DNA of 64,000 nt. It comes from Streptomyces armeniacus (GTDB lineage Bacteria > Actinomycetota > Actinomycetes > Streptomycetales > Streptomycetaceae). The position numbers and the translations under genes were made by a program. The notes below the pieces were generated by a model. It saw only the letters and a list, made by a program, of their open reading frames with translations. It was not told the origin of the DNA and did no database searches. The DNA lies in assembly GCF_003355155.1 (NCBI RefSeq), contig NZ_CP031320.1, forward strand, positions 1,288,369 through 1,352,368, in the 5' to 3' direction. Shown here one piece after another: positions 1-64,000 of this stretch; the stretch's first letter is position 1, and each line of letters opens with the position of its first letter.

Positions 1-237
1 GTAGTCGGGGAGCAGCGGGCGCAGCGCGAGGTAGGCGACGTTGCCCGTGGTACGGACGACACTGCCCTCTGGAGCGCCGATCAGCTCGTCGTGCGGGAAG
101 GCACCCTTGTGGGTGTGGAAGCTCTTCCCGGCTTCGAGCGTGAACGTGTAATGGCGTCCCTTGGGATCGGTGAGCTGGACCTGGTCCCCGACCTTGAAGG
201 GCCCGCGACGGCGGGCTGCACCGGTCGGTTCGGACAT
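1..237 (-). CDS. trmI: tRNA (adenine-58-N1)-methyltransferase TrmI, N-terminal 79 residues (partial)
   Basis: Runs off the left edge, so only the first 79 residues are visible. They contain the start typical of actinobacterial TrmI: Met-Ser-Glu-Pro, a basic stretch (RRRGPFKVGDQVQL), then DPKGRHYTFTLEAGKSFHTH and GAFPHDELIG. This is the small N-terminal beta domain that precedes the SAM-binding Rossmann fold, which lies outside the window. The enzyme makes m1A58 in the T-loop of tRNA. The ATG at 237 follows a GGGGAC ribosome site. In actinobacteria this gene usually sits beside the proteasome ATPase (arc/mpa) and Pup genes, which would lie to the left; that is inference. Confidence 0.85.
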   Translation of the reverse strand, partial: MSEPTGAARRRGPFKVGDQVQLTDPKGRHYTFTLEAGKSFHTHKGAFPHDELIGAPEGSVVRTTGNVAYLALRPLLPDY

Positions 238-363
238 GTCCCCAGCCTAACGGTCGTACGGAGCGGTTCATGACACGGGGGCGGCGGGGCAGCCGGGCAC
301 GGGCGCCGGAGCGTACGTGCCGGGGAAGGCGCCGGGCGTACGCCACCGGCGCGCGGGACCTGC

Positions 364-1611
364 CTACGACGCAGGCTTCGCCATCGCCTCGACGAACGCC
401 TTCTCCACGTCGCCCGTCGACAGCACGCCGTAGATCTCGCCGGTCTCCTCGACGACCAGGTACTCGGTGGCCGGCGCCGCCCGCAGGTGGTCGAGCAGGT
501 CCTCCCCCGCCAGCTCCGCCGGGACCCGCATGCCCTCCTTGAGGTCCTGCGCGAGGGTGCTCACCGCGACCCACGGGCGGCGGTGCTCGGGGATGCCGAC
601 GATGGCGGCCTCCCGTACGACCGCCACGGGGTCGCCCTGCCCGTCCACCACGACCAGGGCGCGGGCGCCCGCCTCGTTCGCGCGGCGCAGCGCCTCGGAC
701 AGCGGTGTCGCGGACTCGACGGGGACGGCGCGGCGGGTGAGCGTACGGGCGCGCAGGTCCGGGAGGCGTTCGCGGAGGCGGGCCATCCGGAGGCTGTTCC
801 CGGCGCCGGTCCAGATGATCGCGGCGAGGATGGCGGCGAGCAGCGCGTCGGTGAGCGTGTCCATGCCGCCGACGCCCTCGTCGGTGAACCCGCCCGCGTG
901 CGTGGCCAGCGGGAAGCCGATGAGGACGGCGATGGCGAGCGCGCGGCCGGTCCAGGCGGCGGCGACCGTCCCGGTCATCGGCTTGCCGCTGATCTTCCAC
1001 ACGACGGCGCGCAGCATCCGGCCGCCGTCCAGCGGTAGCCCGGGCAGCAGGTTGAAGACGGCGACGATGAGGTTGGAGACCATCAGCCCGGCGAGGAGCA
1101 CGCCGGGGACCGTGTCGGGCTCGACGACCTGCATGCCGGCGTAGAACACCCCGGCCAGCACGAGCGACAGCAGCGGCCCGACGAAGGCGAGGACGAACTC
1201 GCGGCCGGGCGTCTCGGACTCCTTCTCGATCTCCGAGACGCCGCCGAAGAACTGCAGCTGGATACGGCGCACCGGGAGCTTGAAGCGGAGCGCGGCGACC
1301 GTGTGGGCCAGCTCGTGGACCAGCACGGAGGCGTAGAAGGCGACGGCGAAGAACAGCGCGATGAGATAGCGCGCCCCGCCGAGCTCGGGCAGCACCCGGT
1401 CCAGCTGGCCGCCGAAGACCCAGGTGATCAGCGCGGCCACGAGGAACCAGCTGGGCGCCACGTAGACGGGCACGCCGAACGGGCGGCCCATCAGGATGCC
1501 GCCACTGGTGTACCGGCGGCGGTCCGGGCGGCGGCCCTCGCCGCTGCCCTTGTCGCCCGGTGTGCCCGGACCGCTGCCGTACGGTCCGCCGCCGTTGTCC
1601 GTGTCCGCCAC
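364..1611 (-). CDS. Site-2 protease family (M50) membrane metalloprotease with C-terminal CBS pair
   Basis: 415 residues, GTG start at 1611 chosen because an AGAGGA ribosome site lies 5 bases upstream; a later ATG at 1491 (MGRPFGVP) would drop a 40-residue Gly/Arg-rich lead. The protein is multi-pass. The zinc-metalloprotease motif HELAH lies in the second membrane segment, and the second catalytic motif is seen as NLLPGLPLDGGRMLRA. The last 120 residues form two CBS-like repeats (VVVDGQGDPVAV and EYLVVEETGEIYGVLS), the usual arrangement for the M50B SpoIVFB-like subgroup, where CBS domains sense ligands. Expected role is intramembrane cleavage of an unknown substrate. Divergent from the nuclease gene with 123 bases between them. 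Confidence 0.9.
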   Translation of the reverse strand: MADTDNGGGPYGSGPGTPGDKGSGEGRRPDRRRYTSGGILMGRPFGVPVYVAPSWFLVAALITWVFGGQLDRVLPELGGARYLIALFFAVAFYASVLVHELAHTVAALRFKLPVRRIQLQFFGGVSEIEKESETPGREFVLAFVGPLLSLVLAGVFYAGMQVVEPDTVPGVLLAGLMVSNLIVAVFNLLPGLPLDGGRMLRAVVWKISGKPMTGTVAAAWTGRALAIAVLIGFPLATHAGGFTDEGVGGMDTLTDALLAAILAAIIWTGAGNSLRMARLRERLPDLRARTLTRRAVPVESATPLSEALRRANEAGARALVVVDGQGDPVAVVREAAIVGIPEHRRPWVAVSTLAQDLKEGMRVPAELAGEDLLDHLRAAPATEYLVVEETGEIYGVLSTGDVEKAFVEAMAKPAS

Positions 1612-1734
1612 GGGTTCCTCTCTGCCGCTGTCCTCGCACCCCGCCGCTGCGATCACCACGATCATGCAGTGCAAGGACGTCTGCCGTCGATGGTATGCGC
1701 CTGTTGTCAGTGGCGGGCCGTAGGGTCGTGGCTC

Positions 1735-2691
1735 ATGACGACCTTTCCCCCCGCCGCGGGGAGTGAACGGCCAGCAGCCACGCCGAGTTCGGGGAGCCGG
1801 CGTGCTCCCGCCCCACCCACCTCGTTGTCCCCGTCGAGAGCCAGCGACTTCATGCAGTGCCCCCTGCTGTACCGCTTCCGGGTGATCGACCGGCTCCCGG
1901 AGAAGCCGTCCGCCGCCGCCGTACGCGGGACGGTGGTGCATGCCGTGCTGGAGCGGCTGTTCGACGCGCCCGCGGCGGACAGAAGCGTGCCCCGGGCGCG
2001 GTCGCTGGTGGCCCGCGAGTGGGAGCGGCTGCTGGCGAAGCGGCCGGAGCTGGCGGAGCTGTTCGCGGAGGAGACGGGCGCGGGCGCCGACGGTGACGGC
2101 GACAGCGCAGCCGAGCTGGCGAGCTGGCTGGCGGAGGCCGAGGCGCTCGTCGAGCGGTGGTTCACGCTGGAGGACCCGTCCCGGCTGGAGCCCGCCGAGC
2201 GGGAGCTGTTCGTGGAGGCGCGGCTGGAGTCCGGGCTCCGGGTGCGCGGCATCATCGACCGGGTGGACGTCGCCCCGAGCGGCGAGGTCCGCATCGTCGA
2301 CTACAAGACGGGGAAGGCGCCCCCGCCGGAGTACGCGGGCGGCGCCCTCTTCCAGATGAAGTTCTACGCCCTGGTGCTGTGGCGGCTGCGCGGCACCGTG
2401 CCGCGCCGGCTCCAGCTGGTCTATCTGGGCAGCGGCGACGTCCTCACGTACGACCCGGAGGAGGCGGACCTGGAGGGCGTGGAGCGGAAGCTGCTGGCCC
2501 TGTGGGACGCCATCGAACGGGCCACGGAAACGGGCGACTGGCGGCCGCGGCGCAGCAAGCTCTGCGGCTGGTGCGACCACCAGGAGCACTGCCCGGAGTT
2601 CGGCGGCACTCCCCCGCCGTATCCGCTGACCATCCAGCCGCGGCTGCCGGAGCCACGCGAAGGGTCAGACGAGTCGCCCGCGGGTGCTTAG
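1735..2691 (+). CDS. RecB-family (PD-(D/E)XK) exonuclease with Fe-S cysteine set
   Basis: 318 residues. The nuclease core is clear: GTVVHAVLE (helix with the catalytic His-type motif), RGIIDRVD (the motif II Asp) and VDYKTGK (the D-x-K motif III). Cysteines sit at residue 42 (FMQCPLLYRF) and at 277, 280 and 286 (LCGWCDHQEHC); this one-plus-three spacing is the iron-staple 4Fe-4S arrangement of Cas4, AddB and related RecB-like nucleases. No helicase domain is attached. A single-domain nuclease of this kind is widespread in actinobacteria; substrate unknown. Starts at an ATG 124 bases from the divergent protease gene. The first 30 residues are a disordered Ser/Pro/Ala stretch. Confidence 0.88.
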   Translation: MTTFPPAAGSERPAATPSSGSRRAPAPPTSLSPSRASDFMQCPLLYRFRVIDRLPEKPSAAAVRGTVVHAVLERLFDAPAADRSVPRARSLVAREWERLLAKRPELAELFAEETGAGADGDGDSAAELASWLAEAEALVERWFTLEDPSRLEPAERELFVEARLESGLRVRGIIDRVDVAPSGEVRIVDYKTGKAPPPEYAGGALFQMKFYALVLWRLRGTVPRRLQLVYLGSGDVLTYDPEEADLEGVERKLLALWDAIERATETGDWRPRRSKLCGWCDHQEHCPEFGGTPPPYPLTIQPRLPEPREGSDESPAGA

Positions 2692-2738
2692 GCAAGAATG
2701 GGGACACACTGCGCCTGCCCTCCAGAGAAGGAGACTCC

Positions 2739-3410
2739 GTGGCAATCCGCGTTCTGCTGGTCGACGACCAGCCGCTGCTGCGCACCGGCTTTCGGATGAT
2801 TCTGGAGGCGGAGAACGACGTGGCCGTCGTCGGGGAGGCCGGGGACGGCATGCAGGCGCTCGACCAGGTGCGTGCGCTCCAGCCCGACGTGGTCCTGATG
2901 GACATCCGCATGCCCCGGATGGACGGCGTCGAGGCGACGCGGCAGATCACCGGCCCCGCGAAGGACGGCCCGGCGAAGGTGCTGGTGCTGACCACGTTCG
3001 ACCTGGACGAGTACGTGGTCGAGGCACTGCGCGCGGGCGCCAGCGGCTTCCTGCTCAAGGACGCGCCCGCGGGCGAGTTGGTGCAGGCGATCCGGGTGGT
3101 GGCGGCGGGCGAGGCGATGCTGGCGCCGTCGATCACGCGCCGGCTGCTCGACAAGTACGCGGGCAAGCTGCCGTCCGGCGAGGACCCGGTGCCGGACACC
3201 CTGCACACGCTGACGGAGCGTGAGGTGGAGGTGCTGAAGCTGGTGGCGCGTGGGCTGTCGAACGCGGAGATCGCCGCGGACCTCTTCGTCAGCGAGACGA
3301 CGGTGAAGACGCACGTCGGGCACGTGCTGACCAAACTCGGCCTGCGCGACCGGGTGCAGGCCGCGGTGTACGCGTACGAGAGCGGGCTGGTGCGTCCCGG
3401 CGCGCAGTGA
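2739..3410 (+). CDS. LuxR/NarL-family response regulator (orphan)
   Basis: 223 residues with a GTG start preceded by AGAAGGAG. Receiver domain residues 1-120: acidic pair D9-D10, phospho-acceptor D55 (VLMDIRMPRMDG), and the conserved Lys in FLLKDAPAGEL. A C-terminal LuxR helix-turn-helix follows (LTEREVEVLKLVARGLSNAEIA, then TVKTHVGHVLTKL). The receiver Asp and Lys are intact, so phosphorylation is plausible, yet no histidine kinase gene lies next to it; the upstream neighbour is the nuclease gene 47 bases away. Classed as an orphan regulator; target unknown. Confidence 0.92.
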   Translation: MAIRVLLVDDQPLLRTGFRMILEAENDVAVVGEAGDGMQALDQVRALQPDVVLMDIRMPRMDGVEATRQITGPAKDGPAKVLVLTTFDLDEYVVEALRAGASGFLLKDAPAGELVQAIRVVAAGEAMLAPSITRRLLDKYAGKLPSGEDPVPDTLHTLTEREVEVLKLVARGLSNAEIAADLFVSETTVKTHVGHVLTKLGLRDRVQAAVYAYESGLVRPGAQ

Positions 3411-3471
3411 GCCGGTGGCCGCCGGCGGCCGGGACAAGGGCCCGTGAGCCGGAGGCCGTGCCGCGACGCGA

Positions 3472-3499
3472 GGGGCCCGGGACGTCGGTCCCGGGCCCC
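3472..3499. terminator. Perfect 12-bp-stem hairpin between convergent genes
   Basis: A 12-base arm (3472-3483) is exactly complementary to 3488-3499 with a 4-base GTCG loop. It lies between the convergent response regulator and peptide-binding protein genes, so it can end transcription from both sides. No U-tract follows, as is common in streptomycetes. Confidence 0.75.
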
Positions 3500-3537
3500 A
3501 CGGCTGTTCCCGCGCTGTTCCTGCGCTGCCTCGCGGC

Positions 3538-5136
3538 TCAGCCGGAGACGCCCCGCTCCAGCTCCCACAGCTGAAGTGAGGACGAGGAGTTGAGTGCCCA
3601 CTCCACTCCCGTGATGTCGTCGCGCGCCGCGATGTACTGCTTGCCCTGCCACAGCGGGAGCAGCGGGACCTCGTCGGAGATGATGTCCTGCATCCGGCCG
3701 AGATCCGCCGCCGTGCTCGCGCGGTTGGTCTCCTTGCGGGTCTTGGGGAGCAGCGTGTTCCGTATCTCCTTGTTGGCGTACGGGTTGTTGAGGAAGTTGT
3801 CCTCTTCCAGGAACGGCCCGATGAAGTTGTCCGGGTCGGGGAAGTCCGGGAACCAGCCGTACCCGTACACCTCGTACTTACCTTCCTTCGCCTTCGTCCG
3901 GTACGCGTCCCAGGCCTCGCCCTTGATGGCCACGTCGAAGAGACCGCTGGCGTTCAGCTGCTTCTGCAGCAGCTTGAACTCCTCGGCGGTGACGGCGCCG
4001 TAGTGGTCGGTGGTGTAGTGGAGGGTGAGCTTCACGGGGGTGTCGATGCCCGCGCTGCTCAGGGTGCGGCGTGCGGCGGCGGTGTTCGGTTCGCCGTACT
4101 CGTTGAAGAAGGAGTTCCGGTGGCCGGGGAGCCCGGTGGGGACCATGGAGTAGAGCGGTTCCGTGGTGCGCCGGTACACGTCGCGGGCCAGGCTCTTGCG
4201 GTCGACCAGCCGGGCCATGGCGCGGCGGACGGCCTGCTCGCCGCCGTTGGGCGTCTCGGTGTTGAAGACGAGGTAGCGGATCTCCTGGCCGGGTGACTCG
4301 ACGAGGTCGATCTCGTCGTTGTCGTTCTTCTCCAGGCGCTCCACCTGCTCCGGCGAGATCGTCCGGTTCATCACGTCGATCGTGCCGTTCTTGAGCGCCT
4401 TCTCCATCGCCTCGGAGGAGTCGTACGAGCGCAGTTCGATTTTGTCGTTCTTGACGTCGAGCGTGCCCTCGTAATTCGGGTTCCTGGCCAGGACCGCCTT
4501 GTCGCCCTCGGCGTCGAAGGAATCGATCTTGTACGGCCCCGAGCCCACGACCTCGTGGCCCTTCTTGTAGCCCTTCTTCGGGTAGCTCTCGCTGTCCACT
4601 ATCGCCCCGGCCGGGGTGGCCAGCTTGTACGGGAACGTGGCGTCCGGCGCCTTGAGATGGAAGACGATCTCGGTGTCGCTGGGCGTCTCCACCTTGTCGA
4701 GGTTGCTCAACAGGCCCGCGGGGCCGAGCTCGGCGCCTATGTCGACCATCCGCAGCACCGAGAACTTGACGTCCTCGGTGGTGAGTTCGTGACCGTTGGA
4801 GAACTTGAGGCCGCTCCGGAGCGTGCAGCGGTACTGCTCACCCTGCTGGTCGGAGAACTCGCACTTCTCGGCGGCGTCCAGCTCCGGCTCGGTGCCGGAC
4901 CGGGGCGGGCGCATCAGCGTCTGGAAGGTGTTGCGCATGACGCTCCAGGTGCCCACGTCGTACGTCGCGGTGGGGTCGAACGGCGCCGGGGAGTCCTCGC
5001 TCACCTCGAACTGGTCCGTCGTACCCACCGCGATGGTGCCGCCGCCGGAGTCACCGCCGCCGGAGTCACCGCAGGCGGCGGCAAGGAGGGCGAGTACGCC
5101 TGCCAGGGCAGGCAGCACCAGGGTCTTTCGCTTCAT
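3538..5136 (-). CDS. ABC transporter substrate-binding lipoprotein, peptide/nickel family (SBP family 5)
   Basis: 532 residues, the usual length for OppA/DppA-type proteins. The N-terminus is a lipoprotein signal: MKRK, a hydrophobic core and the lipobox LAAAC near residue 22, followed by a Gly/Ser/Asp linker. Family signatures include LMRPP, LKFSNGHELTTEDVKFSV, VVGSGPYKI and YGWFPDFPDPDNF. It should bind oligopeptides or similar solutes on the outer face of the membrane. No permease or ATPase genes adjoin it, so it either feeds a distant transporter or acts alone. Its own 440-base upstream region holds a 14-base palindrome (see separate entry). Confidence 0.9.
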   Translation of the reverse strand: MKRKTLVLPALAGVLALLAAACGDSGGGDSGGGTIAVGTTDQFEVSEDSPAPFDPTATYDVGTWSVMRNTFQTLMRPPRSGTEPELDAAEKCEFSDQQGEQYRCTLRSGLKFSNGHELTTEDVKFSVLRMVDIGAELGPAGLLSNLDKVETPSDTEIVFHLKAPDATFPYKLATPAGAIVDSESYPKKGYKKGHEVVGSGPYKIDSFDAEGDKAVLARNPNYEGTLDVKNDKIELRSYDSSEAMEKALKNGTIDVMNRTISPEQVERLEKNDNDEIDLVESPGQEIRYLVFNTETPNGGEQAVRRAMARLVDRKSLARDVYRRTTEPLYSMVPTGLPGHRNSFFNEYGEPNTAAARRTLSSAGIDTPVKLTLHYTTDHYGAVTAEEFKLLQKQLNASGLFDVAIKGEAWDAYRTKAKEGKYEVYGYGWFPDFPDPDNFIGPFLEEDNFLNNPYANKEIRNTLLPKTRKETNRASTAADLGRMQDIISDEVPLLPLWQGKQYIAARDDITGVEWALNSSSSLQLWELERGVSG

Positions 5137-5580
5137 CGTCGACGGTCTCCCTCGTCCGGCCCGGGTCGCAGCAGGTGTGTATTGGCCGAGAAGCAGACAT
5201 TAGTAGCTGTGTGCCGCGATACCTGACCAGCCCCCCGTAACCGTACGGGCGTTCACCGATAACTCCTGGTGGGGTTCCGTTATACGAACAGGGGGAACGT
5301 TCCCCGTATCCGTCAACCAATACGGACACAAAGGACGGCGCGGCACCAGCGGCACGACCCTCACAAGCACAGCAGAGGAACACTGTCGACGCCCCGCCGA
5401 GTGACAAAAGTCACTCCGCCAACTTCCCGGCACAGCAAGGGAATTCGGCCATTCCGGCAGTGGCGGAACGGTGACGGAAAATGAGCGGAACGGTGCCCTG
5501 CGTTCTTGCCGCATTCCCCGGAGAACGCCCTGCGATATCCCGCCTGTCTCAATCGTCACACGCGCACCAAGGGAACACGG
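5137..5580. other. Intergenic region upstream of the peptide-binding protein gene
   Basis: 444 bases with no credible gene on either strand. It holds the promoter region of the peptide-binding lipoprotein gene and the 3' side of the HAD gene. Noticeably lower in GC than the surroundings around 5260-5480. The only distinct structure seen is the palindrome at 5292-5305. Confidence 0.6.
5292..5305. promoter_or_regulatory. 14-bp perfect palindrome upstream of the peptide-binding protein gene
   Basis: GGGGAACGTTCCCC is a perfect palindrome about 155 bases upstream of the lipoprotein ATG. Candidate operator for an unidentified dimeric regulator; it could also be chance or a structural hairpin. Confidence 0.35.
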
Positions 5581-6282
5581 TCAGTGCGCGATCATCACCA
5601 GAGAGCGCAGGAATTCGAGATCGACTTCTTCCAGCGAGCCGACGATCGTACGCCCCGCACACGGCTCGATCGGCGCGACGGACGGCACGGCCACCACCCG
5701 GCAGCCCGCCGCCTCGGCGGAGGCGACACCGGTCACCGTGTCCTCCAGCACCGCGCAGCGCGCCGGGTCGGCGCCCAGCCGCGCCGCGGCGGTCAGATAC
5801 GGATCCGGGTGCGGCTTCGTACGCGTCAGCTCGTCGCCGGCGAGCGTGAAGTCGAAGTGCTCCGGCCCGAGCGAGAGCAGCATCCGGTCGATGACGGTGC
5901 GGTGGGAGGCGGAGACGAGCGCCACGGGCATGTCGTGCGCGGCGAGTTCGGTAAGCAGGCGGCGGGCGCCGGGCATCAACGGGACGCCGCGCTCGAGCCG
6001 TTCGACGAAGGCGGCGTTGAGGAGCACGGTGAGCTCGTCCAGGGTGATGTCGGCGGTCGTGGCGCTGATCAGGAAGCCCGCGCTGCGGGTCATGGGCCCG
6101 CCCACCACGACGTGCCGCCACGCCTCGTCGAGCTCGTGCCCGAGACCGGCGAACACCTCCACCTCGGCGTCCCACCAGAAGCCCTCGGTGTCGACCAGCG
6201 TGCCGTCCATGTCCAGCAGCACCGCCTGCAGCCCGGACTCCTCTGCCACACGGGTGACCGTGGTGGGGATGGTGCTCGTCAT
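5581..6282 (-). CDS. HAD superfamily hydrolase (phosphatase/phosphomutase-like)
   Basis: 233 residues; ATG at 6282 follows GGGAGGTTTGCGG, giving a good ribosome site, whereas an upstream ATG would add 27 unconserved residues. Motif I is LLDMDGTLVDTE with the nucleophile Asp; motif II is VALVSASH; the Lys of motif III lies in RTKPHPDPY; motif IV is CAVLEDTVTGV. The helical cap between motifs I and II places it in the beta-phosphoglucomutase-like subfamily. Substrate cannot be read from sequence. It is in the same orientation as metH, 180 bases downstream of it, with a hairpin between them, so it is probably separately transcribed. Confidence 0.88.
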   Translation of the reverse strand: MTSTIPTTVTRVAEESGLQAVLLDMDGTLVDTEGFWWDAEVEVFAGLGHELDEAWRHVVVGGPMTRSAGFLISATTADITLDELTVLLNAAFVERLERGVPLMPGARRLLTELAAHDMPVALVSASHRTVIDRMLLSLGPEHFDFTLAGDELTRTKPHPDPYLTAAARLGADPARCAVLEDTVTGVASAEAAGCRVVAVPSVAPIEPCAGRTIVGSLEEVDLEFLRSLVMIAH

Positions 6283-6419
6283 CCGCAAACCTCCCGAGGG
6301 ACGCGAAGGCCGGTCACCCGCCGTCTGACGCTGACGGGCAACCGGCCTGTACCGGACCGACAAGTGTACGTCGGTCGCGGCGAAGTCTCGCGTTGAGCTC
6401 TCCTGTGGCGGCCGCGACG

Positions 6420-6443
6420 GGCCCCCGGGTGGTTCCCGGGGCC
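6420..6443 (-). terminator. Hairpin downstream of metH
   Basis: GC-rich inverted repeat (GGCCCCCGGG / CCCGGGGCC) with a short TGGTT loop, 20 bases past the metH stop codon and before the HAD gene. Likely factor-independent terminator of metH. Confidence 0.6.
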
Positions 6444-6462
6444 TGCCGCCGACCTCGGGAAA

Positions 6463-9400
6463 CTACCGTGCGTTGAAGTACTTGGCTTCCGGGTGGTGGA
6501 TGATGATGGCGTCCGTGGACTGCTCCGGGTGGAGCTGGAACTCCTCGGACAGCTCGACGCCGATACGCTCCGGCTGCAGCAGCTCGGCGATCTTCGCGCG
6601 GTCCTCGAGGTTCGGGCAGGCACCGTAGCCCAGGGAGAAGCGCGCACCCCGGTACTTCAGGTCGAACATGTCGGTGATCTCCGCCGGGTCCTGGCCGGAG
6701 AAGCCGAGCTCGTCACGGACCCGGGCGTGCCAGTACTCGGCGAGCGCCTCGGCGAGCTGGACGGACAGGCCGTGCAGTTCGAGGTAGTCGCGGTAGGCGT
6801 CGCCGGCGAACAGCTCCGCGGTGGTCTCGCCGATCTTGCTGCCGACGGTGACGACCTGGAGCCCCACCACGTCCGTCTCGCCGCTCTCCTCCGGGCGGAA
6901 GAAGTCCGCAAGGCACAGGCGGCGGCCGCGGCGCTGGCGGGGGAAGGTGAAGCGGGTGCGCTCCGAGCCGTCCTCGTTCAGCAGGATCAGGTCGTCGCCC
7001 TTGGAGTGGCAGGGGAAGTAGCCGTGTACGACGGCCGCTTCCAGCAGGTTCTCCCGCTGCAGCCGGTCCAGCCAGCCGCGCAGCCGCGGCCGGCCCTCGG
7101 TCTCCACCAGCTCCTCGTAGCTGGGCCCGCCGCCCGTACGGGCCTCCTTCAGGCCCCACTGGCCCTTGAACAGCGCGCCCTCGTCCAGCCAGGAGGCGTA
7201 GTCCGCCAGCTGGATGCCCTTGACCACGCGGGTCCCCCAGAACGGGGGCGCGGGCACCGGGTTGTCGGTGGCCACGTCCGAGCGTACGGAGCCGTCGTTG
7301 ACCTCCGGCTCCTCCACCGGGGTCTCGCGCTTGGGCACCCGGCGCTGCTTCAGCTCCGGCAGCTTGGCACCGGGGACGCCGCGCTTGACGCCGATGAGCG
7401 CGTCCATCAGCCGCAGACCCTCGAACGCGTCCCGCGCGTACCGGACTTCGCCCTCGTAGATCTCGTGCAGGTCCTGCTCTACATACGCCCGGGTCAGGGC
7501 AGCGCCGCCGAGGATGACGGGGAAGTCGGAGGCCATCTTGCGGGCGTTGAGCTCCTCCAGGTTCTCCTTCATGATCACCGTGGACTTCACCAGCAGCCCG
7601 GACATGCCGATCACGTCCGCCTTGTGCTCCTCGGCCGCCTCCAGGATCGCGGTCACCGGCTGCTTGATACCGAGGTTGACCACCGTGTAGCCGTTGTTGG
7701 AGAGGATGATGTCGACGAGGTTCTTGCCGATGTCGTGGACGTCGCCGCGGACGGTGGCGAGCACGATGGTGCCCTTGCCCTCGTCGTCGGTCTTCTCCAT
7801 GTGCGGCTCCAGATGGGCCACCGCGGTCTTCATCACCTCGGCGGACTGGAGCACGAACGGCAGCTGCATCTGCCCGGAGCCGAACAGCTCGCCGACGACC
7901 TTCATGCCGGCCAGCAGCGTGTCGTTGACGATGTCCAGCGCGGGCCGGGTGGTCAGAGCCTCCTCCAGGTCCGCCTCCAGGCCGTTGCGCTCGCCGTCGA
8001 TGATGCGCCGCTGGAGGCGCTCGTCCAGCGGGAGCGCGGCCAGCTCCTCGGCGCGGGAGGCGTTCATGGACTTGGAGTCCACGCCCTCGAACAGCTCCAG
8101 GAGCCGCTGCAGCGGGTCGTATCCCTCCGCGCGCCGGTCGTAGATCAGGTCCATGGCGGTCTGAACCTGCTCCTCCTCCAGCCGGGCGATCGGCACGATC
8201 TTCGAGGCGTGCACGATCGCGGAGTCCAGACCGGCCTTCACGCACTCGTCCAGGAACACGGAGTTGAGCACGACACGGGCGGCCGGGTTGAGGCCGAAGG
8301 AGATGTTGGACAGGCCCAGGGTGGTCTGTACGTCGGGGTGGCGGCGCTTGAGTTCGCGGATGGCCTCGATGGTGGCCACGCCGTCCTTGCGGGACTCCTC
8401 CTGGCCGGTGCAGATGGTGAAGGTCAGGCAGTCGATGAGGATGTCCGACTCGCGGATGCCCCAGTTCCCGGTCAGGTCCTCGATGAGGCGTTCGGCGATG
8501 GCGACCTTGTGCTCGACCGTACGCGCCTGCCCCTCCTCGTCGATCGTCAGCGCCATCAGCGCGGCGCCGTGCTCGGCGGCCAGCGCGGTGACCTTCGCGA
8601 AGCGGGACTCCGGGCCGTCGCCGTCCTCGTAGTTGACGGAGTTGATGACGGCGCGGCCGCCCAGGCGCTCCAGACCGGCCTGCAGGACGGGCAGTTCGGT
8701 GGAGTCCAGCACCAGCGGCAGCGTCGAGGCGGTCGCGAACCGCCCGGCCAGCTCGGCCATGTCCGCGGCGCCGTCCCGGCCCACGTAGTCCACACACAGG
8801 TCCAGCAGGTGCGCGCCCTCGCGGATCTGGTCCCGCGCCATCTCCACGCAGTCGTCCCAGCGGCCCTCGAGCATGGCGGTGCGGAACTTCTTCGAGCCGT
8901 TGGCGTTCGTACGCTCGCCGATCGCGAGGTACGAGGCGTCCTGCCGGAAGGGCACCGCCTGGTACAGCGACGCCGCCCCCGGCTCCGGCTGCGGCGAACG
9001 CTCCGCCGGGACACGGCCGTTCATCCGCTCCACCAGCTGCCGCAGATGCTCCGGGGTGGTGCCGCAGCAGCCGCCCACCAGGGACAGGCCGTAGTCGTTG
9101 ACGAAGCCGTCCTGGGCATCCGCCAACTCTTCGGCGGTCAGCGGGTAGTGGGCGCCGTCCTTGCCCAGGACGGGCAGGCCCGCGTTCGGCATGCAGGAGA
9201 TCGGCACGGTGGCGTGCTGCGCGAGGTGGCGCAGGTGCTCGCTCATCTCGGCCGGGCCGGTCGCGCAGTTCAGCCCGATCATGTCGATGCCCAGCGGCTC
9301 CAGCGCCGTCAGCGCGGCACCGATCTCCGAGCCCAGCAGCATCGTGCCGGTGGTCTCCACCGTCACCGAACACAGCACGGGCAGGTTGGAGCCGGTGGCC

Positions 9401-9975
9401 TCCAGCGCGCGCCGGGCGCCCAGCACCGCGGCCTTGGTCTGCAGCAGGTCCTGGGTGGTCTCCACCAGGAGGGCGTCGGCGCCGCCGGCGATCATGCCCT
9501 CGGCGTTCTGCTGGTACGCGTCCCGCAGCGTGACGTACGGCGCGTGCCCCAGTGTGGGCAGCTTCGTGCCGGGGCCCATGGAGCCCAGCACCCAGCGCAT
9601 GCGGCCGTCGCCCGCGGCGAACTCGTCGGCGACCTCGCGGGCGACGCGTACACCCGCCTCGGACAGTTCGAAGACTCGCTCGGGGATGTCGTATTCGGCC
9701 AGCGCGGCGAAGTTGGCGCCGAAGGTGTTGGTCTCCACGCAGTCGACGCCGACCTCGAAGTACCGGCGGTGGACCGAGGCGACGATGTCGGGACGGGTCA
9801 CGTTGAGGATCTCGTTGCAGCCCTCGAGCTGCTGGAAGTCCTCCATCGTCGGGTCCTGCTCCTGAAGCATCGTGCCCATCGCTCCGTCCGCGACGACGAC
9901 GCGCGAGGCCAAGGCCTCACGCAGTGCGTCTGCACGCGGGTTCCGGGCGGAGGACGGGGTGCTGCTCGAGGCCAT
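6463..9975 (-). CDS. metH: Cobalamin-dependent methionine synthase
   Basis: 1170 residues, full length for MetH. It transfers the methyl group of 5-methyltetrahydrofolate to homocysteine through cob(I)alamin. Domains in order: homocysteine S-methyltransferase with GAMGTMLQ near the start and the zinc cysteines LNC and GGCCGTT (about residues 240-310); pterin-binding domain beginning GERTNANGSKKF (about 350-620); B12-binding domain with GDVHDIGKN, whose His is the lower axial ligand of cobalamin (about residue 755); and the C-terminal SAM-activation domain ending with GYGACPNLEDR and HHPEAKYF. Start supported by GGGAG 8 bases upstream. From memory this is SCO1657 in S. coelicolor and lies beside gylR there too. 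Transcribed divergently from gylR across 216 bases that include a GylR-type operator. Confidence 0.97.
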   Translation of the reverse strand: MASSSTPSSARNPRADALREALASRVVVADGAMGTMLQEQDPTMEDFQQLEGCNEILNVTRPDIVASVHRRYFEVGVDCVETNTFGANFAALAEYDIPERVFELSEAGVRVAREVADEFAAGDGRMRWVLGSMGPGTKLPTLGHAPYVTLRDAYQQNAEGMIAGGADALLVETTQDLLQTKAAVLGARRALEATGSNLPVLCSVTVETTGTMLLGSEIGAALTALEPLGIDMIGLNCATGPAEMSEHLRHLAQHATVPISCMPNAGLPVLGKDGAHYPLTAEELADAQDGFVNDYGLSLVGGCCGTTPEHLRQLVERMNGRVPAERSPQPEPGAASLYQAVPFRQDASYLAIGERTNANGSKKFRTAMLEGRWDDCVEMARDQIREGAHLLDLCVDYVGRDGAADMAELAGRFATASTLPLVLDSTELPVLQAGLERLGGRAVINSVNYEDGDGPESRFAKVTALAAEHGAALMALTIDEEGQARTVEHKVAIAERLIEDLTGNWGIRESDILIDCLTFTICTGQEESRKDGVATIEAIRELKRRHPDVQTTLGLSNISFGLNPAARVVLNSVFLDECVKAGLDSAIVHASKIVPIARLEEEQVQTAMDLIYDRRAEGYDPLQRLLELFEGVDSKSMNASRAEELAALPLDERLQRRIIDGERNGLEADLEEALTTRPALDIVNDTLLAGMKVVGELFGSGQMQLPFVLQSAEVMKTAVAHLEPHMEKTDDEGKGTIVLATVRGDVHDIGKNLVDIILSNNGYTVVNLGIKQPVTAILEAAEEHKADVIGMSGLLVKSTVIMKENLEELNARKMASDFPVILGGAALTRAYVEQDLHEIYEGEVRYARDAFEGLRLMDALIGVKRGVPGAKLPELKQRRVPKRETPVEEPEVNDGSVRSDVATDNPVPAPPFWGTRVVKGIQLADYASWLDEGALFKGQWGLKEARTGGGPSYEELVETEGRPRLRGWLDRLQRENLLEAAVVHGYFPCHSKGDDLILLNEDGSERTRFTFPRQRRGRRLCLADFFRPEESGETDVVGLQVVTVGSKIGETTAELFAGDAYRDYLELHGLSVQLAEALAEYWHARVRDELGFSGQDPAEITDMFDLKYRGARFSLGYGACPNLEDRAKIAELLQPERIGVELSEEFQLHPEQSTDAIIIHHPEAKYFNAR

Positions 9976-10143
9976 GGAAATGCTCCCTGGGGTGCGACGG
10001 CTGTCGGCTGTGCGCGATCCAGCGGGGACGGCGCATCAGCCCAGCGTATCGGCCCGGGGCAAGAGCGGCCGGAGAAGTTCCACGGTATGGACCGGCGAGG
10101 GGCTCGATCCCCACTTTCACCGGGTCGGCATGAAGCGATACCG

Positions 10144-10158
10144 TTCGACATTGTCGAA
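10144..10158. promoter_or_regulatory. GylR-type operator upstream of gylR
   Basis: TTCGACATTGTCGAA, a perfect 15-base palindrome (odd centre), 34 bases before the gylR start codon. Fourteen of 15 bases recur at 11049-11063 before glpF. The pairing of both copies with gylR and its operon marks them as GylR binding sites and suggests autoregulation. Confidence 0.8.
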
Positions 10159-10191
10159 TGCTGAACACTTAGCAGGGCGCGGAGGTTTCTG

Positions 10192-10959
10192 ATGGCCCGG
10201 ACCATCCAGTCGCTGGAGCGTGCGGCGGCGGTGCTGCGGCTCTTGGCGGGTGGGGAGAGACGGCTGGGCCTGTCCGAGGTGGCCTCGGCACTCGGCCTCG
10301 CGAAGGGCACCACGCACGGGCTGATCCGCACGCTCCAGCAGGAGGGTTTCGTCGAGCAGGACGGGACCACGGGCAAGTACACGCTGGGCGCCGAGCTGCT
10401 CCGGCTCGGCAACAGCTATCTGGACGTGCACGAGCTGCGCGCCCGCGCCCTGGTGTGGACGGACGACCTGGCGCGGTCCAGCGGCGAGAGCGTGTATCTG
10501 GGCGTGCTGCACCAGCAGGGCGTGCTGATCGTGCACCACGTCTTCCGGCCGGACGACAGCCGCCAGGTGCTCGAGGTCGGCGCGATGCAGCCGCTGCACA
10601 GCACGGCGCTGGGCAAGGTGCTGTCGGCGTACGACCCGGTGGCGCACAGCGAGGCGGCGGACGGCGCGCGCAAGGCGTTCACGGAGCACACCAGGACGGG
10701 CCTAGAGGAGTTCGAGGAGCTGCTGGACCTGGCCCGGGCGCGCGGCTGGGCGTCCGACATCGAGGAGACCTGGGAGGGTCTCGCCTCGGTCGCGGCACCG
10801 ATCCACGACCGGCGCCGGATGCCGGTGGGCGCGGTCGGGATCACGGGCGCGGTGGAGCGCGTCTGCGCGGGCGAGGACGGGATCAGGGCGCAGATAGTGG
10901 CCGCCGTACGGGACTGCGCGCGGGCCGTCTCCCGGGATCTTGGATCTGGACGTTTTTAG
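10192..10959 (+). CDS. gylR: Glycerol operon regulator, IclR family
   Basis: 255 residues. N-terminal winged helix (MARTIQSLERAAAVLRLL, then LGLSEVASALGLAKGTTHGLIRTLQQEGF) and a C-terminal IclR ligand-binding domain (about 80-250) with HSTALGKVLSAY and the ASDIEETWEG segment. GylR represses the glycerol catabolic genes in S. coelicolor until glycerol 3-phosphate builds up. Context confirms the identity: glpF, glpK and glpD follow in the same direction. GGAGG ribosome site 7 bases upstream of ATG. The palindrome at 10144-10158 lies in its promoter. Confidence 0.95.
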   Translation: MARTIQSLERAAAVLRLLAGGERRLGLSEVASALGLAKGTTHGLIRTLQQEGFVEQDGTTGKYTLGAELLRLGNSYLDVHELRARALVWTDDLARSSGESVYLGVLHQQGVLIVHHVFRPDDSRQVLEVGAMQPLHSTALGKVLSAYDPVAHSEAADGARKAFTEHTRTGLEEFEELLDLARARGWASDIEETWEGLASVAAPIHDRRRMPVGAVGITGAVERVCAGEDGIRAQIVAAVRDCARAVSRDLGSGRF

Positions 10960-11038
10960 TCGAATCGGGCAATATGCACAAGTCTCAGAAGTGCAGCGTC
11001 ACATCCTCTTGACGGGGCGGACCCCACGGAGAAAACTG

Positions 11039-11073
11039 CCGTCCGGCGGTCGACATTGTCGAACACCGGACGG
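11039..11073. promoter_or_regulatory. Extended 35-bp GylR-type operator upstream of glpF
   Basis: The core GTCGACATTGTCGAA (11049-11063) is flanked by CCGTCCGG and CCGGACGG arms, so the whole 35 bases form one near-perfect inverted repeat with only two mismatched pairs around an odd centre. It lies 46 bases before the glpF start. Core matches the gylR operator at 14 of 15 bases. Confidence 0.8.
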
Positions 11074-11118
11074 GAACCGATCCGCCTTCCCTCTGGACGA
11101 AGGACAAAGGAGTCGCGG

Positions 11119-11913
11119 GTGTCCAGCTCCGACATCTTCATCGGCGAGTTCATCGGCACGGCAGTGCTGATCCTCCTCGGCGGCGGCGTATGCGCCGCCG
11201 TCACTTTCAAGCGATCCAAGGCGTACCAGGCCGGCTGGGTCGCCATCGCCTTCGGCTGGGGCATGGCCGTGCTCACCGGGGCGTACATATCCGCCGGTGT
11301 CTCCGGGGCGCACCTCAACCCCGCGGTCACCATCGGCCTCGCGGTCGAGGGCGGCGCGGAGTGGGGCGACGTACCGCTCTACATCGTGTCGCAGATGGCC
11401 GGCGCGATGCTCGGCGCGACCCTGGTCTGGGCCGTCTACTACGGGCAGTTCCACGCCCACCTCAACGACCGCGAGATCGTCGGCGGTCCCGGCGCGCAGG
11501 ACACGGCCGTGGCCGACCGCAAGGAAGCCGCCGGCCCCGGCCCGGTCCTCGGCATCTTCTCGACGGCGCCAGAGATCCGTAACTCGGCGCAGAACATCAC
11601 CACCGAGATCGTCGCCACCGCGGTGCTGGTGCTCGCCATCCTCACCCAGGGCCTCAACAACGACGGCAAGGGCCTCGGCCCGCTCGGCGTCCTGATCACC
11701 GCGTTCGTCGTGGTCTCCATCGGCCTGTCGCTCGGCGGCCCCACCGGCTACGCCATCAACCCCGCCCGCGACCTCGGCCCCCGCACCGTGCACGCGCTGC
11801 TGCCGCTGCCGAACAAGGGCAGCTCCGACTGGGCCTACGCGTGGGTCCCGGTCGCCGGACCGCTGATCGGGGGTGCGCTGGCCGGAGGCATCTACAACAT
11901 CGCGTTCGCCTGA
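11119..11913 (+). CDS. glpF: Glycerol uptake facilitator (MIP/aquaglyceroporin)
   Basis: 264 residues, six membrane segments. Both half-helix pore motifs are visible: [11 protein letters not shown] (first NPA) and [12 protein letters not shown] (second NPA followed by the Arg and Asp typical of glycerol channels rather than strict water channels). The GTG at 11119 is chosen because AAAGGAG lies 6 bases before it; an upstream ATG at 11056 would put 21 non-conserved residues ahead of the first membrane helix. First gene of the glpFKD transcription unit, 160 bases after gylR, with the strongest operator in its promoter. A loop insertion near residues 130-155 (about 25 residues between helices 3 and 4) is common in actinobacterial members. 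Confidence 0.95.
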
Positions 11914-12027
11914 GCCGTCCCGCGTACGGCAGCCCCGTACGCGGACCCGCGCGACCCCCCTCGCGCCGCCTCGCAGTCCCCGACCGCGACCCCCACGCCG
12001 ACCCAACGACGCATCGGAGCAACCCAC

Positions 12028-13551
<1,524 letters not shown>

Positions 13552-13556
13552 TCAGC

Positions 13557-15176
13557 ATGAGCACCCTGCAGAGCGTCCCGGCCCTCGGGACGCACCCGAC
13601 TGCCGGAGCCCGTCCGGACCGCGCCGAGACCAGGGAACGGCTCGCACACGCGACGTACGACCTGCTGGTGATCGGTGGCGGCATCCTGGGCACCTCGGTC
13701 GCCTGGCATGCGGCGCAGTCGGGTCTGCGGGTGGCGATGGTGGACGCCGGCGACTTCGCCGGCGCCACCTCGTCCGCCTCGTCCAAACTCGTGCACGGCG
13801 GCCTGCGTTACCTGCAGACCGGCGCGGTCAAGCTGGTGGCGGAGAACCACCACGAGCGGCGGATTCTCGCCAAGGACGTGGCACCGCACCTGGTGAACCC
13901 GCTGCCGTTCTACGTGCCCGTCTACAAGGGCGCCCCGCACGGCGCCGCCAAGCTGGGCGCGGGCGTGTTCGCCTACTCCGCGCTGTCCGGCTTCGGCGAC
14001 GGCGTCGGCCGGATCATCTCCCGGTCGAAGGCCGCGGCCGAGAACCCCGGGCTGCGTACGGAGAACCTCAAAGCCGTCGCCGTCTTCGGCGACCACCAGA
14101 TGAACGACTCCCGGATGGCCGTCATGACGGTGCGCGCCGCCGTCGACTCGGGCGCCGTGGTGCTCAACCACGCCGAGGTCACCGGGCTGCGCTTCACCGG
14201 CACCCGGGTCACCGGAGCGGAACTGCGGGACCGGCTGGACGGCAGCGAGTTCGGCGTGGACGCGCGGCTCGTGCTGAACGCGACCGGCCCCTGGGTGGAC
14301 CGGCTGCGCACGATGGAGCACGCCTCCGCGGCACCCAGCATCCGGCTGTCCAAGGGCGCGCACCTGGTGCTCAAGCGGAACGCCCCGTGGGGTGCCGCGA
14401 TGGCGACCCCCGTGGACAAGTACCGCATCACCTTCGCCCTGCCCTGGGAGGACCAGCTGCTGCTGGGCACCACGGACGAGGCGTACGAGGGCGACCCCGC
14501 GGACGTACGCGCGACCGAGGCGGACATCGAGCAGATCCTGGCCGAGGCGTCCGTCTCCGTACGCGACGAGCAGCTGTCCCGGGACCTGATGACGTACGCC
14601 TTCGCGGGCCTGCGCGTCCTGCCCGGCGGCCCCGGCGACACCGAGTCGGCCAAGCGCGAGACGGTCGTCTCCGAGGGCCGCGGCGGCATGCTGTCGGTCG
14701 CCGGCGGCAAGTGGACGACGTACCGCCACATCGGCCGTACGGTCATGAACAAGCTCGCCGCCCTGCCCGGCGTCGGCACGTCCGGCGACGACGGCGGGCC
14801 CGTGCCGGTCAAGGCGCTGGTACGCCGTACGCCACTGCCCGGGATCTCCAACCCGAACGCGGTGGCGCACCGGCTGCTCGTGGACCGCGAGCCGGGCGTA
14901 CGGATGGACCCGGCGACGGCACGCCAACTGGCCACCCACTACGGCTCGCTGGCCTTCGAGATCGCCCGGCTGGCGAACGAGGACCCGGCGCTCGGCGAGC
15001 GCATCCACCCGGACGGGCCGGAGATCTGGGCCCAGGTCGCCTACGCCCGCGACCACGAGTGGGCCGAGACGCCCGAGGACGTGCTGCGCCGCCGTACGAC
15101 CCTGACCGTGCGCGGGCTGGACACGGAGGACGTACGCGCCCGGGTGGCCGGGATGCTCGCGGAGCGGGACGGCTGA
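13557..15176 (+). CDS. glpD: Aerobic glycerol-3-phosphate dehydrogenase (FAD)
   Basis: 539 residues. Oxidises glycerol 3-phosphate to dihydroxyacetone phosphate at the membrane, passing electrons to the quinone pool. FAD-binding dinucleotide fold VIGGGILGTSVAW near residue 38, then the family motif SSKLVHGGLRYLQ, and the C-terminal dinucleotide-return motif SVAGGKWTTYRHIG; the alpha-helical C-terminal DAO_C domain covers the last 120 residues. ATG lies 5 bases after the glpK stop, within the same operon. The first 35 residues are a non-conserved tail before the FAD fold. Confidence 0.95.
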   Translation: MSTLQSVPALGTHPTAGARPDRAETRERLAHATYDLLVIGGGILGTSVAWHAAQSGLRVAMVDAGDFAGATSSASSKLVHGGLRYLQTGAVKLVAENHHERRILAKDVAPHLVNPLPFYVPVYKGAPHGAAKLGAGVFAYSALSGFGDGVGRIISRSKAAAENPGLRTENLKAVAVFGDHQMNDSRMAVMTVRAAVDSGAVVLNHAEVTGLRFTGTRVTGAELRDRLDGSEFGVDARLVLNATGPWVDRLRTMEHASAAPSIRLSKGAHLVLKRNAPWGAAMATPVDKYRITFALPWEDQLLLGTTDEAYEGDPADVRATEADIEQILAEASVSVRDEQLSRDLMTYAFAGLRVLPGGPGDTESAKRETVVSEGRGGMLSVAGGKWTTYRHIGRTVMNKLAALPGVGTSGDDGGPVPVKALVRRTPLPGISNPNAVAHRLLVDREPGVRMDPATARQLATHYGSLAFEIARLANEDPALGERIHPDGPEIWAQVAYARDHEWAETPEDVLRRRTTLTVRGLDTEDVRARVAGMLAERDG

Positions 15177-15468
15177 TTCCCGTGTGACGGCTGAATCCGT
15201 TGTCTTACGCCGTTCCCCGTGTGACGGTCCGTTCCCCGTGTGGCGGACCGGCCCGCCGCGCGGGGAACGGCCGCGTGTGCGGCCCCGGGCACCGGCGGTG
15301 GCCGGCGGAACGCTCCGCTCCGGCCGCCGGAACCATCTCTACCTGCTGGACCGGCCGTGCGAGGGCTGCGGCGCGGGCCCCGTCACGCCTTAGGCTGGGC
15401 TCGCACGGAAATGGAACGGCAGCCGGTACGGAGCGAGGCGCTCCGCTCCGGCCGGAAGGAGGCGCTGG

Positions 15469-16644
15469 GTGATCGAGCTCGAGGGGGTTCCCGAGCTGGT
15501 CGACCCGGTCATGGTGGCCGCGTTCGAAGGCTGGAACGACGCCGGCGACGCCGCCTCCACCGCGGTCGGGCATCTGGAGCGGGAATGGAAAGGCGAGGTG
15601 TTCGCGGCGCTCGACGCCGAGGACTACTACGACTTCCAGGTCAACCGTCCCCACATGTGGCTGGACGGCGGCGTGCGGAAGATCACGTGGCCGACGACGC
15701 GGCTCTCGGTGGTCCGGATCGACGACTCCGACGGCAAGGGCAGACCGCGCGACCTGGTGCTCGTACGCGGCATCGAGCCGAGCATGCGGTGGCGCTCGTT
15801 CTGCAACGAAGTGCTGGGCTTCGCCCATGAGTTGGGCGTCGAACTGGTCGTCGTGATGGGAGCGCTGCTCGGCGACACGCCGCACACCCGCCCGGTACCG
15901 GTCACCGGCATGACCTCCGACCCGGACCTGGCGCGCTCGATGAGCCTGGAGGAGTCCCGCTACGAGGGGCCCACCGGCATCGTCGGGATCCTGCAGGAGG
16001 CGTGCACGCACGCGGGCGTACCGGCGGTGAGCCTGTGGGCCTCCGTACCGCACTACGTCTCGCAGCCGCCGAACCCGAAGGCCACGCTCGCGCTGCTGAA
16101 CCGGCTGGAGGACCTGATCGAGCTGCGGATCCCGCTCGGCGAGCTGCCGGAGGACGCGCGTGCCTGGCAGCTGGGCGTGGACCAGCTGGCGGCCGAGGAC
16201 AGCGAGGTCGCGGAGTACGTCCAGTCGCTGGAGGAGGCGCGGGACACGGCGGAGCTGCCGGAGGCGTCGGGCGAGGCGATCGCCAAGGAGTTCGAGCGGT
16301 ATTTGCGCCGCCGCGACGGCGGGACCGGCACCGGGCACGCGACGGAGAGCGGGGAGAGCGGCTCGCCGTATCTGCGCGATCCGGGCCCCGGCTCCGGCAG
16401 GTCGCGGCCCGCACGGCCGCAGGCCGGGGAGGACGCCGGGACGGCGGACGGCGGCGGAAGTGAGAGCGGAAGCGGAAGCGACGGCGGGGACGCCGGGGCG
16501 CCGGAGTCGTCCGGGTCCGCCGAGTCCGCGTCCGCCGAATCCGGGGCCGCCGAGTCCGGGTCCGCCGAGTCCGCCGAACGGCCGGAGGCTTCCGGACCGT
16601 CCGAGTCAGCCGACGGCCAGGAGGACACCGGCGACAACGGCTGA
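15469..16644 (+). CDS. PAC2-family protein
   Basis: 391 residues; GTG start with GGAAGGAGG 6 bases upstream. The PAC2 (proteasome assembly chaperone 2-like) fold occupies about residues 1-280: VAAFEGWNDAGDAAS at the front, YYDFQVNRP, and the VVMGALLGDTPHTRPV segment. After about residue 285 the protein becomes a disordered tail with Ser-Ala-Glu-Ser-Gly repeats encoded by tandem copies of a TCCGCCGAG-like unit (about 16510-16600). Actinobacterial PAC2 proteins occur beside proteasome and mycothiol genes, but their molecular role is not settled. Precedes and converges with mshC, as in other streptomycetes. Confidence 0.9.
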   Translation: MIELEGVPELVDPVMVAAFEGWNDAGDAASTAVGHLEREWKGEVFAALDAEDYYDFQVNRPHMWLDGGVRKITWPTTRLSVVRIDDSDGKGRPRDLVLVRGIEPSMRWRSFCNEVLGFAHELGVELVVVMGALLGDTPHTRPVPVTGMTSDPDLARSMSLEESRYEGPTGIVGILQEACTHAGVPAVSLWASVPHYVSQPPNPKATLALLNRLEDLIELRIPLGELPEDARAWQLGVDQLAAEDSEVAEYVQSLEEARDTAELPEASGEAIAKEFERYLRRRDGGTGTGHATESGESGSPYLRDPGPGSGRSRPARPQAGEDAGTADGGGSESGSGSDGGDAGAPESSGSAESASAESGAAESGSAESAERPEASGPSESADGQEDTGDNG

Positions 16645-16657
16645 GCCCCACGCGTGA

Positions 16658-16696
16658 CGGGCGGGCCGTGGCTGACCGCAGCCACGGGCCCGCCCG
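16658..16696. terminator. Bidirectional hairpin between PAC2 gene and mshC
   Basis: A 16-base GC-rich arm pairs with 16680-16696 across a 6-base loop with one bulged base, followed by TTTC on the plus strand. It lies between convergent stop codons. Confidence 0.7.
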
Positions 16697-16718
16697 TTTC
16701 AGCGGTTCGGCGGCCGGT

Positions 16719-17948
16719 TCAGAGCGCCACGCCCAGCAGCGCGTCCACCGCCCGCGACACCAGCCCGGGCGCGCCCTCGTCCGTACCGCCGTGCTCCTCC
16801 TGGACGGCGGCCCAGCGGTCCACCGCCGCGAGCGCCGCCGGCGCGTCCAGGTCGTCGGCGAGCGCGGCGCGGATCTCCTCCACGAGCGCGTCGGCGGGCG
16901 GCCCGTCGGGCCGCGACACGGCGGAGCGCCAGCGGGCGAGCCGGGCGGTGGCGGCGTCCAGCACCGCGTCCGTGTACTCCCAGTCGGCGCGGTAGTGGTG
17001 CGCGAGCAGCATGAGCCGGATGACGGCCGGGTCGGTGCCGTCGCCGCGCAGCTTGGAGACGAAGAGCAGGTTGCCCTTCGACTTCGACATCTTCTCGCCG
17101 TCCAGCCCGACCATCCCGGCGTGCACGTACGTACGCGCGAACGGGTACTCGCCGGTGAGCGCCTGCGCGTGCGAGGCGCCCATCTCGTGGTGCGGGAACG
17201 CCAGGTCGGAGCCGCCGCCCTGGACGTCGAAGCCCATCCCGAGGTGCTCCAGCGCGATGGCGACGCACTCGATGTGCCAGCCGGGCCGGCCCCGGCCGAG
17301 CGTGCCGCCGTCCCAGCTGGGCTCGCCCTCGCGGGCCGCCGACCACAGCAGCGGGTCGAGCGGGCTCTTCTTGCCGGGGCGCTCGGGGTCGCCGCCGCGC
17401 TCGGCGGACAGCAGCCGCATCGCCTCGGCGTCCAGGCCGGAAACGGAACCGAAGTGCGGGTCGGACTCGACGGAGAAGTACGTGTCGCCCTCGAGCTCGT
17501 ACGCGGCGCCCATGTCCCGGAGCCGCTCGACGAGCGGCACGATGCCCGGTATGGACTCCACCGCGCCGATGTACCGCTCCGGGGGGAGCATCCGAAGGGC
17601 CGTCATGTCCTCGCGGAACAGGGCGGTTTCGCGCTCCGCCAGGGCCTGCCAGTCCTCACCGGTCTCGACGGCCCGCTCGAGGAGTGGATCATCGACATCG
17701 GTGACGTTCTGGATATAGAGAACCTGCCGCTTGGTGTCCAGCCACACGCGCTGTACGAGGTCGAACGCGTTGTACGTCGCCGCGTGCCCCAGGTGGGTGG
17801 CGTCGTACGGCGTGATGCCACAGACGTAGATACGGGCGACGGGACCCGGTGTGAGGGTCACCCGCCCTCCGGTCGCGGTGTCGTGAATCCTGAGGTCGCG
17901 GCCTTGACCAGGCAGAGCGGGGACCTCGGAAGCGGGCCAGGCATACAT
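16719..17948 (-). CDS. mshC: Cysteine:1D-myo-inosityl glucosamine ligase (mycothiol biosynthesis)
   Basis: 409 residues, standard MshC length and N-terminus ([19 protein letters not shown]). It joins cysteine to GlcN-Ins using ATP, the third committed step in mycothiol biosynthesis, and is related to cysteinyl-tRNA synthetase. Zinc site Cys43 (YVCGITPYD), ATP-binding HIGH-type motif [12 protein letters not shown], the WHIEC zinc segment near residue 230, [10 protein letters not shown], and the KMSKS loop EKMSKSKGN. It lacks the anticodon-binding part of true CysRS, which separates the two. From memory this is SCO1663. The ribosome site is weak, but the conserved first residues fix the start. 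Confidence 0.96.
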
Positions 17949-18117
17949 GCCTTGAGCGTAACCGGCGTCCCCTCGTACGTACGAGCGGGGAGCCGCCCCG
18001 CCTGCGGGGATTGGCCGATTGCCCGGTCTTGACGGATTCGCGCGCGCGTGCGGCGGCACCCGCCCGTACGGCGGCGGGCACGCCCGTACGGCGCGCAGAG
18101 GCGTACGGACGTACGGG

Positions 18118-19056
18118 CTACACCGGCGGCCAGGGAATCGCCGGCCACTCGCCGCTGGGTATCGGGTGCCGCCCGGAGGCCAGCAGCGCATCGGTGCGCT
18201 TCCGTACGGCGTCCAGCTCGGCACCCGTGATCAGTTCGGCCAGCCGGGTGGCGAGTGCGGCGCCCTCGGCGAGCGACGCGGAGAGGCCGCGCAACACCTC
18301 CACCGCCTCGGCCGGCAGCGGCTCCCCCGCCCAGCCCCACAGGAGGGTGCGGAGCCGCTCCTCGGCGTGGAAGGTGACGCCGTGGTCGATCGCGTACAGG
18401 CGCTCGCCGGCCGTCAGCAGATGGCCGCCCTTGCGGTCGCCGTTGTTGAGCACCGCGTCGAGGACGGCGAGCCGCCGCAGGCGGTCGTCGTCGGCGTGCA
18501 CGAGCAGCGCCGTACGGCCGCCGCCGACTTCCGCGAAGCCGATCGCCTTCCAGCCGGGACCGGGCTCCTCGCCGTCGACAAGCGCGAGCAGCTGCCCGCC
18601 GGACTCGTCCGGGGCGTCCTCCTCGGGGCCACCGTCGCCCTCCGGCTCCTCCCCCACAGCGGCACCGTCTTCCGCGTCCATACCGTCATCCGCGCCGTCT
18701 TCCGCGTCGTCCTCCGTCTCCGGCACCGGTCCGATCCACTGCTGGCACATGCCCTCGCCGTACGGCCCGTCCCGCAGCACTGTGGCCGGAATCAGCCCCC
18801 AGCCGGTGGCCTGCGAGACCTCGTACGCCGCCACCTCGCGCTGGGCCAGCGTCCCGTCCGGGAAGTCCCACAGGGGGCGTTCGCCGGCCACCGGCTTGTA
18901 GACGCACGGGACGGACGCCCCCGAGCGGTGCTCGATCACGCAGTGGAGCACCGCGTTGGAGGCCCCGCGGATCCGGCCGCGGACCGTCAGCGTGCCGTGC
19001 GCGAGCAGCTCCGGCGTTCGGTCCCGGTCCACGGCGTCGCTCGTCACACCCGTCAT
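18118..19056 (-). CDS. SCO1664-family protein (kinase-like fold)
   Basis: 312 residues. Starts at the ATG at 19056 that overlaps the stop of the DUF3090 gene by four bases (ATGA), indicating translational coupling. Conserved features: [32 protein letters not shown] (a possible nucleotide-binding Lys in the PI3/4-kinase-like fold), [31 protein letters not shown] (an Asn-Asp catalytic-loop-like segment) and [10 protein letters not shown] (DHG in place of DFG). The middle, about residues 110-150, is an acidic low-complexity insert. Function unknown; the PI3K-like motifs are my reading. Probably works with DUF3090 and the histidine phosphatase encoded just upstream. Confidence 0.85.
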
Positions 19057-19643
19057 TCGCTGCGCCGGTACCCGTTCTGGCGCGGGCACACGTGACCCTC
19101 CGGGTCCAGCGGCAGGCTGCACAGGGGGCACGGCGGGCGTCCGGCGTTCACGACTTCCATGGCGCGCTTCGCGAACGAACGGGCCATGGCGCCGCTGATC
19201 CGTACGCGCAGCATCGGGGGGCCGTTCTCGTCGTCCTGCAGCAGCCGTTCCTCGGCGTCCGCGAGGTCCTCGTCGGAGTCGGCCTCGAGCTCGACCAGCG
19301 CCTGGGCCTCGACCACCATGCGCTCGCCCTCGCCGTCCCAGGCAAGGGCCATGGTGCCGACCCGGAACTCCTCCTCCACCGGCGACTCCAGCGGCGCGGT
19401 GTCCTCGATCTCGGCGGGCGCCACGGCGGGCACGGGGGCGTTGCCCCCGGAGCGGCGTACGACCTCGTCGAGGAGCTCGTCGATACGTTCCGCCAGCGCC
19501 TCCACCTGGGCCTTCTCCAGCGCGACGCTGGTGGTCCGGCCGGTCGCCGAAGCCTGCAGGAAGAAGGTGCGGCGCCCAGGCAGCCCGACCGTACCGGCCA
19601 CGAATCGGTCCGGGGGGTCGTAGAGGAACACCTGACGTGACAC
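19053..19643 (-). CDS. DUF3090-family protein
   Basis: 196 residues, GTG start (VSRQVFLYDPPDRFVAGTVGL) with GGAGAAGGAC just before it; the length and first residues match the family. The C-terminus has a rubredoxin-like zinc-knuckle pattern (CPLCSLPLDPEGHVCPRQNGY). Biochemical function is unknown. Overlaps the SCO1664-type gene by 4 bases and follows the histidine phosphatase by 64 bases, so three genes appear to form one unit. Confidence 0.9.
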   Translation of the reverse strand: MSRQVFLYDPPDRFVAGTVGLPGRRTFFLQASATGRTTSVALEKAQVEALAERIDELLDEVVRRSGGNAPVPAVAPAEIEDTAPLESPVEEEFRVGTMALAWDGEGERMVVEAQALVELEADSDEDLADAEERLLQDDENGPPMLRVRISGAMARSFAKRAMEVVNAGRPPCPLCSLPLDPEGHVCPRQNGYRRSE

Positions 19644-19707
19644 GTCCTTCTCCGTTGCGTCGACTGCTGGGCTCACAGGCACCCTACTGCGCGTGCCGAT
19701 CACCGCG

Positions 19708-20469
19708 TCACGTGCCGCCACCGACCGCCGCAACGCTCTCAGCGGCGGTCCCGGCGGCCGCTCCGGCACCCGTCCCGGCGCCGGTCTCCGTGCCCGTCTC
19801 CGCGGCTCCGTCGCGCTCCGCCTCGGACGGCTCGTCCGGCGGCGCCAGCGAGCCGAGCTCGCCGGTCTCGCCGAGCCGGACCAGGAACGGCCGCAGCGGG
19901 GTGTAGCGGATGGCGGTGACCGAACAGGGGCCGACCGCGATCCGCTGGAAGAGGTCCAGATGCATGCCCAGCGCGTCCGCGACGACCGCCTTGACGATGT
20001 CCCCGTGCGAGCACATGAGGTAGACGGCGTCGGCGCCGTGCTCCGCCTCGACGCGGGCGTTCCAGTCCCGTACGGCGTCCACCGCGCGCGCCTGCATGGC
20101 GCGCATCGACTCGCCGCCCGGGAACACCGCCGCGGAGGGGTGCTGCTGCACGGTGGCCATCAGCGGCTCGTCGTTGAGGTCGGCGAGCTTGCGGCCGCTC
20201 CAGTCGCCGTAGTCGCACTCGCCGATCCGCTCGTCGGTCTGCACCGGCAGCTCCGGGCGCGCCTCGGCCAGCGGCGCCAGGGTCTCCCGGCAGCGCTGCA
20301 GCGGGCTGCTCACGAGGGCGGCGAGCGGCACCCCGGCCAGCCGCCCGGGCAACGCCGCGGCCTGCTCCAGGCCGAGTTCGTCCAGGGCCACTCCGGGTGT
20401 CCACCCGGCCAGCAGGCCCGCGGTGTTCGCGGTGGACCGGCCGTGGCGTACGAGGATCAGCGTGGGCAT
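19708..20469 (-). CDS. Histidine phosphatase family protein (MSMEG_4193-like)
   Basis: 253 residues. Phosphoglycerate mutase-like fold: LILVRHGRSTANTAG with the catalytic RHG at residues 8-10, the acid residue in ERIGECDYGDWSG, and the second His in LMCSHGDIVKA. The last 45 residues are a disordered Ala/Gly/Thr tail. The type found next to DUF3090 in actinobacteria is usually annotated as a phosphatase; its substrate is unknown. Head of the three-gene unit and divergent from corA with 107 bases between. Confidence 0.9.
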   Translation of the reverse strand: MPTLILVRHGRSTANTAGLLAGWTPGVALDELGLEQAAALPGRLAGVPLAALVSSPLQRCRETLAPLAEARPELPVQTDERIGECDYGDWSGRKLADLNDEPLMATVQQHPSAAVFPGGESMRAMQARAVDAVRDWNARVEAEHGADAVYLMCSHGDIVKAVVADALGMHLDLFQRIAVGPCSVTAIRYTPLRPFLVRLGETGELGSLAPPDEPSEAERDGAAETGTETGAGTGAGAAAGTAAESVAAVGGGT

Positions 20470-20576
20470 GCCCGCCAGCCTACGGCGTCCCCCGGGCGTA
20501 CGGCGGGCGGCCGCCGCGGTCCCCGCCGGCCCGGGGCGGCGGCTGCCGGGTTGTGCGTCCGGCGGGGCAGGGCAGA

Positions 20577-21575
20577 ATGCCAACCGTGATCGTCGACTGT
20601 GCCATCTACCGGGACGGGCACCGCAGCGAGCGGCACCAGCCCGCGGACTTCGCCGGCGCGCTCGACGAGGCGCGCGCGGCGGGGAACGCGTTCCTGTGGA
20701 TCGGCCTGTACGAGCCGACGGAGGACGAGTTCGCGCTCGTCACCAGCGAGTTCGGGCTGCATCCGCTGGCGGTCGAGGACGCCCTGTCCGCGCACCAGCG
20801 GCCGAAGCTGGAGACGTACGACGACTCGCTGTTCCTCGTGCTCAAGCCGGTCCTGTACGACGACGCGACGAGCACGGTGTCCACCGGCGAGCTGATGCTG
20901 TTCGTGGGCGACTCGTTCGTGGTCACCGTCCGGCACGGCACCACCAACCCGCTGAGCACCGTACGCGAACGCCTCGAGCGGGACCCCGAAGTGCTCCAGC
21001 ACGGCCCGACCGCCGTCATGTACGCGGTCAGCGACGCCGTCGTCGACGACTACATGGACGTCGCGGCCGAGCTCCACGTGGACCTCGACGAGCTCGAGGA
21101 GGAGGTCTTCACACCGGAGGGCGCGGACCGCAAGCGGATCGCGGAGCGCATCTACGCCTTCAAGCGCCAGGTGCTGGAGTTCCGCCGGTCGGCGAGTCCG
21201 CTGGCGGAGCCGATGACCCGGCTGGCCGGGGGCGGAGTGCCGTTCGTGCACAGCCCGTCGCTGCCGTTCTTCCGCGACGTGAGCGACCACCTGACCCGCG
21301 CGAACGAGCAAGTGGAGGGCCTCGACCGGCTGCTGTCGGACATCCTGTCCGCGTATCTGGCACAGATGGGCGTCCGGCAGAACGACGACATGCGCAAGAT
21401 CTCGGCGTGGGCCGCGATGTTCGCCGTGCCCACCATGATCGCGGGCGTGTACGGCATGAACTTCGACCACATGCCGGAGCTGCACTGGTCGTGGGCGTAC
21501 CCGGCCGTGGTCGGCCTGATGGCGGGGGCGTGCCTGGTGCTGTTCCGCTTCTTCAAGCGGCGCGGCTGGCTCTGA
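20577..21575 (+). CDS. corA: CorA-family magnesium/cobalt transporter
   Basis: 332 residues. A cytoplasmic N-terminal domain with a long coiled helix (residues 150-270) leads to two C-terminal membrane helices. The diagnostic pore motif is present as YGMNF at the end of TM1, followed by the HMPELHWSW loop. A basic C-terminus (FKRRGWL) ends in the cytoplasm. It should take up Mg2+ (possibly Co2+) as a pentamer. Starts at the ATG 20577, as family members begin MPTVIVDCAIYRDG. Confidence 0.92.
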   Translation: MPTVIVDCAIYRDGHRSERHQPADFAGALDEARAAGNAFLWIGLYEPTEDEFALVTSEFGLHPLAVEDALSAHQRPKLETYDDSLFLVLKPVLYDDATSTVSTGELMLFVGDSFVVTVRHGTTNPLSTVRERLERDPEVLQHGPTAVMYAVSDAVVDDYMDVAAELHVDLDELEEEVFTPEGADRKRIAERIYAFKRQVLEFRRSASPLAEPMTRLAGGGVPFVHSPSLPFFRDVSDHLTRANEQVEGLDRLLSDILSAYLAQMGVRQNDDMRKISAWAAMFAVPTMIAGVYGMNFDHMPELHWSWAYPAVVGLMAGACLVLFRFFKRRGWL

Positions 21576-21702
21576 ACGGCACGCCGCACGGAGCGGCTTG
21601 CCGAACGGAGCGGCTCGCCGAACGGCACGCCCCGGCACGGGCGTTGAGGCGGCGCCCGTACGACCGCCCCCGCCGCACCCCGCCGTACCCCCGCCGTATG
21701 CC

Positions 21703-22491
21703 TCAGGCGAAGCCCGGCGCCGACGTGGCGGGCCCGCCCAGCGCGTCGCGCCGCCCCGGCATCTCCAGCTTGGTCATCCGCCGCCAGCCGCCCGCCCGTT
21801 CGTACGCGTACACCGCCCGGATGCCCGCCGCCGGCACGGCGGACTTCGCGCGCGGCCACTGCAGGACGCGTCCCATGTGGGCCATCACCGCGAGGCTCAC
21901 GTCGCGGTAGACCGCCACCTCCGCGAGCGCGCACTCGCGCAGCACCCGCTGGATGGTGCGGCCGTGCCCGTCGGCGGCGAGCCGGAGGAGTTCCTCGTGG
22001 CAGTACGCCAGGTGGTTGTCCTCGTCGTTCGAGATCATCTTCATCGCCTTGCCGATATCGGGGTGGTCCCCGAAGAACTTGCTCAGCATGGCCATCTGGT
22101 CCGCCGCGCGCTCCTCGGTGACCCGGCTGTGCGCGAGGTACATGATGATGTCGTCGTCGGTGAGCGGCTCGTCGCGGCGGAGCTTGTGGTGCGCGAGGCC
22201 GATGCCGCGCCGTTCCAGCAGCGCGGTGTAGTCGGCTTCGTCGGGCACTTCGCACGCTTCGAGACCGCGCTTGCGCAGCAGCCCCAGGAAGATCCGGCCG
22301 TGCTTGTCCTCGTCCGCGCCGTGCCGCGTGATCTTCGGCGCGAGATCGCGCCGGCTGTCGGGGACGAGGGCGGCGATCCGGCCGTTCTCCCAGCCGCCCT
22401 GGGCTTCCCCGCTGGCGGCGATGGAGCAGAAGAGCCGGTACGACTCATCGTTGTCGATGATTTCCTGGAACAGGCTTCGGGCCGAGAGCAT
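21703..22491 (-). CDS. Ferritin-like di-iron domain protein
   Basis: 262 residues; ATG preceded by GGAGGAGAC. Four-helix-bundle pattern with carboxylate/His ligands: ADEDKHGRIF (a D/E-x-x-H), SRVTEERAADQM and SNDEDNHLAYCHEEL (second E/D-x-x-H). These resemble the ferritin-like fold that binds two iron atoms, as in rubrerythrin relatives and di-iron oxidases. The precise reaction is unknown. Monocistronic by position: a 127-base gap to corA (convergent) and 299 bases to the oxidoreductase gene upstream. Confidence 0.75.
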   Translation of the reverse strand: MLSARSLFQEIIDNDESYRLFCSIAASGEAQGGWENGRIAALVPDSRRDLAPKITRHGADEDKHGRIFLGLLRKRGLEACEVPDEADYTALLERRGIGLAHHKLRRDEPLTDDDIIMYLAHSRVTEERAADQMAMLSKFFGDHPDIGKAMKMISNDEDNHLAYCHEELLRLAADGHGRTIQRVLRECALAEVAVYRDVSLAVMAHMGRVLQWPRAKSAVPAAGIRAVYAYERAGGWRRMTKLEMPGRRDALGGPATSAPGFA

Positions 22492-22673
22492 GACCGTCTC
22501 CTCCGTGCGCACGATTCGCCACCGACGAGTCAAATGGCGCGCGCCGCCACCGGCAACAGCTTCGTCGCCGATATCCGCCGAACGAAGGAGCACGCGGGTG
22601 CGCAAGGAGGCGTAAGGGCATGGGGCGCGGGCGGGGCGTAACCCCGGGGGGCCGCGCGCCGTTGTGCAGCGTG

Positions 22674-22716
22674 ACGGCCGTGGCGGGGAAGACCCCCGAG
22701 CCCCCACCACGGCCGT
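22674..22716 (-). terminator. Hairpin downstream of the F420-type oxidoreductase gene
   Basis: ACGGCCGTGG and CCACGGCCGT form an inverted repeat across a 24-base G/C-rich spacer, about 75 bases past the stop at 22790. Candidate terminator. Confidence 0.5.
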
Positions 22717-22789
22717 AGGACTGCCCGCGGACACGCCGCCGTACGGGCCCCTGGGCCGCCCGGACGGCGGCTGTCCGTGTCAGCCGAGG

Positions 22790-23839
22790 TCAGCCGAGCC
22801 CGGCCCGCTCCAGCGCCTCCACGCCCGCCCTGAGCGACGCGAGCCGCTCCTCCAGGGCGAAGCCGGCGGGCGCGAGGGACAGCGTCGTCACACCGGCCTC
22901 CGCGTACGCCTGCATCCGGTCCGCGATCCGGTCGACGGAGCCGATCAGGGTGGTGGAGTCGATGAGCTCCTTGGGTACGGCGGCCGCGGCGGCGTCCTTC
23001 TCTCCGGCCAGGTACTTGTCCTGGATCTCCGCCGCCTCGCGCTCGTAACCCATGCGCTGCGCCAGCTTGTTGTAGAAGTTCTGCTTCCGGCTGCCCATGC
23101 CGCCGACGTACAGCGCGGTGTACGGGCGGAACAGGTCGGCCAGCGCGTCCACGTCGTCGCCGACGGCCATCGGGACGGTCGGGCAGATGTCGAAGCCGTC
23201 CAGCTTCTCCCCCGCCTTGGCGCGCCCCGCGCGCACCGGCCCGAGCGTGGTCTCCTCGGCGTGCTCGGGCGAGAAGAAGACCAGCAGGGCGCCCTCGGCG
23301 ATCTCGCCCGTCTGCTCCAGGTTCTTCGGGCCGATCGCGGCGATGTAGAGCGGGATGTGCTCGCGTACGGGGTGCACCGTGAGCTTGATCGGCTTGCCGG
23401 GCCCGTCGGGCAGCGGCAGCGTCCAGTGCTCACCCTCGTACGCGAGGCGCTCCCGCGTCATCGCCCTGCGGACGATCTCGACGTACTCGCGGGTGCGCGC
23501 GAGCGGCTTGTCGAACTTCACGCCGTACCAGCCCTCGGAGACCTGCGGCCCCGACACCCCGAGGCCCAGCCGGAACCGGCCGCCGGAGAGCGAGTCGAGG
23601 GTCGCGGCCGTCATGGCGGTCATCGCGGGCGCGCGCGCCGGGATCTGGAAGATGCCCGATCCGACGTCGATCCGTTCCGTGTGGGCCGCCACCCAGGACA
23701 GCACGGTGGGGGCGTCCGAGCCGTACGCCTCGGCGGCCCAGCAGACCGCGTAGCCGAGCCGGTCGGCTTCGCGGGCGACGGCGAGATTGTCCGCGTCCAT
23801 CCCGGCGCCCCAGTAGCCGAGGTTGATCCCGAGCCGCAT
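22790..23839 (-). CDS. LLM class F420-dependent oxidoreductase
   Basis: 349 residues, bacterial luciferase-like TIM barrel. Signatures: MRLGINLGYWG at the start, WAAEAYGSDAPTVLSW, SGIFQIPARAPAMTAMTAATLDSLSGGRFRLGLG split by the conserved cis-peptide region, and VSGPQVSEGWYG. This start and length fit the MSMEG_4141-like F420-dependent group found in mycobacteria and streptomycetes; substrate unknown. The ribosome site GGGGG is 5 bases from the ATG. A TetR-type palindrome lies immediately upstream (23849-23862), pointing to repression at this promoter. Divergent from the aldo/keto reductase gene. Confidence 0.88.
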   Translation of the reverse strand: MRLGINLGYWGAGMDADNLAVAREADRLGYAVCWAAEAYGSDAPTVLSWVAAHTERIDVGSGIFQIPARAPAMTAMTAATLDSLSGGRFRLGLGVSGPQVSEGWYGVKFDKPLARTREYVEIVRRAMTRERLAYEGEHWTLPLPDGPGKPIKLTVHPVREHIPLYIAAIGPKNLEQTGEIAEGALLVFFSPEHAEETTLGPVRAGRAKAGEKLDGFDICPTVPMAVGDDVDALADLFRPYTALYVGGMGSRKQNFYNKLAQRMGYEREAAEIQDKYLAGEKDAAAAAVPKELIDSTTLIGSVDRIADRMQAYAEAGVTTLSLAPAGFALEERLASLRAGVEALERAGLG

Positions 23840-23848
23840 ACGGCCCCC

Positions 23849-23862
23849 TTACTGATCAGTAA
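23849..23862. promoter_or_regulatory. 14-bp palindrome, TetR-type operator candidate
   Basis: TTACTGATCAGTAA is a perfect palindrome 10 bases upstream of the F420-type oxidoreductase ATG and 52 bases before the divergent aldo/keto reductase start. Its AT-rich content in a 72% GC background and position over the ribosome-site region fit an operator. No TetR gene is adjacent. Confidence 0.6.
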
Positions 23863-23913
23863 CGTGATTGTCCCTGGGACTCTAGCGCGCCCCCGCAAGT
23901 ACGCTCAACGCCC

Positions 23914-24897
23914 ATGGAACAGAGGCACCTGGGCCGCACAGGTCTGCGGGTATCCCGGCTCGGACTCGGCACGCTCAGCTGGGCGCGGGACACCGGCGAG
24001 CAGGACGCCGCGGATCAGCTGAAGGCGTTCTGGGAGGCGGGCGGCACGCTGGTCGACACCGCCGACGTGTACGCGGACGGCGGCGCCGAGTACCAGCTCG
24101 GCCGGCTGCTGGACGGCCTGGTGCCGCGCCGCGACCTGGTCATCGCGACCAAGGCGGGCAGCGTCCCGGACCCCGACCGCCGGTTCGACGCCTCGCGCGG
24201 CCATCTGCTCTCCGCCCTGGACGCCTCGCTGGAACGTCTCGGCACCGACCACGTCGACCTCTGGCACGTCCACGCCTTCGACCTGACGACACCGCTGGAC
24301 GAGACGCTGCAGGCGCTCGACATCGCGGTGAGCACCGGGCGCACCCGCTACGTCGGCGTCTCCAACTTCTGCGGCTGGCAGCTCGCCAAGGCCGCCACCT
24401 GGCAGCTCGCCGCACCCGGCACCCGTACCCGGCTGGCCAGCACGCAGATGGAGTATTCGCTGCTCCAGCGCGGCGTCGAACGGGAAGTGCTGCCCGCCGC
24501 CGAGGACCTGGGCGTCGGGCTGCTGCCGTCCTCGCCCCTGGGACGCGGCGTCCTCACCGGCAAGTACCGGCACGGCACTCCGGCGGGCTCGCGCGGCGCC
24601 TCGGAGATGCTCGCCCCGTTCGTCGCCCCGTATCTCGACGACACGGCGAGCCGCATCGTGGACGCGGTGGCCACGGCGGCCGACGGACTGGCGGTCACGC
24701 CGCTCCAGGTGGCCCTCGCGTGGGTACGGGACCGGCCCGGCGTGGTCGCGCCGGTCGTCGGCGCGCGGACATCGCAGCAGCTCGCGGAGGCTTTGTCAGT
24801 GGAGGGCCTTAGTCTTCCTGACGAGATCTGCCGGGCGCTCGACGATGTGTCGGCCCCGGTGCACCGCTATCCCGACCAGGACTGGAGCGAGCTGTGA
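23914..24897 (+). CDS. Aldo/keto reductase
   Basis: 327 residues, TIM barrel. NADPH-linked carbonyl reductase. Catalytic tetrad visible: Asp and Tyr in VDTADVYADGGAE, Lys in VIATKAG, and His in DLWHVHAFD. The family C-terminal segment VVAPVVGARTSQQLAEAL binds NADPH. Substrate not predictable. Its stop overlaps the GTG of the RecD-like gene by four bases, so the two are translationally coupled, a pairing not obvious from their functions. Confidence 0.92.
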   Translation: MEQRHLGRTGLRVSRLGLGTLSWARDTGEQDAADQLKAFWEAGGTLVDTADVYADGGAEYQLGRLLDGLVPRRDLVIATKAGSVPDPDRRFDASRGHLLSALDASLERLGTDHVDLWHVHAFDLTTPLDETLQALDIAVSTGRTRYVGVSNFCGWQLAKAATWQLAAPGTRTRLASTQMEYSLLQRGVEREVLPAAEDLGVGLLPSSPLGRGVLTGKYRHGTPAGSRGASEMLAPFVAPYLDDTASRIVDAVATAADGLAVTPLQVALAWVRDRPGVVAPVVGARTSQQLAEALSVEGLSLPDEICRALDDVSAPVHRYPDQDWSEL

Positions 24898-27014
24898 CCA
24901 GCCAGGACAAGGCAGCCGAACTCCTCGCGGCGGTACGGGCGGTGGAGAAGGGGGAGCGCTCCGCGGCCTCGTTCTTCGCCGAGCCCGCCCGTACGGCCCC
25001 ACCCGCCGCCCGGCCGGCGCCCGCGCCCGTGCCCGTACCGGCGGGCCAGGCGGGAGGCGCGGCGCCCGCGGGGCCGGTCACCGTGCCCGAACCGGTGCGC
25101 GCGCTGCTCGCGGAGGGCGGCGCCCCGGAGGAGCTGGGCGGCGCCGTGGTGACGGCGCTGGGCCCGCGCGCGGACGAGGTGCTGCGGGACGACCCGTGGC
25201 AGCTGCTGGCCGTGCCGGGTGTCCGGCCCGAGCAGGCGGACGGCTTCGCGCGCGCCCTGCTGGGCGCGGAGTGCGGACCGGCCGACGAGCGGCGCGCGCA
25301 GGCCCTGACCGTCTGGCTGCTCGAGCGCGCGGCGCTCCAGGGCCATACGGCGCAGGAGCCCGACGCGCTCCGCGCCGGGCTGGCCCGGCACTCCGTGCCG
25401 GACCCCGAGGAGGCACTGCGCGGGGCCGTCGACGCGGGCGCGGTCCTCGTCTTCGAGGACGCCCTCGACGCCTTGGAGGCGCCGGGCGTGCCCCGGCAGC
25501 AGGCGGCCGCGGGCGGCGCGGACGGCGCGGACCGTACGGACGGCGAGGGCGGCGCGGACGGCGACGGCACTGGCGGTGCGGAGCGGCCGGTACGGCTGCT
25601 GGCCGGGCTGGACCGCTGCGCGCTGGCGGAGGAGAGCCTGGCCGACGGGCTGGCGCGGCTGATCGGCACCTTCACCGCGGGCGGCACGGACGGCGACGGC
25701 TGGGAGGCGCTGGCGGCCGCGGCCCCGTCGCCGTCGGCGGCGGAGCTCGTACGGGCTGCGGCCGGGCACGGCCTGGTCACTCACACGGGCGGCGAGGCCG
25801 CGCGGGCCGAGCCCGCGGCGCTGGTCGCCGCGGCGCGGGCGCTGGGGCTGCGGGCGTACGCGGCTGCGCACAGCGAGGACGGGCGGCAGCGGGCCGCGGC
25901 CCTGATCGAGGCGGCGGCGGAGGCGTTCCCCTCCCGCGCGGCACACGGCCCGGACGACGGCCCGAACGCCGGCCCTGACGGCTCGTACGGCGGCGTGAGC
26001 GGCGACGGTGAACAGCCCGCGCCCGCCGTCACCGTGTCCGGCCTCCTCGACGCCCGTACGGGCCCCGGCCGCGACGACGAGGGGGCGTACGCGCTCGACC
26101 TCCTCGTCCTGCTCGACGCCCCGCAGCTCGACGCCGAGACGGCCGCTGCGCTCGTCGAGTCCGTGCCGGACGGCGCCCGGCTCGTGCTCACCGGCGACCC
26201 GCAGCTGCTCGGCTCGGCGGGGCCGGGCCAGGTGTTCAAGGACGTGCTGGCGGCCCGCGTCTGCCCCCGCGTCGTCTCCCGCACTCCGGACCCGGGGCCC
26301 GTGGGCGAGCTGGTCTCGGGCATCGGGATCGGCGAGCTGCTCCAGGTGGATGCCCCGGGCAAGGAGGTCGTGATCGTGCCGGTGCGGGACGCGGGCGACG
26401 CCGTGCACCGTACGGTCCAGCTCGTCGCCGACTCCGTGCCGCGCGCCATCGGCGTCCCCACCGAGCACACCCAGGTGATCACGCCCGGCCACGGTGGCGC
26501 CGCGGGCACCCGGGCGCTGAACGCGGCGCTGAAGGAGCGGCTCAATCCCGGCCCCGGCCGGTTCGGCGGCTTCGACCCGGGCGACCGCGTGGTCCACTCC
26601 GCGGCCCCGGGGCGTACGGCGGTCGGCAGCGTCGTCTCCGCCGACCAGGAAGGGCTGCGGATCGATCTGGCGGGCGGCGGCAGCGTCGTCGTCCCGCCCG
26701 GCGCGGTCCCGACGGCCGTCCGGCACGGCTGGGCGGTCACCGCGCACCAGGCCGCCGGGCTCCGCTGGCCCGCCGCCGTGGCGGTGCTGCCCGGGGACGC
26801 GGCGGGAGCGCTGACCCGCGAGTGGGTCTACACCGCGTTCAGCCGCGCCGAGCGGCACCTGTCGGTGGTGCACGGCGCGGGCGACGCACTGCCCAAGGCG
26901 GTCGCCGGTGTCACCGCGCCGGAGCGCACCACCCGGCTGCGTACGCTCCTGGTCCAGGCGGCACAGGCCGCGACGGCGCCGGCCCCCGCCCTCGGCGGGG
27001 AGACGGGCAGTTGA
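24894..27014 (+). CDS. RecD2-like helicase homologue with degenerate ATPase motifs
   Basis: 706 residues; the GTG start overlaps the aldo/keto reductase stop (GTGA). Residues 65-135 carry RecD2-type helix-hairpin-helix repeats (DDPWQLLAVPGVRPEQADGFAR). The C-terminal half follows the RecD2 helicase order: a Walker A position at about 298-306 that reads TGGEAARAE in place of GGPGTGKT (the Lys is lost), Walker B at 402-409 reading LLVLLDAPQ in place of DEA (the Glu is lost), motif III GDPQLLGSAGPGQVFKD nearly intact (434-448), an HQAAGLRWP segment for motif V (618-626) and LTREWVYTAFSRAERHLSVV-type motif VI (640-659). Two Gly/Asp-rich low-complexity inserts (about 205-225 and 345-372) interrupt it. 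Probably DNA-binding but not an active ATPase. Confidence 0.8.
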   Translation: MTSQDKAAELLAAVRAVEKGERSAASFFAEPARTAPPAARPAPAPVPVPAGQAGGAAPAGPVTVPEPVRALLAEGGAPEELGGAVVTALGPRADEVLRDDPWQLLAVPGVRPEQADGFARALLGAECGPADERRAQALTVWLLERAALQGHTAQEPDALRAGLARHSVPDPEEALRGAVDAGAVLVFEDALDALEAPGVPRQQAAAGGADGADRTDGEGGADGDGTGGAERPVRLLAGLDRCALAEESLADGLARLIGTFTAGGTDGDGWEALAAAAPSPSAAELVRAAAGHGLVTHTGGEAARAEPAALVAAARALGLRAYAAAHSEDGRQRAAALIEAAAEAFPSRAAHGPDDGPNAGPDGSYGGVSGDGEQPAPAVTVSGLLDARTGPGRDDEGAYALDLLVLLDAPQLDAETAAALVESVPDGARLVLTGDPQLLGSAGPGQVFKDVLAARVCPRVVSRTPDPGPVGELVSGIGIGELLQVDAPGKEVVIVPVRDAGDAVHRTVQLVADSVPRAIGVPTEHTQVITPGHGGAAGTRALNAALKERLNPGPGRFGGFDPGDRVVHSAAPGRTAVGSVVSADQEGLRIDLAGGGSVVVPPGAVPTAVRHGWAVTAHQAAGLRWPAAVAVLPGDAAGALTREWVYTAFSRAERHLSVVHGAGDALPKAVAGVTAPERTTRLRTLLVQAAQAATAPAPALGGETGS

Positions 27015-27083
27015 CGCCGCCCGCCGACCCCGCGGCCGGTCGGCCGGCGTCGCCGCCCGGCACGGGGGCCGGTGGGCCCGCGG

Positions 27084-27794
27084 TCAGTACGAGGTGCCGC
27101 TGGTGTTGTCCGAGCCGTCCTCCACGCCCCGGTCCAGGTCGAGTTCGACGTCCTCGTCGTCGAAGACGGTGCTGACGTCGAACCGGCAGATCACCCGTTC
27201 CGGGTCGGCCTGGTCGAAGGGTGCCGCGAGCCACTCCCCCGGTTCGCCGGGATCGTCCGCCGCCGCGACCCACAGCGTGGCGTCGCCCTCCTCCAGCCCG
27301 AACTCCTTGTGCCGGGTGGCGATCTCGTCGGGTTCGAACTCGCCGAAGAGCACCCCGAGCGCCGCGTGCACGCTGTGCCCGGCCGACGACCCGTCGAACC
27401 CGTCGGTGTCCACCGCCGACTCAGGGTCGAGGTCGGTCACCCGCTGTGCCTGCGCGAGCAGCCGCTGCGGTTCGTTGACCACGTAGTCCCTGCGGACGAA
27501 GACGGTCAGCGCCCGCGGCTCCTCGGGCCCCGTGTAGTCGGGCATGGTGTCGCCGCCGGGGATCTCGAACGGCGTGACCTCGTCGTACGCCTCGTAGAGC
27601 AGCTCGTCGTACGCCTCCCCCGCCGCCGCGAGCGCGTCGAACGCGGCGAACACGGCGGTGTCGTGGTCGGCGCCGCCGTCCGCCTCCGCTTCAGCGCGCC
27701 GCTCAACGGCCTCGAGGTGCCGGTCCAGGGCGGCCTTCACCGCGTCGGCGGCGGCGCGTACGTCGGCAGCGGTCGGCTGCTCAGCATCAGACAT
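27084..27794 (-). CDS. Conserved hypothetical acidic protein
   Basis: 236 residues, strongly acidic (many Asp/Glu), no signal peptide or membrane segment. I do not recognise a named domain. Visible features: an N-terminal helical part with an AAADAVKAALDRHLEAVERRAEAE-like heptad pattern, a mid region YDELLYEAYDEVTPFEIPGGDTMPDY, then VFVRRDYVVNEPQRLLAQA, and a conserved-looking FGEFEPDEIATRHKEFGLEEGDATLW. Start at the ATG 27794, 47 bases from the divergent DUF5703 gene. It lies in the core syntenic block, so it is likely a conserved streptomycete protein rather than transferred DNA. Confidence 0.8.
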   Translation of the reverse strand: MSDAEQPTAADVRAAADAVKAALDRHLEAVERRAEAEADGGADHDTAVFAAFDALAAAGEAYDELLYEAYDEVTPFEIPGGDTMPDYTGPEEPRALTVFVRRDYVVNEPQRLLAQAQRVTDLDPESAVDTDGFDGSSAGHSVHAALGVLFGEFEPDEIATRHKEFGLEEGDATLWVAAADDPGEPGEWLAAPFDQADPERVICRFDVSTVFDDEDVELDLDRGVEDGSDNTSGTSY

Positions 27795-27841
27795 AGTGCA
27801 GACGCTATCCGCAGTCGGGCCCTGCACGCACAATAGATGAG

Positions 27842-28030
27842 ATGCCGGAATACGAATTTCGCGATGTGTACGTCCCGCGCAGTGTGTCGCGCAAGGCCGC
27901 CACACAGCTGCTGACCGACCATGCAGAGTACGGACGCTGGGAGTTGGACCGCACGCGGCTGTATCCGGACGGGAGCCGCAGGGTGCGGCTGCGCCGCCGG
28001 ATCATCCGACAGCTGCGCGCGACCTGGTGA
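27842..28030 (+). CDS. DUF5703-family small protein
   Basis: 62 residues, very basic C-terminal half (RRVRLRRRIIRQLRATW). The whole sequence, starting MPEYEFRDVYVPRSVSRKAA, matches what I know of the DUF5703 family, found across streptomycetes and unassigned in function. There is no clear Shine-Dalgarno before the ATG, so a leaderless or weakly initiated mRNA is possible. Divergent from the acidic protein gene. Confidence 0.85.
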   Translation: MPEYEFRDVYVPRSVSRKAATQLLTDHAEYGRWELDRTRLYPDGSRRVRLRRRIIRQLRATW

Positions 28031-28248
28031 TCCACGGAGCCGCCGGGACGGCCGGAAACGGCCGGATCGCCACGGCGGCCGGCGGCGGCGCCGCGTCCGC
28101 GGTGCGGCGCCCCTGCCGTGGCAGAGCGGGCCCCGTGCCGGGACCCGCTCCGGTGGTGTGTTGTGTCTGCGGCGCTGCCGCAGCCGCTCTGGGGGCCGGG
28201 CTGCTCAGCTCCGTGTGGTCGGCGCCGGCGAACCCGGCGCCGCGGAGG

Positions 28249-28794
28249 TCAGCGCTGCCGCGCGGCCCGCGTACGGCGGTAGAGAACGCCACCGGTGAGA
28301 AGCAGACCGGCGCCGACCGACAGGCCGAGCGCGACGTCGTATCCGTTGCCGGTCGCGGCGAGCTGCGTCTCAGGCTCCGCGGCGAGCTGGGTCTCCGGGT
28401 GGGGCAGTGTCTGGGCCTCTTCCTGGGGCGCTTCCTTCTCGGGAGCCTCCGGCGCCTCCGGTTGGGGGGCATCCGGCTTCTCCGGGGGCTGTTCGGCCGC
28501 CGGGGGCTCCGGGGTGTCCGGGGTCTTGGGCGGTTCCGGCTTGCTCCCGGAGTCGTCGTTGACGCAGGTGTTGCCGAACGCGGGGTTCAGCAGCCCGACG
28601 ATGTCGACGGTGTTGCCGCACGCGTTGACGGGGAGATGCACCGGCAGCTGGACAGTGTTTCCCGACAGCACACCCGGCGAGTTCGCGGAGCCGCCTTGGG
28701 CGCCCGAGTCGGCGAACGCGGTGCCACCGGACAGCGCGAGCACGCCGCCTGCGGCCGCCACGGTGATCAGGCCCTTCTTGGTGACCTGTCTCAT
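28249..28794 (-). CDS. Cell-wall-anchored chaplin with one chaplin domain (ChpC position)
   Basis: 181 residues. Signal peptide 1-28 (ends AFADSG). One chaplin domain, about 29-80, with two Cys (NACGNT and GNTCVN) and the LLNPAFGN core that forms amyloid on aerial hyphae. A 70-residue Pro/Glu-rich spacer follows, then the sorting signal LAATG, a hydrophobic helix and a basic tail (RRTRAARQR), as recognised by class E sortases. Long chaplins ChpA-C of S. coelicolor have two chaplin domains before the sorting signal; here there is one. AGGAAG ribosome site. The next gene upstream is the short chaplin, the arrangement of chpC-chpH. Confidence 0.93.
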   Translation of the reverse strand: MRQVTKKGLITVAAAGGVLALSGGTAFADSGAQGGSANSPGVLSGNTVQLPVHLPVNACGNTVDIVGLLNPAFGNTCVNDDSGSKPEPPKTPDTPEPPAAEQPPEKPDAPQPEAPEAPEKEAPQEEAQTLPHPETQLAAEPETQLAATGNGYDVALGLSVGAGLLLTGGVLYRRTRAARQR

Positions 28795-28947
28795 GGTTCT
28801 TCCTGCCTTCGTTCCTTGTGAGTTACGAGCGGGGCCCGGTGGAATCACCCCCCGGCACCGCCCGCCCAGTGGCCCGGAGGCCCCGGAGCGCATGGCGTGC
28901 ACTCCGGGGCCGTCCGGTGCTATCCCCTCACGGGGCGAGACACAACG

Positions 28948-29181
28948 TCACTTGTTGACGCAGGTGTTGCCGAACGCGGGGTTCAGCAGCCCGATGATGT
29001 TGACGGTGTTGCCGCAGACGTTCACCGGCACGTGGATGGGCACCTGAACGACATTGCCGGACAGCACACCGGGGGAACCGACCGCGGCACCCTGGGCACC
29101 GGAGTCCGCGACGGCCAAGCCCGCACCCGCGAGCACCAGACCACTCGCGGCAGCCGCGGCAGCGACGACCTTCTTGATCAT
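28948..29181 (-). CDS. chpH: Short secreted chaplin (ChpH-type)
   Basis: 77 residues: signal peptide 1-26 (ends AVADSG) and a single mature chaplin domain with Cys in VCGNT and NTCVN and the core LLNPAFGN. Short chaplins are secreted, self-assemble into amyloid rodlets and lower surface tension so hyphae can leave the medium. GAGGAGG ribosome site 4 bases before ATG. The position beside the long chaplin, followed by M20 and preceded by DUF5703, suits ChpH; other short chaplins (ChpD-G) cannot be wholly excluded by sequence alone. Confidence 0.85.
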   Translation of the reverse strand: MIKKVVAAAAAASGLVLAGAGLAVADSGAQGAAVGSPGVLSGNVVQVPIHVPVNVCGNTVNIIGLLNPAFGNTCVNK

Positions 29182-29365
29182 TAATCCTCCTCGTTGGCAA
29201 TGCGATCCCAGACCGCGGACCGCATCAGATGTAACGAGGAGGGGGTAATCGGGCTACGAGCGTACGGACGTATTCACTCTTCCTGGCTACGGGCGGACAG
29301 GCGCCCGATTACCACTGGCGCGCCCCTCCGAGACGCCCCGTAACTCCGCCACTGACCTGCGGCAT

Positions 29366-30697
29366 TCAGCACTGGTCCAGGAACCGGTCCAGCACCCGTA
29401 CGCCGAACTTCAGTCCGTCCACCGGGACTCGCTCGTCCACGCCGTGGAACATCCCTGCGAAATCCAGCTCCGGCGGCAGCTGCAGCGGCGCGAACCCGAA
29501 GCAGCGGATGCCCAGATCGTCGAACGACTTGGCGTCCGTACCACCCGACAGCATGTACGGCACCGCGTGCGCGATCGGGTCCTCGGCCTTCAGCGAGCTC
29601 TGCATCGCCGCCACCAGCGCGCCGTCGAAGCTGGTCTCGAGCGCCTTGTCCGCGTGCACGTCCTCACGCTGTACGCGCGGCCCCAGCACCCGGTCGAGGT
29701 CGGCGAGGAACTCCTCCTCGTGGCCGGGCAGGAACCGTCCGTCCACGTGTGCGGTTGCCTGGCCGGGGATGACATTGACCTTGTAACCGGCCCCGAGCTG
29801 GGTCGGCGCCGCGGTGTTCTGCAGCGTCGCCCCGATGATCTTCGCGATGCCGCCAAGCTTCGAGAGCGTCTCCTCCATGTCCTCGGGGTCCAGCTCGGTG
29901 CCCAGGGCGTCGGACAGCTCGTCAAGGAAGGACCGTACGGTCTTTGTCATCCGTACGGGGAACTTGTGCCGCCCCAGCCGGCCGACCGCCTCGCACAGCT
30001 CGGTGATCGCGTTGTCGTTGTTGGTCATCGAACCGTGCCCGGCAGTGCCGTCCACGGTCAGCCGCATCCAGTGCATGCCCTTCTGCGCGGTCTCCACGAG
30101 ATAGAGCCGCAGATTCTCGTTCACCGTGAAGGAGAAGCCGCCGACCTCGCCGATCGCCTCCGTCACGCCCTCGAACAGCCCGGGGTGGTGGTCGACCAGG
30201 TGCCGCGCGCCGTACAGCCCGCCGGCCTCCTCGTCCGCGAGGAACGCGAGCACCACGTCACGCGGCGGCTTCCGGCCGCTGCGCAGCCGGTCCCGTACGA
30301 CTGCGAGGGTCATCGCGTCCATGTCCTTCATGTCGACCGCACCCCGGCCCCAGAGGCAGCCGTCCGCGATCTCGCCCGAGAAGGGGTGCACGGTCCAGTC
30401 GTCGGCGTTGGCGGGCACGACGTCCGTATGGCCGTGGATCAGCAGCCCGGGCCGCGACCGGTCCTCGCCCTCGATCCGTGCGACGGTCGAGGCCCGCCCC
30501 TTGTCCGACTCGAAGATCTGCGGCTCCAGCCCCACCTCCGCGAGCTTCTCCGCGATGTACTCGGCGGCGGCACGCTCGCCGGTGGCCTCGTTCCCGCCGT
30601 AGTTGCTGGTGTCGATCCTGATCAGGTCCCGGCAGAGGTCGACGACCTCGTCCTGTCCGGTGGGGTCGGTGGCCGCGGGCGGGCTGGACTGGCTCAC
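29366..30697 (-). CDS. M20 family metallopeptidase
   Basis: 443 residues, GTG start with GAGGAGGAAGC before it. Two-zinc aminoacylase/carboxypeptidase fold: HGHTDVVPA (zinc His and Asp), GRGAVDMKDMDAM (bridging Asp), LADEEAGG (catalytic Glu and zinc Glu), and a terminal FAGMFHGVDERVPV (zinc His). The dimerisation domain between has GHGSMTNNDNAI. It should hydrolyse N-acyl amino acids or dipeptides in the cytoplasm. Separate transcription unit, 120 bases from the tRNA-Leu gene. Confidence 0.92.
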   Translation of the reverse strand: MSQSSPPAATDPTGQDEVVDLCRDLIRIDTSNYGGNEATGERAAAEYIAEKLAEVGLEPQIFESDKGRASTVARIEGEDRSRPGLLIHGHTDVVPANADDWTVHPFSGEIADGCLWGRGAVDMKDMDAMTLAVVRDRLRSGRKPPRDVVLAFLADEEAGGLYGARHLVDHHPGLFEGVTEAIGEVGGFSFTVNENLRLYLVETAQKGMHWMRLTVDGTAGHGSMTNNDNAITELCEAVGRLGRHKFPVRMTKTVRSFLDELSDALGTELDPEDMEETLSKLGGIAKIIGATLQNTAAPTQLGAGYKVNVIPGQATAHVDGRFLPGHEEEFLADLDRVLGPRVQREDVHADKALETSFDGALVAAMQSSLKAEDPIAHAVPYMLSGGTDAKSFDDLGIRCFGFAPLQLPPELDFAGMFHGVDERVPVDGLKFGVRVLDRFLDQC

Positions 30698-30845
30698 GCT
30701 TCCTCCTCGTGTGGCGAGCCTCCATCCTCCCGCGCCACCCGCCGTCACCCCAAGTGGCAGGTGATCGACCACACCCCCGGCGATGCTAAAGTTGGACCCG
30801 TCACGGCGGGCGCGGGTACCGTCCGCACGCTGTGACGGAACACCT

Positions 30846-30930
30846 GTCGGGGTGGCGGAATGGCAGACGCGCTAGCTTGAGGTGCTAGTGCCCTTTACAG
30901 GGCGTGGGGGTTCAAGTCCCCCTCCCGACA
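30846..30930 (+). tRNA. tRNA-Leu (anticodon GAG)
   Basis: 85 bases with a long variable arm, as expected for a class II tRNA. Acceptor GTCGGGG pairs with TCCCGAC (one G-T), discriminator A at 30930, anticodon loop CTTGAGG, T-arm GGGGG-TTCAAGT-CCCCC. CCA is not encoded. Debris of mobile or conflict genes begins right after it. Confidence 0.95.
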
Positions 30931-31348
30931 CGGACCACATCGCCGGCTTGTGCGGGCCGGGCATCGTCTCGGCCCGCACAAGCTGCTTTGCAGGCTCGTA
31001 CGTCAGCCTGAGAGCGTCACGGACGGGACCCGGCGGCTTGAGTCTGGCGTGGATCTCCTCCCTGGTCATCCCGCGTCCCCTGGCGAGCTGCCGAGCCTGG
31101 CTTGGTGTCGCATTCCGCGATCATCTGGATCGCGTCCTGCCGCCGAGCGTCAGAGCGGAGTCAGGTTGCGACCCCCGCATGCGCGTGATCGTCTCCTCCA
31201 GCCGGTACGGAGCGAATGCCGTGGCGAGCCACCGTCGAGCGGGGCGGGATCTTGCCGTCGAATCGCTCGCCGACACTGCGCTCCGCTGGCTACGCTTCCG
31301 GCGGGACCGAGAGTCGGTGGGAGCCCCACCGCGCCGACAAGGGGACAT
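30931..31348. other. tRNA-proximal degenerate region
   Basis: 418 bases with no intact gene. Just after the tRNA is a terminator hairpin. On the minus strand around 31069-30970 a reading frame (MTREEIHARLKPPG and following) looks gene-like, and the preceding part continues in another frame (DAIQMIAECDTKPG), so this may be a frameshifted remnant; I cannot assign a family. Codon bias is weaker here than in the flanking core. Confidence 0.4.
30946..30983 (+). terminator. Hairpin after tRNA-Leu
   Basis: 14-base perfect stem (30946-30959 with 30970-30983) and 10-base loop, 15 bases after the tRNA. Likely transcription terminator. Confidence 0.7.
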
Positions 31349-31661
31349 ATGGCAGACGTTCGGGTCGAGACCGTGGCCGTGGATGCGACGGGGAGCCGGC
31401 AGATCTCCAGCCGGTACGAGGTCCAGTTCCGCCCTCGGCGACCGGGCCGGGGAGTTGGAGGAGGCCATCGTCCAGGCGTCGGGCATCGCCCAGCAGTCCC
31501 TCTCGCAAGTTCAGCGCCGAGACGGCTGGCAGGTGGCGAGCAAGGAGGTCAAGTTCGGGCTGACCCTGGCCGCGGAGGCCGGCGTAATCCTGTCCAAGGC
31601 GTCGGCCGAGGCATCGTTCGGGGTCACCCTCACCGTGGAGCGGGTCCCGGAGTCGCCGTGA
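31349..31661 (+). pseudogene. Frameshifted trypsin-co-occurring domain 1 (CU044_2847/trypco1) gene
   Basis: Begins MADVRVETVAVDATGSRQIS in one frame (ATG 31349, AAGGGG upstream) and continues from about 31432 in another frame as ALGDRAGELEEAIVQA... ending KFGLTLAAEAGVILSKASAE and FGVTLTVERV. The latter is the standard C-terminal pattern of the small trypco1 domain. One frameshift near 31430 joins the two parts into about 104 residues. These domains accompany trypsin-like proteases in predicted NTPase-based conflict systems of multicellular bacteria. The stop overlaps the GTG of the next gene by four bases (GTGA), as in an intact operon, so the pair was once functional. A sequencing error at the frameshift is possible. 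Confidence 0.7.
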
Positions 31662-32025
31662 CCCACGCGAGTTACTGGGTCGAGCTCTTCCAGTCTCAGC
31701 AGCGCCTCGGCGGCGGATTCCTGCTGACTCGCCGCTATGTGCTGACGGCGCTTCACTGCCTGCGGGGGCTCACCTCGCCGGACGAGCACGTGGACGTCGT
31801 CCTGACGGACGGCAGCTGACTCGCGGGGCAGGTCTGCCGCCGGGACAAGGAGGCCGACCTCGCCCTGATCACGATCTCGGCCGCCTACGAAGTGCTGCTG
31901 CCGATACCGCGGGCCGGCGTCGCCCACGGCGGGGACGACTGGCACGGGCCGTACCCGCCCGCGGCGTCCGAAGTGCACCTCAGGGGGCAGGTGGACAGCG
32001 GTACGGCGGAGTACCTCTGCGAAGG
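31658..32025 (+). pseudogene. Broken trypsin-like serine protease (N-terminal half)
   Basis: Starts at a GTG overlapping the trypco1 stop. The first 53 residues give VELFQSQQRLGGGFLLTRRYVLTALHC, the S1 fold start with the catalytic His in TALHC. A TGA at 31817-31819 follows; in the same frame reading resumes with QVCRRDKEADLALITIS, where the Asp of DLALI fits the catalytic Asp. The part that should carry GDSGGP is missing; after about 32025 the sequence turns into a different gene remnant. Hence it is truncated and interrupted and should not make an active protease. Confidence 0.7.
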
Positions 32026-32394
32026 AGGGCTGTCGGGCCGTGGCGGACCGTCGACTGGCACCACGCGTACGCCACACGCGGACCGGACGGCGTGGACGCG
32101 CTGCCCGGCGGCCGGGCGTGGCGCGAGGAGCTGGAGGCGCTCGCACCGGAGGACGAGCGCCATCTGCTGACGTTCGAGGGCCACGTCACTCACCTGCCGC
32201 GCCGCGACCGCCGGCTCCTCGAACACATCGACGTCAGACGGATGGTGGGCGACGCGGGCCGTGTGAGCGGCCAGCTGACGCGGCTCGCCTCGTCCGGCTT
32301 CCAGGAGGTCGTCTACACACCGACCGGGCCGGACGTGCCCCGGGAGCTCCGCGCCTTCGCGAGCGCCGGACGGCAGCACCTCGCGGCAGGCTGA
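32026..32394 (+). pseudogene. 3' fragment of an LLM-class flavin-dependent oxidoreductase
   Basis: In one open frame: GPWRTVDWHHAYATRGPDG, ALPGGRAWREELEALAPE, LLTFEGHVTHLPRRDR, LLEHIDVRRMVGDAG and FQEVVYTPTGPDVPRELRAF, ending at 32394. This is the usual C-terminal third of luciferase-like monooxygenases, but the N-terminal barrel is absent; the upstream sequence is protease debris in another frame. A start GTG at 32092 exists but the product would be a 100-residue fragment. Confidence 0.65.
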
Positions 32395-32514
32395 CGAAGC
32401 GGCCACGAGGTCATCGCACGTCGCGCCAGGCACAAGAATCCGGGTACGGCAGCCGCCGATGCCCCCGACGGCGCCCTCGGAGGAGGCCGCTTCCTGCACA
32501 CCGGCGGCCAACCC

Positions 32515-32554
32515 GAACCGCACCCCCGGGTGCTCCGGCACGGGGGTGCGGTTC
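32515..32554 (-). terminator. Hairpin downstream of the secreted protein gene
   Basis: Perfect 14-base stem (32515-32528 with 32541-32554), 12-base loop, 13 bases past the stop at 32567. Confidence 0.8.
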
Positions 32555-32566
32555 AGGAGGTCTGCC

Positions 32567-33115
32567 TTACCAGGCGTTGACCACACACAGCGGCGGGCTC
32601 GAGGGCCCGTCACCGCACACGGCATGCGACAGATTGGAGATCTTCGTCCATTCTCCCTCGCCGACGACCTTCGGCAGTCCGCCCGCAAGGTGCTTCACCA
32701 AGTAGGGCTCCTTGAAGGTGAAGGCGTCGACGTCCTTGCCGCTTCCCCAGCCGCCGTACGAACCCGACTTGAGGGTGTGGTTGTCGGAGCAGTGGGCGTC
32801 CTCGTGGTCGGGGATCATCCCGCCCTGCCAATTCCACACGGAGCATTCGATGGTGTCTTCCCCCGCGCCCTTCTGCAGGTTCAGCGTGAAGTACATCGTG
32901 TCGCCACTCTGGTTGCCGACACCGCCGCAGAGCCACGAGCAGCCCCCGAGGACCGAGACGTCGCCCCCGCCCTTCCCGTCCCGCTCGGCTGCCTGGGCCG
33001 GACCGGCCGCAGGGGCCGAACCGGCTGCCTGAGCTGACGGAGCCACGGCGAATGCTGCGCCCGCCGCAAGGGCGATGGCGGCCGACCTGGCGACGATCCG
33101 ATGACCGATGCGCAT
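32567..33115 (-). CDS. Secreted Cys-containing protein of unknown function
   Basis: 182 residues; ATG at 33115 with GGGGGAA before it. Sec signal peptide 1-31 (basic MRIGHR, hydrophobic core, cleavage near AQAAG). A short Ala/Gly/Pro stretch leads to a mature domain of about 130 residues with six Cys: GGCSWLCGG, ECSVW, AHCSDN, AVCGDG and PLCVVN, likely three disulphides. Aromatic and Gly-rich strands (GGWGSGKDVDAFTFKEPYLV) suggest a small beta fold. I do not recognise the family. Flanked by degenerate genes on both sides. Confidence 0.8.
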   Translation of the reverse strand: MRIGHRIVARSAAIALAAGAAFAVAPSAQAAGSAPAAGPAQAAERDGKGGGDVSVLGGCSWLCGGVGNQSGDTMYFTLNLQKGAGEDTIECSVWNWQGGMIPDHEDAHCSDNHTLKSGSYGGWGSGKDVDAFTFKEPYLVKHLAGGLPKVVGEGEWTKISNLSHAVCGDGPSSPPLCVVNAW

Positions 33116-33403
33116 GAATTCCCCCTGTTTCCGCACCGATGCGGGAGGTGCGGTATCCCGTTCCCGCTTTCTGCGGCAACACGACAGGAGTGTGCCGGTG
33201 ACTCGCAGCCTCCATAACGTGTTTCGGCTGACGCCGAACAACGACAGCCGGAGCCCCTCGGAAAGCGAACCGGTCGCCCCGGAGACAGAGCAGGCGAGGC
33301 GAGCCTGGCCGCGGTGAACCGGCGATTGGCCACGCCCACTTCGGCCAGGATGCGTTCCATGGGGGCGCACCCCGCATACGAACCGGTCAACGCTCAGGCG
33401 CTG
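33116..33403. other. Intergenic region upstream of the secreted protein gene
   Basis: 288 bases with lower GC than neighbours, holding the promoter of the secreted-protein gene. No gene, repeat or operator stood out. Confidence 0.5.
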
Positions 33404-33570
33404 TCAGGCGCTCAGGTTTGCGCCGGGCTGCGCCGGGCTCCGCCCGACGGCGCGCAAGCCGTCCAGGAGCAGCCGCAGGCCGAACTCGAAGTGGGCCGTG
33501 AAGTCCGTGCCGGTGAGCTACGAGGCTTTCGGCGAAGCCCAGGGTGTTCGGGCCGGTCGAGTGGCACGGC
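33404..33570 (-). pseudogene. C-terminal remnant of a TetR/AcrR regulator
   Basis: Reads GFAESLVA in one frame and, after a frameshift near 33518, LTGTDFTAHFEFGLRLLLDG then LRAVGR to a TGA at 33404. That pattern is the usual end of TetR_C-type repressors (the FEFGLRLLLDG helix). No DNA-binding domain remains. It lies directly behind the GH92 gene on the same strand, so it is what is left of a lost neighbour. Confidence 0.55.
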
Positions 33571-33599
33571 CTCACCGGCGTGGTCCACTCCGCGGCGCG

Positions 33600-36500
33600 C
33601 TATTCGGGGCGCACCTCGTTGCTCGGCCGGCTCTCCTGGCCGGAGCCGCTCATGGTGCGCGCCGTCACGGTGAACGTGTACCCCTCGCCCGCCATGAGGC
33701 CGGGCACGGTGACGGCGGTGGCGTCCTCGCCGGCGGTGACCGGTTCCAGCGCCTCGCCTGCGTGGTACGGCGTGACGGCATACCCGGTGACGGGGACTCC
33801 GCCGTCGAACTCCGGTGGTTTCCAGGACACGGTGGCCGACCCCGTACCAGCCTCGGCGGACACGTCCCGCGGTGGTCCGGCCGTCCCGGGCAGGGCGTGG
33901 ACCTCGAACTCCGAGAGTCCGTTGTTGGGGCCGGTGCCCCCCTTGGCCTGGAAGCGGACCGAGTCGAACGACTTCATGCCGAAGGTGACCGTCTTGGCGG
34001 AACCGTCCGAGGGGATGTCCGTGACCTCCACGGAACTGCCGTCGCTGAACGTGAGCGTCCCGCCGTTGACGTCGTCGACTCCCGCTCTGTCGTGGAGCAC
34101 GATCCGGTCCGCCCGGACCGGCTTCTCCCAGTCCAGCCGGAGCCAGGGGTTCTGTTCGCCGGCCGACGCCCAGTCCCCGGCGTCGGGGCTTCCGATCACG
34201 CCGTCGACGGCTTTCCGGGCGGCGTGTCCGGAGTCGTACTCCGACGAGGCGGTGGCCGTGACACCCGGCCACCGGGCGGCGTTGCCGCGCAGCAGTTCGG
34301 GGTCGAGTGCGAGGTCGACCCGTTGTGCCGAGGTGGCGCGGCCGCTGTCGGCCGCGGTCGCGGTGACGAGGACCTCGCCGTCGCGGTGGTTGACGGTCAA
34401 GCGCCCGTCCGGGTCGATGGCCGCCTTCTTCGTCGGCGAGCCGTCCGGTTCGGTCACGGACCAGAAGACCTTTTTGAAGGTGGTGTCGTCGGGTGTCACC
34501 TTCCCGTCGTAGCTCACAGATCCGTACGGCTCGGTGATCCGTTCCGGTCCGGAGATCCTGATGTCGTCGGCGAGGACCGGCTCGTTGCCCTCGGATGCCG
34601 ATTCCGACGGCGGGAGTTCGTCGACGCCCCACTCCTTGTTCGGTTCGGGGCCCATCCACAGCTCCAGCGTGCCGCCGGCGGCGACCTGGTCGTGCCGGAA
34701 CCAGGCGTTGTCGAACCGGGCGCCGTTCAGCTTCGCCCGCTGGATGTACTGGTTGTCGGCCGAGTTGCCGTGCGTGACGATACGGAATCGGTCGCCGTCG
34801 TAGTACTCCTGGTTCAGCTCGATGGTGATCTCGTCGAAGACGGGCGACGTGATGTCGTAGACGGGGCGTTCCCGGCCGGCACCGGTCACCTCGAACAGGC
34901 CGATGGCCATCAGCGCGCTGATGGCGCCCATCTGGCCCTGGTCCTCGTCGTGGTGCCCGTACCCGTCGTCGGTGGCGATGGAACCGAACGTCTTCTCCTT
35001 GACCTGACGCACCCAGTACTGCGACAGCCAGGGGTAGCCGACGTAGTTGAAGAGATGCGCGGCCTGCAGGCCGGGCTGGTTGCCGTAACTGACGTGGCCC
35101 TGGCCGTGGCTCCCGAAGAACCGTGCCGGCTCCGCCCGCCGGAACGCGTAGTTCAGCTTGTCGGCGTACGCCGCCTCGCCACCCATCACATTGGCCAGCC
35201 CCATCACGTCATGCGAGGTGAACCAGGTCGTCTGCCACGAGTTGGCCTGGACGAATCCGCGTGATGAGAGGGGATCGAAGTCCTTGAGCCAGCTGCCGTC
35301 CGCGTGGCGCGGGCGGCTGAAGCCGGTCTCCTTGTCGTAGACGTTGCGCCAGTTGCGGGAGCGCTCCACGAGGTGGTCGCCGACGTCGGTCCGGTCCCAG
35401 GCCTCGATCTCGTCGAGACCGACGTTCTCGCCTTCACCGCCGGTGACGGTGAAGCGTACGGAGTCGACCTTCCGGGACGGGAACCGGACCACCTTGTCGG
35501 CCCCGTCCGTGGGGATGTCGCGTACGACACGCCGGCTGCCGTCGCTGAACTCGAGCACGCCGGCCTTGACGTTGCTGTCCGCGTCGGCGCGGTCGCTGAG
35601 CACGATCTGCCGGAGCTCGCGCGGTTCGTCCCATGCCAGTTCGATCCACGGGTTCCCCTCGCCGGCCGATCGCCACTCGACGTCCGTCGGGGCGCGCGAC
35701 GGCCGTCCGTCGACGGCACGCACCGCGCCGTGTGCGCCGTCGAGCTGGGAAGAGGCGGAGGCCGTGGCGTACTGGGAGGCGTTGATTCCGCGCTTGTCGA
35801 GGGAGTTGGCGAGCTGGGCGAGCGCCCAGTCCTGATGCGCGTACTCGAGGGTCTGACCTGCGCTCTCGCCGGTCTCCTCGGCCGACACGTAGCCGAGGTC
35901 GAGGTAGGAGCGGTTGCCGCCGGTCCCCCAGTTGAGATAGTCCGAGGACGCCTTGTCGTAGAGACCGCCCAGCGACTGGGCGTCGAGCATGGCTTCGTAC
36001 GCCTTCTCGATGTCGAAGTCGCGGATGCCCTTGTTCCACGCGCCGGTGATGAACGAGGTGACCGGCGAACCGGTCATCACCATCGAGTAGTTGCCGGAGA
36101 CCGGTGCACGGGGAAGCAGCTCGCCGTCTTCGTACATCCGCAGCTGCGACTTGACGAAGCTGGAGTAGACCTCGGGATAGGCGAGTCCGAGCACGGAGTT
36201 CACGTTCCACTGGGTCAGCCACAGGGCGTCGTAGTTGTACATGGCGTACTCAGGTCTGCCCTTGCCGTCCCTCGGGATCCGCTTGACCCGGTCGCGGTTC
36301 CAGGTGTCGTCGATGTACCTGCCGTCGGCGTCGCTGATCACGCTGCGGCCGCAGAGCACATGGAACAGGTCGGTATAGAACTTCACCTGCTGCCGCTCGG
36401 TCCCGCCCCGCACGTCGATACGGCCGAGCATCTCGTTCCAGCCGTCCTGCGACTCGGTCTTGGCCGCGTCGAAGTCCCAACCGGGCAGCTCTGCCGCGAG

Positions 36501-37373
36501 ATTGCGCCGGGCGCCGTCGGCTCCGGTCAACGAGAGCGCGACCTTCATCTGGACCTGGTCGTCCGCGTCGAGGTGGTCGTAGCCGACGTATACGCCCGCG
36601 TTGTCGCCGTCGACCCGGTCGACAGCGGCACCGCCGTCGACCAGTTCGCCGTCCGCCCAGCCGTGCAGGGAGTCGAAGGCCTTGTCGAACCGGATGTTGA
36701 AGAACAGCTTCGTCTGGTGTCTGCCGGGGTAGCGCTCGCCGTGCTGGACCACGTAGCCCTCCAGCTCGCGGTCGCTGACCTTGGTGACGCGGGCGTTCTC
36801 CATCACGGCCTCGCCGAGGACGCCACCGAGGTTGACGATGATCTCGGCCGGTCCGGAACGGCCGTAGGTGTAGCGGTGCATGCCGACCCGATCCGTCGCC
36901 GTGAGCTCGGCGTCGACGTCGTAACGGTCGAGATGCAGCTTGTGGTAGCCCGGCTCGGCGATCTCGCTGTCGTCGTGCTCGACGTGGGACTGCCAGCCGG
37001 TGTCGCCGTCCAGCTTGGGCACGCTCTTACCGGACGTGGGCATGACCTGTACGCCGGACAGCTGCCAGTCGTGAAGATGGCTGAACCCCTTCACGTCGTT
37101 CTCGTTCTTCCGGTAGCCCGTGTTCCGCGCGTGGTGCGTGCTGGTGTCGGGACGGAGCTTGACCATGCCGAACGGGTTGCCGGCCGACTGGAAGAAGAAG
37201 AACCGCCCGATGTCCGCCTCGACCCACGGATTCACCAGCCCCACGTAGTCGCGCTTCTGCGGGGCCGCGGCAGCGGTGCTCGCCGAAGCCCGCGGTGGGT
37301 GATCAGCGCCCGTAAGCAGGCCGGCCGCGAGGGCGGCGGTCACCAGTCCGGTGAGCAGACGGCGAAATCTCAT
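33600..37373 (-). CDS. Secreted GH92-family glycoside hydrolase (alpha-mannosidase type) with two F5/8C domains and FN3
   Basis: 1257 residues. Signal peptide 1-31. GH92 N-terminal beta domain about 40-320 (YVGLVNPWVEADIG, GFSHLHDWQLSGVQVMP) and the helical catalytic part from 330. Within it, at about residues 530-662, an F5/8C-like carbohydrate-binding module is inserted (ATASASSQLDG, EWRSAGEGNPWIELAW, KVDSVRFTV); GH92 resumes at SRNWRNVYDKETGFSRP and includes HHDEDQGQMGAISALMAIG (acid region) and GNSADNQYIQRAKLNG. A bacterial Ig-like stretch follows (935-1020), then a second F5/8C (1036-1160) and FN3 (1168-1257). The usual SLWDT motif reads ALWLTQW, so this is a divergent member. Probably acts on host or fungal mannans; inference. 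Two LacI-type palindromes lie upstream. Confidence 0.88.
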   Translation of the reverse strand: MRFRRLLTGLVTAALAAGLLTGADHPPRASASTAAAAPQKRDYVGLVNPWVEADIGRFFFFQSAGNPFGMVKLRPDTSTHHARNTGYRKNENDVKGFSHLHDWQLSGVQVMPTSGKSVPKLDGDTGWQSHVEHDDSEIAEPGYHKLHLDRYDVDAELTATDRVGMHRYTYGRSGPAEIIVNLGGVLGEAVMENARVTKVSDRELEGYVVQHGERYPGRHQTKLFFNIRFDKAFDSLHGWADGELVDGGAAVDRVDGDNAGVYVGYDHLDADDQVQMKVALSLTGADGARRNLAAELPGWDFDAAKTESQDGWNEMLGRIDVRGGTERQQVKFYTDLFHVLCGRSVISDADGRYIDDTWNRDRVKRIPRDGKGRPEYAMYNYDALWLTQWNVNSVLGLAYPEVYSSFVKSQLRMYEDGELLPRAPVSGNYSMVMTGSPVTSFITGAWNKGIRDFDIEKAYEAMLDAQSLGGLYDKASSDYLNWGTGGNRSYLDLGYVSAEETGESAGQTLEYAHQDWALAQLANSLDKRGINASQYATASASSQLDGAHGAVRAVDGRPSRAPTDVEWRSAGEGNPWIELAWDEPRELRQIVLSDRADADSNVKAGVLEFSDGSRRVVRDIPTDGADKVVRFPSRKVDSVRFTVTGGEGENVGLDEIEAWDRTDVGDHLVERSRNWRNVYDKETGFSRPRHADGSWLKDFDPLSSRGFVQANSWQTTWFTSHDVMGLANVMGGEAAYADKLNYAFRRAEPARFFGSHGQGHVSYGNQPGLQAAHLFNYVGYPWLSQYWVRQVKEKTFGSIATDDGYGHHDEDQGQMGAISALMAIGLFEVTGAGRERPVYDITSPVFDEITIELNQEYYDGDRFRIVTHGNSADNQYIQRAKLNGARFDNAWFRHDQVAAGGTLELWMGPEPNKEWGVDELPPSESASEGNEPVLADDIRISGPERITEPYGSVSYDGKVTPDDTTFKKVFWSVTEPDGSPTKKAAIDPDGRLTVNHRDGEVLVTATAADSGRATSAQRVDLALDPELLRGNAARWPGVTATASSEYDSGHAARKAVDGVIGSPDAGDWASAGEQNPWLRLDWEKPVRADRIVLHDRAGVDDVNGGTLTFSDGSSVEVTDIPSDGSAKTVTFGMKSFDSVRFQAKGGTGPNNGLSEFEVHALPGTAGPPRDVSAEAGTGSATVSWKPPEFDGGVPVTGYAVTPYHAGEALEPVTAGEDATAVTVPGLMAGEGYTFTVTARTMSGSGQESRPSNEVRPE

Positions 37374-37580
37374 ACCCGTGACCTTCGTTCGCCGGGAATG
37401 CCGCGACGTGACCGCGGGCGCACGGGCGTACGAACCGTTCGCGAACGGCGGCCGGGACCCTCGGCCCGGCTCGGCGAAGCCGGCTCCGCCGGCGCTCCGC
37501 AGCGGTCCGGGAAGTGCCGGTGGCGGCCCGGCTGTTGGACTGCGCTGGCGTCATGCCGCATGGAGGAGCTTCCTCGGCTT

Positions 37581-37592
37581 GGTATCGATAAC
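37581..37592. promoter_or_regulatory. LacI-type operator candidate, proximal copy
   Basis: GGTATCGATAAC, 11 of 12 bases identical to the perfect palindrome at 37731-37742; 208 bases before the GH92 start. Confidence 0.55.
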
Positions 37593-37616
37593 AGTGGAGA
37601 GTGGCCGCGCTCCCTG

Positions 37617-37629
37617 GTGTTGTCAACAC
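37617..37629. promoter_or_regulatory. GTGTTGTCAACAC palindrome
   Basis: 13-base palindrome (odd centre) 25 bases from the proximal ATCGAT site; a candidate additional operator. Confidence 0.35.
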
Positions 37630-37730
37630 TCGCCGCAGGGTGCATCGCACACGCGGTGGCTACGACTTGTGGGCTTCGCCAGACCTGCAGGCAAGCCGTA
37701 CGTGCTGGTGCGGCACCCTGGCCCGTACGT

Positions 37731-37742
37731 GTTATCGATAAC
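37731..37742. promoter_or_regulatory. LacI-type operator candidate, distal copy
   Basis: GTTATCGATAAC is a perfect 12-base AT-rich palindrome in a GC-rich region; sugar-responsive LacI repressors bind such sites near glycosidase genes. No LacI gene is adjacent. Confidence 0.55.
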
Positions 37743-37788
37743 GGTCCGACTGCCGCCGCGCCCGCCGGACGGGCGGCCGTTCAGCCGG

Positions 37789-38850
37789 TCAGGACCCCTG
37801 CGCCAGGGAGGCGGCCTCGGCCGGGGAGACGGCCTTGCCGAAGGCCCGCACATCGTCGACGGTCCCGTCGACTCCCCGGAAGAACTCGTTCTCCCCCAGG
37901 CCGCGGCCCACGACGAAGTCTCCCCCTGTCGCGAAGTCCTCTTCGTGATCGACCGATTCACCGGGGCGGCCGTCGACGTACAGGCGGACCTTGCCCGCGG
38001 CCTCGTCGTACACACCCGTCAGATGCGTCCACTGCCCCGCATCGACCTCCACGTCCGAGACGGCCTCGTCCGCGTCAGCGTCGACGTCGTCCGAGGGCCC
38101 TTCCGGAATCCGCATCTCCCACTGCGACTCCTCCGCGTCGTACTGGAGCAGGAAGCCGCTGGACTCCGCACCGTCCTGGCTCACCACCGTCTGCGATCGG
38201 TCCGTGCTGTTCAGCTTCACCCGCGCCGACACGGAGAAGCTGCCTCTCGTGTCGACCAGAGGGCCGTCCGACGCCAGGAACTGGTTCCCGTCGAACTTCA
38301 GCGCCCCTCCCGTCACGGTGCTCGCGGAGGACGGGCCGACGAGCGTGCCGTGGTTGCCGTTGCCCGAGGTGTCGGGGATGACCCCGCCCTCGACATCGTT
38401 GAAGAGCCACTCGACCGCCGAGCCGTCAGCGGGCGGCCGGGGGCGCCGTTCCCCGCCGGGCTTCGAGGGCGGCCCGGCCTCCTTGGAGGGCTTCGCCTTG
38501 GCTTTCGCGGTGGGCGGCGCGGTGGGCGTGCCCGAAGAGGCGGGGGCCTTGGACGACGGTGACGGTGAGGGCTGGGCAGGCGGTGCCGGCGACTTCTTGC
38601 TCTGCGGTGGCCCCTCCGGGGAGTCGTCTCCGGTGAAGCTGAAGACGAATACGGCGGCGACTCCGCCGAGCGCGGCGACCGCCACACCCCGGACGAGGAG
38701 GTCGGTGCCCCGACGGCCTTTCCTACGGGTGCCAGTCGTGCGTGTGCCGGTGCCCGGCGGGCCGGAGACGGCGGGGCGGTTCGCGCGGGTCGCGGGGTTT
38801 CCGGTGCCCGGGGTTCCGGTGCTCCAGAGCTTCGTCGCCAGGGCTTTGGA
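37789..38850 (-). CDS. LamG/concanavalin-like domain membrane protein, 5' end missing
   Basis: 354 codons visible; the 5' end is cut by adapter sequence at 38851, so the N-terminus is unknown. What remains: a basic stretch (RTTGTRRKGRRG), one transmembrane helix (VRGVAVAALGGVAAVFVFSF), a Pro/Ser/Lys-rich linker, and a LamG-type jelly-roll domain at the C-terminus (WLFNDVEGGVIPDTSGNGNHGTL, FSVSARVKLN, TVVSQDGAESSGFLLQYD, HLTGVYDEAAGKVRLYVDG). The LamG part should be outside the cell and the missing N-terminal part inside; in relatives that part may be a kinase or sigma-like domain, which cannot be checked here. Any ORF extended through 38851-39228 is artefactual. Confidence 0.7.
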   Translation of the reverse strand, partial: SKALATKLWSTGTPGTGNPATRANRPAVSGPPGTGTRTTGTRRKGRRGTDLLVRGVAVAALGGVAAVFVFSFTGDDSPEGPPQSKKSPAPPAQPSPSPSSKAPASSGTPTAPPTAKAKAKPSKEAGPPSKPGGERRPRPPADGSAVEWLFNDVEGGVIPDTSGNGNHGTLVGPSSASTVTGGALKFDGNQFLASDGPLVDTRGSFSVSARVKLNSTDRSQTVVSQDGAESSGFLLQYDAEESQWEMRIPEGPSDDVDADADEAVSDVEVDAGQWTHLTGVYDEAAGKVRLYVDGRPGESVDHEEDFATGGDFVVGRGLGENEFFRGVDGTVDDVRAFGKAVSPAEAASLAQGS

Positions 38851-38941
38851 CTGTCTCGTATACACATCAGACGCCGCCGACGAGGGCTGAGGGGTAGATG
38901 TGGGCGGGCACCCGCAGCTCGGGGATGTGTATAAGGGACAG
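38851..38941. other. Illumina Nextera adapter sequence (assembly artefact)
   Basis: 38851-38869 matches the reverse complement of the Tn5 mosaic end at 17 of 19 bases and runs on into the read-1 adapter through 38883 (30 of 33). 38892-38912 resembles the reverse-complemented P5 primer (about 15 of 21). 38923-38941 is the mosaic end again in forward orientation (17 of 19), preceded by GCTCGG as in the read-2 adapter. Translations of this give the peptides MCIRDS and VYTSDAADE, well-known adapter-derived contaminants. Not genomic DNA. Confidence 0.95.
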
Positions 38942-38975
38942 GGGCTGGTCACCGGTGTGGCCGACGGGCGCGGCC

Positions 38976-40304
38976 TCAGAAGCGGCTGTAGAGCAGCCTG
39001 TTGGGTGAGTCGGCGCCGGGCGAGGTGACCTTGCTCTTGCTGCTCGCGTCCAGCATCGCCTTCGTCACGGTCGAGGGCGACGCCGTGGGGTGCGCGCCGA
39101 GGTAGAGCGCCGCCGCGCCGGTGACGTGCGGAGCCGCCATGGACGTACCGGTCATGGTGGCGGACGCCGTGTCCGACGCACGTCCGGCCGAGACGACCTG
39201 GTGGCCGGGCGCGAACAGGTCCACGCACTTGCCGTAGTTGGACGACGCCCAGCGCGCGTCCGTGTCGGACGTCGCAGCCACGGTCAGTACGGCGGGGGCG
39301 CGGGCCGGGGACTGCTGGCAGGAGTCCGTGTTGGAGTTGCCCGCCGAGACGGCCACGGTGACTCCGGCCTCGACCATGCCCGTGACGGCCGCGTCCTTGG
39401 CGTCGGTGGCGGCGCCGCCGATGCTGACGTTGGCGACGGCGGGCTTCACGGCGTTCTTCGCGACCCAGTCGTAGCCCGCGATCACGTCCGCGGTCGTGCC
39501 GCGGTTCTCGCAGTCCAGCACGCGGACCGCGACCAGCTTGGCGGACTTGGCGACCCCGTATGTGGCGCCGCCCACGGTGCCCGCGACATGCGTGCCGTGG
39601 CCGTGGCAGTCGTCGGCCTTCGCGTCGTCGTCGACGAAGTCCACGCCGTACTTGGCGCGACTGCCGAACTCCTCGTGGGTGATGCGGATTCCGGAGTCGA
39701 CGATGTACGCGTTGACGTTGGCGGCCTCGGAGTCGTAGCTGTAGCTGTCGCTCAGCGGGAGGTCGCGCTGGTCGACCCGGTCCAGGCCCCAGGTCGGGTC
39801 GTTCTGGGTGCCGTTGCCGCGCTCGACGCGGTTCTGCTCCACGTACGCCACGGCGGGGTCGGCGGCGAGCCTTCGCGCCTCGTCCCGGTCCGCGGTGACG
39901 GTGAAGCCCTTGAGCGCGGTGGCGTACGTGCGCTGCACGGCGGCGCCGCGCGCGTCCGCGTCGTCGAGCAGGCTGCCGGCCAGCTCGCGTACGGACGTAC
40001 GGGACTTGAGCCGCGCCGAGTCCGCGGCCTCCTCCCCTGTCTTCTTCATCACGACGATGTACTCACCGTCTATCGTGCCGGGTGCGTCGGCGCCGCGTAT
40101 CTCTCCGACTCCCGAGCCCCCGGGACCCGGAGTGTCCGCGGACTCCAACGCGCCTGCGCCGACGGCGGTGCCGCCGATCAGGACGAACGCCGCCGCCGAG
40201 GCGACGGCTATTCGGGATTTCTTCTTCGTTCTCTTCGCGTGCTGCAACGGAGCGAGCCCTTTCGGTCGGGCGTGCGATGGCTGCTCCGTTCTAGCCGTAC
40301 ACAT
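38976..40304 (-). CDS. Secreted S8-family subtilisin-like serine peptidase
   Basis: 442 residues from the first ATG; a TTG at 40247 (LQHAKRTKKKSR, giving 423 residues) better suits the signal peptide and leaves the dyad at 40294-40329 in the promoter. Signal segment RTKKKSRIAVASAAAFVLIGG; inhibitor-I9 propeptide about 75-150 (YIVVMKKTGE ... AVAYVEQNR); catalytic Asp in YIVDSGIR, His in CHGHGTHVAGT, oxyanion Asn in SAGNSN and Ser in GTSMAAPHV. All three catalytic residues are present, so an active exported proteinase-K-like enzyme is expected. 3' end lies 34 bases from the adapter segment. Confidence 0.93.
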   Translation of the reverse strand: MCTARTEQPSHARPKGLAPLQHAKRTKKKSRIAVASAAAFVLIGGTAVGAGALESADTPGPGGSGVGEIRGADAPGTIDGEYIVVMKKTGEEAADSARLKSRTSVRELAGSLLDDADARGAAVQRTYATALKGFTVTADRDEARRLAADPAVAYVEQNRVERGNGTQNDPTWGLDRVDQRDLPLSDSYSYDSEAANVNAYIVDSGIRITHEEFGSRAKYGVDFVDDDAKADDCHGHGTHVAGTVGGATYGVAKSAKLVAVRVLDCENRGTTADVIAGYDWVAKNAVKPAVANVSIGGAATDAKDAAVTGMVEAGVTVAVSAGNSNTDSCQQSPARAPAVLTVAATSDTDARWASSNYGKCVDLFAPGHQVVSAGRASDTASATMTGTSMAAPHVTGAAALYLGAHPTASPSTVTKAMLDASSKSKVTSPGADSPNRLLYSRF

Positions 40305-40329
40305 GTGGCACTAAGGGCACATGTACGGC
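40294..40329. promoter_or_regulatory. Inverted repeat upstream of the S8 peptidase
   Basis: GCCGTACACATGTG and CACATGTACGGC form an imperfect dyad (two-base bulge) around CACTAAGGG. If translation starts at the TTG 40247, it sits 47 bases upstream, where an operator would lie. Confidence 0.4.
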
Positions 40330-40671
40330 ATAGTCGACTTCCCAACTCACGGTCGTTGTCGAATCGTTATCATGCGCGTGCGGAGGGCCGTGAAACGGCG
40401 GCGTGCGGGGGGAGTTGGGCCACCGCGGGGGCCGTTCCCGTTCGCCCGCGGTTCGCCCGCGCTTCGTGCACGGTCCGCGTGCCGGGCGGGAGCCGCGCAG
40501 GTGCCGCGCGGGAGCCGGCGGTGTGCCGGTGGTTTGCCGCCGACCGGCGGCCGTACGTACGGCCGAGCCGCGCCGCCCTGGCGGGGCGGCGGGCCCTGCT
40601 ATCACATCCGGCGGACCGGCGCGAGCCCCCGCGTGGCCCGGCACCGGACCCTCACCACTAAGCTCTTGGAC
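40330..40671. other. Intergenic region between S8 peptidase and monooxygenase
   Basis: About 340 bases between divergent genes with no credible gene; promoters for both must lie here. No further repeat seen beyond the dyad at its left edge. Confidence 0.5.
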
Positions 40672-41955
40672 ATGCACATGTCCATGCAGTCGTCCGAGCA
40701 TGGGACGCCCGTCCACATCATCGGCGCCGGTCCCGGCGGCCTCGCCACCGCCGCCGCCCTGCGCGAACGCGGCATCAAGGCGGTCGTCCTGGAGAAGTCC
40801 CCCGCCGTGGGCGCCTCCTGGCGCGCCCACTACGACCGGCTCCGACTGCACACCACCCGGCGCTGGTCCACGCTCCCCGGACTGTCCATACCGCGCGCGT
40901 ACGGGCGCTGGGTCGCCCGCGACGACTACGTGCGCTACCTCGAGAGCTACGCCTCGTACCACCGCATCGAGGTCGCCACCGGCGTCGAGGTCGACCGCAT
41001 CGACCGCACCGGCGAGGAATGGACCCTGCACGCCAACGGCGGGCGACGGCTGTACGCCCCGGCCGTCGTCGTGGCCACCGGCCACAACCACACCGCGTAC
41101 ATCCCGGACTGGCCCGGCCGCGCCGCCTTCACCGGCGACTTCCTGCACGCGTCCCGCTACCGCGGCGCGGAGCCGTACCACGGCAAGGACGTCCTCGTCG
41201 TCGGCGCCGGCAACACGGGCGCGGAGATCGCCGCCGACCTCGCGGAGCGGGGCGCGGCGCGCGTACGGCTCGCGGTCCGCACGCCGCCGCACATCATCCG
41301 CCGCTCCACCGCGGGCTGGCCCGCGCAGGCGGGCGGCATCCTCTGCCGCCGCCTGCCGCCACGCCTGGTCGACCGCCTCGCGGCCCGCGCGTCCCGGCTG
41401 GGCGGCGGCCGGGACCTGACGGAGTACGGGTTGCCGCGGCCGCCGGGGGTGGTGGCGGCGGTGCCGGTGGCGGCGTCGGGGGCGGCTGGCGCTTCCGGCG
41501 CGGCTGGCGCTTCCGGCGCGCCTGCCTCCGTGCCTGACGCCGCGCCTGCCTCGGTGCCTGACGCCGGTGAAGCGGGGCTCTACAGCCGGGCGTTGCAGGG
41601 TGCGATCCCCGTGGTGGACGTCGGGATCACGGAGGCCGTGCGGAAGGGGCACGTACAACCGGTGGCCGCGGTACGGGCGTTCGACGGCGCGGACGTCGAA
41701 CTCGCCGACGGTACGACGGTCACGCCCGACGTCGTCATCGCCGCGACGGGCTTCAGCCGCGGTCTGGAACCGCTGGTCGGCCACCTCGGCGTACTCGACG
41801 CGGAAGGCCGCCCCCTGGCCCACGGCCCCCGCACCCACCCGGAGGCCCCGGGCCTCCACTTCACGGGCTTCACGAACCCGATCAGCGGGATGCTCCGCGA
41901 ACTCTCCCTGGACGCGGGCCGCATCGCCCGTGCGATCAGCCGCAACGCGGTCTGA
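40672..41955 (+). CDS. FAD/NAD(P)-dependent flavin monooxygenase-like oxidoreductase
   Basis: 427 residues (ATG 40672; ATG 40678 or 40684 also possible). FAD fold HIIGAGPGGLATAAALRE at residue 15, ATG motif VVVATGHNH, and a second nucleotide fold VLVVGAGNTGAEIAADL for NADPH. A third motif ATGFSRGLEPL lies near 360. The architecture matches YUCCA/CzcO-like class B flavin monooxygenases that oxygenate small substrates. About residues 262-300 is an Ala/Gly/Ser/Pro repeat linker (ASGAAGASGAAGASGAP, then PASVPDAAPASVPDAG) not expected in the family and encoded by short DNA repeats. Substrate unknown. Converges with the quinone oxidoreductase gene. Confidence 0.88.
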   Translation: MHMSMQSSEHGTPVHIIGAGPGGLATAAALRERGIKAVVLEKSPAVGASWRAHYDRLRLHTTRRWSTLPGLSIPRAYGRWVARDDYVRYLESYASYHRIEVATGVEVDRIDRTGEEWTLHANGGRRLYAPAVVVATGHNHTAYIPDWPGRAAFTGDFLHASRYRGAEPYHGKDVLVVGAGNTGAEIAADLAERGAARVRLAVRTPPHIIRRSTAGWPAQAGGILCRRLPPRLVDRLAARASRLGGGRDLTEYGLPRPPGVVAAVPVAASGAAGASGAAGASGAPASVPDAAPASVPDAGEAGLYSRALQGAIPVVDVGITEAVRKGHVQPVAAVRAFDGADVELADGTTVTPDVVIAATGFSRGLEPLVGHLGVLDAEGRPLAHGPRTHPEAPGLHFTGFTNPISGMLRELSLDAGRIARAISRNAV

Positions 41956-42040
41956 CTCCCCCGGTGGGTGGGGCGCTTACGTCACGTCGTGACACGTGAA
42001 CCGATTCCGCCGACTGACGGTACCCAGTGGCTGAGGGCCG

Positions 42041-42062
42041 TCCTCAAACGCCGGACGGGCTG
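42041..42062 (-). repeat. Dispersed 22-bp repeat, copy A (inverted to copy B)
   Basis: Reverse complement of AGCCCGTCCGGCGTTTGAGGA; recurs at 42117, 56828, 61980 and 62088. With copy B it forms a long hairpin between convergent genes. Confidence 0.75.
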
Positions 42063-42116
42063 GATTTGGCCGAGCTGGCAGCATCCGTCAGGTTGGCGGC
42101 GAGGTCAGCCACCTCA

Positions 42117-42138
42117 AGCCCGTCCGGCAATTGAGGAC
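42117..42138 (+). repeat. Dispersed 22-bp repeat, copy B
   Basis: AGCCCGTCCGGCaaTTGAGG then AC: two bases differ from the other copies (AA for GT). Inverted partner of copy A, 54 bases away. Confidence 0.7.
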
Positions 42139-42178
42139 GGACGTCCGCCACCGCGGCGGTGGCACCGACCCGGGGCGC

Positions 42179-43009
42179 TCACACCGCGTCGAGGAGGGCC
42201 GAGGCACCGGGCTGCCCCCGGCGGCATGGGGTCACGTGGGCCGAGAGGCCCGCGTGGCCCGGGGCCGCCGTCGCGTGGAGGACCAGGTCCGCGTCGTAGT
42301 CGCCGCCAGCCTCCCGCCGGTACGGAATCGGCTCGGCGTCCGGCAGCGTCCGCAGCCGCTCCCGCAGTGCCGCCGCCCACCCCTCCGCGTCGGCCTCCAT
42401 GGCGCGGTCCGCGCCGTACACGACCAGTGGCGGGAGCGCCTCCATGCCCGTGTACCAGAACGTCCCGTGCAGCATCGGGAACAGCACTTCGTCGATCTGC
42501 CCGTGGATGCCACGCGGACCGAAGCCGGACTCGCGGGCGCCGACGGAGGTGACGATCAGCGCGCGTTTGCCGGCGAGGCCGCCGTCGCCGTAGCGGCGGG
42601 TGCGGCCGTGGGCGTCGCGTATGCCGAACGCGAAGCCCTGGACCAGCACGCGGTCGAACCAGCCCTTCAGGATCGCGGGCGGTCCGAACCACCACAGCGG
42701 GAAGTGGAAGACGAGCGTGTCCGCCCACGCGATCTTCTCCTGCTCGGCGCGGATGTCGTCGCTGAGCGTGCCGCCCACGTACGCGCGTTCCTGCTCCGCG
42801 CCGACCACCAGCCGGTCCGTGGACACGTCCGGCGAGGGCTCCGGAGCGCGCACGTCGTCCGCGTCGATCACCGGCTTCCAGCCCATCGCGTACAGGTCCG
42901 AGACGCGGTGCTCGTGCCCGTGCGTGCGGAGGGTGCGGAGGCCCTCGGCCATCAGGGAGGCGTTCAGGGAGCGCTGTTCGGGGTGGGCGAATATCCAGAG
43001 AACCTTCAT
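42179..43009 (-). CDS. NAD(P)H-dependent quinone oxidoreductase (flavodoxin-like fold)
   Basis: 276 residues. Flavodoxin-like NQO1/MdaB/KefF group: MKVLWIFAHPEQRSLNASLM (FMN/FAD phosphate loop), DTLVFHFPLWWFGPPAILKGWFDRV (the flavin-contact motif), and GKRALIVTSVGA. Two-electron reduction of quinones or related electrophiles is expected. It is divergent from the first GlxA-type regulator across 71 bases with a shared inverted element, so it is the probable target of that regulator. C-terminal 30 residues (after AAPGHAG) are unusual for the family and run into the repeat-bearing 3' region. Confidence 0.9.
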   Translation of the reverse strand: MKVLWIFAHPEQRSLNASLMAEGLRTLRTHGHEHRVSDLYAMGWKPVIDADDVRAPEPSPDVSTDRLVVGAEQERAYVGGTLSDDIRAEQEKIAWADTLVFHFPLWWFGPPAILKGWFDRVLVQGFAFGIRDAHGRTRRYGDGGLAGKRALIVTSVGARESGFGPRGIHGQIDEVLFPMLHGTFWYTGMEALPPLVVYGADRAMEADAEGWAAALRERLRTLPDAEPIPYRREAGGDYDADLVLHATAAPGHAGLSAHVTPCRRGQPGASALLDAV

Positions 43010-43044
43010 GCACCCGAGCCTGCTGGACGGCCCCGTCCGCGAAC

Positions 43045-43080
43045 AGTGGCCAGATGGACCAGGTGTGAAAGAATATGGCC
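43045..43080 (+). promoter_or_regulatory. Conserved 36-bp element upstream of the first GlxA-type gene
   Basis: AGTGGCC followed by GACCA makes an inverted element TGGCC-AGAT-GGaCCA, 36 bases before the ATG. The second GlxA gene has the same-spaced TGGCC-CGGA-GGCCA (45471-45506). About 23 of 36 bases agree. Likely operator of both divergent promoters. Confidence 0.55.
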
Positions 43081-44136
43081 ATGAACGATGGCCCTCCGCA
43101 CGGGAAGCCCCACCGCGTCGCCGTCCTCGTACGGGACGGGGTGCTGCCGCTGGAGCTGGGGCTGGTGCACCAGATGTTCGGCGGGGCCGCCGTGCCCGCG
43201 GGGGCGCCGGGCGCGGGCGAGCCGCTGTACGAGGTGGTGACCTGCACGCTCGAGCCGGGTGAGATCCGTACGGACGCCGATTTCCCGATCCGTGTGGACC
43301 GCGGCCCGGAGGCGCTCGCGCAGGCGGGCACCGTGATCGTGCCGGCCTCGCACGAGGCGGACGAGACGGAGAGCGAGGGGCGCCTCGGGGCAAGGCTGGC
43401 GGACGCGTTCGCCCGCGTACGCCCCGGGACCCGTATCGCGTCGATCTGTACGGGCGCGTTCGTGCTGGCCGCCGCGGGGCTGCTGGACGGGCGGCGCGCG
43501 ACGACGCACTGGAAGTCGGCGGCCCGGTTCCGGGAGCTGTATCCGGCGGTGCGGCTCGACCCGGACGTGCTGTACACCGACGAGGGCGACGTCCTCACCT
43601 CCGCCGGAGAGGTCGCGGGCATCGACCTGTGCCTGCACATGATCCGGTGCGACCACGGCGCCGCCGTCGCGAACGACGTGGCCCGCTCGACGGTCGTACC
43701 GCCGCACCGGGACGGCGGGCAGGCGCAGTTCATCCCGCGGCCCGTGCCGGAGCCCGCGCGGCGGGCGTCCACGGGGGCGGCGCGGGCGTGGGCGCTGGAG
43801 CATCTGGACCGGCCGGTGACACTCCGGGAGCTGGCGCAGAGGGAGTCGATGAGTGTACGGACGTTCACTCGGCGCTTCCGTGAGGAGGTCGGTCTCACTC
43901 CCCTGCGGTGGCTGAACCAGCAGCGCATCGAGCGCGCCCGGCAGCTGCTGGAGGAGACGGATCTCCCGGTGGACCGGGTGGCGGCGGACGCGGGTTTCGG
44001 TACGGGCGCGTCGCTGCGGCAGCACATGCAGGCGGCGCTCGGCGTCTCGCCGAGCGCCTACCGTACGACGTTCCGCGGCCCGGCCGCGCTCCCTGCGGCC
44101 CTGACCGGTACGGGCGAGGTCACGCCGCCTTCGTGA
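43081..44136 (+). CDS. GlxA-family transcriptional regulator (DJ-1/PfpI + AraC HTH), copy 1
   Basis: 351 residues. N-terminal DJ-1/PfpI-like domain (about 10-200): VAVLVRDGVLPLELG, the SICTGAFVLAAAGLLDGRRATTHW stretch holding the nucleophile-elbow Cys, and LTSAGEVAGIDLCLHM. C-terminal AraC helix-turn-helix pair: LTLRELAQ-like ESMSVRTFTRRFREEVGL and RVAADAGFGTGASLRQHM. The start at 43081 (MNDGPP) is preferred to 43075 because it keeps the same 36-base spacing to the upstream element as in copy 2. Senses an unknown small molecule or redox state; probable target is the quinone oxidoreductase. 3' end overlaps that of the MFS gene by 17 bases. Confidence 0.9.
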   Translation: MNDGPPHGKPHRVAVLVRDGVLPLELGLVHQMFGGAAVPAGAPGAGEPLYEVVTCTLEPGEIRTDADFPIRVDRGPEALAQAGTVIVPASHEADETESEGRLGARLADAFARVRPGTRIASICTGAFVLAAAGLLDGRRATTHWKSAARFRELYPAVRLDPDVLYTDEGDVLTSAGEVAGIDLCLHMIRCDHGAAVANDVARSTVVPPHRDGGQAQFIPRPVPEPARRASTGAARAWALEHLDRPVTLRELAQRESMSVRTFTRRFREEVGLTPLRWLNQQRIERARQLLEETDLPVDRVAADAGFGTGASLRQHMQAALGVSPSAYRTTFRGPAALPAALTGTGEVTPPS

Positions 44137-45436
44137 CGGCCGGACGGCGCCGGATGACGAGCGCCATCAGCGCCGCCGTCGCGCACAGGGCGCCCGAGGC
44201 GACCCACACCACGTCGTACGAGCCGGTCGCGTCCCGTGTGACACCGGCCAGGAACGCGACGAGCGAGGCGCCCGCCTGGTGCGAGGCGAGGACCCAGCCG
44301 AAGACGATCGCGCCGTCGGCGCCGAAGTGCTCGCGGCACAGGGCGATGGTCGGGGGCACGGTGGCGACCCAGTCGAGGCCGTAGAAGACGATGAAGAAGA
44401 GCATCGACGGGTGCACGTCGTTCGCGAACAGCAGCGGCAGGAAGAGCAGCGAGACGCCGCGCAGCGCGTAGTAGACGGCGAGCAGCCGGCGGGCGTCGAA
44501 GCGGTCCGTGAACCAGCCGGAGGCGACCGTTCCGACCAGGTCGAAGACGCCGATGACGGCGAGCAGCGACGCAGCGGTCGGCACGGCCATCCCGTGGTCG
44601 TGCGCGGCGGGTACGAAGTGGACGCCGACCAGGCCGTTCGTGCTGGCGCCGCATATCGCGAAGGTGCCCGCGAGCAGCCAGAAGACCTTGGTGCGGGCCG
44701 CCGAGAACAGCGCCCCGAGCGCGCGCCGCCCGGCGCCCGCGGGGTGCTCGGCGGGGGTGACATAGTCGTCTCCGGCGCCGTACGGGCGCAGCCCGACGTC
44801 CTCCGGGCGGTCCCGCAGCAGCCACACCACGAGCGGTACGACGGCGAGTGCCGCGCCGCACACGACCAGGGAGGCCGTACGCCAGCCGGGGCCCTCCACG
44901 AGGAGCGCGACCAGCGGCAGGAACACCAGCTGGCCCGCGGCGCCGCCCGCCGTGAGCACGCCGGTGACCAGGCCGCGGCGCTGCACGAACCAGCGGTTGG
45001 TGACGGTCGCTGCGAACGCGAGCGCCATCGAGCCGCTGCCGAGCCCGACCAGGACGCCCCAGCACAGGAACAGCTGCCAGGGCGAGGACATGAACACGGT
45101 GAGCCCGCTGCCTCCGGCGATCAGCAGGAGGGCGCAGGCGACGACCCTGCGGATGCCGTAGCGCTCCATCAGGGCGGACGCGAAGGGGGCGGTGAGCCCG
45201 TACAGCAGGACGTTGACGGAGACGGCGCCCGAGACGGTGCCGCTGGACCAGCCGAACTCGTCCTTCAGCGGGTCGATGAAGACGCTCGGCGTCGCGCGGA
45301 AGCCCGCGGCGCCGACGAGCGCGACGAACGACACGACCGCGACCCACCAGGCGCGGTGGATGCGCGGCGGGCGGCGGCCGCCCTTGGCGGGGACGGCGGT
45401 TGCGGAGGGCGGCTGGGGAGGGAGCGTCTGCGTCAC
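44120..45436 (-). CDS. MFS transporter
   Basis: 438 residues, GTG at 45436 with GAGGGTGAAC before it; 12 membrane segments predicted from hydrophobic runs. Start of TM1 is VAVVSFVALVGAAGFRATPSVFIDPL; the MFS loop motif DRFDARRLLAVYYALRG lies between TM8 and TM9, and the TM2-3 loop reads MERYGIRRVVACAL. Similar in layout to oxalate/formate-antiporter-like MFS proteins, but the substrate is not predictable. Divergent from the second GlxA-type gene (70 bases, shared element), so it is the likely target of that regulator. Converges with GlxA copy 1 and overlaps it by 17 bases. Confidence 0.9.
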   Translation of the reverse strand: MTQTLPPQPPSATAVPAKGGRRPPRIHRAWWVAVVSFVALVGAAGFRATPSVFIDPLKDEFGWSSGTVSGAVSVNVLLYGLTAPFASALMERYGIRRVVACALLLIAGGSGLTVFMSSPWQLFLCWGVLVGLGSGSMALAFAATVTNRWFVQRRGLVTGVLTAGGAAGQLVFLPLVALLVEGPGWRTASLVVCGAALAVVPLVVWLLRDRPEDVGLRPYGAGDDYVTPAEHPAGAGRRALGALFSAARTKVFWLLAGTFAICGASTNGLVGVHFVPAAHDHGMAVPTAASLLAVIGVFDLVGTVASGWFTDRFDARRLLAVYYALRGVSLLFLPLLFANDVHPSMLFFIVFYGLDWVATVPPTIALCREHFGADGAIVFGWVLASHQAGASLVAFLAGVTRDATGSYDVVWVASGALCATAALMALVIRRRPAVTKAA

Positions 45437-45470
45437 GCGTTCACCCTCGCCGGGGTGTCCGCACCGTACG

Positions 45471-45506
45471 AGTGGCCCGGAGGCCATCATGTGCGAGGAT
45501 CGGGCC
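45471..45506 (+). promoter_or_regulatory. Conserved 36-bp element upstream of the second GlxA-type gene
   Basis: TGGCC-CGGA-GGCCA perfect inverted element inside a stretch that keeps exact length and about 23 of 36 bases with the copy at 43045. Likely regulator binding site. Confidence 0.6.
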
Positions 45507-46553
45507 ATGAGCGTTTTCCCGCATCCGGAACGCCACCGCGTCGCCGTCCTCGTCCGGCACGGCCTGCTGCCGATCGAGCTCGGCATCCCGCACCGGCTGC
45601 TGGGCGGTGCCCGCGACGCGGCGGGCGAGCTGCTGTACTCCGTCGTCACCTGCTCCCCGACGCCCGGCGCGATCCGTACGGACGCCGATTTCACCGTCAA
45701 CGTGGAGCACGGTCCGGAGGCGCTGGCCGAGGCTGACACGGTGATCGTCCCGGCGTCGCACGAGCCCGACGAACCGTTCACGAAGGGCGGCCTCGGCCCA
45801 CAACTGGCCGCCGCGCTCGCGCTCGTACGGCCCGGCGCGCGTATCGCCTCGATCTGCACCGGAGCCTTCGTACTGGCCGCGGCCGGACTGCTGGACGGGC
45901 GGCGCGCGACGACGCACTGGTCGTCCTGCGAGCGGCTGCAGAAGCTGTTCCCGGAGGTACGGGTCGACCCGGACGTCCTCTACGTCGCGGACGGGCCGAT
46001 CCTCACGTCCGCCGGCGTCGCCTCCGGAATCGACCTCTGTCTGCACATCGTGCGCGAGGACTTCGGCGCGGCCGTCGCCAACTCGGTGGCGCGCCGTACG
46101 GTCGTGCCGCCCCACCGGGACGGCGGGCAGGCGCAGTTCATCGAACGCCCGGTGCCCGAGCCGGGCATCTCCGGTACGGGCGCGGCGCGCGCCTGGGCAC
46201 TGCGGCATCTGGACCGGCCGCTGACGCTGCGGGAGTTGGCGCAGAGGGAGTCGATGAGTGTACGGACGTTCACTCGGCGCTTCCGTGAGGAGGTCGGCGT
46301 GAGCCCGCAGCAGTGGCTCACGCAGCAGCGCGTGGAGCGGGCGCGGCACTTGCTGGAGAGCAGCGACCTGCCGGTGGACCGGGTGGCGGCGGAGGCGGGC
46401 TTCGGGTCGGCGTCGGCGCTGCGGATGCATCTGCAGACGGCGCTGGGGGTCTCACCGAGCGCGTACCGGCGGACGTTCCGTACGGCGGGCGCCACGGCGG
46501 CGGACCCCACGGCGGACGGTGACGCGAACGGCGCGGCGGAGAGGGCTGCCTGA
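45507..46553 (+). CDS. GlxA-family transcriptional regulator (DJ-1/PfpI + AraC HTH), copy 2
   Basis: 348 residues, same domain order as copy 1: HRVAVLVRHGLLPIELG, SICTGAFVLAAAGLLDGRRATTHW, LTSAGVASGIDLCLHIV and the AraC C-terminus (ESMSVRTFTRRFREEVGV, RVAAEAGFGSASALRMHL). Paralogue of 43081-44136; the stretch at 46237-46297 equals 43832-43892 base for base (61 nt). Start at ATG 45507 with GAGGAT 9 bases before. Likely controls the MFS gene divergent to it. The last 25 residues are a Gly/Ala/Asp-rich tail. Confidence 0.9.
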   Translation: MSVFPHPERHRVAVLVRHGLLPIELGIPHRLLGGARDAAGELLYSVVTCSPTPGAIRTDADFTVNVEHGPEALAEADTVIVPASHEPDEPFTKGGLGPQLAAALALVRPGARIASICTGAFVLAAAGLLDGRRATTHWSSCERLQKLFPEVRVDPDVLYVADGPILTSAGVASGIDLCLHIVREDFGAAVANSVARRTVVPPHRDGGQAQFIERPVPEPGISGTGAARAWALRHLDRPLTLRELAQRESMSVRTFTRRFREEVGVSPQQWLTQQRVERARHLLESSDLPVDRVAAEAGFGSASALRMHLQTALGVSPSAYRRTFRTAGATAADPTADGDANGAAERAA

Positions 46554-46982
46554 GGCGTACGGGGCCGGCATACGGTCGCGCGCGTACCCACCGGGCGCGT
46601 CGCGCGCACGGACCTGGCGCACGTGCCGCGTGTACGGGTCGGGTCGGGTGGCGGCGCGCTCGTACGCACCCCGAGCACGGCACGGCGGACCGCCACCCGG
46701 CCCCGGCGTCAGACCCTGCCTCGGGAGAGGCTGGCGCCGGCCGGCGACCCGTACTCGCCAAGGCGTCACACGACCCTCGACGTCCCCTCGCAACGAATCG
46801 CTGCACCCAAGGGTGATGAATCGGACACAGCACGTCAACACCTGGTCTGGACTTGGTGGATCTCTCCGCGTCAGCGCGGGGTCACCGGGAGGTCACCCGG
46901 GGCTCACCGGGAGCTCACCGGAGTCATACGGGCGCATACGGCGCGTACGGCGTGCACGGCCCTCAAGCAGCACCTGCCGCCG
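46554..46982. other. Intergenic region with short direct repeats
   Basis: 429 bases between the GlxA copy 2 stop and the stop of the anti-sigma kinase gene (minus strand). No gene. At 46880-46922 four near-copies of a TCACCGGGAG unit follow each other. Confidence 0.5.
46880..46922. repeat. Four tandem-like TCACCGGGAG units
   Basis: Units read GTCACCGGGAG, GTCACCCGGGG, CTCACCGGGAG, CTCACCGGAG, spaced 11-12 bases. They lie 60-100 bases past the kinase gene stop. Confidence 0.6.
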
Positions 46983-47393
46983 TCATCCTTCGGTCGCGGG
47001 CCCCAGTTCGCACCAGATGCGCTTGCCGCCGCTCTCCCGGTGCCAGCCCCAGCGGTCCGCGAGCCCGGAGACGAGCTCCAGGCCCCGCCCGTTGGTGTCG
47101 TCGCCCTCGGCCTGCCGCGGCCGGGGCGTACGGCTGCTGGAGTCGGCGACCTCCACCCGTACGGCACCGGCGCCCTCGGCGTGCTGGTGCGGCAGGAGCA
47201 TGCGCAGGACGGCCGGGCACCCGGTGTGCACCACCGCGTTCGTGACGAGTTCGGAGATCAGCAGCACCACCGTCTCGGCCAGCGGCTCGTCCTGCCCGAT
47301 CCCGCATCCGGCCAGCCTGGACCGCGCCCAGCGGCGGGCACGGCCGACCTCCATCGGATCGGCACGGATCTCCAAGACCTGCAGCACCTGCAC
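46983..47393 (-). CDS. Anti-sigma factor serine kinase-like ATP-binding protein (SpoIIAB/RsbW type)
   Basis: 136 residues; starts at GTG 47393, though the GTG at 47387 is better spaced from AAGGGG. GHKL ATPase fold: N-box ELVTNAVVHTG, and G-box NGRGLELVSGLADRWG. Such proteins bind a sigma factor or phosphorylate an STAS antagonist in partner-switching systems; stand-alone members are abundant in streptomycetes and partners cannot be told from sequence. A STAS-domain gene lies 470 bases upstream on the same strand. Confidence 0.85.
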   Translation of the reverse strand: MQVLQVLEIRADPMEVGRARRWARSRLAGCGIGQDEPLAETVVLLISELVTNAVVHTGCPAVLRMLLPHQHAEGAGAVRVEVADSSSRTPRPRQAEGDDTNGRGLELVSGLADRWGWHRESGGKRIWCELGPATEG

Positions 47394-47862
47394 CCCTTAC
47401 ACCACCTGGACACATGGAAGTATCACCTTGCGTATCCGCACAATCACGGAACGCGAACCCGGCCGAGAACAGTGTGATCGCCGCAGCATCCCGCCAACAA
47501 GAGCTTCGGGCATATTCCAGCGCACAGGAGGGGGCTTGCCGCATACTGCACTGCCGCCGTCACCGGGGGTCATACGGCACCGCGGACACTCGCTTCCCGC
47601 TCAGCGCGCGACTGAACATCTCGCACGCCTCGGAGCGTACCCGATATCCCGGAAAGTGCCGCATGGGGAGATTGGGAGGGGATTCGCCGCACACGTAAGG
47701 CCGGAAGGCGACTACGGACAGCCACAAGAAGCCGTCATTACGGGGCGATTCAGGACATCGCGCGGTGGGCATCGGGGATCGGGGTCGGGGCTCAGGCGTC
47801 GAGGATCACGCGGCGGACGGCGCGTCCGCGGCGGGCGGGCGGGCGGCGTCAAGCGCCGCGCC
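47394..47862. other. Intergenic region
   Basis: 469 bases between the ATP-binding protein gene and the anti-anti-sigma gene. No credible coding region: open frames here (for example minus strand 47772-47560) show no domain or codon bias. Holds the promoter of the kinase-like gene. Confidence 0.5.
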
Positions 47863-48249
47863 TCAGGCGGAGAGCGGGCCCGCGGCGGCGCTGCGGCCGG
47901 TGCCGGTCGCGGCGTTGAGGTCCGGGTAGCAGTCGAAGAGCCGGCGCACACCGAGCGCCGCGAGCACGCGGTTGACGTGCGAACCGTCCTCCGCCCCGCG
48001 GGCCGGGAGGATCAGCCGCAACTGCCCCGCGCACGACCGCATCAGCCGGCGCGACGCGATCAGGACACCCACACCGCTCGAGTCGCAGAAGAGCACTTCG
48101 GACAGGTCCAGCACCAGGCTGCGCCGTCCGTCCGCCACCGCGTCATGGACGTGCTGCCGTACGGCGGGCGAAGTGACCAGGTCCATTTCGCCCGACACGC
48201 GCAGGACCGCCCACTCCCCCCGCTCCTCCTCGCACACTTTCAACGACAC
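47863..48249 (-). CDS. Anti-anti-sigma factor (STAS domain)
   Basis: 128 residues from GTG 48249; a GTG at 48285 would add 12. STAS fold: VLRVSGEMDLVTSPAVRQHV, and LDLSEVLFCDSSGVGVLIAS, in which the DSSG Ser is the site phosphorylated by an RsbW-type kinase. Unphosphorylated, it would bind the kinase and release a sigma factor. Followed downstream by the ATP-binding protein gene. The neighbour on its other side is the divergently read sigma gene. Confidence 0.87.
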   Translation of the reverse strand: MSLKVCEEERGEWAVLRVSGEMDLVTSPAVRQHVHDAVADGRRSLVLDLSEVLFCDSSGVGVLIASRRLMRSCAGQLRLILPARGAEDGSHVNRVLAALGVRRLFDCYPDLNAATGTGRSAAAGPLSA

Positions 48250-48625
48250 GTGTCCCCATTCCCTTTCGCTCACCGAGTTCGCCACCGGGCGGGTCCCCGA
48301 CCACCCTGCCGGAAGTGATCCTTCCTTGGCTCGGCTGCCCTCCCGGCCACGGTCAAAACTGTTCGCGTGCCCCCGACCCTATGCCGCGCTCGACCCCTTC
48401 TTCCTTTTGGTTCCGATCAGAACCGCATAACTGGAAGGCATATTCCCCGTACGCACCGATACCAAAGATCCGCGGAAACCAGCATAAAGTGACGGGATCA
48501 GCACCATCAGCAATCTTCGTACGGCGCACATTGCCGCAAAGGGGCGTACGTTGTCAGCCCCTCGCACTACATTCGGGGGTGGAGACGGGGTGACGTGACG
48601 TGGTCGCTATGGGGAGCGGAGCCGT
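48250..48625. other. Divergent promoter region between STAS gene and sigma gene
   Basis: 376 bases, lower GC, no gene. Contains the promoters of both divergent regulators. Confidence 0.5.
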
Positions 48626-49204
48626 ATGGCACAGGACACACCACCACGCTGGGACCGGAAGATGCAGCAGCGGCTGGCACGCGGCGAGGCCGCGGCGCTG
48701 AGCGAGCTCTACGACCGGTTCGCCCCTCTCGTGCACAGTCTCGCGCACCGCGTGCTCGACGACGACGAGGCGGCCGACAGCACCACGCGCGACGTGTTCG
48801 CGCACGTCTGGGAGCACCCGGACGCGTACGATCCCCGCCGCGGGCCGCTGCGTTCGTGGATCGCCGCGCTCACCCAGGAGCGCGCCGCCGGCAGGCTGCG
48901 GAAGCAGCAGCGCGACGGGTCGCCCGAGCAGATCGAGGAGAAGGTGCGGACGGCGTCCGCCGCGGCCCGCGCCGACTACATCGTGACGTCCATGCCCGCC
49001 TCGCTGCGCGCCGCCCTGGAGTTGGCCTACTTCCAGCGCCGTGACTACCGTCAGACGGCCGAACGGCTCGGCGTCACCGAGGACGAGGCCCGCCGGCGGC
49101 TGCGGCTCGGGCTGCAGCTGCTCTCCTCCGCCACCACGCGCGCGCTGCCCGCCGCGCCACCGGGAGCGCCCCGCGTACCGCCGGGCGTCGGGCGGGCGCA
49201 GTGA
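48626..49204 (+). CDS. ECF-type sigma-70 family RNA polymerase sigma factor
   Basis: 192 residues, ATG preceded by GGAGCGGAGCC. Region 2: LSELYDRFAPLVHSLAHRVLDDDEAADSTTRDVFAHVWEHP; region 4: ALELAYFQRRDYRQTAERLGVTEDEARRRLRLGLQLL (helix-turn-helix with RQTAERLGV). No region 3, hence group 4. The linker after region 2 is short. Coupled by a 4-base GTGA overlap to the anti-sigma gene, the normal arrangement of a sigma/anti-sigma pair. From memory a sigma gene with an adjacent STAS gene occurs at SCO4409-4410. Confidence 0.9.
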   Translation: MAQDTPPRWDRKMQQRLARGEAAALSELYDRFAPLVHSLAHRVLDDDEAADSTTRDVFAHVWEHPDAYDPRRGPLRSWIAALTQERAAGRLRKQQRDGSPEQIEEKVRTASAAARADYIVTSMPASLRAALELAYFQRRDYRQTAERLGVTEDEARRRLRLGLQLLSSATTRALPAAPPGAPRVPPGVGRAQ

Positions 49205-50769
49205 GCGGCCGCGACGAGCCGCCCGGGAGCGACGGCGACCCGGACGGCGGCCAGGGCCCGCACGGGTCCGCCAACGGACCGGACAACGGCGGTTGCGGCC
49301 GCAACGGGCAGGACGGCACCGCACGCGCGCCGCGTATACCCCCGCCGCGCAGGGCCGCCGAGGACGGCGAGTGGCCGGTGGAGCCGGACGCACAGGAGGC
49401 CCAACCGTCCCCGCACCCACGGCCCGAGCCGTCCGAGCACCCCGGACGCCCCGAGGAGCCGGACGCCGAGCCGCGTACGGAGTCCCGTACGGACGCGCCT
49501 GCGGACCCGCCTGCGGAATCCCGTACGGACCCGCGTACGGAACCGCGTACGGAGCAGCCCGTCTACGACCACGGCCTGCTCAAGTCACTGCTCGGCGCCT
49601 GGGCGCTTGCCGCCTGCTCCGCCGAGGAGACCTCCGTTCTCGAGTCGCACCTCACCGACTGCGCCGCCTGCGCGGACGAGGCGCTGCGGCTGCGCGACGC
49701 GGTCGGGCTGCTGCACCCCGAGGACAGCCTCGACCTGGACCCGATGCTGCGTTCCCGGGTGCTGAACGGCTGCCTGGGCCGCCGTCCGGCCCGGGTGCCG
49801 ATCCCGGAGTGGGCGGCACCGTACGACGCCGAGACCGCCCGGCTCGAAGCGCTGCTGCACGACATGGCCGAGGCGGAGTGGCGTGCGCCGGTGCGGCTGC
49901 GGTGGTTCGACGGCAGGGCGAGCGCCGTACGGGAGACGACGGTGGCCGGGGTGATCGGCCATCTGCTCGCCGTGGACGGGATGGTGGCCGTCGCGCTGGG
50001 GCTGCCGGACCCGCTGGCCGCGCTCCCGCTGCCGGAGGCGGCGGGCCCGGCGGCGCGTACGGAGGCGCTGTGGCGCGCGGGCCGGCTGCCCGACCCGCTC
50101 CCGGGTTCCGGCGCCGAGCCGGGCGCGGACACCCGCGCGGGTCCGCGCGCCGGACCCGGTACGGGCCTCGCCGCGGGCCCCGGCACGGCACCGGCGGCGG
50201 GCGCGGTCCGCGACCAATGGCGCGGCCAGGGCCACTCCCTGCTCCGTACGGTCTCCTTCGCGGGCCGCGGAGTGGCCGAACTCGACGTGTCGTACCAGGA
50301 CTTCACCCTCCCGGTGAAGGACGCCTTCCTGGAGCGCGCCTTCGAGTGCTGGGTGCACGCCGGGGACATCGCGGAGGCGGTGGACTATCCGTACGAGCCG
50401 CCCGCGGCGCCGCATCTCAACCTCATGGTCGACCTCGCCGCACGCCAGCTGCCCGGCACCATCGCGCACCGCCGCCGCGCGGGGCTCGCGGCGCCGGCCC
50501 GGCGGCTGTCGGCGGTCGGTGCGCCGGGCCGCACCCTGCACCTGGAGGTCGAGGGTGCGGGCGGCGGCCACTGGTACATCCCGCTGGACTCGCCGGGCAC
50601 CGCCGCGACACCGGAGGCCGCGGTGGCGCATGTGGCGCTGGACGGCGCGGAGTTCTGCCAGCTGGCGGCGGGACACGTACCGCCGCAGGAGGCGGCCGCC
50701 GGGCAGGACGGCGACCGTGAGGCCATCCGCGACGTGCTCTACGCGGCGGCCTCGCTGTCCCGGCTGTGA
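49201..50769 (+). CDS. Zinc-finger anti-sigma factor fused to an MDMPI-like domain
   Basis: 522 residues, GTG overlapping the sigma stop. The first 115 residues are disordered with RTE/RTD repeats (encoded by CGTACGGA units). Then a ZAS zinc-finger: DHGLLKSLLGAWALAAC ... HLTDCAACADEALRL, i.e. H-x26-H-x3-C-x2-C. After a loop, about residues 205-500 form a mycothiol-dependent maleylpyruvate isomerase (MDMPI/DinB-like) domain: helix ALLHDMAEAEWRAPVRLRWFDG, VAGVIGHLLAVDGMVAVALG, then ECWVHAGDIAEAVDYP and the C-terminal alpha-beta part EVEGAGGGHWYIPL. No membrane helix is seen, so it is a soluble anti-sigma factor. Confidence 0.87.
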   Translation: MSGRDEPPGSDGDPDGGQGPHGSANGPDNGGCGRNGQDGTARAPRIPPPRRAAEDGEWPVEPDAQEAQPSPHPRPEPSEHPGRPEEPDAEPRTESRTDAPADPPAESRTDPRTEPRTEQPVYDHGLLKSLLGAWALAACSAEETSVLESHLTDCAACADEALRLRDAVGLLHPEDSLDLDPMLRSRVLNGCLGRRPARVPIPEWAAPYDAETARLEALLHDMAEAEWRAPVRLRWFDGRASAVRETTVAGVIGHLLAVDGMVAVALGLPDPLAALPLPEAAGPAARTEALWRAGRLPDPLPGSGAEPGADTRAGPRAGPGTGLAAGPGTAPAAGAVRDQWRGQGHSLLRTVSFAGRGVAELDVSYQDFTLPVKDAFLERAFECWVHAGDIAEAVDYPYEPPAAPHLNLMVDLAARQLPGTIAHRRRAGLAAPARRLSAVGAPGRTLHLEVEGAGGGHWYIPLDSPGTAATPEAAVAHVALDGAEFCQLAAGHVPPQEAAAGQDGDREAIRDVLYAAASLSRL

Positions 50770-50805
50770 GCGGCACCGCCCGGCCGAACCACCGTGCGGG
50801 GCCAC

Positions 50806-51489
50806 TCAGTCGAGCAGCCCCGCGCGGTGCGCGAGGATGGCCGCCTGCACGCGGTTGGTGAGGGCGAGCTTCGTGAGGATGCGGCTGACGTGCGTCTTCA
50901 CCGTGGACTCGCTCATGTACAGGCTTGCGGCGATATCGGTGTTGGAGAGCCCGCCGCCCACCGCGACCAGCACTTCGCGCTCCTTCCCGGTGAGCACGCG
51001 GAGGCGGTTCTCGGCCTCCGTACGGCGGCGCCGTACGTCCGTGTCCGTGAAGTGGTGCAGCAGCCGCCGGGTCACCTTCGGGGACAGCATCGCGTCGCCG
51101 GACGCGGCACTGCGTACGGCGGTGAGCATGTCCGCCGCGGGCGCGTCCTTCAGCAGGAAGCCGACGGCGCCGTGCAGCAGGGCGGTGCGTACGTACTCGT
51201 CCAGGTCGAACGTGGTGAGCACGACGACCTTCGGCGGCCGGTCGAGGGCGCCGAGCCGCTGGGTCGCGGTCAGCCCGTCGGCGCGCGGCATGCGGATGTC
51301 CATCAGGACGACGTCCGGGCGCAGGTCGCGGGCCAGCCGTACGGCCTCGTCGCCGTCGGACGCCTCGCCCGCGACGGAGATGTCGCCGGCCGACTCCATG
51401 ATGGTGCGCAGCATGGTGCGGACCATCCACTCGTCATCGACGATCAGTACGCGCACCGGGTCGTCGGGACGGTGCCCGGCACCGCTCAC
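50806..51489 (-). CDS. LuxR/NarL-family response regulator
   Basis: 227 residues, GTG start overlapping the stop of the kinase gene by 4 bases (GTGA). Receiver: acidic D18-D19, phospho-acceptor D64 (VLMDIRMPRADG), Lys in FLLKDAPAADM. LuxR output domain: LTGKEREVLVAVGGGLSNTDIA and ESTVKTHVSRILTKLALTNRVQ. All key residues intact. Partner of the histidine kinase 51486-52751. Its targets are not readable here; the neighbouring membrane protein gene 52895 is a natural candidate because it is transcribed divergently from the kinase gene. Confidence 0.93.
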   Translation of the reverse strand: MSGAGHRPDDPVRVLIVDDEWMVRTMLRTIMESAGDISVAGEASDGDEAVRLARDLRPDVVLMDIRMPRADGLTATQRLGALDRPPKVVVLTTFDLDEYVRTALLHGAVGFLLKDAPAADMLTAVRSAASGDAMLSPKVTRRLLHHFTDTDVRRRRTEAENRLRVLTGKEREVLVAVGGGLSNTDIAASLYMSESTVKTHVSRILTKLALTNRVQAAILAHRAGLLD

Positions 51490-52751
51490 CGCACCTCCTC
51501 CGGGACGGGATCGCGGGCCGGGAGCGGCACTTCGGCGCGTACCTCGAAGCCGCCGTCGGCGGTCGGCTCGGCCGTCAGCTCGCCGCCGACGAGCCGTATC
51601 CGTTCGACGACGCCGAGCAGCCCGTACCGCCCGCTGGGCAGTCCCGGGCCGAGGCCGTGCCGACCGGGCCCGTTGGCAACCGTGAGACAGAGCATGCGCG
51701 GAGTGTGCCGCACCTCCACCCGGGTCTGAGCGCCGTCCGCGTGTTTGTGCACGTTCGTGAGCGCTTCCTGAACGACGCGGTAGACGGCGTGCTCCACGAG
51801 AGCCGACGGCACCGCACCGGGGCCGCCGGTCCGCTCCAGCGTGACGGGGACGCCCAGCCGCCGGGACGACGCCACCAGCTCGTCCAGGTCGGCGAGGCCG
51901 GGCTGCGGTACGAGCGGTGCCTCCGTGTCCCCGTCGGCGCGCAACACCTCCACCAGGGAACGGAGTTCCCCCAGCGCCTCCCGCCCGATCGTGCCGATCC
52001 GCCGGCTGATGGTGGTGGCGTCCTGCCCGTGCGCCGCCTCGAGCGCGGTCGCGTGCAGCACCATCAGCGACACGCGGTGGGTGACGACGTCGTGCATGTC
52101 CCGGGCGATCTGGGCGCGTTCGTCGCTGCGCGCCTGCTGGATGCGCTGCCGCTGCTCGCGTTCGGCGCGTTCGGCCCGCTCGCGCATTCGGCCGACCAGC
52201 TCGCGGCGGGTGCCGATGTACAGGCCGAACAGCGCGGGCGCCACGCAGATCGCCAGCGTCAGCGGACCGACGGCGTCGGCGCCGCCGTACCGCCAGATCG
52301 GGTAGCCCACCACCAGCACGCTGCCGGCGGTGCCGAGCGCCGCGGTGCGCCAGGACGTGGTGCGTTCGGCGAGCGTGTACTGGGCGCACATCACCACCAC
52401 GTACGCCGGCACGAGCACGTACGCGACCAGCGCGGCCGCGAGGAACAGCGCGGGCGCGCGCCGCCGCCACCACGCCACGGCGCCCAGCAGCAGCCCGAGC
52501 GGGACGGTCAGCCACAGCGGCAGCGGCTCGGCGGTGTACGCGAACGAGACCGCGCCGGCGGACCGGTCGCTCCAGACCGTGAACCCGGTGACGACGAGTG
52601 CCACCGCGGCGTCGGTGAGCGGCGCGCGGTGCGCCCGTACGCGCCGTACGCCCCGCAGGCCCCGTACGCCGCTGGGGCCCGCGCCGGTGCCAGGATCCGC
52701 GCCGGTGCCGGGGCCCGCGCCGGTGCTCTCTGTGCGTGCGGTGACCCTCAT
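51486..52751 (-). CDS. Sensor histidine kinase (HisKA_3/HATPase)
   Basis: 421 residues. Disordered N-terminal 35 residues (Gly-Thr-Gly repeats), then four to six membrane segments (VAYVLVPAYVVVMCAQYT and others) without a large extracellular domain, a coiled linker (RERAERAEREQRQRIQQARSDERA) and a phosphotransfer helix with ARDMHDVVTHRVSLM, the His after DM. HATPase_c with NVHKHADG (N-box) and GRYGLLGVVERIRL (G-box). Matches the NarX/DesK-type kinases that pair with LuxR-type regulators. The ligand is unknown. Confidence 0.92.
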   Translation of the reverse strand: MRVTARTESTGAGPGTGADPGTGAGPSGVRGLRGVRRVRAHRAPLTDAAVALVVTGFTVWSDRSAGAVSFAYTAEPLPLWLTVPLGLLLGAVAWWRRRAPALFLAAALVAYVLVPAYVVVMCAQYTLAERTTSWRTAALGTAGSVLVVGYPIWRYGGADAVGPLTLAICVAPALFGLYIGTRRELVGRMRERAERAEREQRQRIQQARSDERAQIARDMHDVVTHRVSLMVLHATALEAAHGQDATTISRRIGTIGREALGELRSLVEVLRADGDTEAPLVPQPGLADLDELVASSRRLGVPVTLERTGGPGAVPSALVEHAVYRVVQEALTNVHKHADGAQTRVEVRHTPRMLCLTVANGPGRHGLGPGLPSGRYGLLGVVERIRLVGGELTAEPTADGGFEVRAEVPLPARDPVPEEVR

Positions 52752-52894
52752 GGCACGCCACGCTAGCCAGGGCGCGCGGCACGGGACATCGGCGGAAAGT
52801 GCCAGACGGACCCCGAGAACCCCCGCCTTTCCACCGACCCGCACGGCCCGTGCGGCCGATGCCGCGGGGGTGCGCCGGAACGGACGCTGAGCGC

Positions 52895-53824
52895 ATGACT
52901 CACCGTGCGCAGCAACTCCCGCAGTTCGCATTCGCCGTGTTCACCGCCCTGTCGGGGCTGCTGATCCTGCTCAGGAAGGACCACCCGTACCCGGTCTTCC
53001 AGCTCACCGGAGTGGCCGGTTCCGCGCTGGGCGTCCTCGTGGTGACGTACTGCGCGTGGGCGCTCGGCCGCCCTCGTACGGCGGAGAGAACGCGGCGGAC
53101 GCTGATCCTCTTCCATCTGGCCTTCATCCCGGCGCAGTTCCTGTTCTCCTTCGGCGGCGGCCCGCAGCTCCTCGCCGGGATGGCGTTCTCCGCCGTGCTC
53201 GTCACGCGGCTCAGGCCGCGCTTCCCGCAGCTGTCACGGCGTGCCCGGCGGGCCTGGCTCACCCTGCACGTCGGCGTCAGCGTCGGCTGGCTGGGGCTGT
53301 CGACGGCCATGGCGACGCTGGCCGCGACCGGCGCCCTGTCGGACGGCCACGCCGTGCGGCACGGCGCGTACGAGATCATGCACATCTTCGATCTGACGGT
53401 CGTCATCCCGAGCATGGCGCTCGCCGTCATCTCCGGCCTGGTGGTGTCCCTCGGAACGCAGTGGGGGCTGGTCAAGCACTGGTGGGTGCTGCTCAAGTTC
53501 GTCATCTCGCTGACGATTCCCGTGATCGCGACCGTGCAGAGCAGCTGGATCGAGCAGCTCATCGAGCGCACCAGGGACCCGGCCGCCGAACCGGGCGGCG
53601 TCGGGCTCACGCTGGTGCTCTGCATGTGCTGCTACGCCGCGCTGCTCTGGACCGCCGTCATCCTGTCCGTGCTCAAGCCGCTGGGCCGGACCCGCTGGGG
53701 GCGCCGGGAGCTCGCGGCACGGCGGCGCGCGGGCGCACGCGCCGGAGGTGACGGGGGCGGTGGCGGTGGCGGTGGCGGTGTCGGTGACGGCGAACCGGCT
53801 GCGGCCCCGGTGCGCGTCAGGTGA
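52895..53824 (+). CDS. Multi-pass integral membrane protein, unknown function
   Basis: 309 residues, about eight hydrophobic segments, divergent from the kinase gene. The C-terminal half (RRARRAWLTLHVGVSVGWLGLS, EIMHIFDLTVVIPSMALAVISGLVVSLGTQWGLVKHWWVLLKF) looks like the DUF2269-type membrane proteins common in actinobacteria, with conserved His residues in the membrane; I hold that assignment loosely. The tail is Gly-rich (encoded by GGTGGC units 53757-53785). 3' end overlaps the purU 3' end by 8 bases. Confidence 0.8.
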   Translation: MTHRAQQLPQFAFAVFTALSGLLILLRKDHPYPVFQLTGVAGSALGVLVVTYCAWALGRPRTAERTRRTLILFHLAFIPAQFLFSFGGGPQLLAGMAFSAVLVTRLRPRFPQLSRRARRAWLTLHVGVSVGWLGLSTAMATLAATGALSDGHAVRHGAYEIMHIFDLTVVIPSMALAVISGLVVSLGTQWGLVKHWWVLLKFVISLTIPVIATVQSSWIEQLIERTRDPAAEPGGVGLTLVLCMCCYAALLWTAVILSVLKPLGRTRWGRRELAARRRAGARAGGDGGGGGGGGGVGDGEPAAAPVRVR

Positions 53825-54716
53825 AGACGACGGTGCGGTGCCCGTTCAGCAGCACGCGGTGCTCGCTGTGCCACTTCACCGCGCGGGCCAGGGCCCGGCA
53901 CTCGACGTCGCGGCCGACCGCGACGAGCTGCTCGGGCGTGACGTCGTGCGAGACCCGTTCGACCTCCTGCTCGATGATCGGGCCCTCGTCGAGGTCGGCC
54001 GTCACGTAGTGCGCCGTCGCGCCGATCAGCTTGACGCCGCGCGCGTGCGCCTGGTGGTACGGCTTCGCGCCCTTGAAGCTCGGCAGGAACGAGTGGTGGA
54101 TGTTGATGATTCGGCCCGACAGGGCCTTGCACAGGTCGTCCGAGAGCACCTGCATGTAGCGCGCCAGGACGACCAGCTCGACGTCCTCGTCCTCGACCAG
54201 CCGCAGCAGCCGCGCCTCCGCCTCCGGCTTGGTGTCCGGAGTGACGGGAATGTGCCGGAACGGGACGCCGTACGACGCGGCCAGCTCCGCGAAGTCGGTG
54301 TGGTTCGACACGACGGCCGCGATCTCGACCGGGAGCGCGCCGATCCGGGACCGGAACAGCAGGTCGTTGAGGCAGTGCCCGAACTTGCTGACCATCAGCA
54401 CCACCCGCATCCGGTCGCCCGCGCGGTGCAGCTGCCAGTCCATCCGGAACGAGTCACCGACGGCGGCGAAGCTGGCCCGCAGCCTGTCGAGCGTGAGGTG
54501 CTCCGGCGTCCCCTCCGCCTGCCCGGGGGCCGGCGCCGTCGCGCCGCCCGCGCTGAAGTGCACGCGCATGAAGAACAGACCGGTGTCACGGTCCCCGAAC
54601 TGCTGGCTGTCCTCGATGTTGCACCCGGTCATGAACAGGTAGCTGGACACCGCGTGCACAATGCCCTGCTTGTCCGGACACGAGAGGGTAAGGACGTACT
54701 CTTCCGGGTCGCTCAT
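53817..54716 (-). CDS. purU: Formyltetrahydrofolate deformylase
   Basis: 299 residues. Splits 10-formyl-THF into formate and THF to balance one-carbon pools. N-terminal ACT regulatory domain (YVLTLSCPDKQGIVHAVSSYLF, residues 7-90), then the formyltransferase-like hydrolase domain: VVSNHTDFAELAASYGVPF, INIHHSFLPSFKGAKPYHQAHARGVKLIGATAHYV as separate segments, and DLDEGPIIEQ with the catalytic Asp. The insert GGATAPAPGQAEGTP between ACT and the core is longer than in E. coli. The next gene upstream is SCO4402-like; from memory the same pair is SCO4403-SCO4402. Confidence 0.95.
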   Translation of the reverse strand: MSDPEEYVLTLSCPDKQGIVHAVSSYLFMTGCNIEDSQQFGDRDTGLFFMRVHFSAGGATAPAPGQAEGTPEHLTLDRLRASFAAVGDSFRMDWQLHRAGDRMRVVLMVSKFGHCLNDLLFRSRIGALPVEIAAVVSNHTDFAELAASYGVPFRHIPVTPDTKPEAEARLLRLVEDEDVELVVLARYMQVLSDDLCKALSGRIINIHHSFLPSFKGAKPYHQAHARGVKLIGATAHYVTADLDEGPIIEQEVERVSHDVTPEQLVAVGRDVECRALARAVKWHSEHRVLLNGHRTVVFT

Positions 54717-54846
54717 GCTCCCAGCCTGGCATACGGAATGCCATGCTCCTGTTCCGCCCGCCACCGGTCGCACCACTGGCGACTCCACCCGCGGCGCCAT
54801 CCGAGGCGCCACCCGCCGCGCCAACGGCCGTCGGAGCGCACTACGG

Positions 54847-55344
54847 TCAGATCGCCCGCAGCGAGAGGGCCAGCGCGTCGAGCGAACGCGGCGGCTGGTC
54901 CGGGTCCTCCGCGTCGTTCACCGCGAGCCGTACGTGCGCGTCGCGCGCCGCCCGTACGGCCTCCGGCCAGCCGTGGTGCTCCATGTACGTGGCGACCGGC
55001 GCGTCCGCGCCCACCTGGTGCATGATGCGCAGCACGCGCAGCACCGCGGTGTCCACCAGGGCCGCCTCCTGGGAGTCCCGGAAGATCGTCCCGACGTACT
55101 TCTCGGCCGACCAGCTGTCCAGCCAGGTGTCCTCGACCAGCCGGTAGACGGCGTCGGTCACATCCCCGTAGCCGGGCACGCCCGCCGCCCAGCACTCCTG
55201 CTGGAAGACGGGATCGGAGAGCATGTGCAGCGCCGAGCGCACATTGCTGCGCCAGCGCCACCAAGGCATGTCATTGACGGGCATGCCGTCCATGGTGGTG
55301 GACCGACGCCCACGGCGGGAAGGGTTCTCCGAAGCTCGCTGCAT
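54847..55344 (-). CDS. SCO4402-family protein
   Basis: 165 residues (an internal ATG at 55293, MDGMPVNDMPWWRWR, gives 148). Conserved pattern MPWWRWRSNVRSALHML, DVTDAVYRLVEDTWLDSWSAEKYVGTIFRD and VLRVLRIMHQVGADAPVATYMEHHGW marks the family, named for the S. coelicolor protein. Predicted soluble and helical; function unknown. It lies 130 bases upstream of purU on the same strand, so they may share a transcript, but the gap is long. Confidence 0.88.
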   Translation of the reverse strand: MQRASENPSRRGRRSTTMDGMPVNDMPWWRWRSNVRSALHMLSDPVFQQECWAAGVPGYGDVTDAVYRLVEDTWLDSWSAEKYVGTIFRDSQEAALVDTAVLRVLRIMHQVGADAPVATYMEHHGWPEAVRAARDAHVRLAVNDAEDPDQPPRSLDALALSLRAI

Positions 55345-55461
55345 GGTGCTCGACCATACGTTCCCCGGCTCGCCCACCGACCGGCCCCCCGCAATTCACC
55401 TGTGTGTCATCGAACGTTGGCTGGACATCACTTCGCAGTTACGGCCGGCGGGGCATCGTAC

Positions 55462-56778
55462 ATGCACATGACTGCTCGGCGCCGCTCTCCCAAGGCCACC
55501 GTCCTCGCCGCCGCCGCTTCGGTCGTGTGCGTCTCCCTCCTCGGCGGCTGCGGCATCCTGCCCGGCGAGGCGAAGGCCGGCAACGACCCCATCACCGTGA
55601 TGACATGGGCCCCCGAGGGCACCAAAGCGACCAATATGCCCGGAATGCCCGCGATGGCCCAAGCGTACGCCCGCTGGGTCAACGCCGACGGCGGCATCAA
55701 CGGCCGCCGCCTCGAGGTCATCACCTGCAACGACCACAACGAGTCCGTCAGCGCCGCCCGCTGCGCCGCGCGCGCCGTCAAGGAGAACGTCGTCGCGGTC
55801 GTCGGATCGTACAGCCAGTACGGGCGGTCCTTCATGTCCCCGCTGGAAGGCGCGGGAATCCCCTACATCGGCGGATACGGCCTCACCGACGAGGAGTTCA
55901 CCAGCCCGCTGTCGTACCCGGTCAACGGCGGCCTACCCGCCCTCGTCGCGGGCAACGGCCGCCAGCTCGCGGCCGGCGAGTGCGGCCGCGTCTCCCTCGT
56001 ACGGCCCGACACCGCCGCGGGCGACCAGCTGCCCAACCTCCTCAACGCGGGCCTGCGGGACGGCGGCGCGGCCGGAGCGGCACCCGCCGTCGACGTACGG
56101 GCGCCGGAGGACGCCACGTCCTACCGGCGCTCGGCCCAGCAGGCCTTGGAGAGCGCCGCGGAGTACGACGGCACGACGGGCGGCAGCCGGGCCTGCGTCA
56201 CGGCGGTCCTCGGCGGGCGTACGGACACCTTCTTCGACTCGTTCCGCCGGCTCCCGGACGAGGACCCGTCGATACGCACCGCGTCCGTGCTCGGCAGCGT
56301 CCGCCAGTCGCTCATCGACCGCACGGGCGGCACGGACAGCCCGCTGGAGGGCGCGTACGCCACGGGCTGGTACCCGGCGGCGAGCGACAAGCGGTGGGAC
56401 CCGATGAAGAACGTCGTGCGCGAGCACGCGTTCGGCGACAACCGCATCGACACGGACGACCCCGGCGTGCAGACGACCTGGATCGCGTACACGGCCCTGC
56501 GCGCGGCGCTCCGGTCGATGGACGACGACTCCGCGGTCACCACGGAGTCCGTCCGCGACGCGCTCGACGAGGGCGACGCGATCGAGACGGGCGGCCTGAC
56601 GCCGCGCCTGCGCTGGCACTACGAAGACCTGCTGGCGGCACACGACTTCCCGCGGATCGTGAACACGAGCGTGACGTACCAGCGGGTGCGGGAGGGGCGC
56701 GTGGTGCCGGTACGGGACGGTTTCGTGGACGTCGAGAAGACCCTGGAGGGCGGCGCCTCCACCCCTTCGGAGGCGTAA
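55462..56778 (+). CDS. ABC transporter substrate-binding lipoprotein (Peripla_BP_6 type)
   Basis: 438 residues from ATG 55462 (ATG 55468 is also possible). Lipoprotein signal ending in LLGGC (lipobox). A branched-chain-amino-acid-type periplasmic binding fold: PAMAQAYARWVNADGGINGRRLEVITCND, VVAVVGSYSQYGRSFMSPLEGAGIPYIGG, and a second lobe with LGSVRQSLIDRTG and VQTTWIAYTALRAALRSMDD. Ligand not known. No transporter genes adjoin, so it could act as a sensor or feed a distant transporter. Confidence 0.88.
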   Translation: MHMTARRRSPKATVLAAAASVVCVSLLGGCGILPGEAKAGNDPITVMTWAPEGTKATNMPGMPAMAQAYARWVNADGGINGRRLEVITCNDHNESVSAARCAARAVKENVVAVVGSYSQYGRSFMSPLEGAGIPYIGGYGLTDEEFTSPLSYPVNGGLPALVAGNGRQLAAGECGRVSLVRPDTAAGDQLPNLLNAGLRDGGAAGAAPAVDVRAPEDATSYRRSAQQALESAAEYDGTTGGSRACVTAVLGGRTDTFFDSFRRLPDEDPSIRTASVLGSVRQSLIDRTGGTDSPLEGAYATGWYPAASDKRWDPMKNVVREHAFGDNRIDTDDPGVQTTWIAYTALRAALRSMDDDSAVTTESVRDALDEGDAIETGGLTPRLRWHYEDLLAAHDFPRIVNTSVTYQRVREGRVVPVRDGFVDVEKTLEGGASTPSEA

Positions 56779-56827
56779 CGGGCCCCGTAGCGACCGCCCC
56801 GTTGGGCAGGCAAGGCCAGCCAAATCA

Positions 56828-56849
56828 AGCCCGTCCGGCGTTTGAGGAC
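56828..56849 (+). repeat. Dispersed 22-bp repeat, copy C
   Basis: AGCCCGTCCGGCGTTTGAGG then AC; single copy in the gap after the binding protein gene. Confidence 0.7.
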
Positions 56850-56959
56850 GGCCCTCGGCCACGACGGCGGCACGCTGAACCACGGCCCGGTGGCCCACCA
56901 GCTGTGGTGACCGCCCCGGCCCGTTCTCAAGTGACGGACGGCTTGGGTGGCGGCCGAGT

Positions 56960-59233
56960 TCAGAGCTGCGTGATCTCCCGCTTGCTCAAGCCGTACTTCG
57001 CGGCGGTCGGATTCCACAGCCCGGCCGCCTCCTTCTTCGCCGCCGTCGCCTCGCCACTCGCCCGGTTGCCCGCCCCGTGCTGGCTCGTCGAGCGGGCCTT
57101 GCCCTTCGGGCAGCCCTTCTTGCCTGCGACCTGGCCGGCCCACGCCGCGTACGCCGAGTCGGCCTTGGCGGAGGCCTTCCAGGCGCGGGTGAGGGCGGAG
57201 TTGAGCGCCTGGCTGTTCGGGATCTCACCGGTTTCCAGCTTGCCGAGGCTGGTGACGAGCCCGTTGCGCTGCTTGGCGGCGGCACGCAGATCCGTGGCGG
57301 CCTTGCCGAGCTTCTTGCAGGACTTGATGCTCTGTACCGCGTTGATCACCGACGTACGGCTGTTGTTGCTGCTCTCCAGCAGCTTGTCGAGCGCCTTGGC
57401 CTGCTTCTCGGCCGGGTCGGGCGGCGCGGACGTCTTGTCGTCCGCCTTGCCCTCACCGGCGGCGGGCGTGGTCGAGTCCTTCTTGTCGTCCGAGTCGCCG
57501 CCGCCCACGCTGAGCACGGCTCCGACGGTCAGGCCGATGACGGCGACGACCGCGACGCCGATGAGCACGGCGGGCGAGATACGGCCACGGCCGCGGTCCC
57601 GTTCGGCGGTCCGCCGCGCGGCACGCCCCTGGGGCGGCTGGTCGTACGGCTGGTCGTACGGGCCCGGTTCGTAGCCGCCACCACCGGCGCCGCCCTGCTG
57701 GTGTGCGGCCTGTTCGAAGAGCGGCAGGCTCTGCGTGGAGCCGGGGTCGTTGGGACCGGGCGCCCCCTGGCCGCCCGCGGGTTCGGCGCGGAACAGGCTG
57801 TCGAACTCGGCGAGCGGCTGACGTTCGCCGGGAGTCCCCGGCCGTATGCCGTACGGGGCGGACGGGGGCGGCGGCCCGGCCGCGGCCACGTGGCCGGGCT
57901 GGCCGGGCTGGCCGGGCTGGCCGGGCTGGCCGGCGGACGGTCCGGACTCGGGCGGCAGCGGCGTACTGAGCATCGCGGTGGCGTTCGGATCGTCCGTGAC
58001 GCCGCCGGGGCCGGACGGGGCGCCGCCCTGGGCGTGGAGCGTCTGCGTCGCGTCGGAGTAGCCGTGCGGGGCACCGCCCGGCGGGAAGCCGGGCGGCGGA
58101 GAACCGGGCGGCGGGCCGGGGTCGGCGAACGGCGGTATGAGCTGGGTGGATTCGGCATCCGGATTGCCACCCGCGCCGTGCGGCGCACCCATCGCGCCGG
58201 GGCCGCCCAAAGCTCCGGCACCGGCACCGGCACCTGCCTCGGCCCCACCGCCTTCGGGCCTCCCGTGGCGCGGACCCGCGTGGCGGCCGCCGCCGGAACG
58301 GCCGGTCGCGTTCGGCTGGCCGGAGGGCTGGGCGGGCGGCTGGGCAGAGGGCTGGACCGGGGGCAGCATCTGCGTCGGCTCGGCGGGATCGCTCCCGCCG
58401 ACGGCGGGCGGCATCGGCTGCCCCCCGGGTATGTGCGGCATGGGCAGCCCGTCCCCGCCGCCGCCCGGCATGGTGGGCTGCGGCCAGCCTTCCTGCGCGC
58501 CGGCGCCGTGGCCGAAGCCGTGGCCGTTACCGGCAGCCGCACCGTTCACGGGCGGCAACGCCCCGGCGGACTGCGGTGGGAGCATCTGGGTGGACTCGGA
58601 GTCACCGGCGACGGGCGGCAGTTGTCCGGCCTGCCCCGACCTCTCCAACTGCCCCTGCGGGCCGGCGGGCCCCAGCTGGCCGAACTGCTGTGTCGGCGCC
58701 GGCCACCCGTCGTTCTGAGCGCCCTGGCCGCCCTGACCGCCGCCCTGCGGAGCCGGCGCGTACGCGGGCGCGGGCGGGTGTTCAGGCGCGGGCGCGGGCG
58801 GGTGCCCGGCCGGTGGCTGACCGTTCGCCGGGGGCATGGCACCAGGCGGCGGCCCGGCGGGCCCGGCGGACCCGCCCGGTATGCCCGGCGGCATCGGCGG
58901 CGGCCCCGCCGGAGGCGGCGGCAGCGCGCCCGCCCCGGAACCGGCTGCCGTACCGCCACCCGTACCGGCCTCCGGCAAGGCGCCGGGCAGAGCCCCGGGC
59001 CCGGGGCCCGGTCCGCCCTCCGGCTCCCGCTCGGACGCCCCGGAGCCCCCGGAGCCCCCGGACTCCGTGTCCGGACCCCACGGCTGTCCCCACGGCTGGC
59101 CCTGCGCCGGCTGCGGCGCGGACGCCTGCTGCTGCCGCTGCTGTTCGGGAGTCCACGGCTCACCGTTCGCAGGCAGCACGACACCCTCGTACGGGGGCTC
59201 GTCGCCCTGTCCGTGTCCGCTGTGCGTTGTCAC
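56960..59233 (-). CDS. Long disordered membrane protein with repeated Thr-Gln motifs
   Basis: 757 residues, GTG start with GAGGAGTCCCG before it. About 560 residues of Pro/Gly/Gln/Ala-rich, predicted disordered, cytoplasmic chain come first, including a GQP repeat (tandem 9-mers at 57893-57935). One membrane helix (ISPAVLIGVAVVAVIGLTVGAVL, about residue 590), then an extracellular helical domain of about 140 residues with four Cys-containing short stretches (SIKSCKKLGKAATDL, KKGCPKGK). Six acidic Thr-Gln sites recur in the disordered part: SESTQMLPP, AEPTQMLPP, AESTQLIPP, SDATQTL, PNATAML, PGSTQSLPLF. I do not know the family by name. Kinase-substrate or FHA-binding role is inference. Confidence 0.8.
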   Translation of the reverse strand: MTTHSGHGQGDEPPYEGVVLPANGEPWTPEQQRQQQASAPQPAQGQPWGQPWGPDTESGGSGGSGASEREPEGGPGPGPGALPGALPEAGTGGGTAAGSGAGALPPPPAGPPPMPPGIPGGSAGPAGPPPGAMPPANGQPPAGHPPAPAPEHPPAPAYAPAPQGGGQGGQGAQNDGWPAPTQQFGQLGPAGPQGQLERSGQAGQLPPVAGDSESTQMLPPQSAGALPPVNGAAAGNGHGFGHGAGAQEGWPQPTMPGGGGDGLPMPHIPGGQPMPPAVGGSDPAEPTQMLPPVQPSAQPPAQPSGQPNATGRSGGGRHAGPRHGRPEGGGAEAGAGAGAGALGGPGAMGAPHGAGGNPDAESTQLIPPFADPGPPPGSPPPGFPPGGAPHGYSDATQTLHAQGGAPSGPGGVTDDPNATAMLSTPLPPESGPSAGQPGQPGQPGQPGHVAAAGPPPPSAPYGIRPGTPGERQPLAEFDSLFRAEPAGGQGAPGPNDPGSTQSLPLFEQAAHQQGGAGGGGYEPGPYDQPYDQPPQGRAARRTAERDRGRGRISPAVLIGVAVVAVIGLTVGAVLSVGGGDSDDKKDSTTPAAGEGKADDKTSAPPDPAEKQAKALDKLLESSNNSRTSVINAVQSIKSCKKLGKAATDLRAAAKQRNGLVTSLGKLETGEIPNSQALNSALTRAWKASAKADSAYAAWAGQVAGKKGCPKGKARSTSQHGAGNRASGEATAAKKEAAGLWNPTAAKYGLSKREITQL

Positions 59234-59442
59234 CGGGACTCCTCGATCGCGTGTCGCCTGACTGCCGATTCGGCGGACTGCCGACCGGCCGACTGCCATA
59301 TCGGCGGACTGCCGAAATCGACGGCTCACGCTACCGGGTCGCTCGGACTGTCGACCACGCCCCTGATCGGGGGACCGCAGACCTTCACGTCATTCCGGTA
59401 CCTAATCCCGTAAACCCCCCGTTATGTCACTCCCCTCCTTCG

Positions 59443-60834
59443 CTACGCCACCGCGTCCAGTTCCAGCCGGGCGGCGAACTCGCGGACGACCGGCACCTTC
59501 GCGTACGGCTCCAGCCGCTGCTGGAAGTCGTCCAGATACTCCGCGCCACGGTCCGAACGCAGTTCGGTGAGAATTTCCGCCGCCTTTGTCCCTGTATGGC
59601 AGGCGTGCTCGACCTCACCCTGCTCCAACTGCCCCTCCGCGAGCAGGAAGAGCCCGATGGCCCGGCGCCGCGCGCGCCCCTCCGGGTGGCCTGCCAGCGC
59701 CTCCTCCGCGCGCTCGACCGTGCCCTCCGACTGGTTCAGGTCGCGGTGGCAGTGGGCCAGTTCGTCCGCAAGATAGGCGCGGTCGAAGTGTGAGATCCAC
59801 ACAGGATCGTCACCGGATTCCCCTTCTCCCTCCGCACGTTCCAGTGCCGACAGTGCTTGTTCGGAGGCCCCTCGGCAGGCCCGCGCATCGCTCATCAGGG
59901 CGTGCCCGCGCGCCTCGGCGGCGTGGAACATCGCCTGCGCGCGGGGGGTCACCTGCCCGCGCGCGCCCTCCTGGGCGGCGCGTGCGAGCTGGGTGATCTC
60001 GCGCGGGTTGCCGAGCGCGGCGGCGAGGTGGCTCATGCTCGCGGCGAGCACGTAGCCCCCGTACGCGCGGTCCCCGGCGGCGTGTGCCAGCCGCAGCGCC
60101 TGGATGTAGTAACGCTGTGCGAGGCCCGGCTGCCCGGTGTCGACGGCCATGTAACCGGCCAGTTCGGTGAGTTGGGCGACCGCCGAGAACAGGTCGCGGC
60201 CGACCGACTCCCGGTACGACCCGGCCAGCAGGCCGGACACCACACTGTTCAGGTAGTGCACGACGACCGGCCGTACGTGCCCGCTGCCGTGCCGGTGGTC
60301 CAGCTCCGCGAGCGCGCGGGTCATGGACCGTACGGCGGCGACGTCCGCCGCCCCCACGCGCGGGCCGTTCGTACGGGCGACCTGTTCGTCCTGGCTGGTG
60401 ATCAGCCAGTCGCGGCTCGGTTCCACGAGCGCGGTCGCGGCGACCGTGGAGCCGGTGAGGAAGTCGCGTCGCCCTATGTCGCTCCGCCACAGCTCGCAGA
60501 CCTGCTCGACGGCACCCGCCACCGTGGGCGCGAACTGGAGGCCGACACCGGAGGCGAGGTTCTTGCCGTTCGCCATGCCGATCTCGTCGAGGGTGACCGT
60601 ACGGTCGAGCTTCCGGCCCAGCGCCTCGGCGATGATGGCGGGGGCCCGGCCGCGCGGCTGCTGTCCGCGCAGCCAGCGGGCCACCGATGTCTTGTCGTAG
60701 CGGAAGTCCAGCCCGTGTTCGGCACCGCACAGGTTGACCCTGCGGGCGAGCCCGGCGTTGGAACAGCCGGCTTCCTGGATGAGTGCTTGCAGCCGTTCGT
60801 TCGGCTGCCTTGCGACCAGCGGCCTCGCGGCCAT
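59443..60834 (-). CDS. Helix-turn-helix/TPR-like regulator, NsdA-like
   Basis: 463 residues. N-terminal HTH-like region: LQALIQEAGCSNAGLARRVNLCG and DKTSVARWLRGQQPRGRAPAIIAEALGRKLDRTVTLDEIG. After residue 140 come TPR-like helices (YMAVDTGQPGLAQRYYIQALRLAHAAGDRAYGGYVLAASMSHLAA as separate segments). The beginning MAARPLVARQPNERLQALI and the layout resemble NsdA-type negative regulators of differentiation and antibiotic production in Streptomyces, a family with several paralogues; which one this is cannot be told. The cysteine-containing DIGRRDFLTGS mid-part is typical of the group. Separate transcription unit. Confidence 0.8.
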   Translation of the reverse strand: MAARPLVARQPNERLQALIQEAGCSNAGLARRVNLCGAEHGLDFRYDKTSVARWLRGQQPRGRAPAIIAEALGRKLDRTVTLDEIGMANGKNLASGVGLQFAPTVAGAVEQVCELWRSDIGRRDFLTGSTVAATALVEPSRDWLITSQDEQVARTNGPRVGAADVAAVRSMTRALAELDHRHGSGHVRPVVVHYLNSVVSGLLAGSYRESVGRDLFSAVAQLTELAGYMAVDTGQPGLAQRYYIQALRLAHAAGDRAYGGYVLAASMSHLAAALGNPREITQLARAAQEGARGQVTPRAQAMFHAAEARGHALMSDARACRGASEQALSALERAEGEGESGDDPVWISHFDRAYLADELAHCHRDLNQSEGTVERAEEALAGHPEGRARRRAIGLFLLAEGQLEQGEVEHACHTGTKAAEILTELRSDRGAEYLDDFQQRLEPYAKVPVVREFAARLELDAVA

Positions 60835-61075
60835 GCGATTTCCCCTTCTGCTGAAGGCACTTGAATGATCACTGCCCTGGCCGATCACTGCCCACCGCAT
60901 ATGTCAAGAATTCCGGCAGTACGCGGCGCAATACACCGGAGGGGGACTACCCGCTCACGACCACCCCTCCCTGCGCGCGCCCCCGCGCATGCACCCGTGC
61001 GCCCCAAATGCGGGAACGTTGCTGCTGATCGGGGCCCTTCCACGCCGTAACCCCGACTGAAAAGCAGGAGTTGTG

Positions 61076-61921
61076 ATGAACGTGGAAAACGCCATCGGAG
61101 TCACCTCCTCCGCCCCCGCCTCGCCCGCGATCTCGTCTGCGACCTCAGCCTCGACCTCTTCCGGCACCTCTTCCGGGACCGGCGCGCCCCGGTCCTCCGG
61201 CGGGTCCCGCGCCGGTACGGCCCGTGCCGAAGCGTCCCGTACCGGCTCGTCCCGAGGGGGCGTACCGGCCCCGCGCTCCCCGCGCCCCCGCCGGCACACC
61301 GAAGCGCCCCTCGACCACGCGGTGCGCTACGCGGAGGAACGGCGCTGGGACGTGTTCCCCGGCACCTGGCTGGACACCACGGGCGGCGTGCCGCGGTGCA
61401 GCTGCGGCGACACGGGCTGCGCGTCCCCCGGCGCACACCCGGCGGGCCCCGGCTGGGCGGGCGAGGCGACGGGCAGTGTGACGGCGGTACGGCGTCTCTG
61501 GTCGAAGGAGCCGCGGGCGGCCGTACTGCTGCCGACTGGGCGTACGTTCGACGCGATCGATGTGCCGGAGACCGCGGGCTGCCTCGCGCTGGCCCGTATG
61601 GAACGCCTGGTCACCCCGCCCGGACCGGTCATCGGCAGCCCGGACGGGCGGATGCTGTTCCTCGTACAGCCGGGCGCCGCGGCGAAGGTGCCCGAGCTGG
61701 TACGGCGGCTGGGCTGGTCGCCCGGCACGCTGAACCTGCTCGTACGCGGCGAGGGCGAGTGGGTGGCGGCGCCGCCGACCCGGCTGGGCACGCGCGGCGC
61801 GGTGCAGTGGGCTTGCGGGCCCAGCTCGGTGAACCGCTGGCTCCCGGACGCGGAGGCGCTCGCGCCGGCGCTCTCGTACGCGTGCGGCCACGCGGCGACG
61901 CACCGACGCGGCCAAGCCTGA
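61076..61921 (+). CDS. Bifunctional DNA primase/polymerase (prim-pol N-terminal domain) protein
   Basis: 281 residues from ATG 61076 (AGGAG 5 bases upstream; a GTG at 61073 is a weaker option). The first 70 residues are a Ser/Thr/Ala-rich disordered lead with SSGTSSGTG repeats. The prim-pol domain (about 75-270) has EAPLDHAVRYAEERRWDVFPGTWLD, a zinc-type CSCGDTGCASPGAHP segment, VLLPTGRTFDAIDVPE at the catalytic position, and the KVPELVRRLGW and WVAAPPTRLG stretches. The usual D-x-D reads DAIDVPE, so activity is uncertain. Streptomycetes carry several such stand-alone proteins of unknown role. Confidence 0.82.
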   Translation: MNVENAIGVTSSAPASPAISSATSASTSSGTSSGTGAPRSSGGSRAGTARAEASRTGSSRGGVPAPRSPRPRRHTEAPLDHAVRYAEERRWDVFPGTWLDTTGGVPRCSCGDTGCASPGAHPAGPGWAGEATGSVTAVRRLWSKEPRAAVLLPTGRTFDAIDVPETAGCLALARMERLVTPPGPVIGSPDGRMLFLVQPGAAAKVPELVRRLGWSPGTLNLLVRGEGEWVAAPPTRLGTRGAVQWACGPSSVNRWLPDAEALAPALSYACGHAATHRRGQA

Positions 61922-61979
61922 GGGGCGGCGCCCCTCAGCCACGGATTGGCGTCGCGCTGGAGTGAGCCTCAACCAATCC

Positions 61980-62001
61980 AGCCCGTCCGGCGTTTGAGGA
62001 C
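61980..62001 (+). repeat. Dispersed 22-bp repeat, copy D
   Basis: AGCCCGTCCGGCGTTTGAGG then AC; inverted partner of copy E. Confidence 0.75.
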
Positions 62002-62087
62002 GGCCCTCGGCCACGGCGGCGGGGACGCCGACCCAGCACGCGATCCACGTCACGGGCGAAGTGCGGCCGATGCCCAGGCCGGGCTTC

Positions 62088-62109
62088 GTCCTCAAACGCC
62101 GGACGGGCT
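62088..62109 (-). repeat. Dispersed 22-bp repeat, copy E
   Basis: Exact reverse complement of copy D; the pair can fold into a long hairpin between convergent genes. Confidence 0.75.
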
Positions 62110-62248
62110 GAATTGCGTGCGGCGCGCTCGAGGACGCCCCCCAACCACGGCAGTGGGGGTGCCGACCCCGCACACCGTCCACGTCGCAGGCCAAGTGCGG
62201 CCAGCGCACCACATCCAGCACCCGTCCGAGCCGGACAGGTTCGAAGAC

Positions 62249-64000
62249 TCAGCCGCGGCTGACCGCCGCCAGAATCTCCGGCAGCCGGTCCGCCGTCCGC
62301 GGTGCCACGAGTCTCAGGACCAGGGCGCACACGCCCGCCCCGTACGCCGCCCCCAGCGGCAGTACGACCCACAGCGCGCCGTGTGCGCCCGACATGTGCA
62401 GCCAGACCGTGACGGCCAGCAGCGGCGCGCAGGCGACGGCGCCCGCCAGCATTCCGCCGAAGATGCTGAGGTACGCCAGCGAGCCCTGCCCCGGCGCGAC
62501 GTTCTTGCCGCTGTCCTGCGGTATCGAGTACGCGAAGTACGTCGACGAGTACACCCCGGTGGCCAGCAGCACGCCGAGCAGTCCGAGGGACAGCCCGAGC
62601 ACCTCCGGCAGTACGGACCAGCTGCCCAGCAGCAGTACGGAGACCACCGAGACCGTGGTCACGTACGGGACGGCGACCAGCGCTATCGCGAGCATCCGCC
62701 CGCGCAGTTCGACGTACGCGTCGCGCGGTGAGGCGACCGTCGAGGCCACCAGCCAGAAGCCGGAGTGGTCCTGCCCGAACTGGTTGTACATCAGGATGCC
62801 GAGCATGCCCGCCGCCCAGCAGGCGTTGTACGCGCTGCCGTTGCCCTGCACCGCGAAGACGACCGGCAGGAGGACGCCGATGCCCAGCGACGAGGCCCAG
62901 CCGACCTTCGTCTTGGGGTCGCGCCAGGCGTAGCGCAGGGTGCGTACGATCACCGCGCCCGTACGGCCCCCGGGAAGCAGCGCCGCGAGACCGCGCCGCC
63001 CGGAGCCGGAGCCCGAGCCGCCGCGCGCCGCCGCGTCCGGCCCGGCGGCCGACTGCAACGTGGACGCGTCCGGCGAGATCATCAGCCGGTGCAGGCTCCG
63101 CTGCCACCACCACAGCGTGCCCGCCAGCGCGGCGCAGGAGAGCGCGAACTGCGCCAGCGCCAGGGCGTACGCGCCGTCGCTCACGGCTCGTACGGCGCCC
63201 ACGGCGGCCGCGGGCGGGAGCCAGCGCAGTACCTCGGCGGCCGGTTCGAGCACGGACAGGCCGTCGGGCTCGGAGAGCTTCTGGACGCCCAGGTTGACCA
63301 CTTGCGCGCCGATCGCGATCAACAGGCCGCTGAGCAGCGCCAGATCGCGGCCGCGGCGGCTGGTCAGCAGCCGTACGTTGGCGGTCGCGACGGCGCGCGC
63401 CAGCGCGACGCACGTGAGCAGCGCGAGCGGGAGCGCGAGCACCGCGACGGCCGCCGCTGCCGCGCCGTGCGCGACGGCGATCACCGCGCCCAGCAGCAGC
63501 GTCAGCGTGAACACGGGCGCGATGCCCACCAGCGACGCGCTGAGCAGCGCGACGACCAGCCGGCGCGGGCGCAGCGGGAGCATCGCCAGCCGCGTGGGGT
63601 CGAGCGTCTCGTCGCCGCCCGAGAAGAACAGCGGCATCACCGCCCAGCCCAGCGCCAGCAGCGCGGTGAGCGGGACGACGACGGCCTCGGCGTACTCGTT
63701 GCCGCGCAGCAGGACCAGCCCCAACAGCTGGAAGGCGGCGACGAGGACGGCCAGCACGATGGAGGTGACGAACGCGGCGGTACGGCCGGTGGACTGGCGC
63801 AGCCCGTTGCGCAGCAGCGACAGCTTCAGCCGTACGAAGACGGAGAGCAGCGTGGAGGACGACACGGAGGGAACGGCGGAGGCGGGTTCGTACGCGGACT
63901 GGCGGCCGCCGCTCGGGTCGTCGCCCGAGGCGCCGCCGGGCGGCGCGGTGTCGCGCGCGCCGCCGTCACGGGCCGTGGTGCGCGCGGGTACGGCGCTCAC
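62249..64000 (-). CDS. ABC-2-type transporter permease (may continue past the window edge)
   Basis: 583 residues are visible; a GTG at the last three bases (VSAVPARTTARDGG) could be the true start, but its ribosome site lies outside. About 12 hydrophobic segments, including FVTSIVLAVLVAAFQLLGLVLL, PVFTLTLLLGAVIAVAHG and LALPLALLTCVALARAV. The large soluble loop near residue 300-360 (DASTLQSAAGPDAAARG) separates two halves. The motif GGDETLDPTRLAMLPLRPRRLV before TM4 is usual for the unnamed actinobacterial ABC-2 permease group. An ATPase gene is expected next to it to the right. Substrate unknown. Confidence 0.82.
   Translation of the reverse strand: MSAVPARTTARDGGARDTAPPGGASGDDPSGGRQSAYEPASAVPSVSSSTLLSVFVRLKLSLLRNGLRQSTGRTAAFVTSIVLAVLVAAFQLLGLVLLRGNEYAEAVVVPLTALLALGWAVMPLFFSGGDETLDPTRLAMLPLRPRRLVVALLSASLVGIAPVFTLTLLLGAVIAVAHGAAAAAVAVLALPLALLTCVALARAVATANVRLLTSRRGRDLALLSGLLIAIGAQVVNLGVQKLSEPDGLSVLEPAAEVLRWLPPAAAVGAVRAVSDGAYALALAQFALSCAALAGTLWWWQRSLHRLMISPDASTLQSAAGPDAAARGGSGSGSGRRGLAALLPGGRTGAVIVRTLRYAWRDPKTKVGWASSLGIGVLLPVVFAVQGNGSAYNACWAAGMLGILMYNQFGQDHSGFWLVASTVASPRDAYVELRGRMLAIALVAVPYVTTVSVVSVLLLGSWSVLPEVLGLSLGLLGVLLATGVYSSTYFAYSIPQDSGKNVAPGQGSLAYLSIFGGMLAGAVACAPLLAVTVWLHMSGAHGALWVVLPLGAAYGAGVCALVLRLVAPRTADRLPEILAAVSRG

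Follow-up and report, generated by a model that had tools for sequence, protein, structure and literature searches.

Does a stretch of sequencing adapter inside a single-contig genome record interrupt true neighbours, or does it mark a place where unrelated sequences were joined? The question is raised by 91 bases (38851-38941) of the window, by which we mean the whole 64,000-nucleotide stretch analysed here, positions 1288369-1352368 of the single 8083249-base (8.08-Mb) contig of Streptomyces armeniacus. We are highly confident that these bases consist of the adapter tails of two contigs set against each other, that contigs were joined in order of length into a pseudo-molecule and that the join at 38913-38916 is false. 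The basis is a set of direct observations: the structure of the adapter, an index shared among scars, a deficit of clean copies, the lengths of N runs, shrinking intervals between junctions and a split gene. The segment itself holds no biological feature, and its interest is one of data quality.

Composition of the adapter segment

Sequences that we take to be the Nextera mosaic end, s5, s7 and P5 were matched to the segment, with a background of 20 scans, for which 10 first-order Markov copies of the window were each read in both orientations. On the reverse strand, where the left contig end runs into adapter, a Tn5/Nextera mosaic end at 38851-38869 (17 of 19 bases) is followed by the s5 (read-1) part at 38870-38883 (13 of 14), a degenerate 8-base i5 sample index at 38884-38891 (GGGCTGAG) and a degenerate P5 flow-cell primer at 38892-38912 (15 of 21). 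On the forward strand, the last six of the 15 bases of the s7 (read-2) part at 38917-38922 (6 of 6) lead into a second mosaic end at 38923-38941 (17 of 19), with which the right contig starts. Both halves have the form of Nextera read-through, in which a mosaic end adjoins s5 or s7. Between them, CGCA at 38913-38916 fits neither adapter; here the left match fades and the right match begins, and this is the probable contig-to-contig joint.

No Markov scan gave a mosaic end better than 13 of 19. The reverse complement of the read-1 adapter (mosaic end plus s5, 38851-38883) scores 30 of 33 (Markov maximum 21), and the read-1 adapter extended by eight free bases and P5 (38851-38920) scores 46 of 62 (maximum 33). 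The read-2 adapter (38908-38941) reaches 25 of 34 (maximum 22), almost wholly from its final 25 bases, 38917-38941 (23 of 25). A preliminary description, made from the letters alone, had claimed Nextera adapter in the assembly at this site. The claim is strongly supported, and its two mosaic-end copies in opposite orientations, 17 of 19 each, are borne out. The comparison with the Nextera adapters that it proposed matched the read-1 adapter, P5 and the end of the read-2 adapter.

Two mosaic ends in opposite orientation are also what a natural element of the Tn5 type or a transposon inserted in the laboratory would leave. However, the s5, P5 and s7 parts are, by the sequences that we take for the Nextera set, library oligonucleotides; the 53 bases between the mosaic ends are too few for a transposase; and the flanking 9-mers, GGCTTTGGA and GGGCTGGTC, differ. 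With neither transposase or cargo nor a 9-base duplication found, a transposon has a negligible probability.

The names given here to genes (S8, FAD enzyme, TetR and others) are presumptive and go by sequence resemblance. To the left of the segment lies the C-terminal part of a LamG-domain protein gene (37789-38850, reverse strand), which is cut at 38850 by the adapter and retains 353 codons and a stop. To the right, the first gene of the right contig is an S8 (subtilisin-type) peptidase gene from the ORF list (38976-40304, reverse strand), which has an FAD-enzyme neighbour in relatives. An artefactual ORF of 479 aa (37789-39228, reverse strand) extends from within the S8 gene region across the adapter and on into the LamG gene; it contains the adapter-derived stretch SSAASDVYTRQ. 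Both peptides that had been named as recognised contaminant signatures are encoded in the ORF list: VYTSDAADE lies near the end of the ORF at 37991-38890(+), one residue ahead of the stop, and MCIRDS is the start of the ORF at 38313-38867(-). Neither string was found in the literature searched, which leaves their recognised status unconfirmed.

Adapter scars across the assembly

The scar of the preliminary description stands, but the scale of the phenomenon and the continuation of the left flank elsewhere had been missed. Across the contig there are 92 mosaic-end copies at up to three mismatches (51 forward, 41 reverse), and a reversed-pattern control gave no match in the same contig at that threshold. 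By fixed thresholds, s5 follows in 52 of the 92 copies and s7 in 12; the other 28 lead into neither. Seven of these 28 adjoin N, and the right-hand mosaic end of the present segment, its s7 part cut short, is also counted among them. The imbalance of 52 to 12 (binomial P 4.6e-7) would fit a poorer quality of read 2. The s5 pattern alone was useless as a probe in this GC-rich genome, with 1151 matches against 564 in the control at up to two mismatches.

When copies within 300 bases are grouped, 82 junctions result, and both mosaic ends were found (at up to three mismatches) in only ten of them. The record is one contig, and so the contig ends referred to here are inferred ones. In all ten paired junctions the reverse copy is on the left and the forward copy on the right, as expected for two contig tails set together. 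The term concatemer, applied earlier to the 91 bases, is thus not supported; they read as back-to-back adapter tails of two contigs.

A related possibility is the ligation of adapter dimers or concatemers into library molecules, through which the assembler would have bridged two loci. It would account for two adapters that face each other without an insert at 38851-38941, and for another scar (L095), where the mosaic ends of two s7 adapters together span 68 bases. Yet many copies run via P5 into poly-A and an unrelated tail before the next contig begins, and at the present joint neither adapter reaches its full length. Random bridging also gives no reason for the length-ordered spacing described below, and we regard this origin as extremely unlikely.

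Several scars have features of their own. In three of them (L088, L108 and L079), long poly-C or poly-A follows almost straight after the mosaic end in place of s5 or s7. Another (L104) has an N run of at least 185 bases (537-721) that lies away from the mosaic end and is unlike the adapter-length runs. A run of at least four C or G occurs in the last eight bases before the mosaic end at 32 of the 92 contig ends (counted from L001-L020 and L051-L110), compared with 4.7% of random window positions; perhaps reads fail at C/G runs near contig ends. The median GC content of the 100 bases before the mosaic end is 0.750 versus 0.720 for window tiles, which is suggestive only of GC-rich contig ends as a cause.

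Sample index

The eight bases at 38884-38891, previously noted as a possible index, are a two-error copy of the index found at other scars. We take AGGCTTAG to be the reverse complement of Nextera index S508 and GGACTCCT to be N705. The column consensus of the eight bases after s5 is AGGCCTAG and that after s7 is GGACCCCT. Both are one T-to-C change away from the respective index, and in the fifth place of both T is a close second (19 versus 22 C after s5; 4 versus 7 after s7). Among 18 Nextera i5 indices, S508 fits best over 17 well-preserved scars (5.59 of 8; next 3.18) and reaches 5.56 of 8 over the 16 others when 38884-38891 is left out. Similarly, N705 is the best of 12 Nextera i7 indices over 10 copies (5.80 of 8; next 3.20). 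At the present scar, GGGCTGAG matches S508 at six of eight bases and every other listed i5 index at three or fewer. Judged by these matches, the eight bases most likely represent the sample index of the library itself. The order of a shared 8-base index followed by P5, characteristic of Nextera read-through, is found here.

Survival of degenerate copies

Mosaic-end copies with 0, 1, 2 and 3 mismatches number 0, 2, 54 and 36, and partners with four or more mismatches also exist. From the 3:2 ratio of the last two classes, about 74 copies with zero or one mismatch are expected; two are observed. We conclude that the degeneracy is a matter of survivorship. The deficit of clean copies is explained by a trimmer with a tolerance of one mismatch in 19, and either of two trimmer defaults, a similarity cut-off of 0.9 on a 19-base adapter or a 10% error rate, would fit. 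Such scars are easily overlooked by exact matching: a 19-base search finds none of the 92 copies and a 12-base search only eight.

Cut-offs differ between assemblies of the genus. Counts at 0-3 mismatches are 0, 0, 9, 4 in G017 and 0, 1, 9, 0 in G032. The counts in G138 (1, 31, 4, 2) and G123 (1, 66, 8, 1) do not fit a tolerance of one mismatch and suggest that the trimmer there removed exact copies only. In G218, all of the matches listed (13 of 29 copies) are exact.

Masking has left a similar trace. Eight N runs adjoin a mosaic end: four are exactly 47 bases long, one is exactly 51 and the others are 10, 26 and 37. The first two lengths are those of adapter bodies as we assume them, 47 being s7 (15) plus index (8) plus P7 (24), and 51 being s5 (14) plus index (8) plus P5 (29). 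Runs of A follow four of the five full-length N runs, the exception being that at L081. We read the full-length runs as masked adapter bodies; the degenerate copies escaped this masking.

The errors were at first attributed to two-colour Illumina chemistry. Past the end of the adapter, four-colour instruments give poly-A and two-colour instruments poly-G. In the 23 copies where P5 can be recognised (that at 38851-38941 excluded), the next ten bases beyond its end add up to 230, of which A accounts for 131, C for 48, G for 28 and T for 23. The poly-G expected of a two-colour origin is thus lacking; on balance the argument fails, and the tails point to four-colour chemistry. The lean of mismatches toward G, on which the argument had rested, holds for the plus strand at this site (9 of 13 mismatches), but not for mosaic ends genome-wide, where C is commonest: read into the adapter, the substitutions in the 92 copies are C in 125, G in 47, T in 24 and A in 21 of 217 cases. 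The 13 mismatches of the present segment, each half read into its adapter, are seven G, four C and two A. The best point in favour of the two-colour view is an excess of G among the errors in P5: in copies whose s5 is good, G makes up 129 of the 333 wrong bases there, more than any other base.

We favour base-calling phasing in late cycles as the source of error. Internal mosaic-end substitutions equal a neighbouring adapter base in 158 of 201 cases, compared with 118.6 (s.d. 6.3) in a control that preserved substitution type, though not position hot spots, and in which none of 2000 trials was as high.

Length order of the junctions and a split gene

Junctions are sparse in the first 2 Mb of the contig, at 2.5 per Mb, and become dense after 7.8 Mb, at 106 per Mb. 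The intervals between junctions set 24 record lows along the contig, versus a mean of 5.0 and a maximum of 14 in 20000 shuffles, and the record-low interval drops stepwise from 606 kb to 1.1 kb. The Spearman correlation of interval with position is -0.879; the minimum in 2000 shuffles was -0.353. Such shrinking is what contigs of decreasing length, written end to end, would give, and the pieces stand in the length order of a concatenated pseudo-chromosome. Single intervals are not monotonic, as is expected if contigs were merged at joins that left no detectable scar.

The left flank of the join provides an independent line of evidence. The four closest relatives of the LamG protein (P0005-P0008) have 601-665 aa, and the counterparts at two other loci have 661 aa (L122) and about 690 aa (L121). 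The missing N-terminal part lies at G000:C1:7996257-7997006 of the same contig and is 66% identical to that of L121. This piece (about 7996.2-7997.2 kb) also runs into adapter, with a mosaic end at 7997234. Aligned to the 664-residue P0005, the two pieces cover residues 5-316 at 74% identity and residues 321-664 at 75%. The gap between them is four residues on P0005 and 39, 18 and 11 residues on P0006, P0007 and P0008, respectively, and it lies in a variable linker. The halves are 6.67 Mb apart (1.327 and 7.997 Mb), each beside an adapter scar, and the sequences indicate one LamG gene split between two adapter-capped contig ends. Because the gene is cut here and its missing half lies by another scar, the join at 38913-38916 is false. 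A gene that breaks at one join and continues at another is a mark of a concatenated pseudo-chromosome; the test covered this one join, at 38851-38941.

It could be argued that the flanks are truly adjacent, that a scaffold gap was closed with adapter-bearing reads and that only the 91 bases are wrong. Adapter at the join would be expected in that case too, and N runs do occur inside some junctions. However, the missing half of the left gene lies far off beside another scar, the junctions draw closer together along the contig, as they would in a list sorted by length, and five of the eight N runs match an adapter body exactly in length, which is more in keeping with masking than with gaps. Gap filling is thus very unlikely, and the joining of contigs in order of length accounts for these observations.

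As to the programs that trimmed, joined and masked, their order and the read-2 origin of the tails, we infer the following course of events. Fragments of a Nextera (Tn5) library would have been shorter than the reads, which would then pass the mosaic end into s5 or s7, the index and P5 or P7. A trimmer tolerating about one mismatch in 19 would take out the clean copies. Error-rich copies, probably largely from read 2 given the 52:12 ratio of s5 to s7, would survive and extend the contig ends. Sorted by length, the contigs would next have been strung together into a single 8.08-Mb pseudo-molecule, with N masking the adapter bodies at several of the joins. The true neighbour of the left contig end at the present scar is the contig end 6.67 Mb away.

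The right flank

The right flank offers no independent proof of a false join. In five of the six fetched stretches with an S8 match (L123-L127, not L130), no more than 2.5 kb separates this match from a relative of the same FAD-enzyme gene. In the same five relatives a TetR-type gene follows the S8 gene, and in four of them genes for a VOC-type protein and a kinase lie beyond it. The TetR block of the present genome is at 4.58-4.59 Mb, 3.26 Mb from the S8 gene, such that the S8-TetR neighbourhood of the five relatives is broken here (window 38976-40304 versus G000:C1:4590000-4590999). Either a real rearrangement or a false join without a scar may lie behind the break. No adapter scar was present in the 500 bases examined at the TetR block, and a real rearrangement is therefore possible on the right side.

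Other genomes and significance

At up to two mismatches, 42 of 295 genomes of the genus (that of the window included) have at least one mosaic-end match and 32 have two or more. The chance level is given by the reversed pattern, which matches once each in 20 of the 295 genomes and never more. One genome resembles the present assembly in being a single contig with many copies and shrinking intervals: G012, of 9.03 Mb, has 162 copies at up to three mismatches and 102 at up to two, and among the 100 matches listed none is exact and three have one mismatch. Its intervals, from 93 of the 102 copies, set 16 record lows (as many in none of 20000 shuffles), with a Spearman correlation of -0.769. Apparently G012 is also a concatenation. 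In draft relatives, the forward copies among the matches listed are within the first 150 bases of a contig, with one exception (G253:C22:48965). A draft of 5.9 Mb in about 140 contigs (G145) has 292 copies at up to three mismatches, roughly the number of its contig ends.

At least 120 stretches of GTDB species genomes, and likewise at least 120 of IMG/VR, contain the exact 33-base sequence of mosaic end plus s5. Of the 85 matches in the 80 GTDB stretches that were checked, 81 are no more than 70 bases from an end of the stretch. These contig-end cases share the sequence with the scars described here, but there it is exact and near an end, whereas here it is degenerate and internal.

The main text of Moeller et al. 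(2024; PMC11536531) describes adapter at contig ends, with its reverse complement at contig starts, and contamination of isolates and metagenome-assembled genomes (MGnify genomes) despite reported trimming. As described there, the search used exact 12-base TruSeq matches; here the adapter is Nextera, its copies are degenerate, and the joining of contigs has placed them within a single one. That main text contains no words beginning with Nextera, mismatch or scaffold. No description of a length-ordered pseudo-chromosome, or of survivorship of degenerate copies, was found in those parts of the literature on adapters, trimming and concatenation that were searched. Adapter at contig ends is thus already published, and the length-ordered pseudo-chromosome is a useful addition.

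We think it likely that some single-contig 'complete' reference genomes are length-ordered concatenations of drafts, at least two of the 295 (the present one and G012), which degenerate scars and shrinking spacing expose without reads. The scars remain because trimmers and maskers remove mainly the good copies. The present record serves as the genome of its species in the set searched, at 100% completeness and in one contig. It has 82 places with adapter at a false or suspect join, and gene order and gene-cluster calls across such joins are unsafe. At the join studied here, the LamG gene has been cut (a product of 298 aa versus 601-665 aa) and an ORF with an adapter peptide has been created. 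The 298-aa LamG product in the protein database (P0004), which comes from a contig of 8083249 bases, is the truncated form from this genome.
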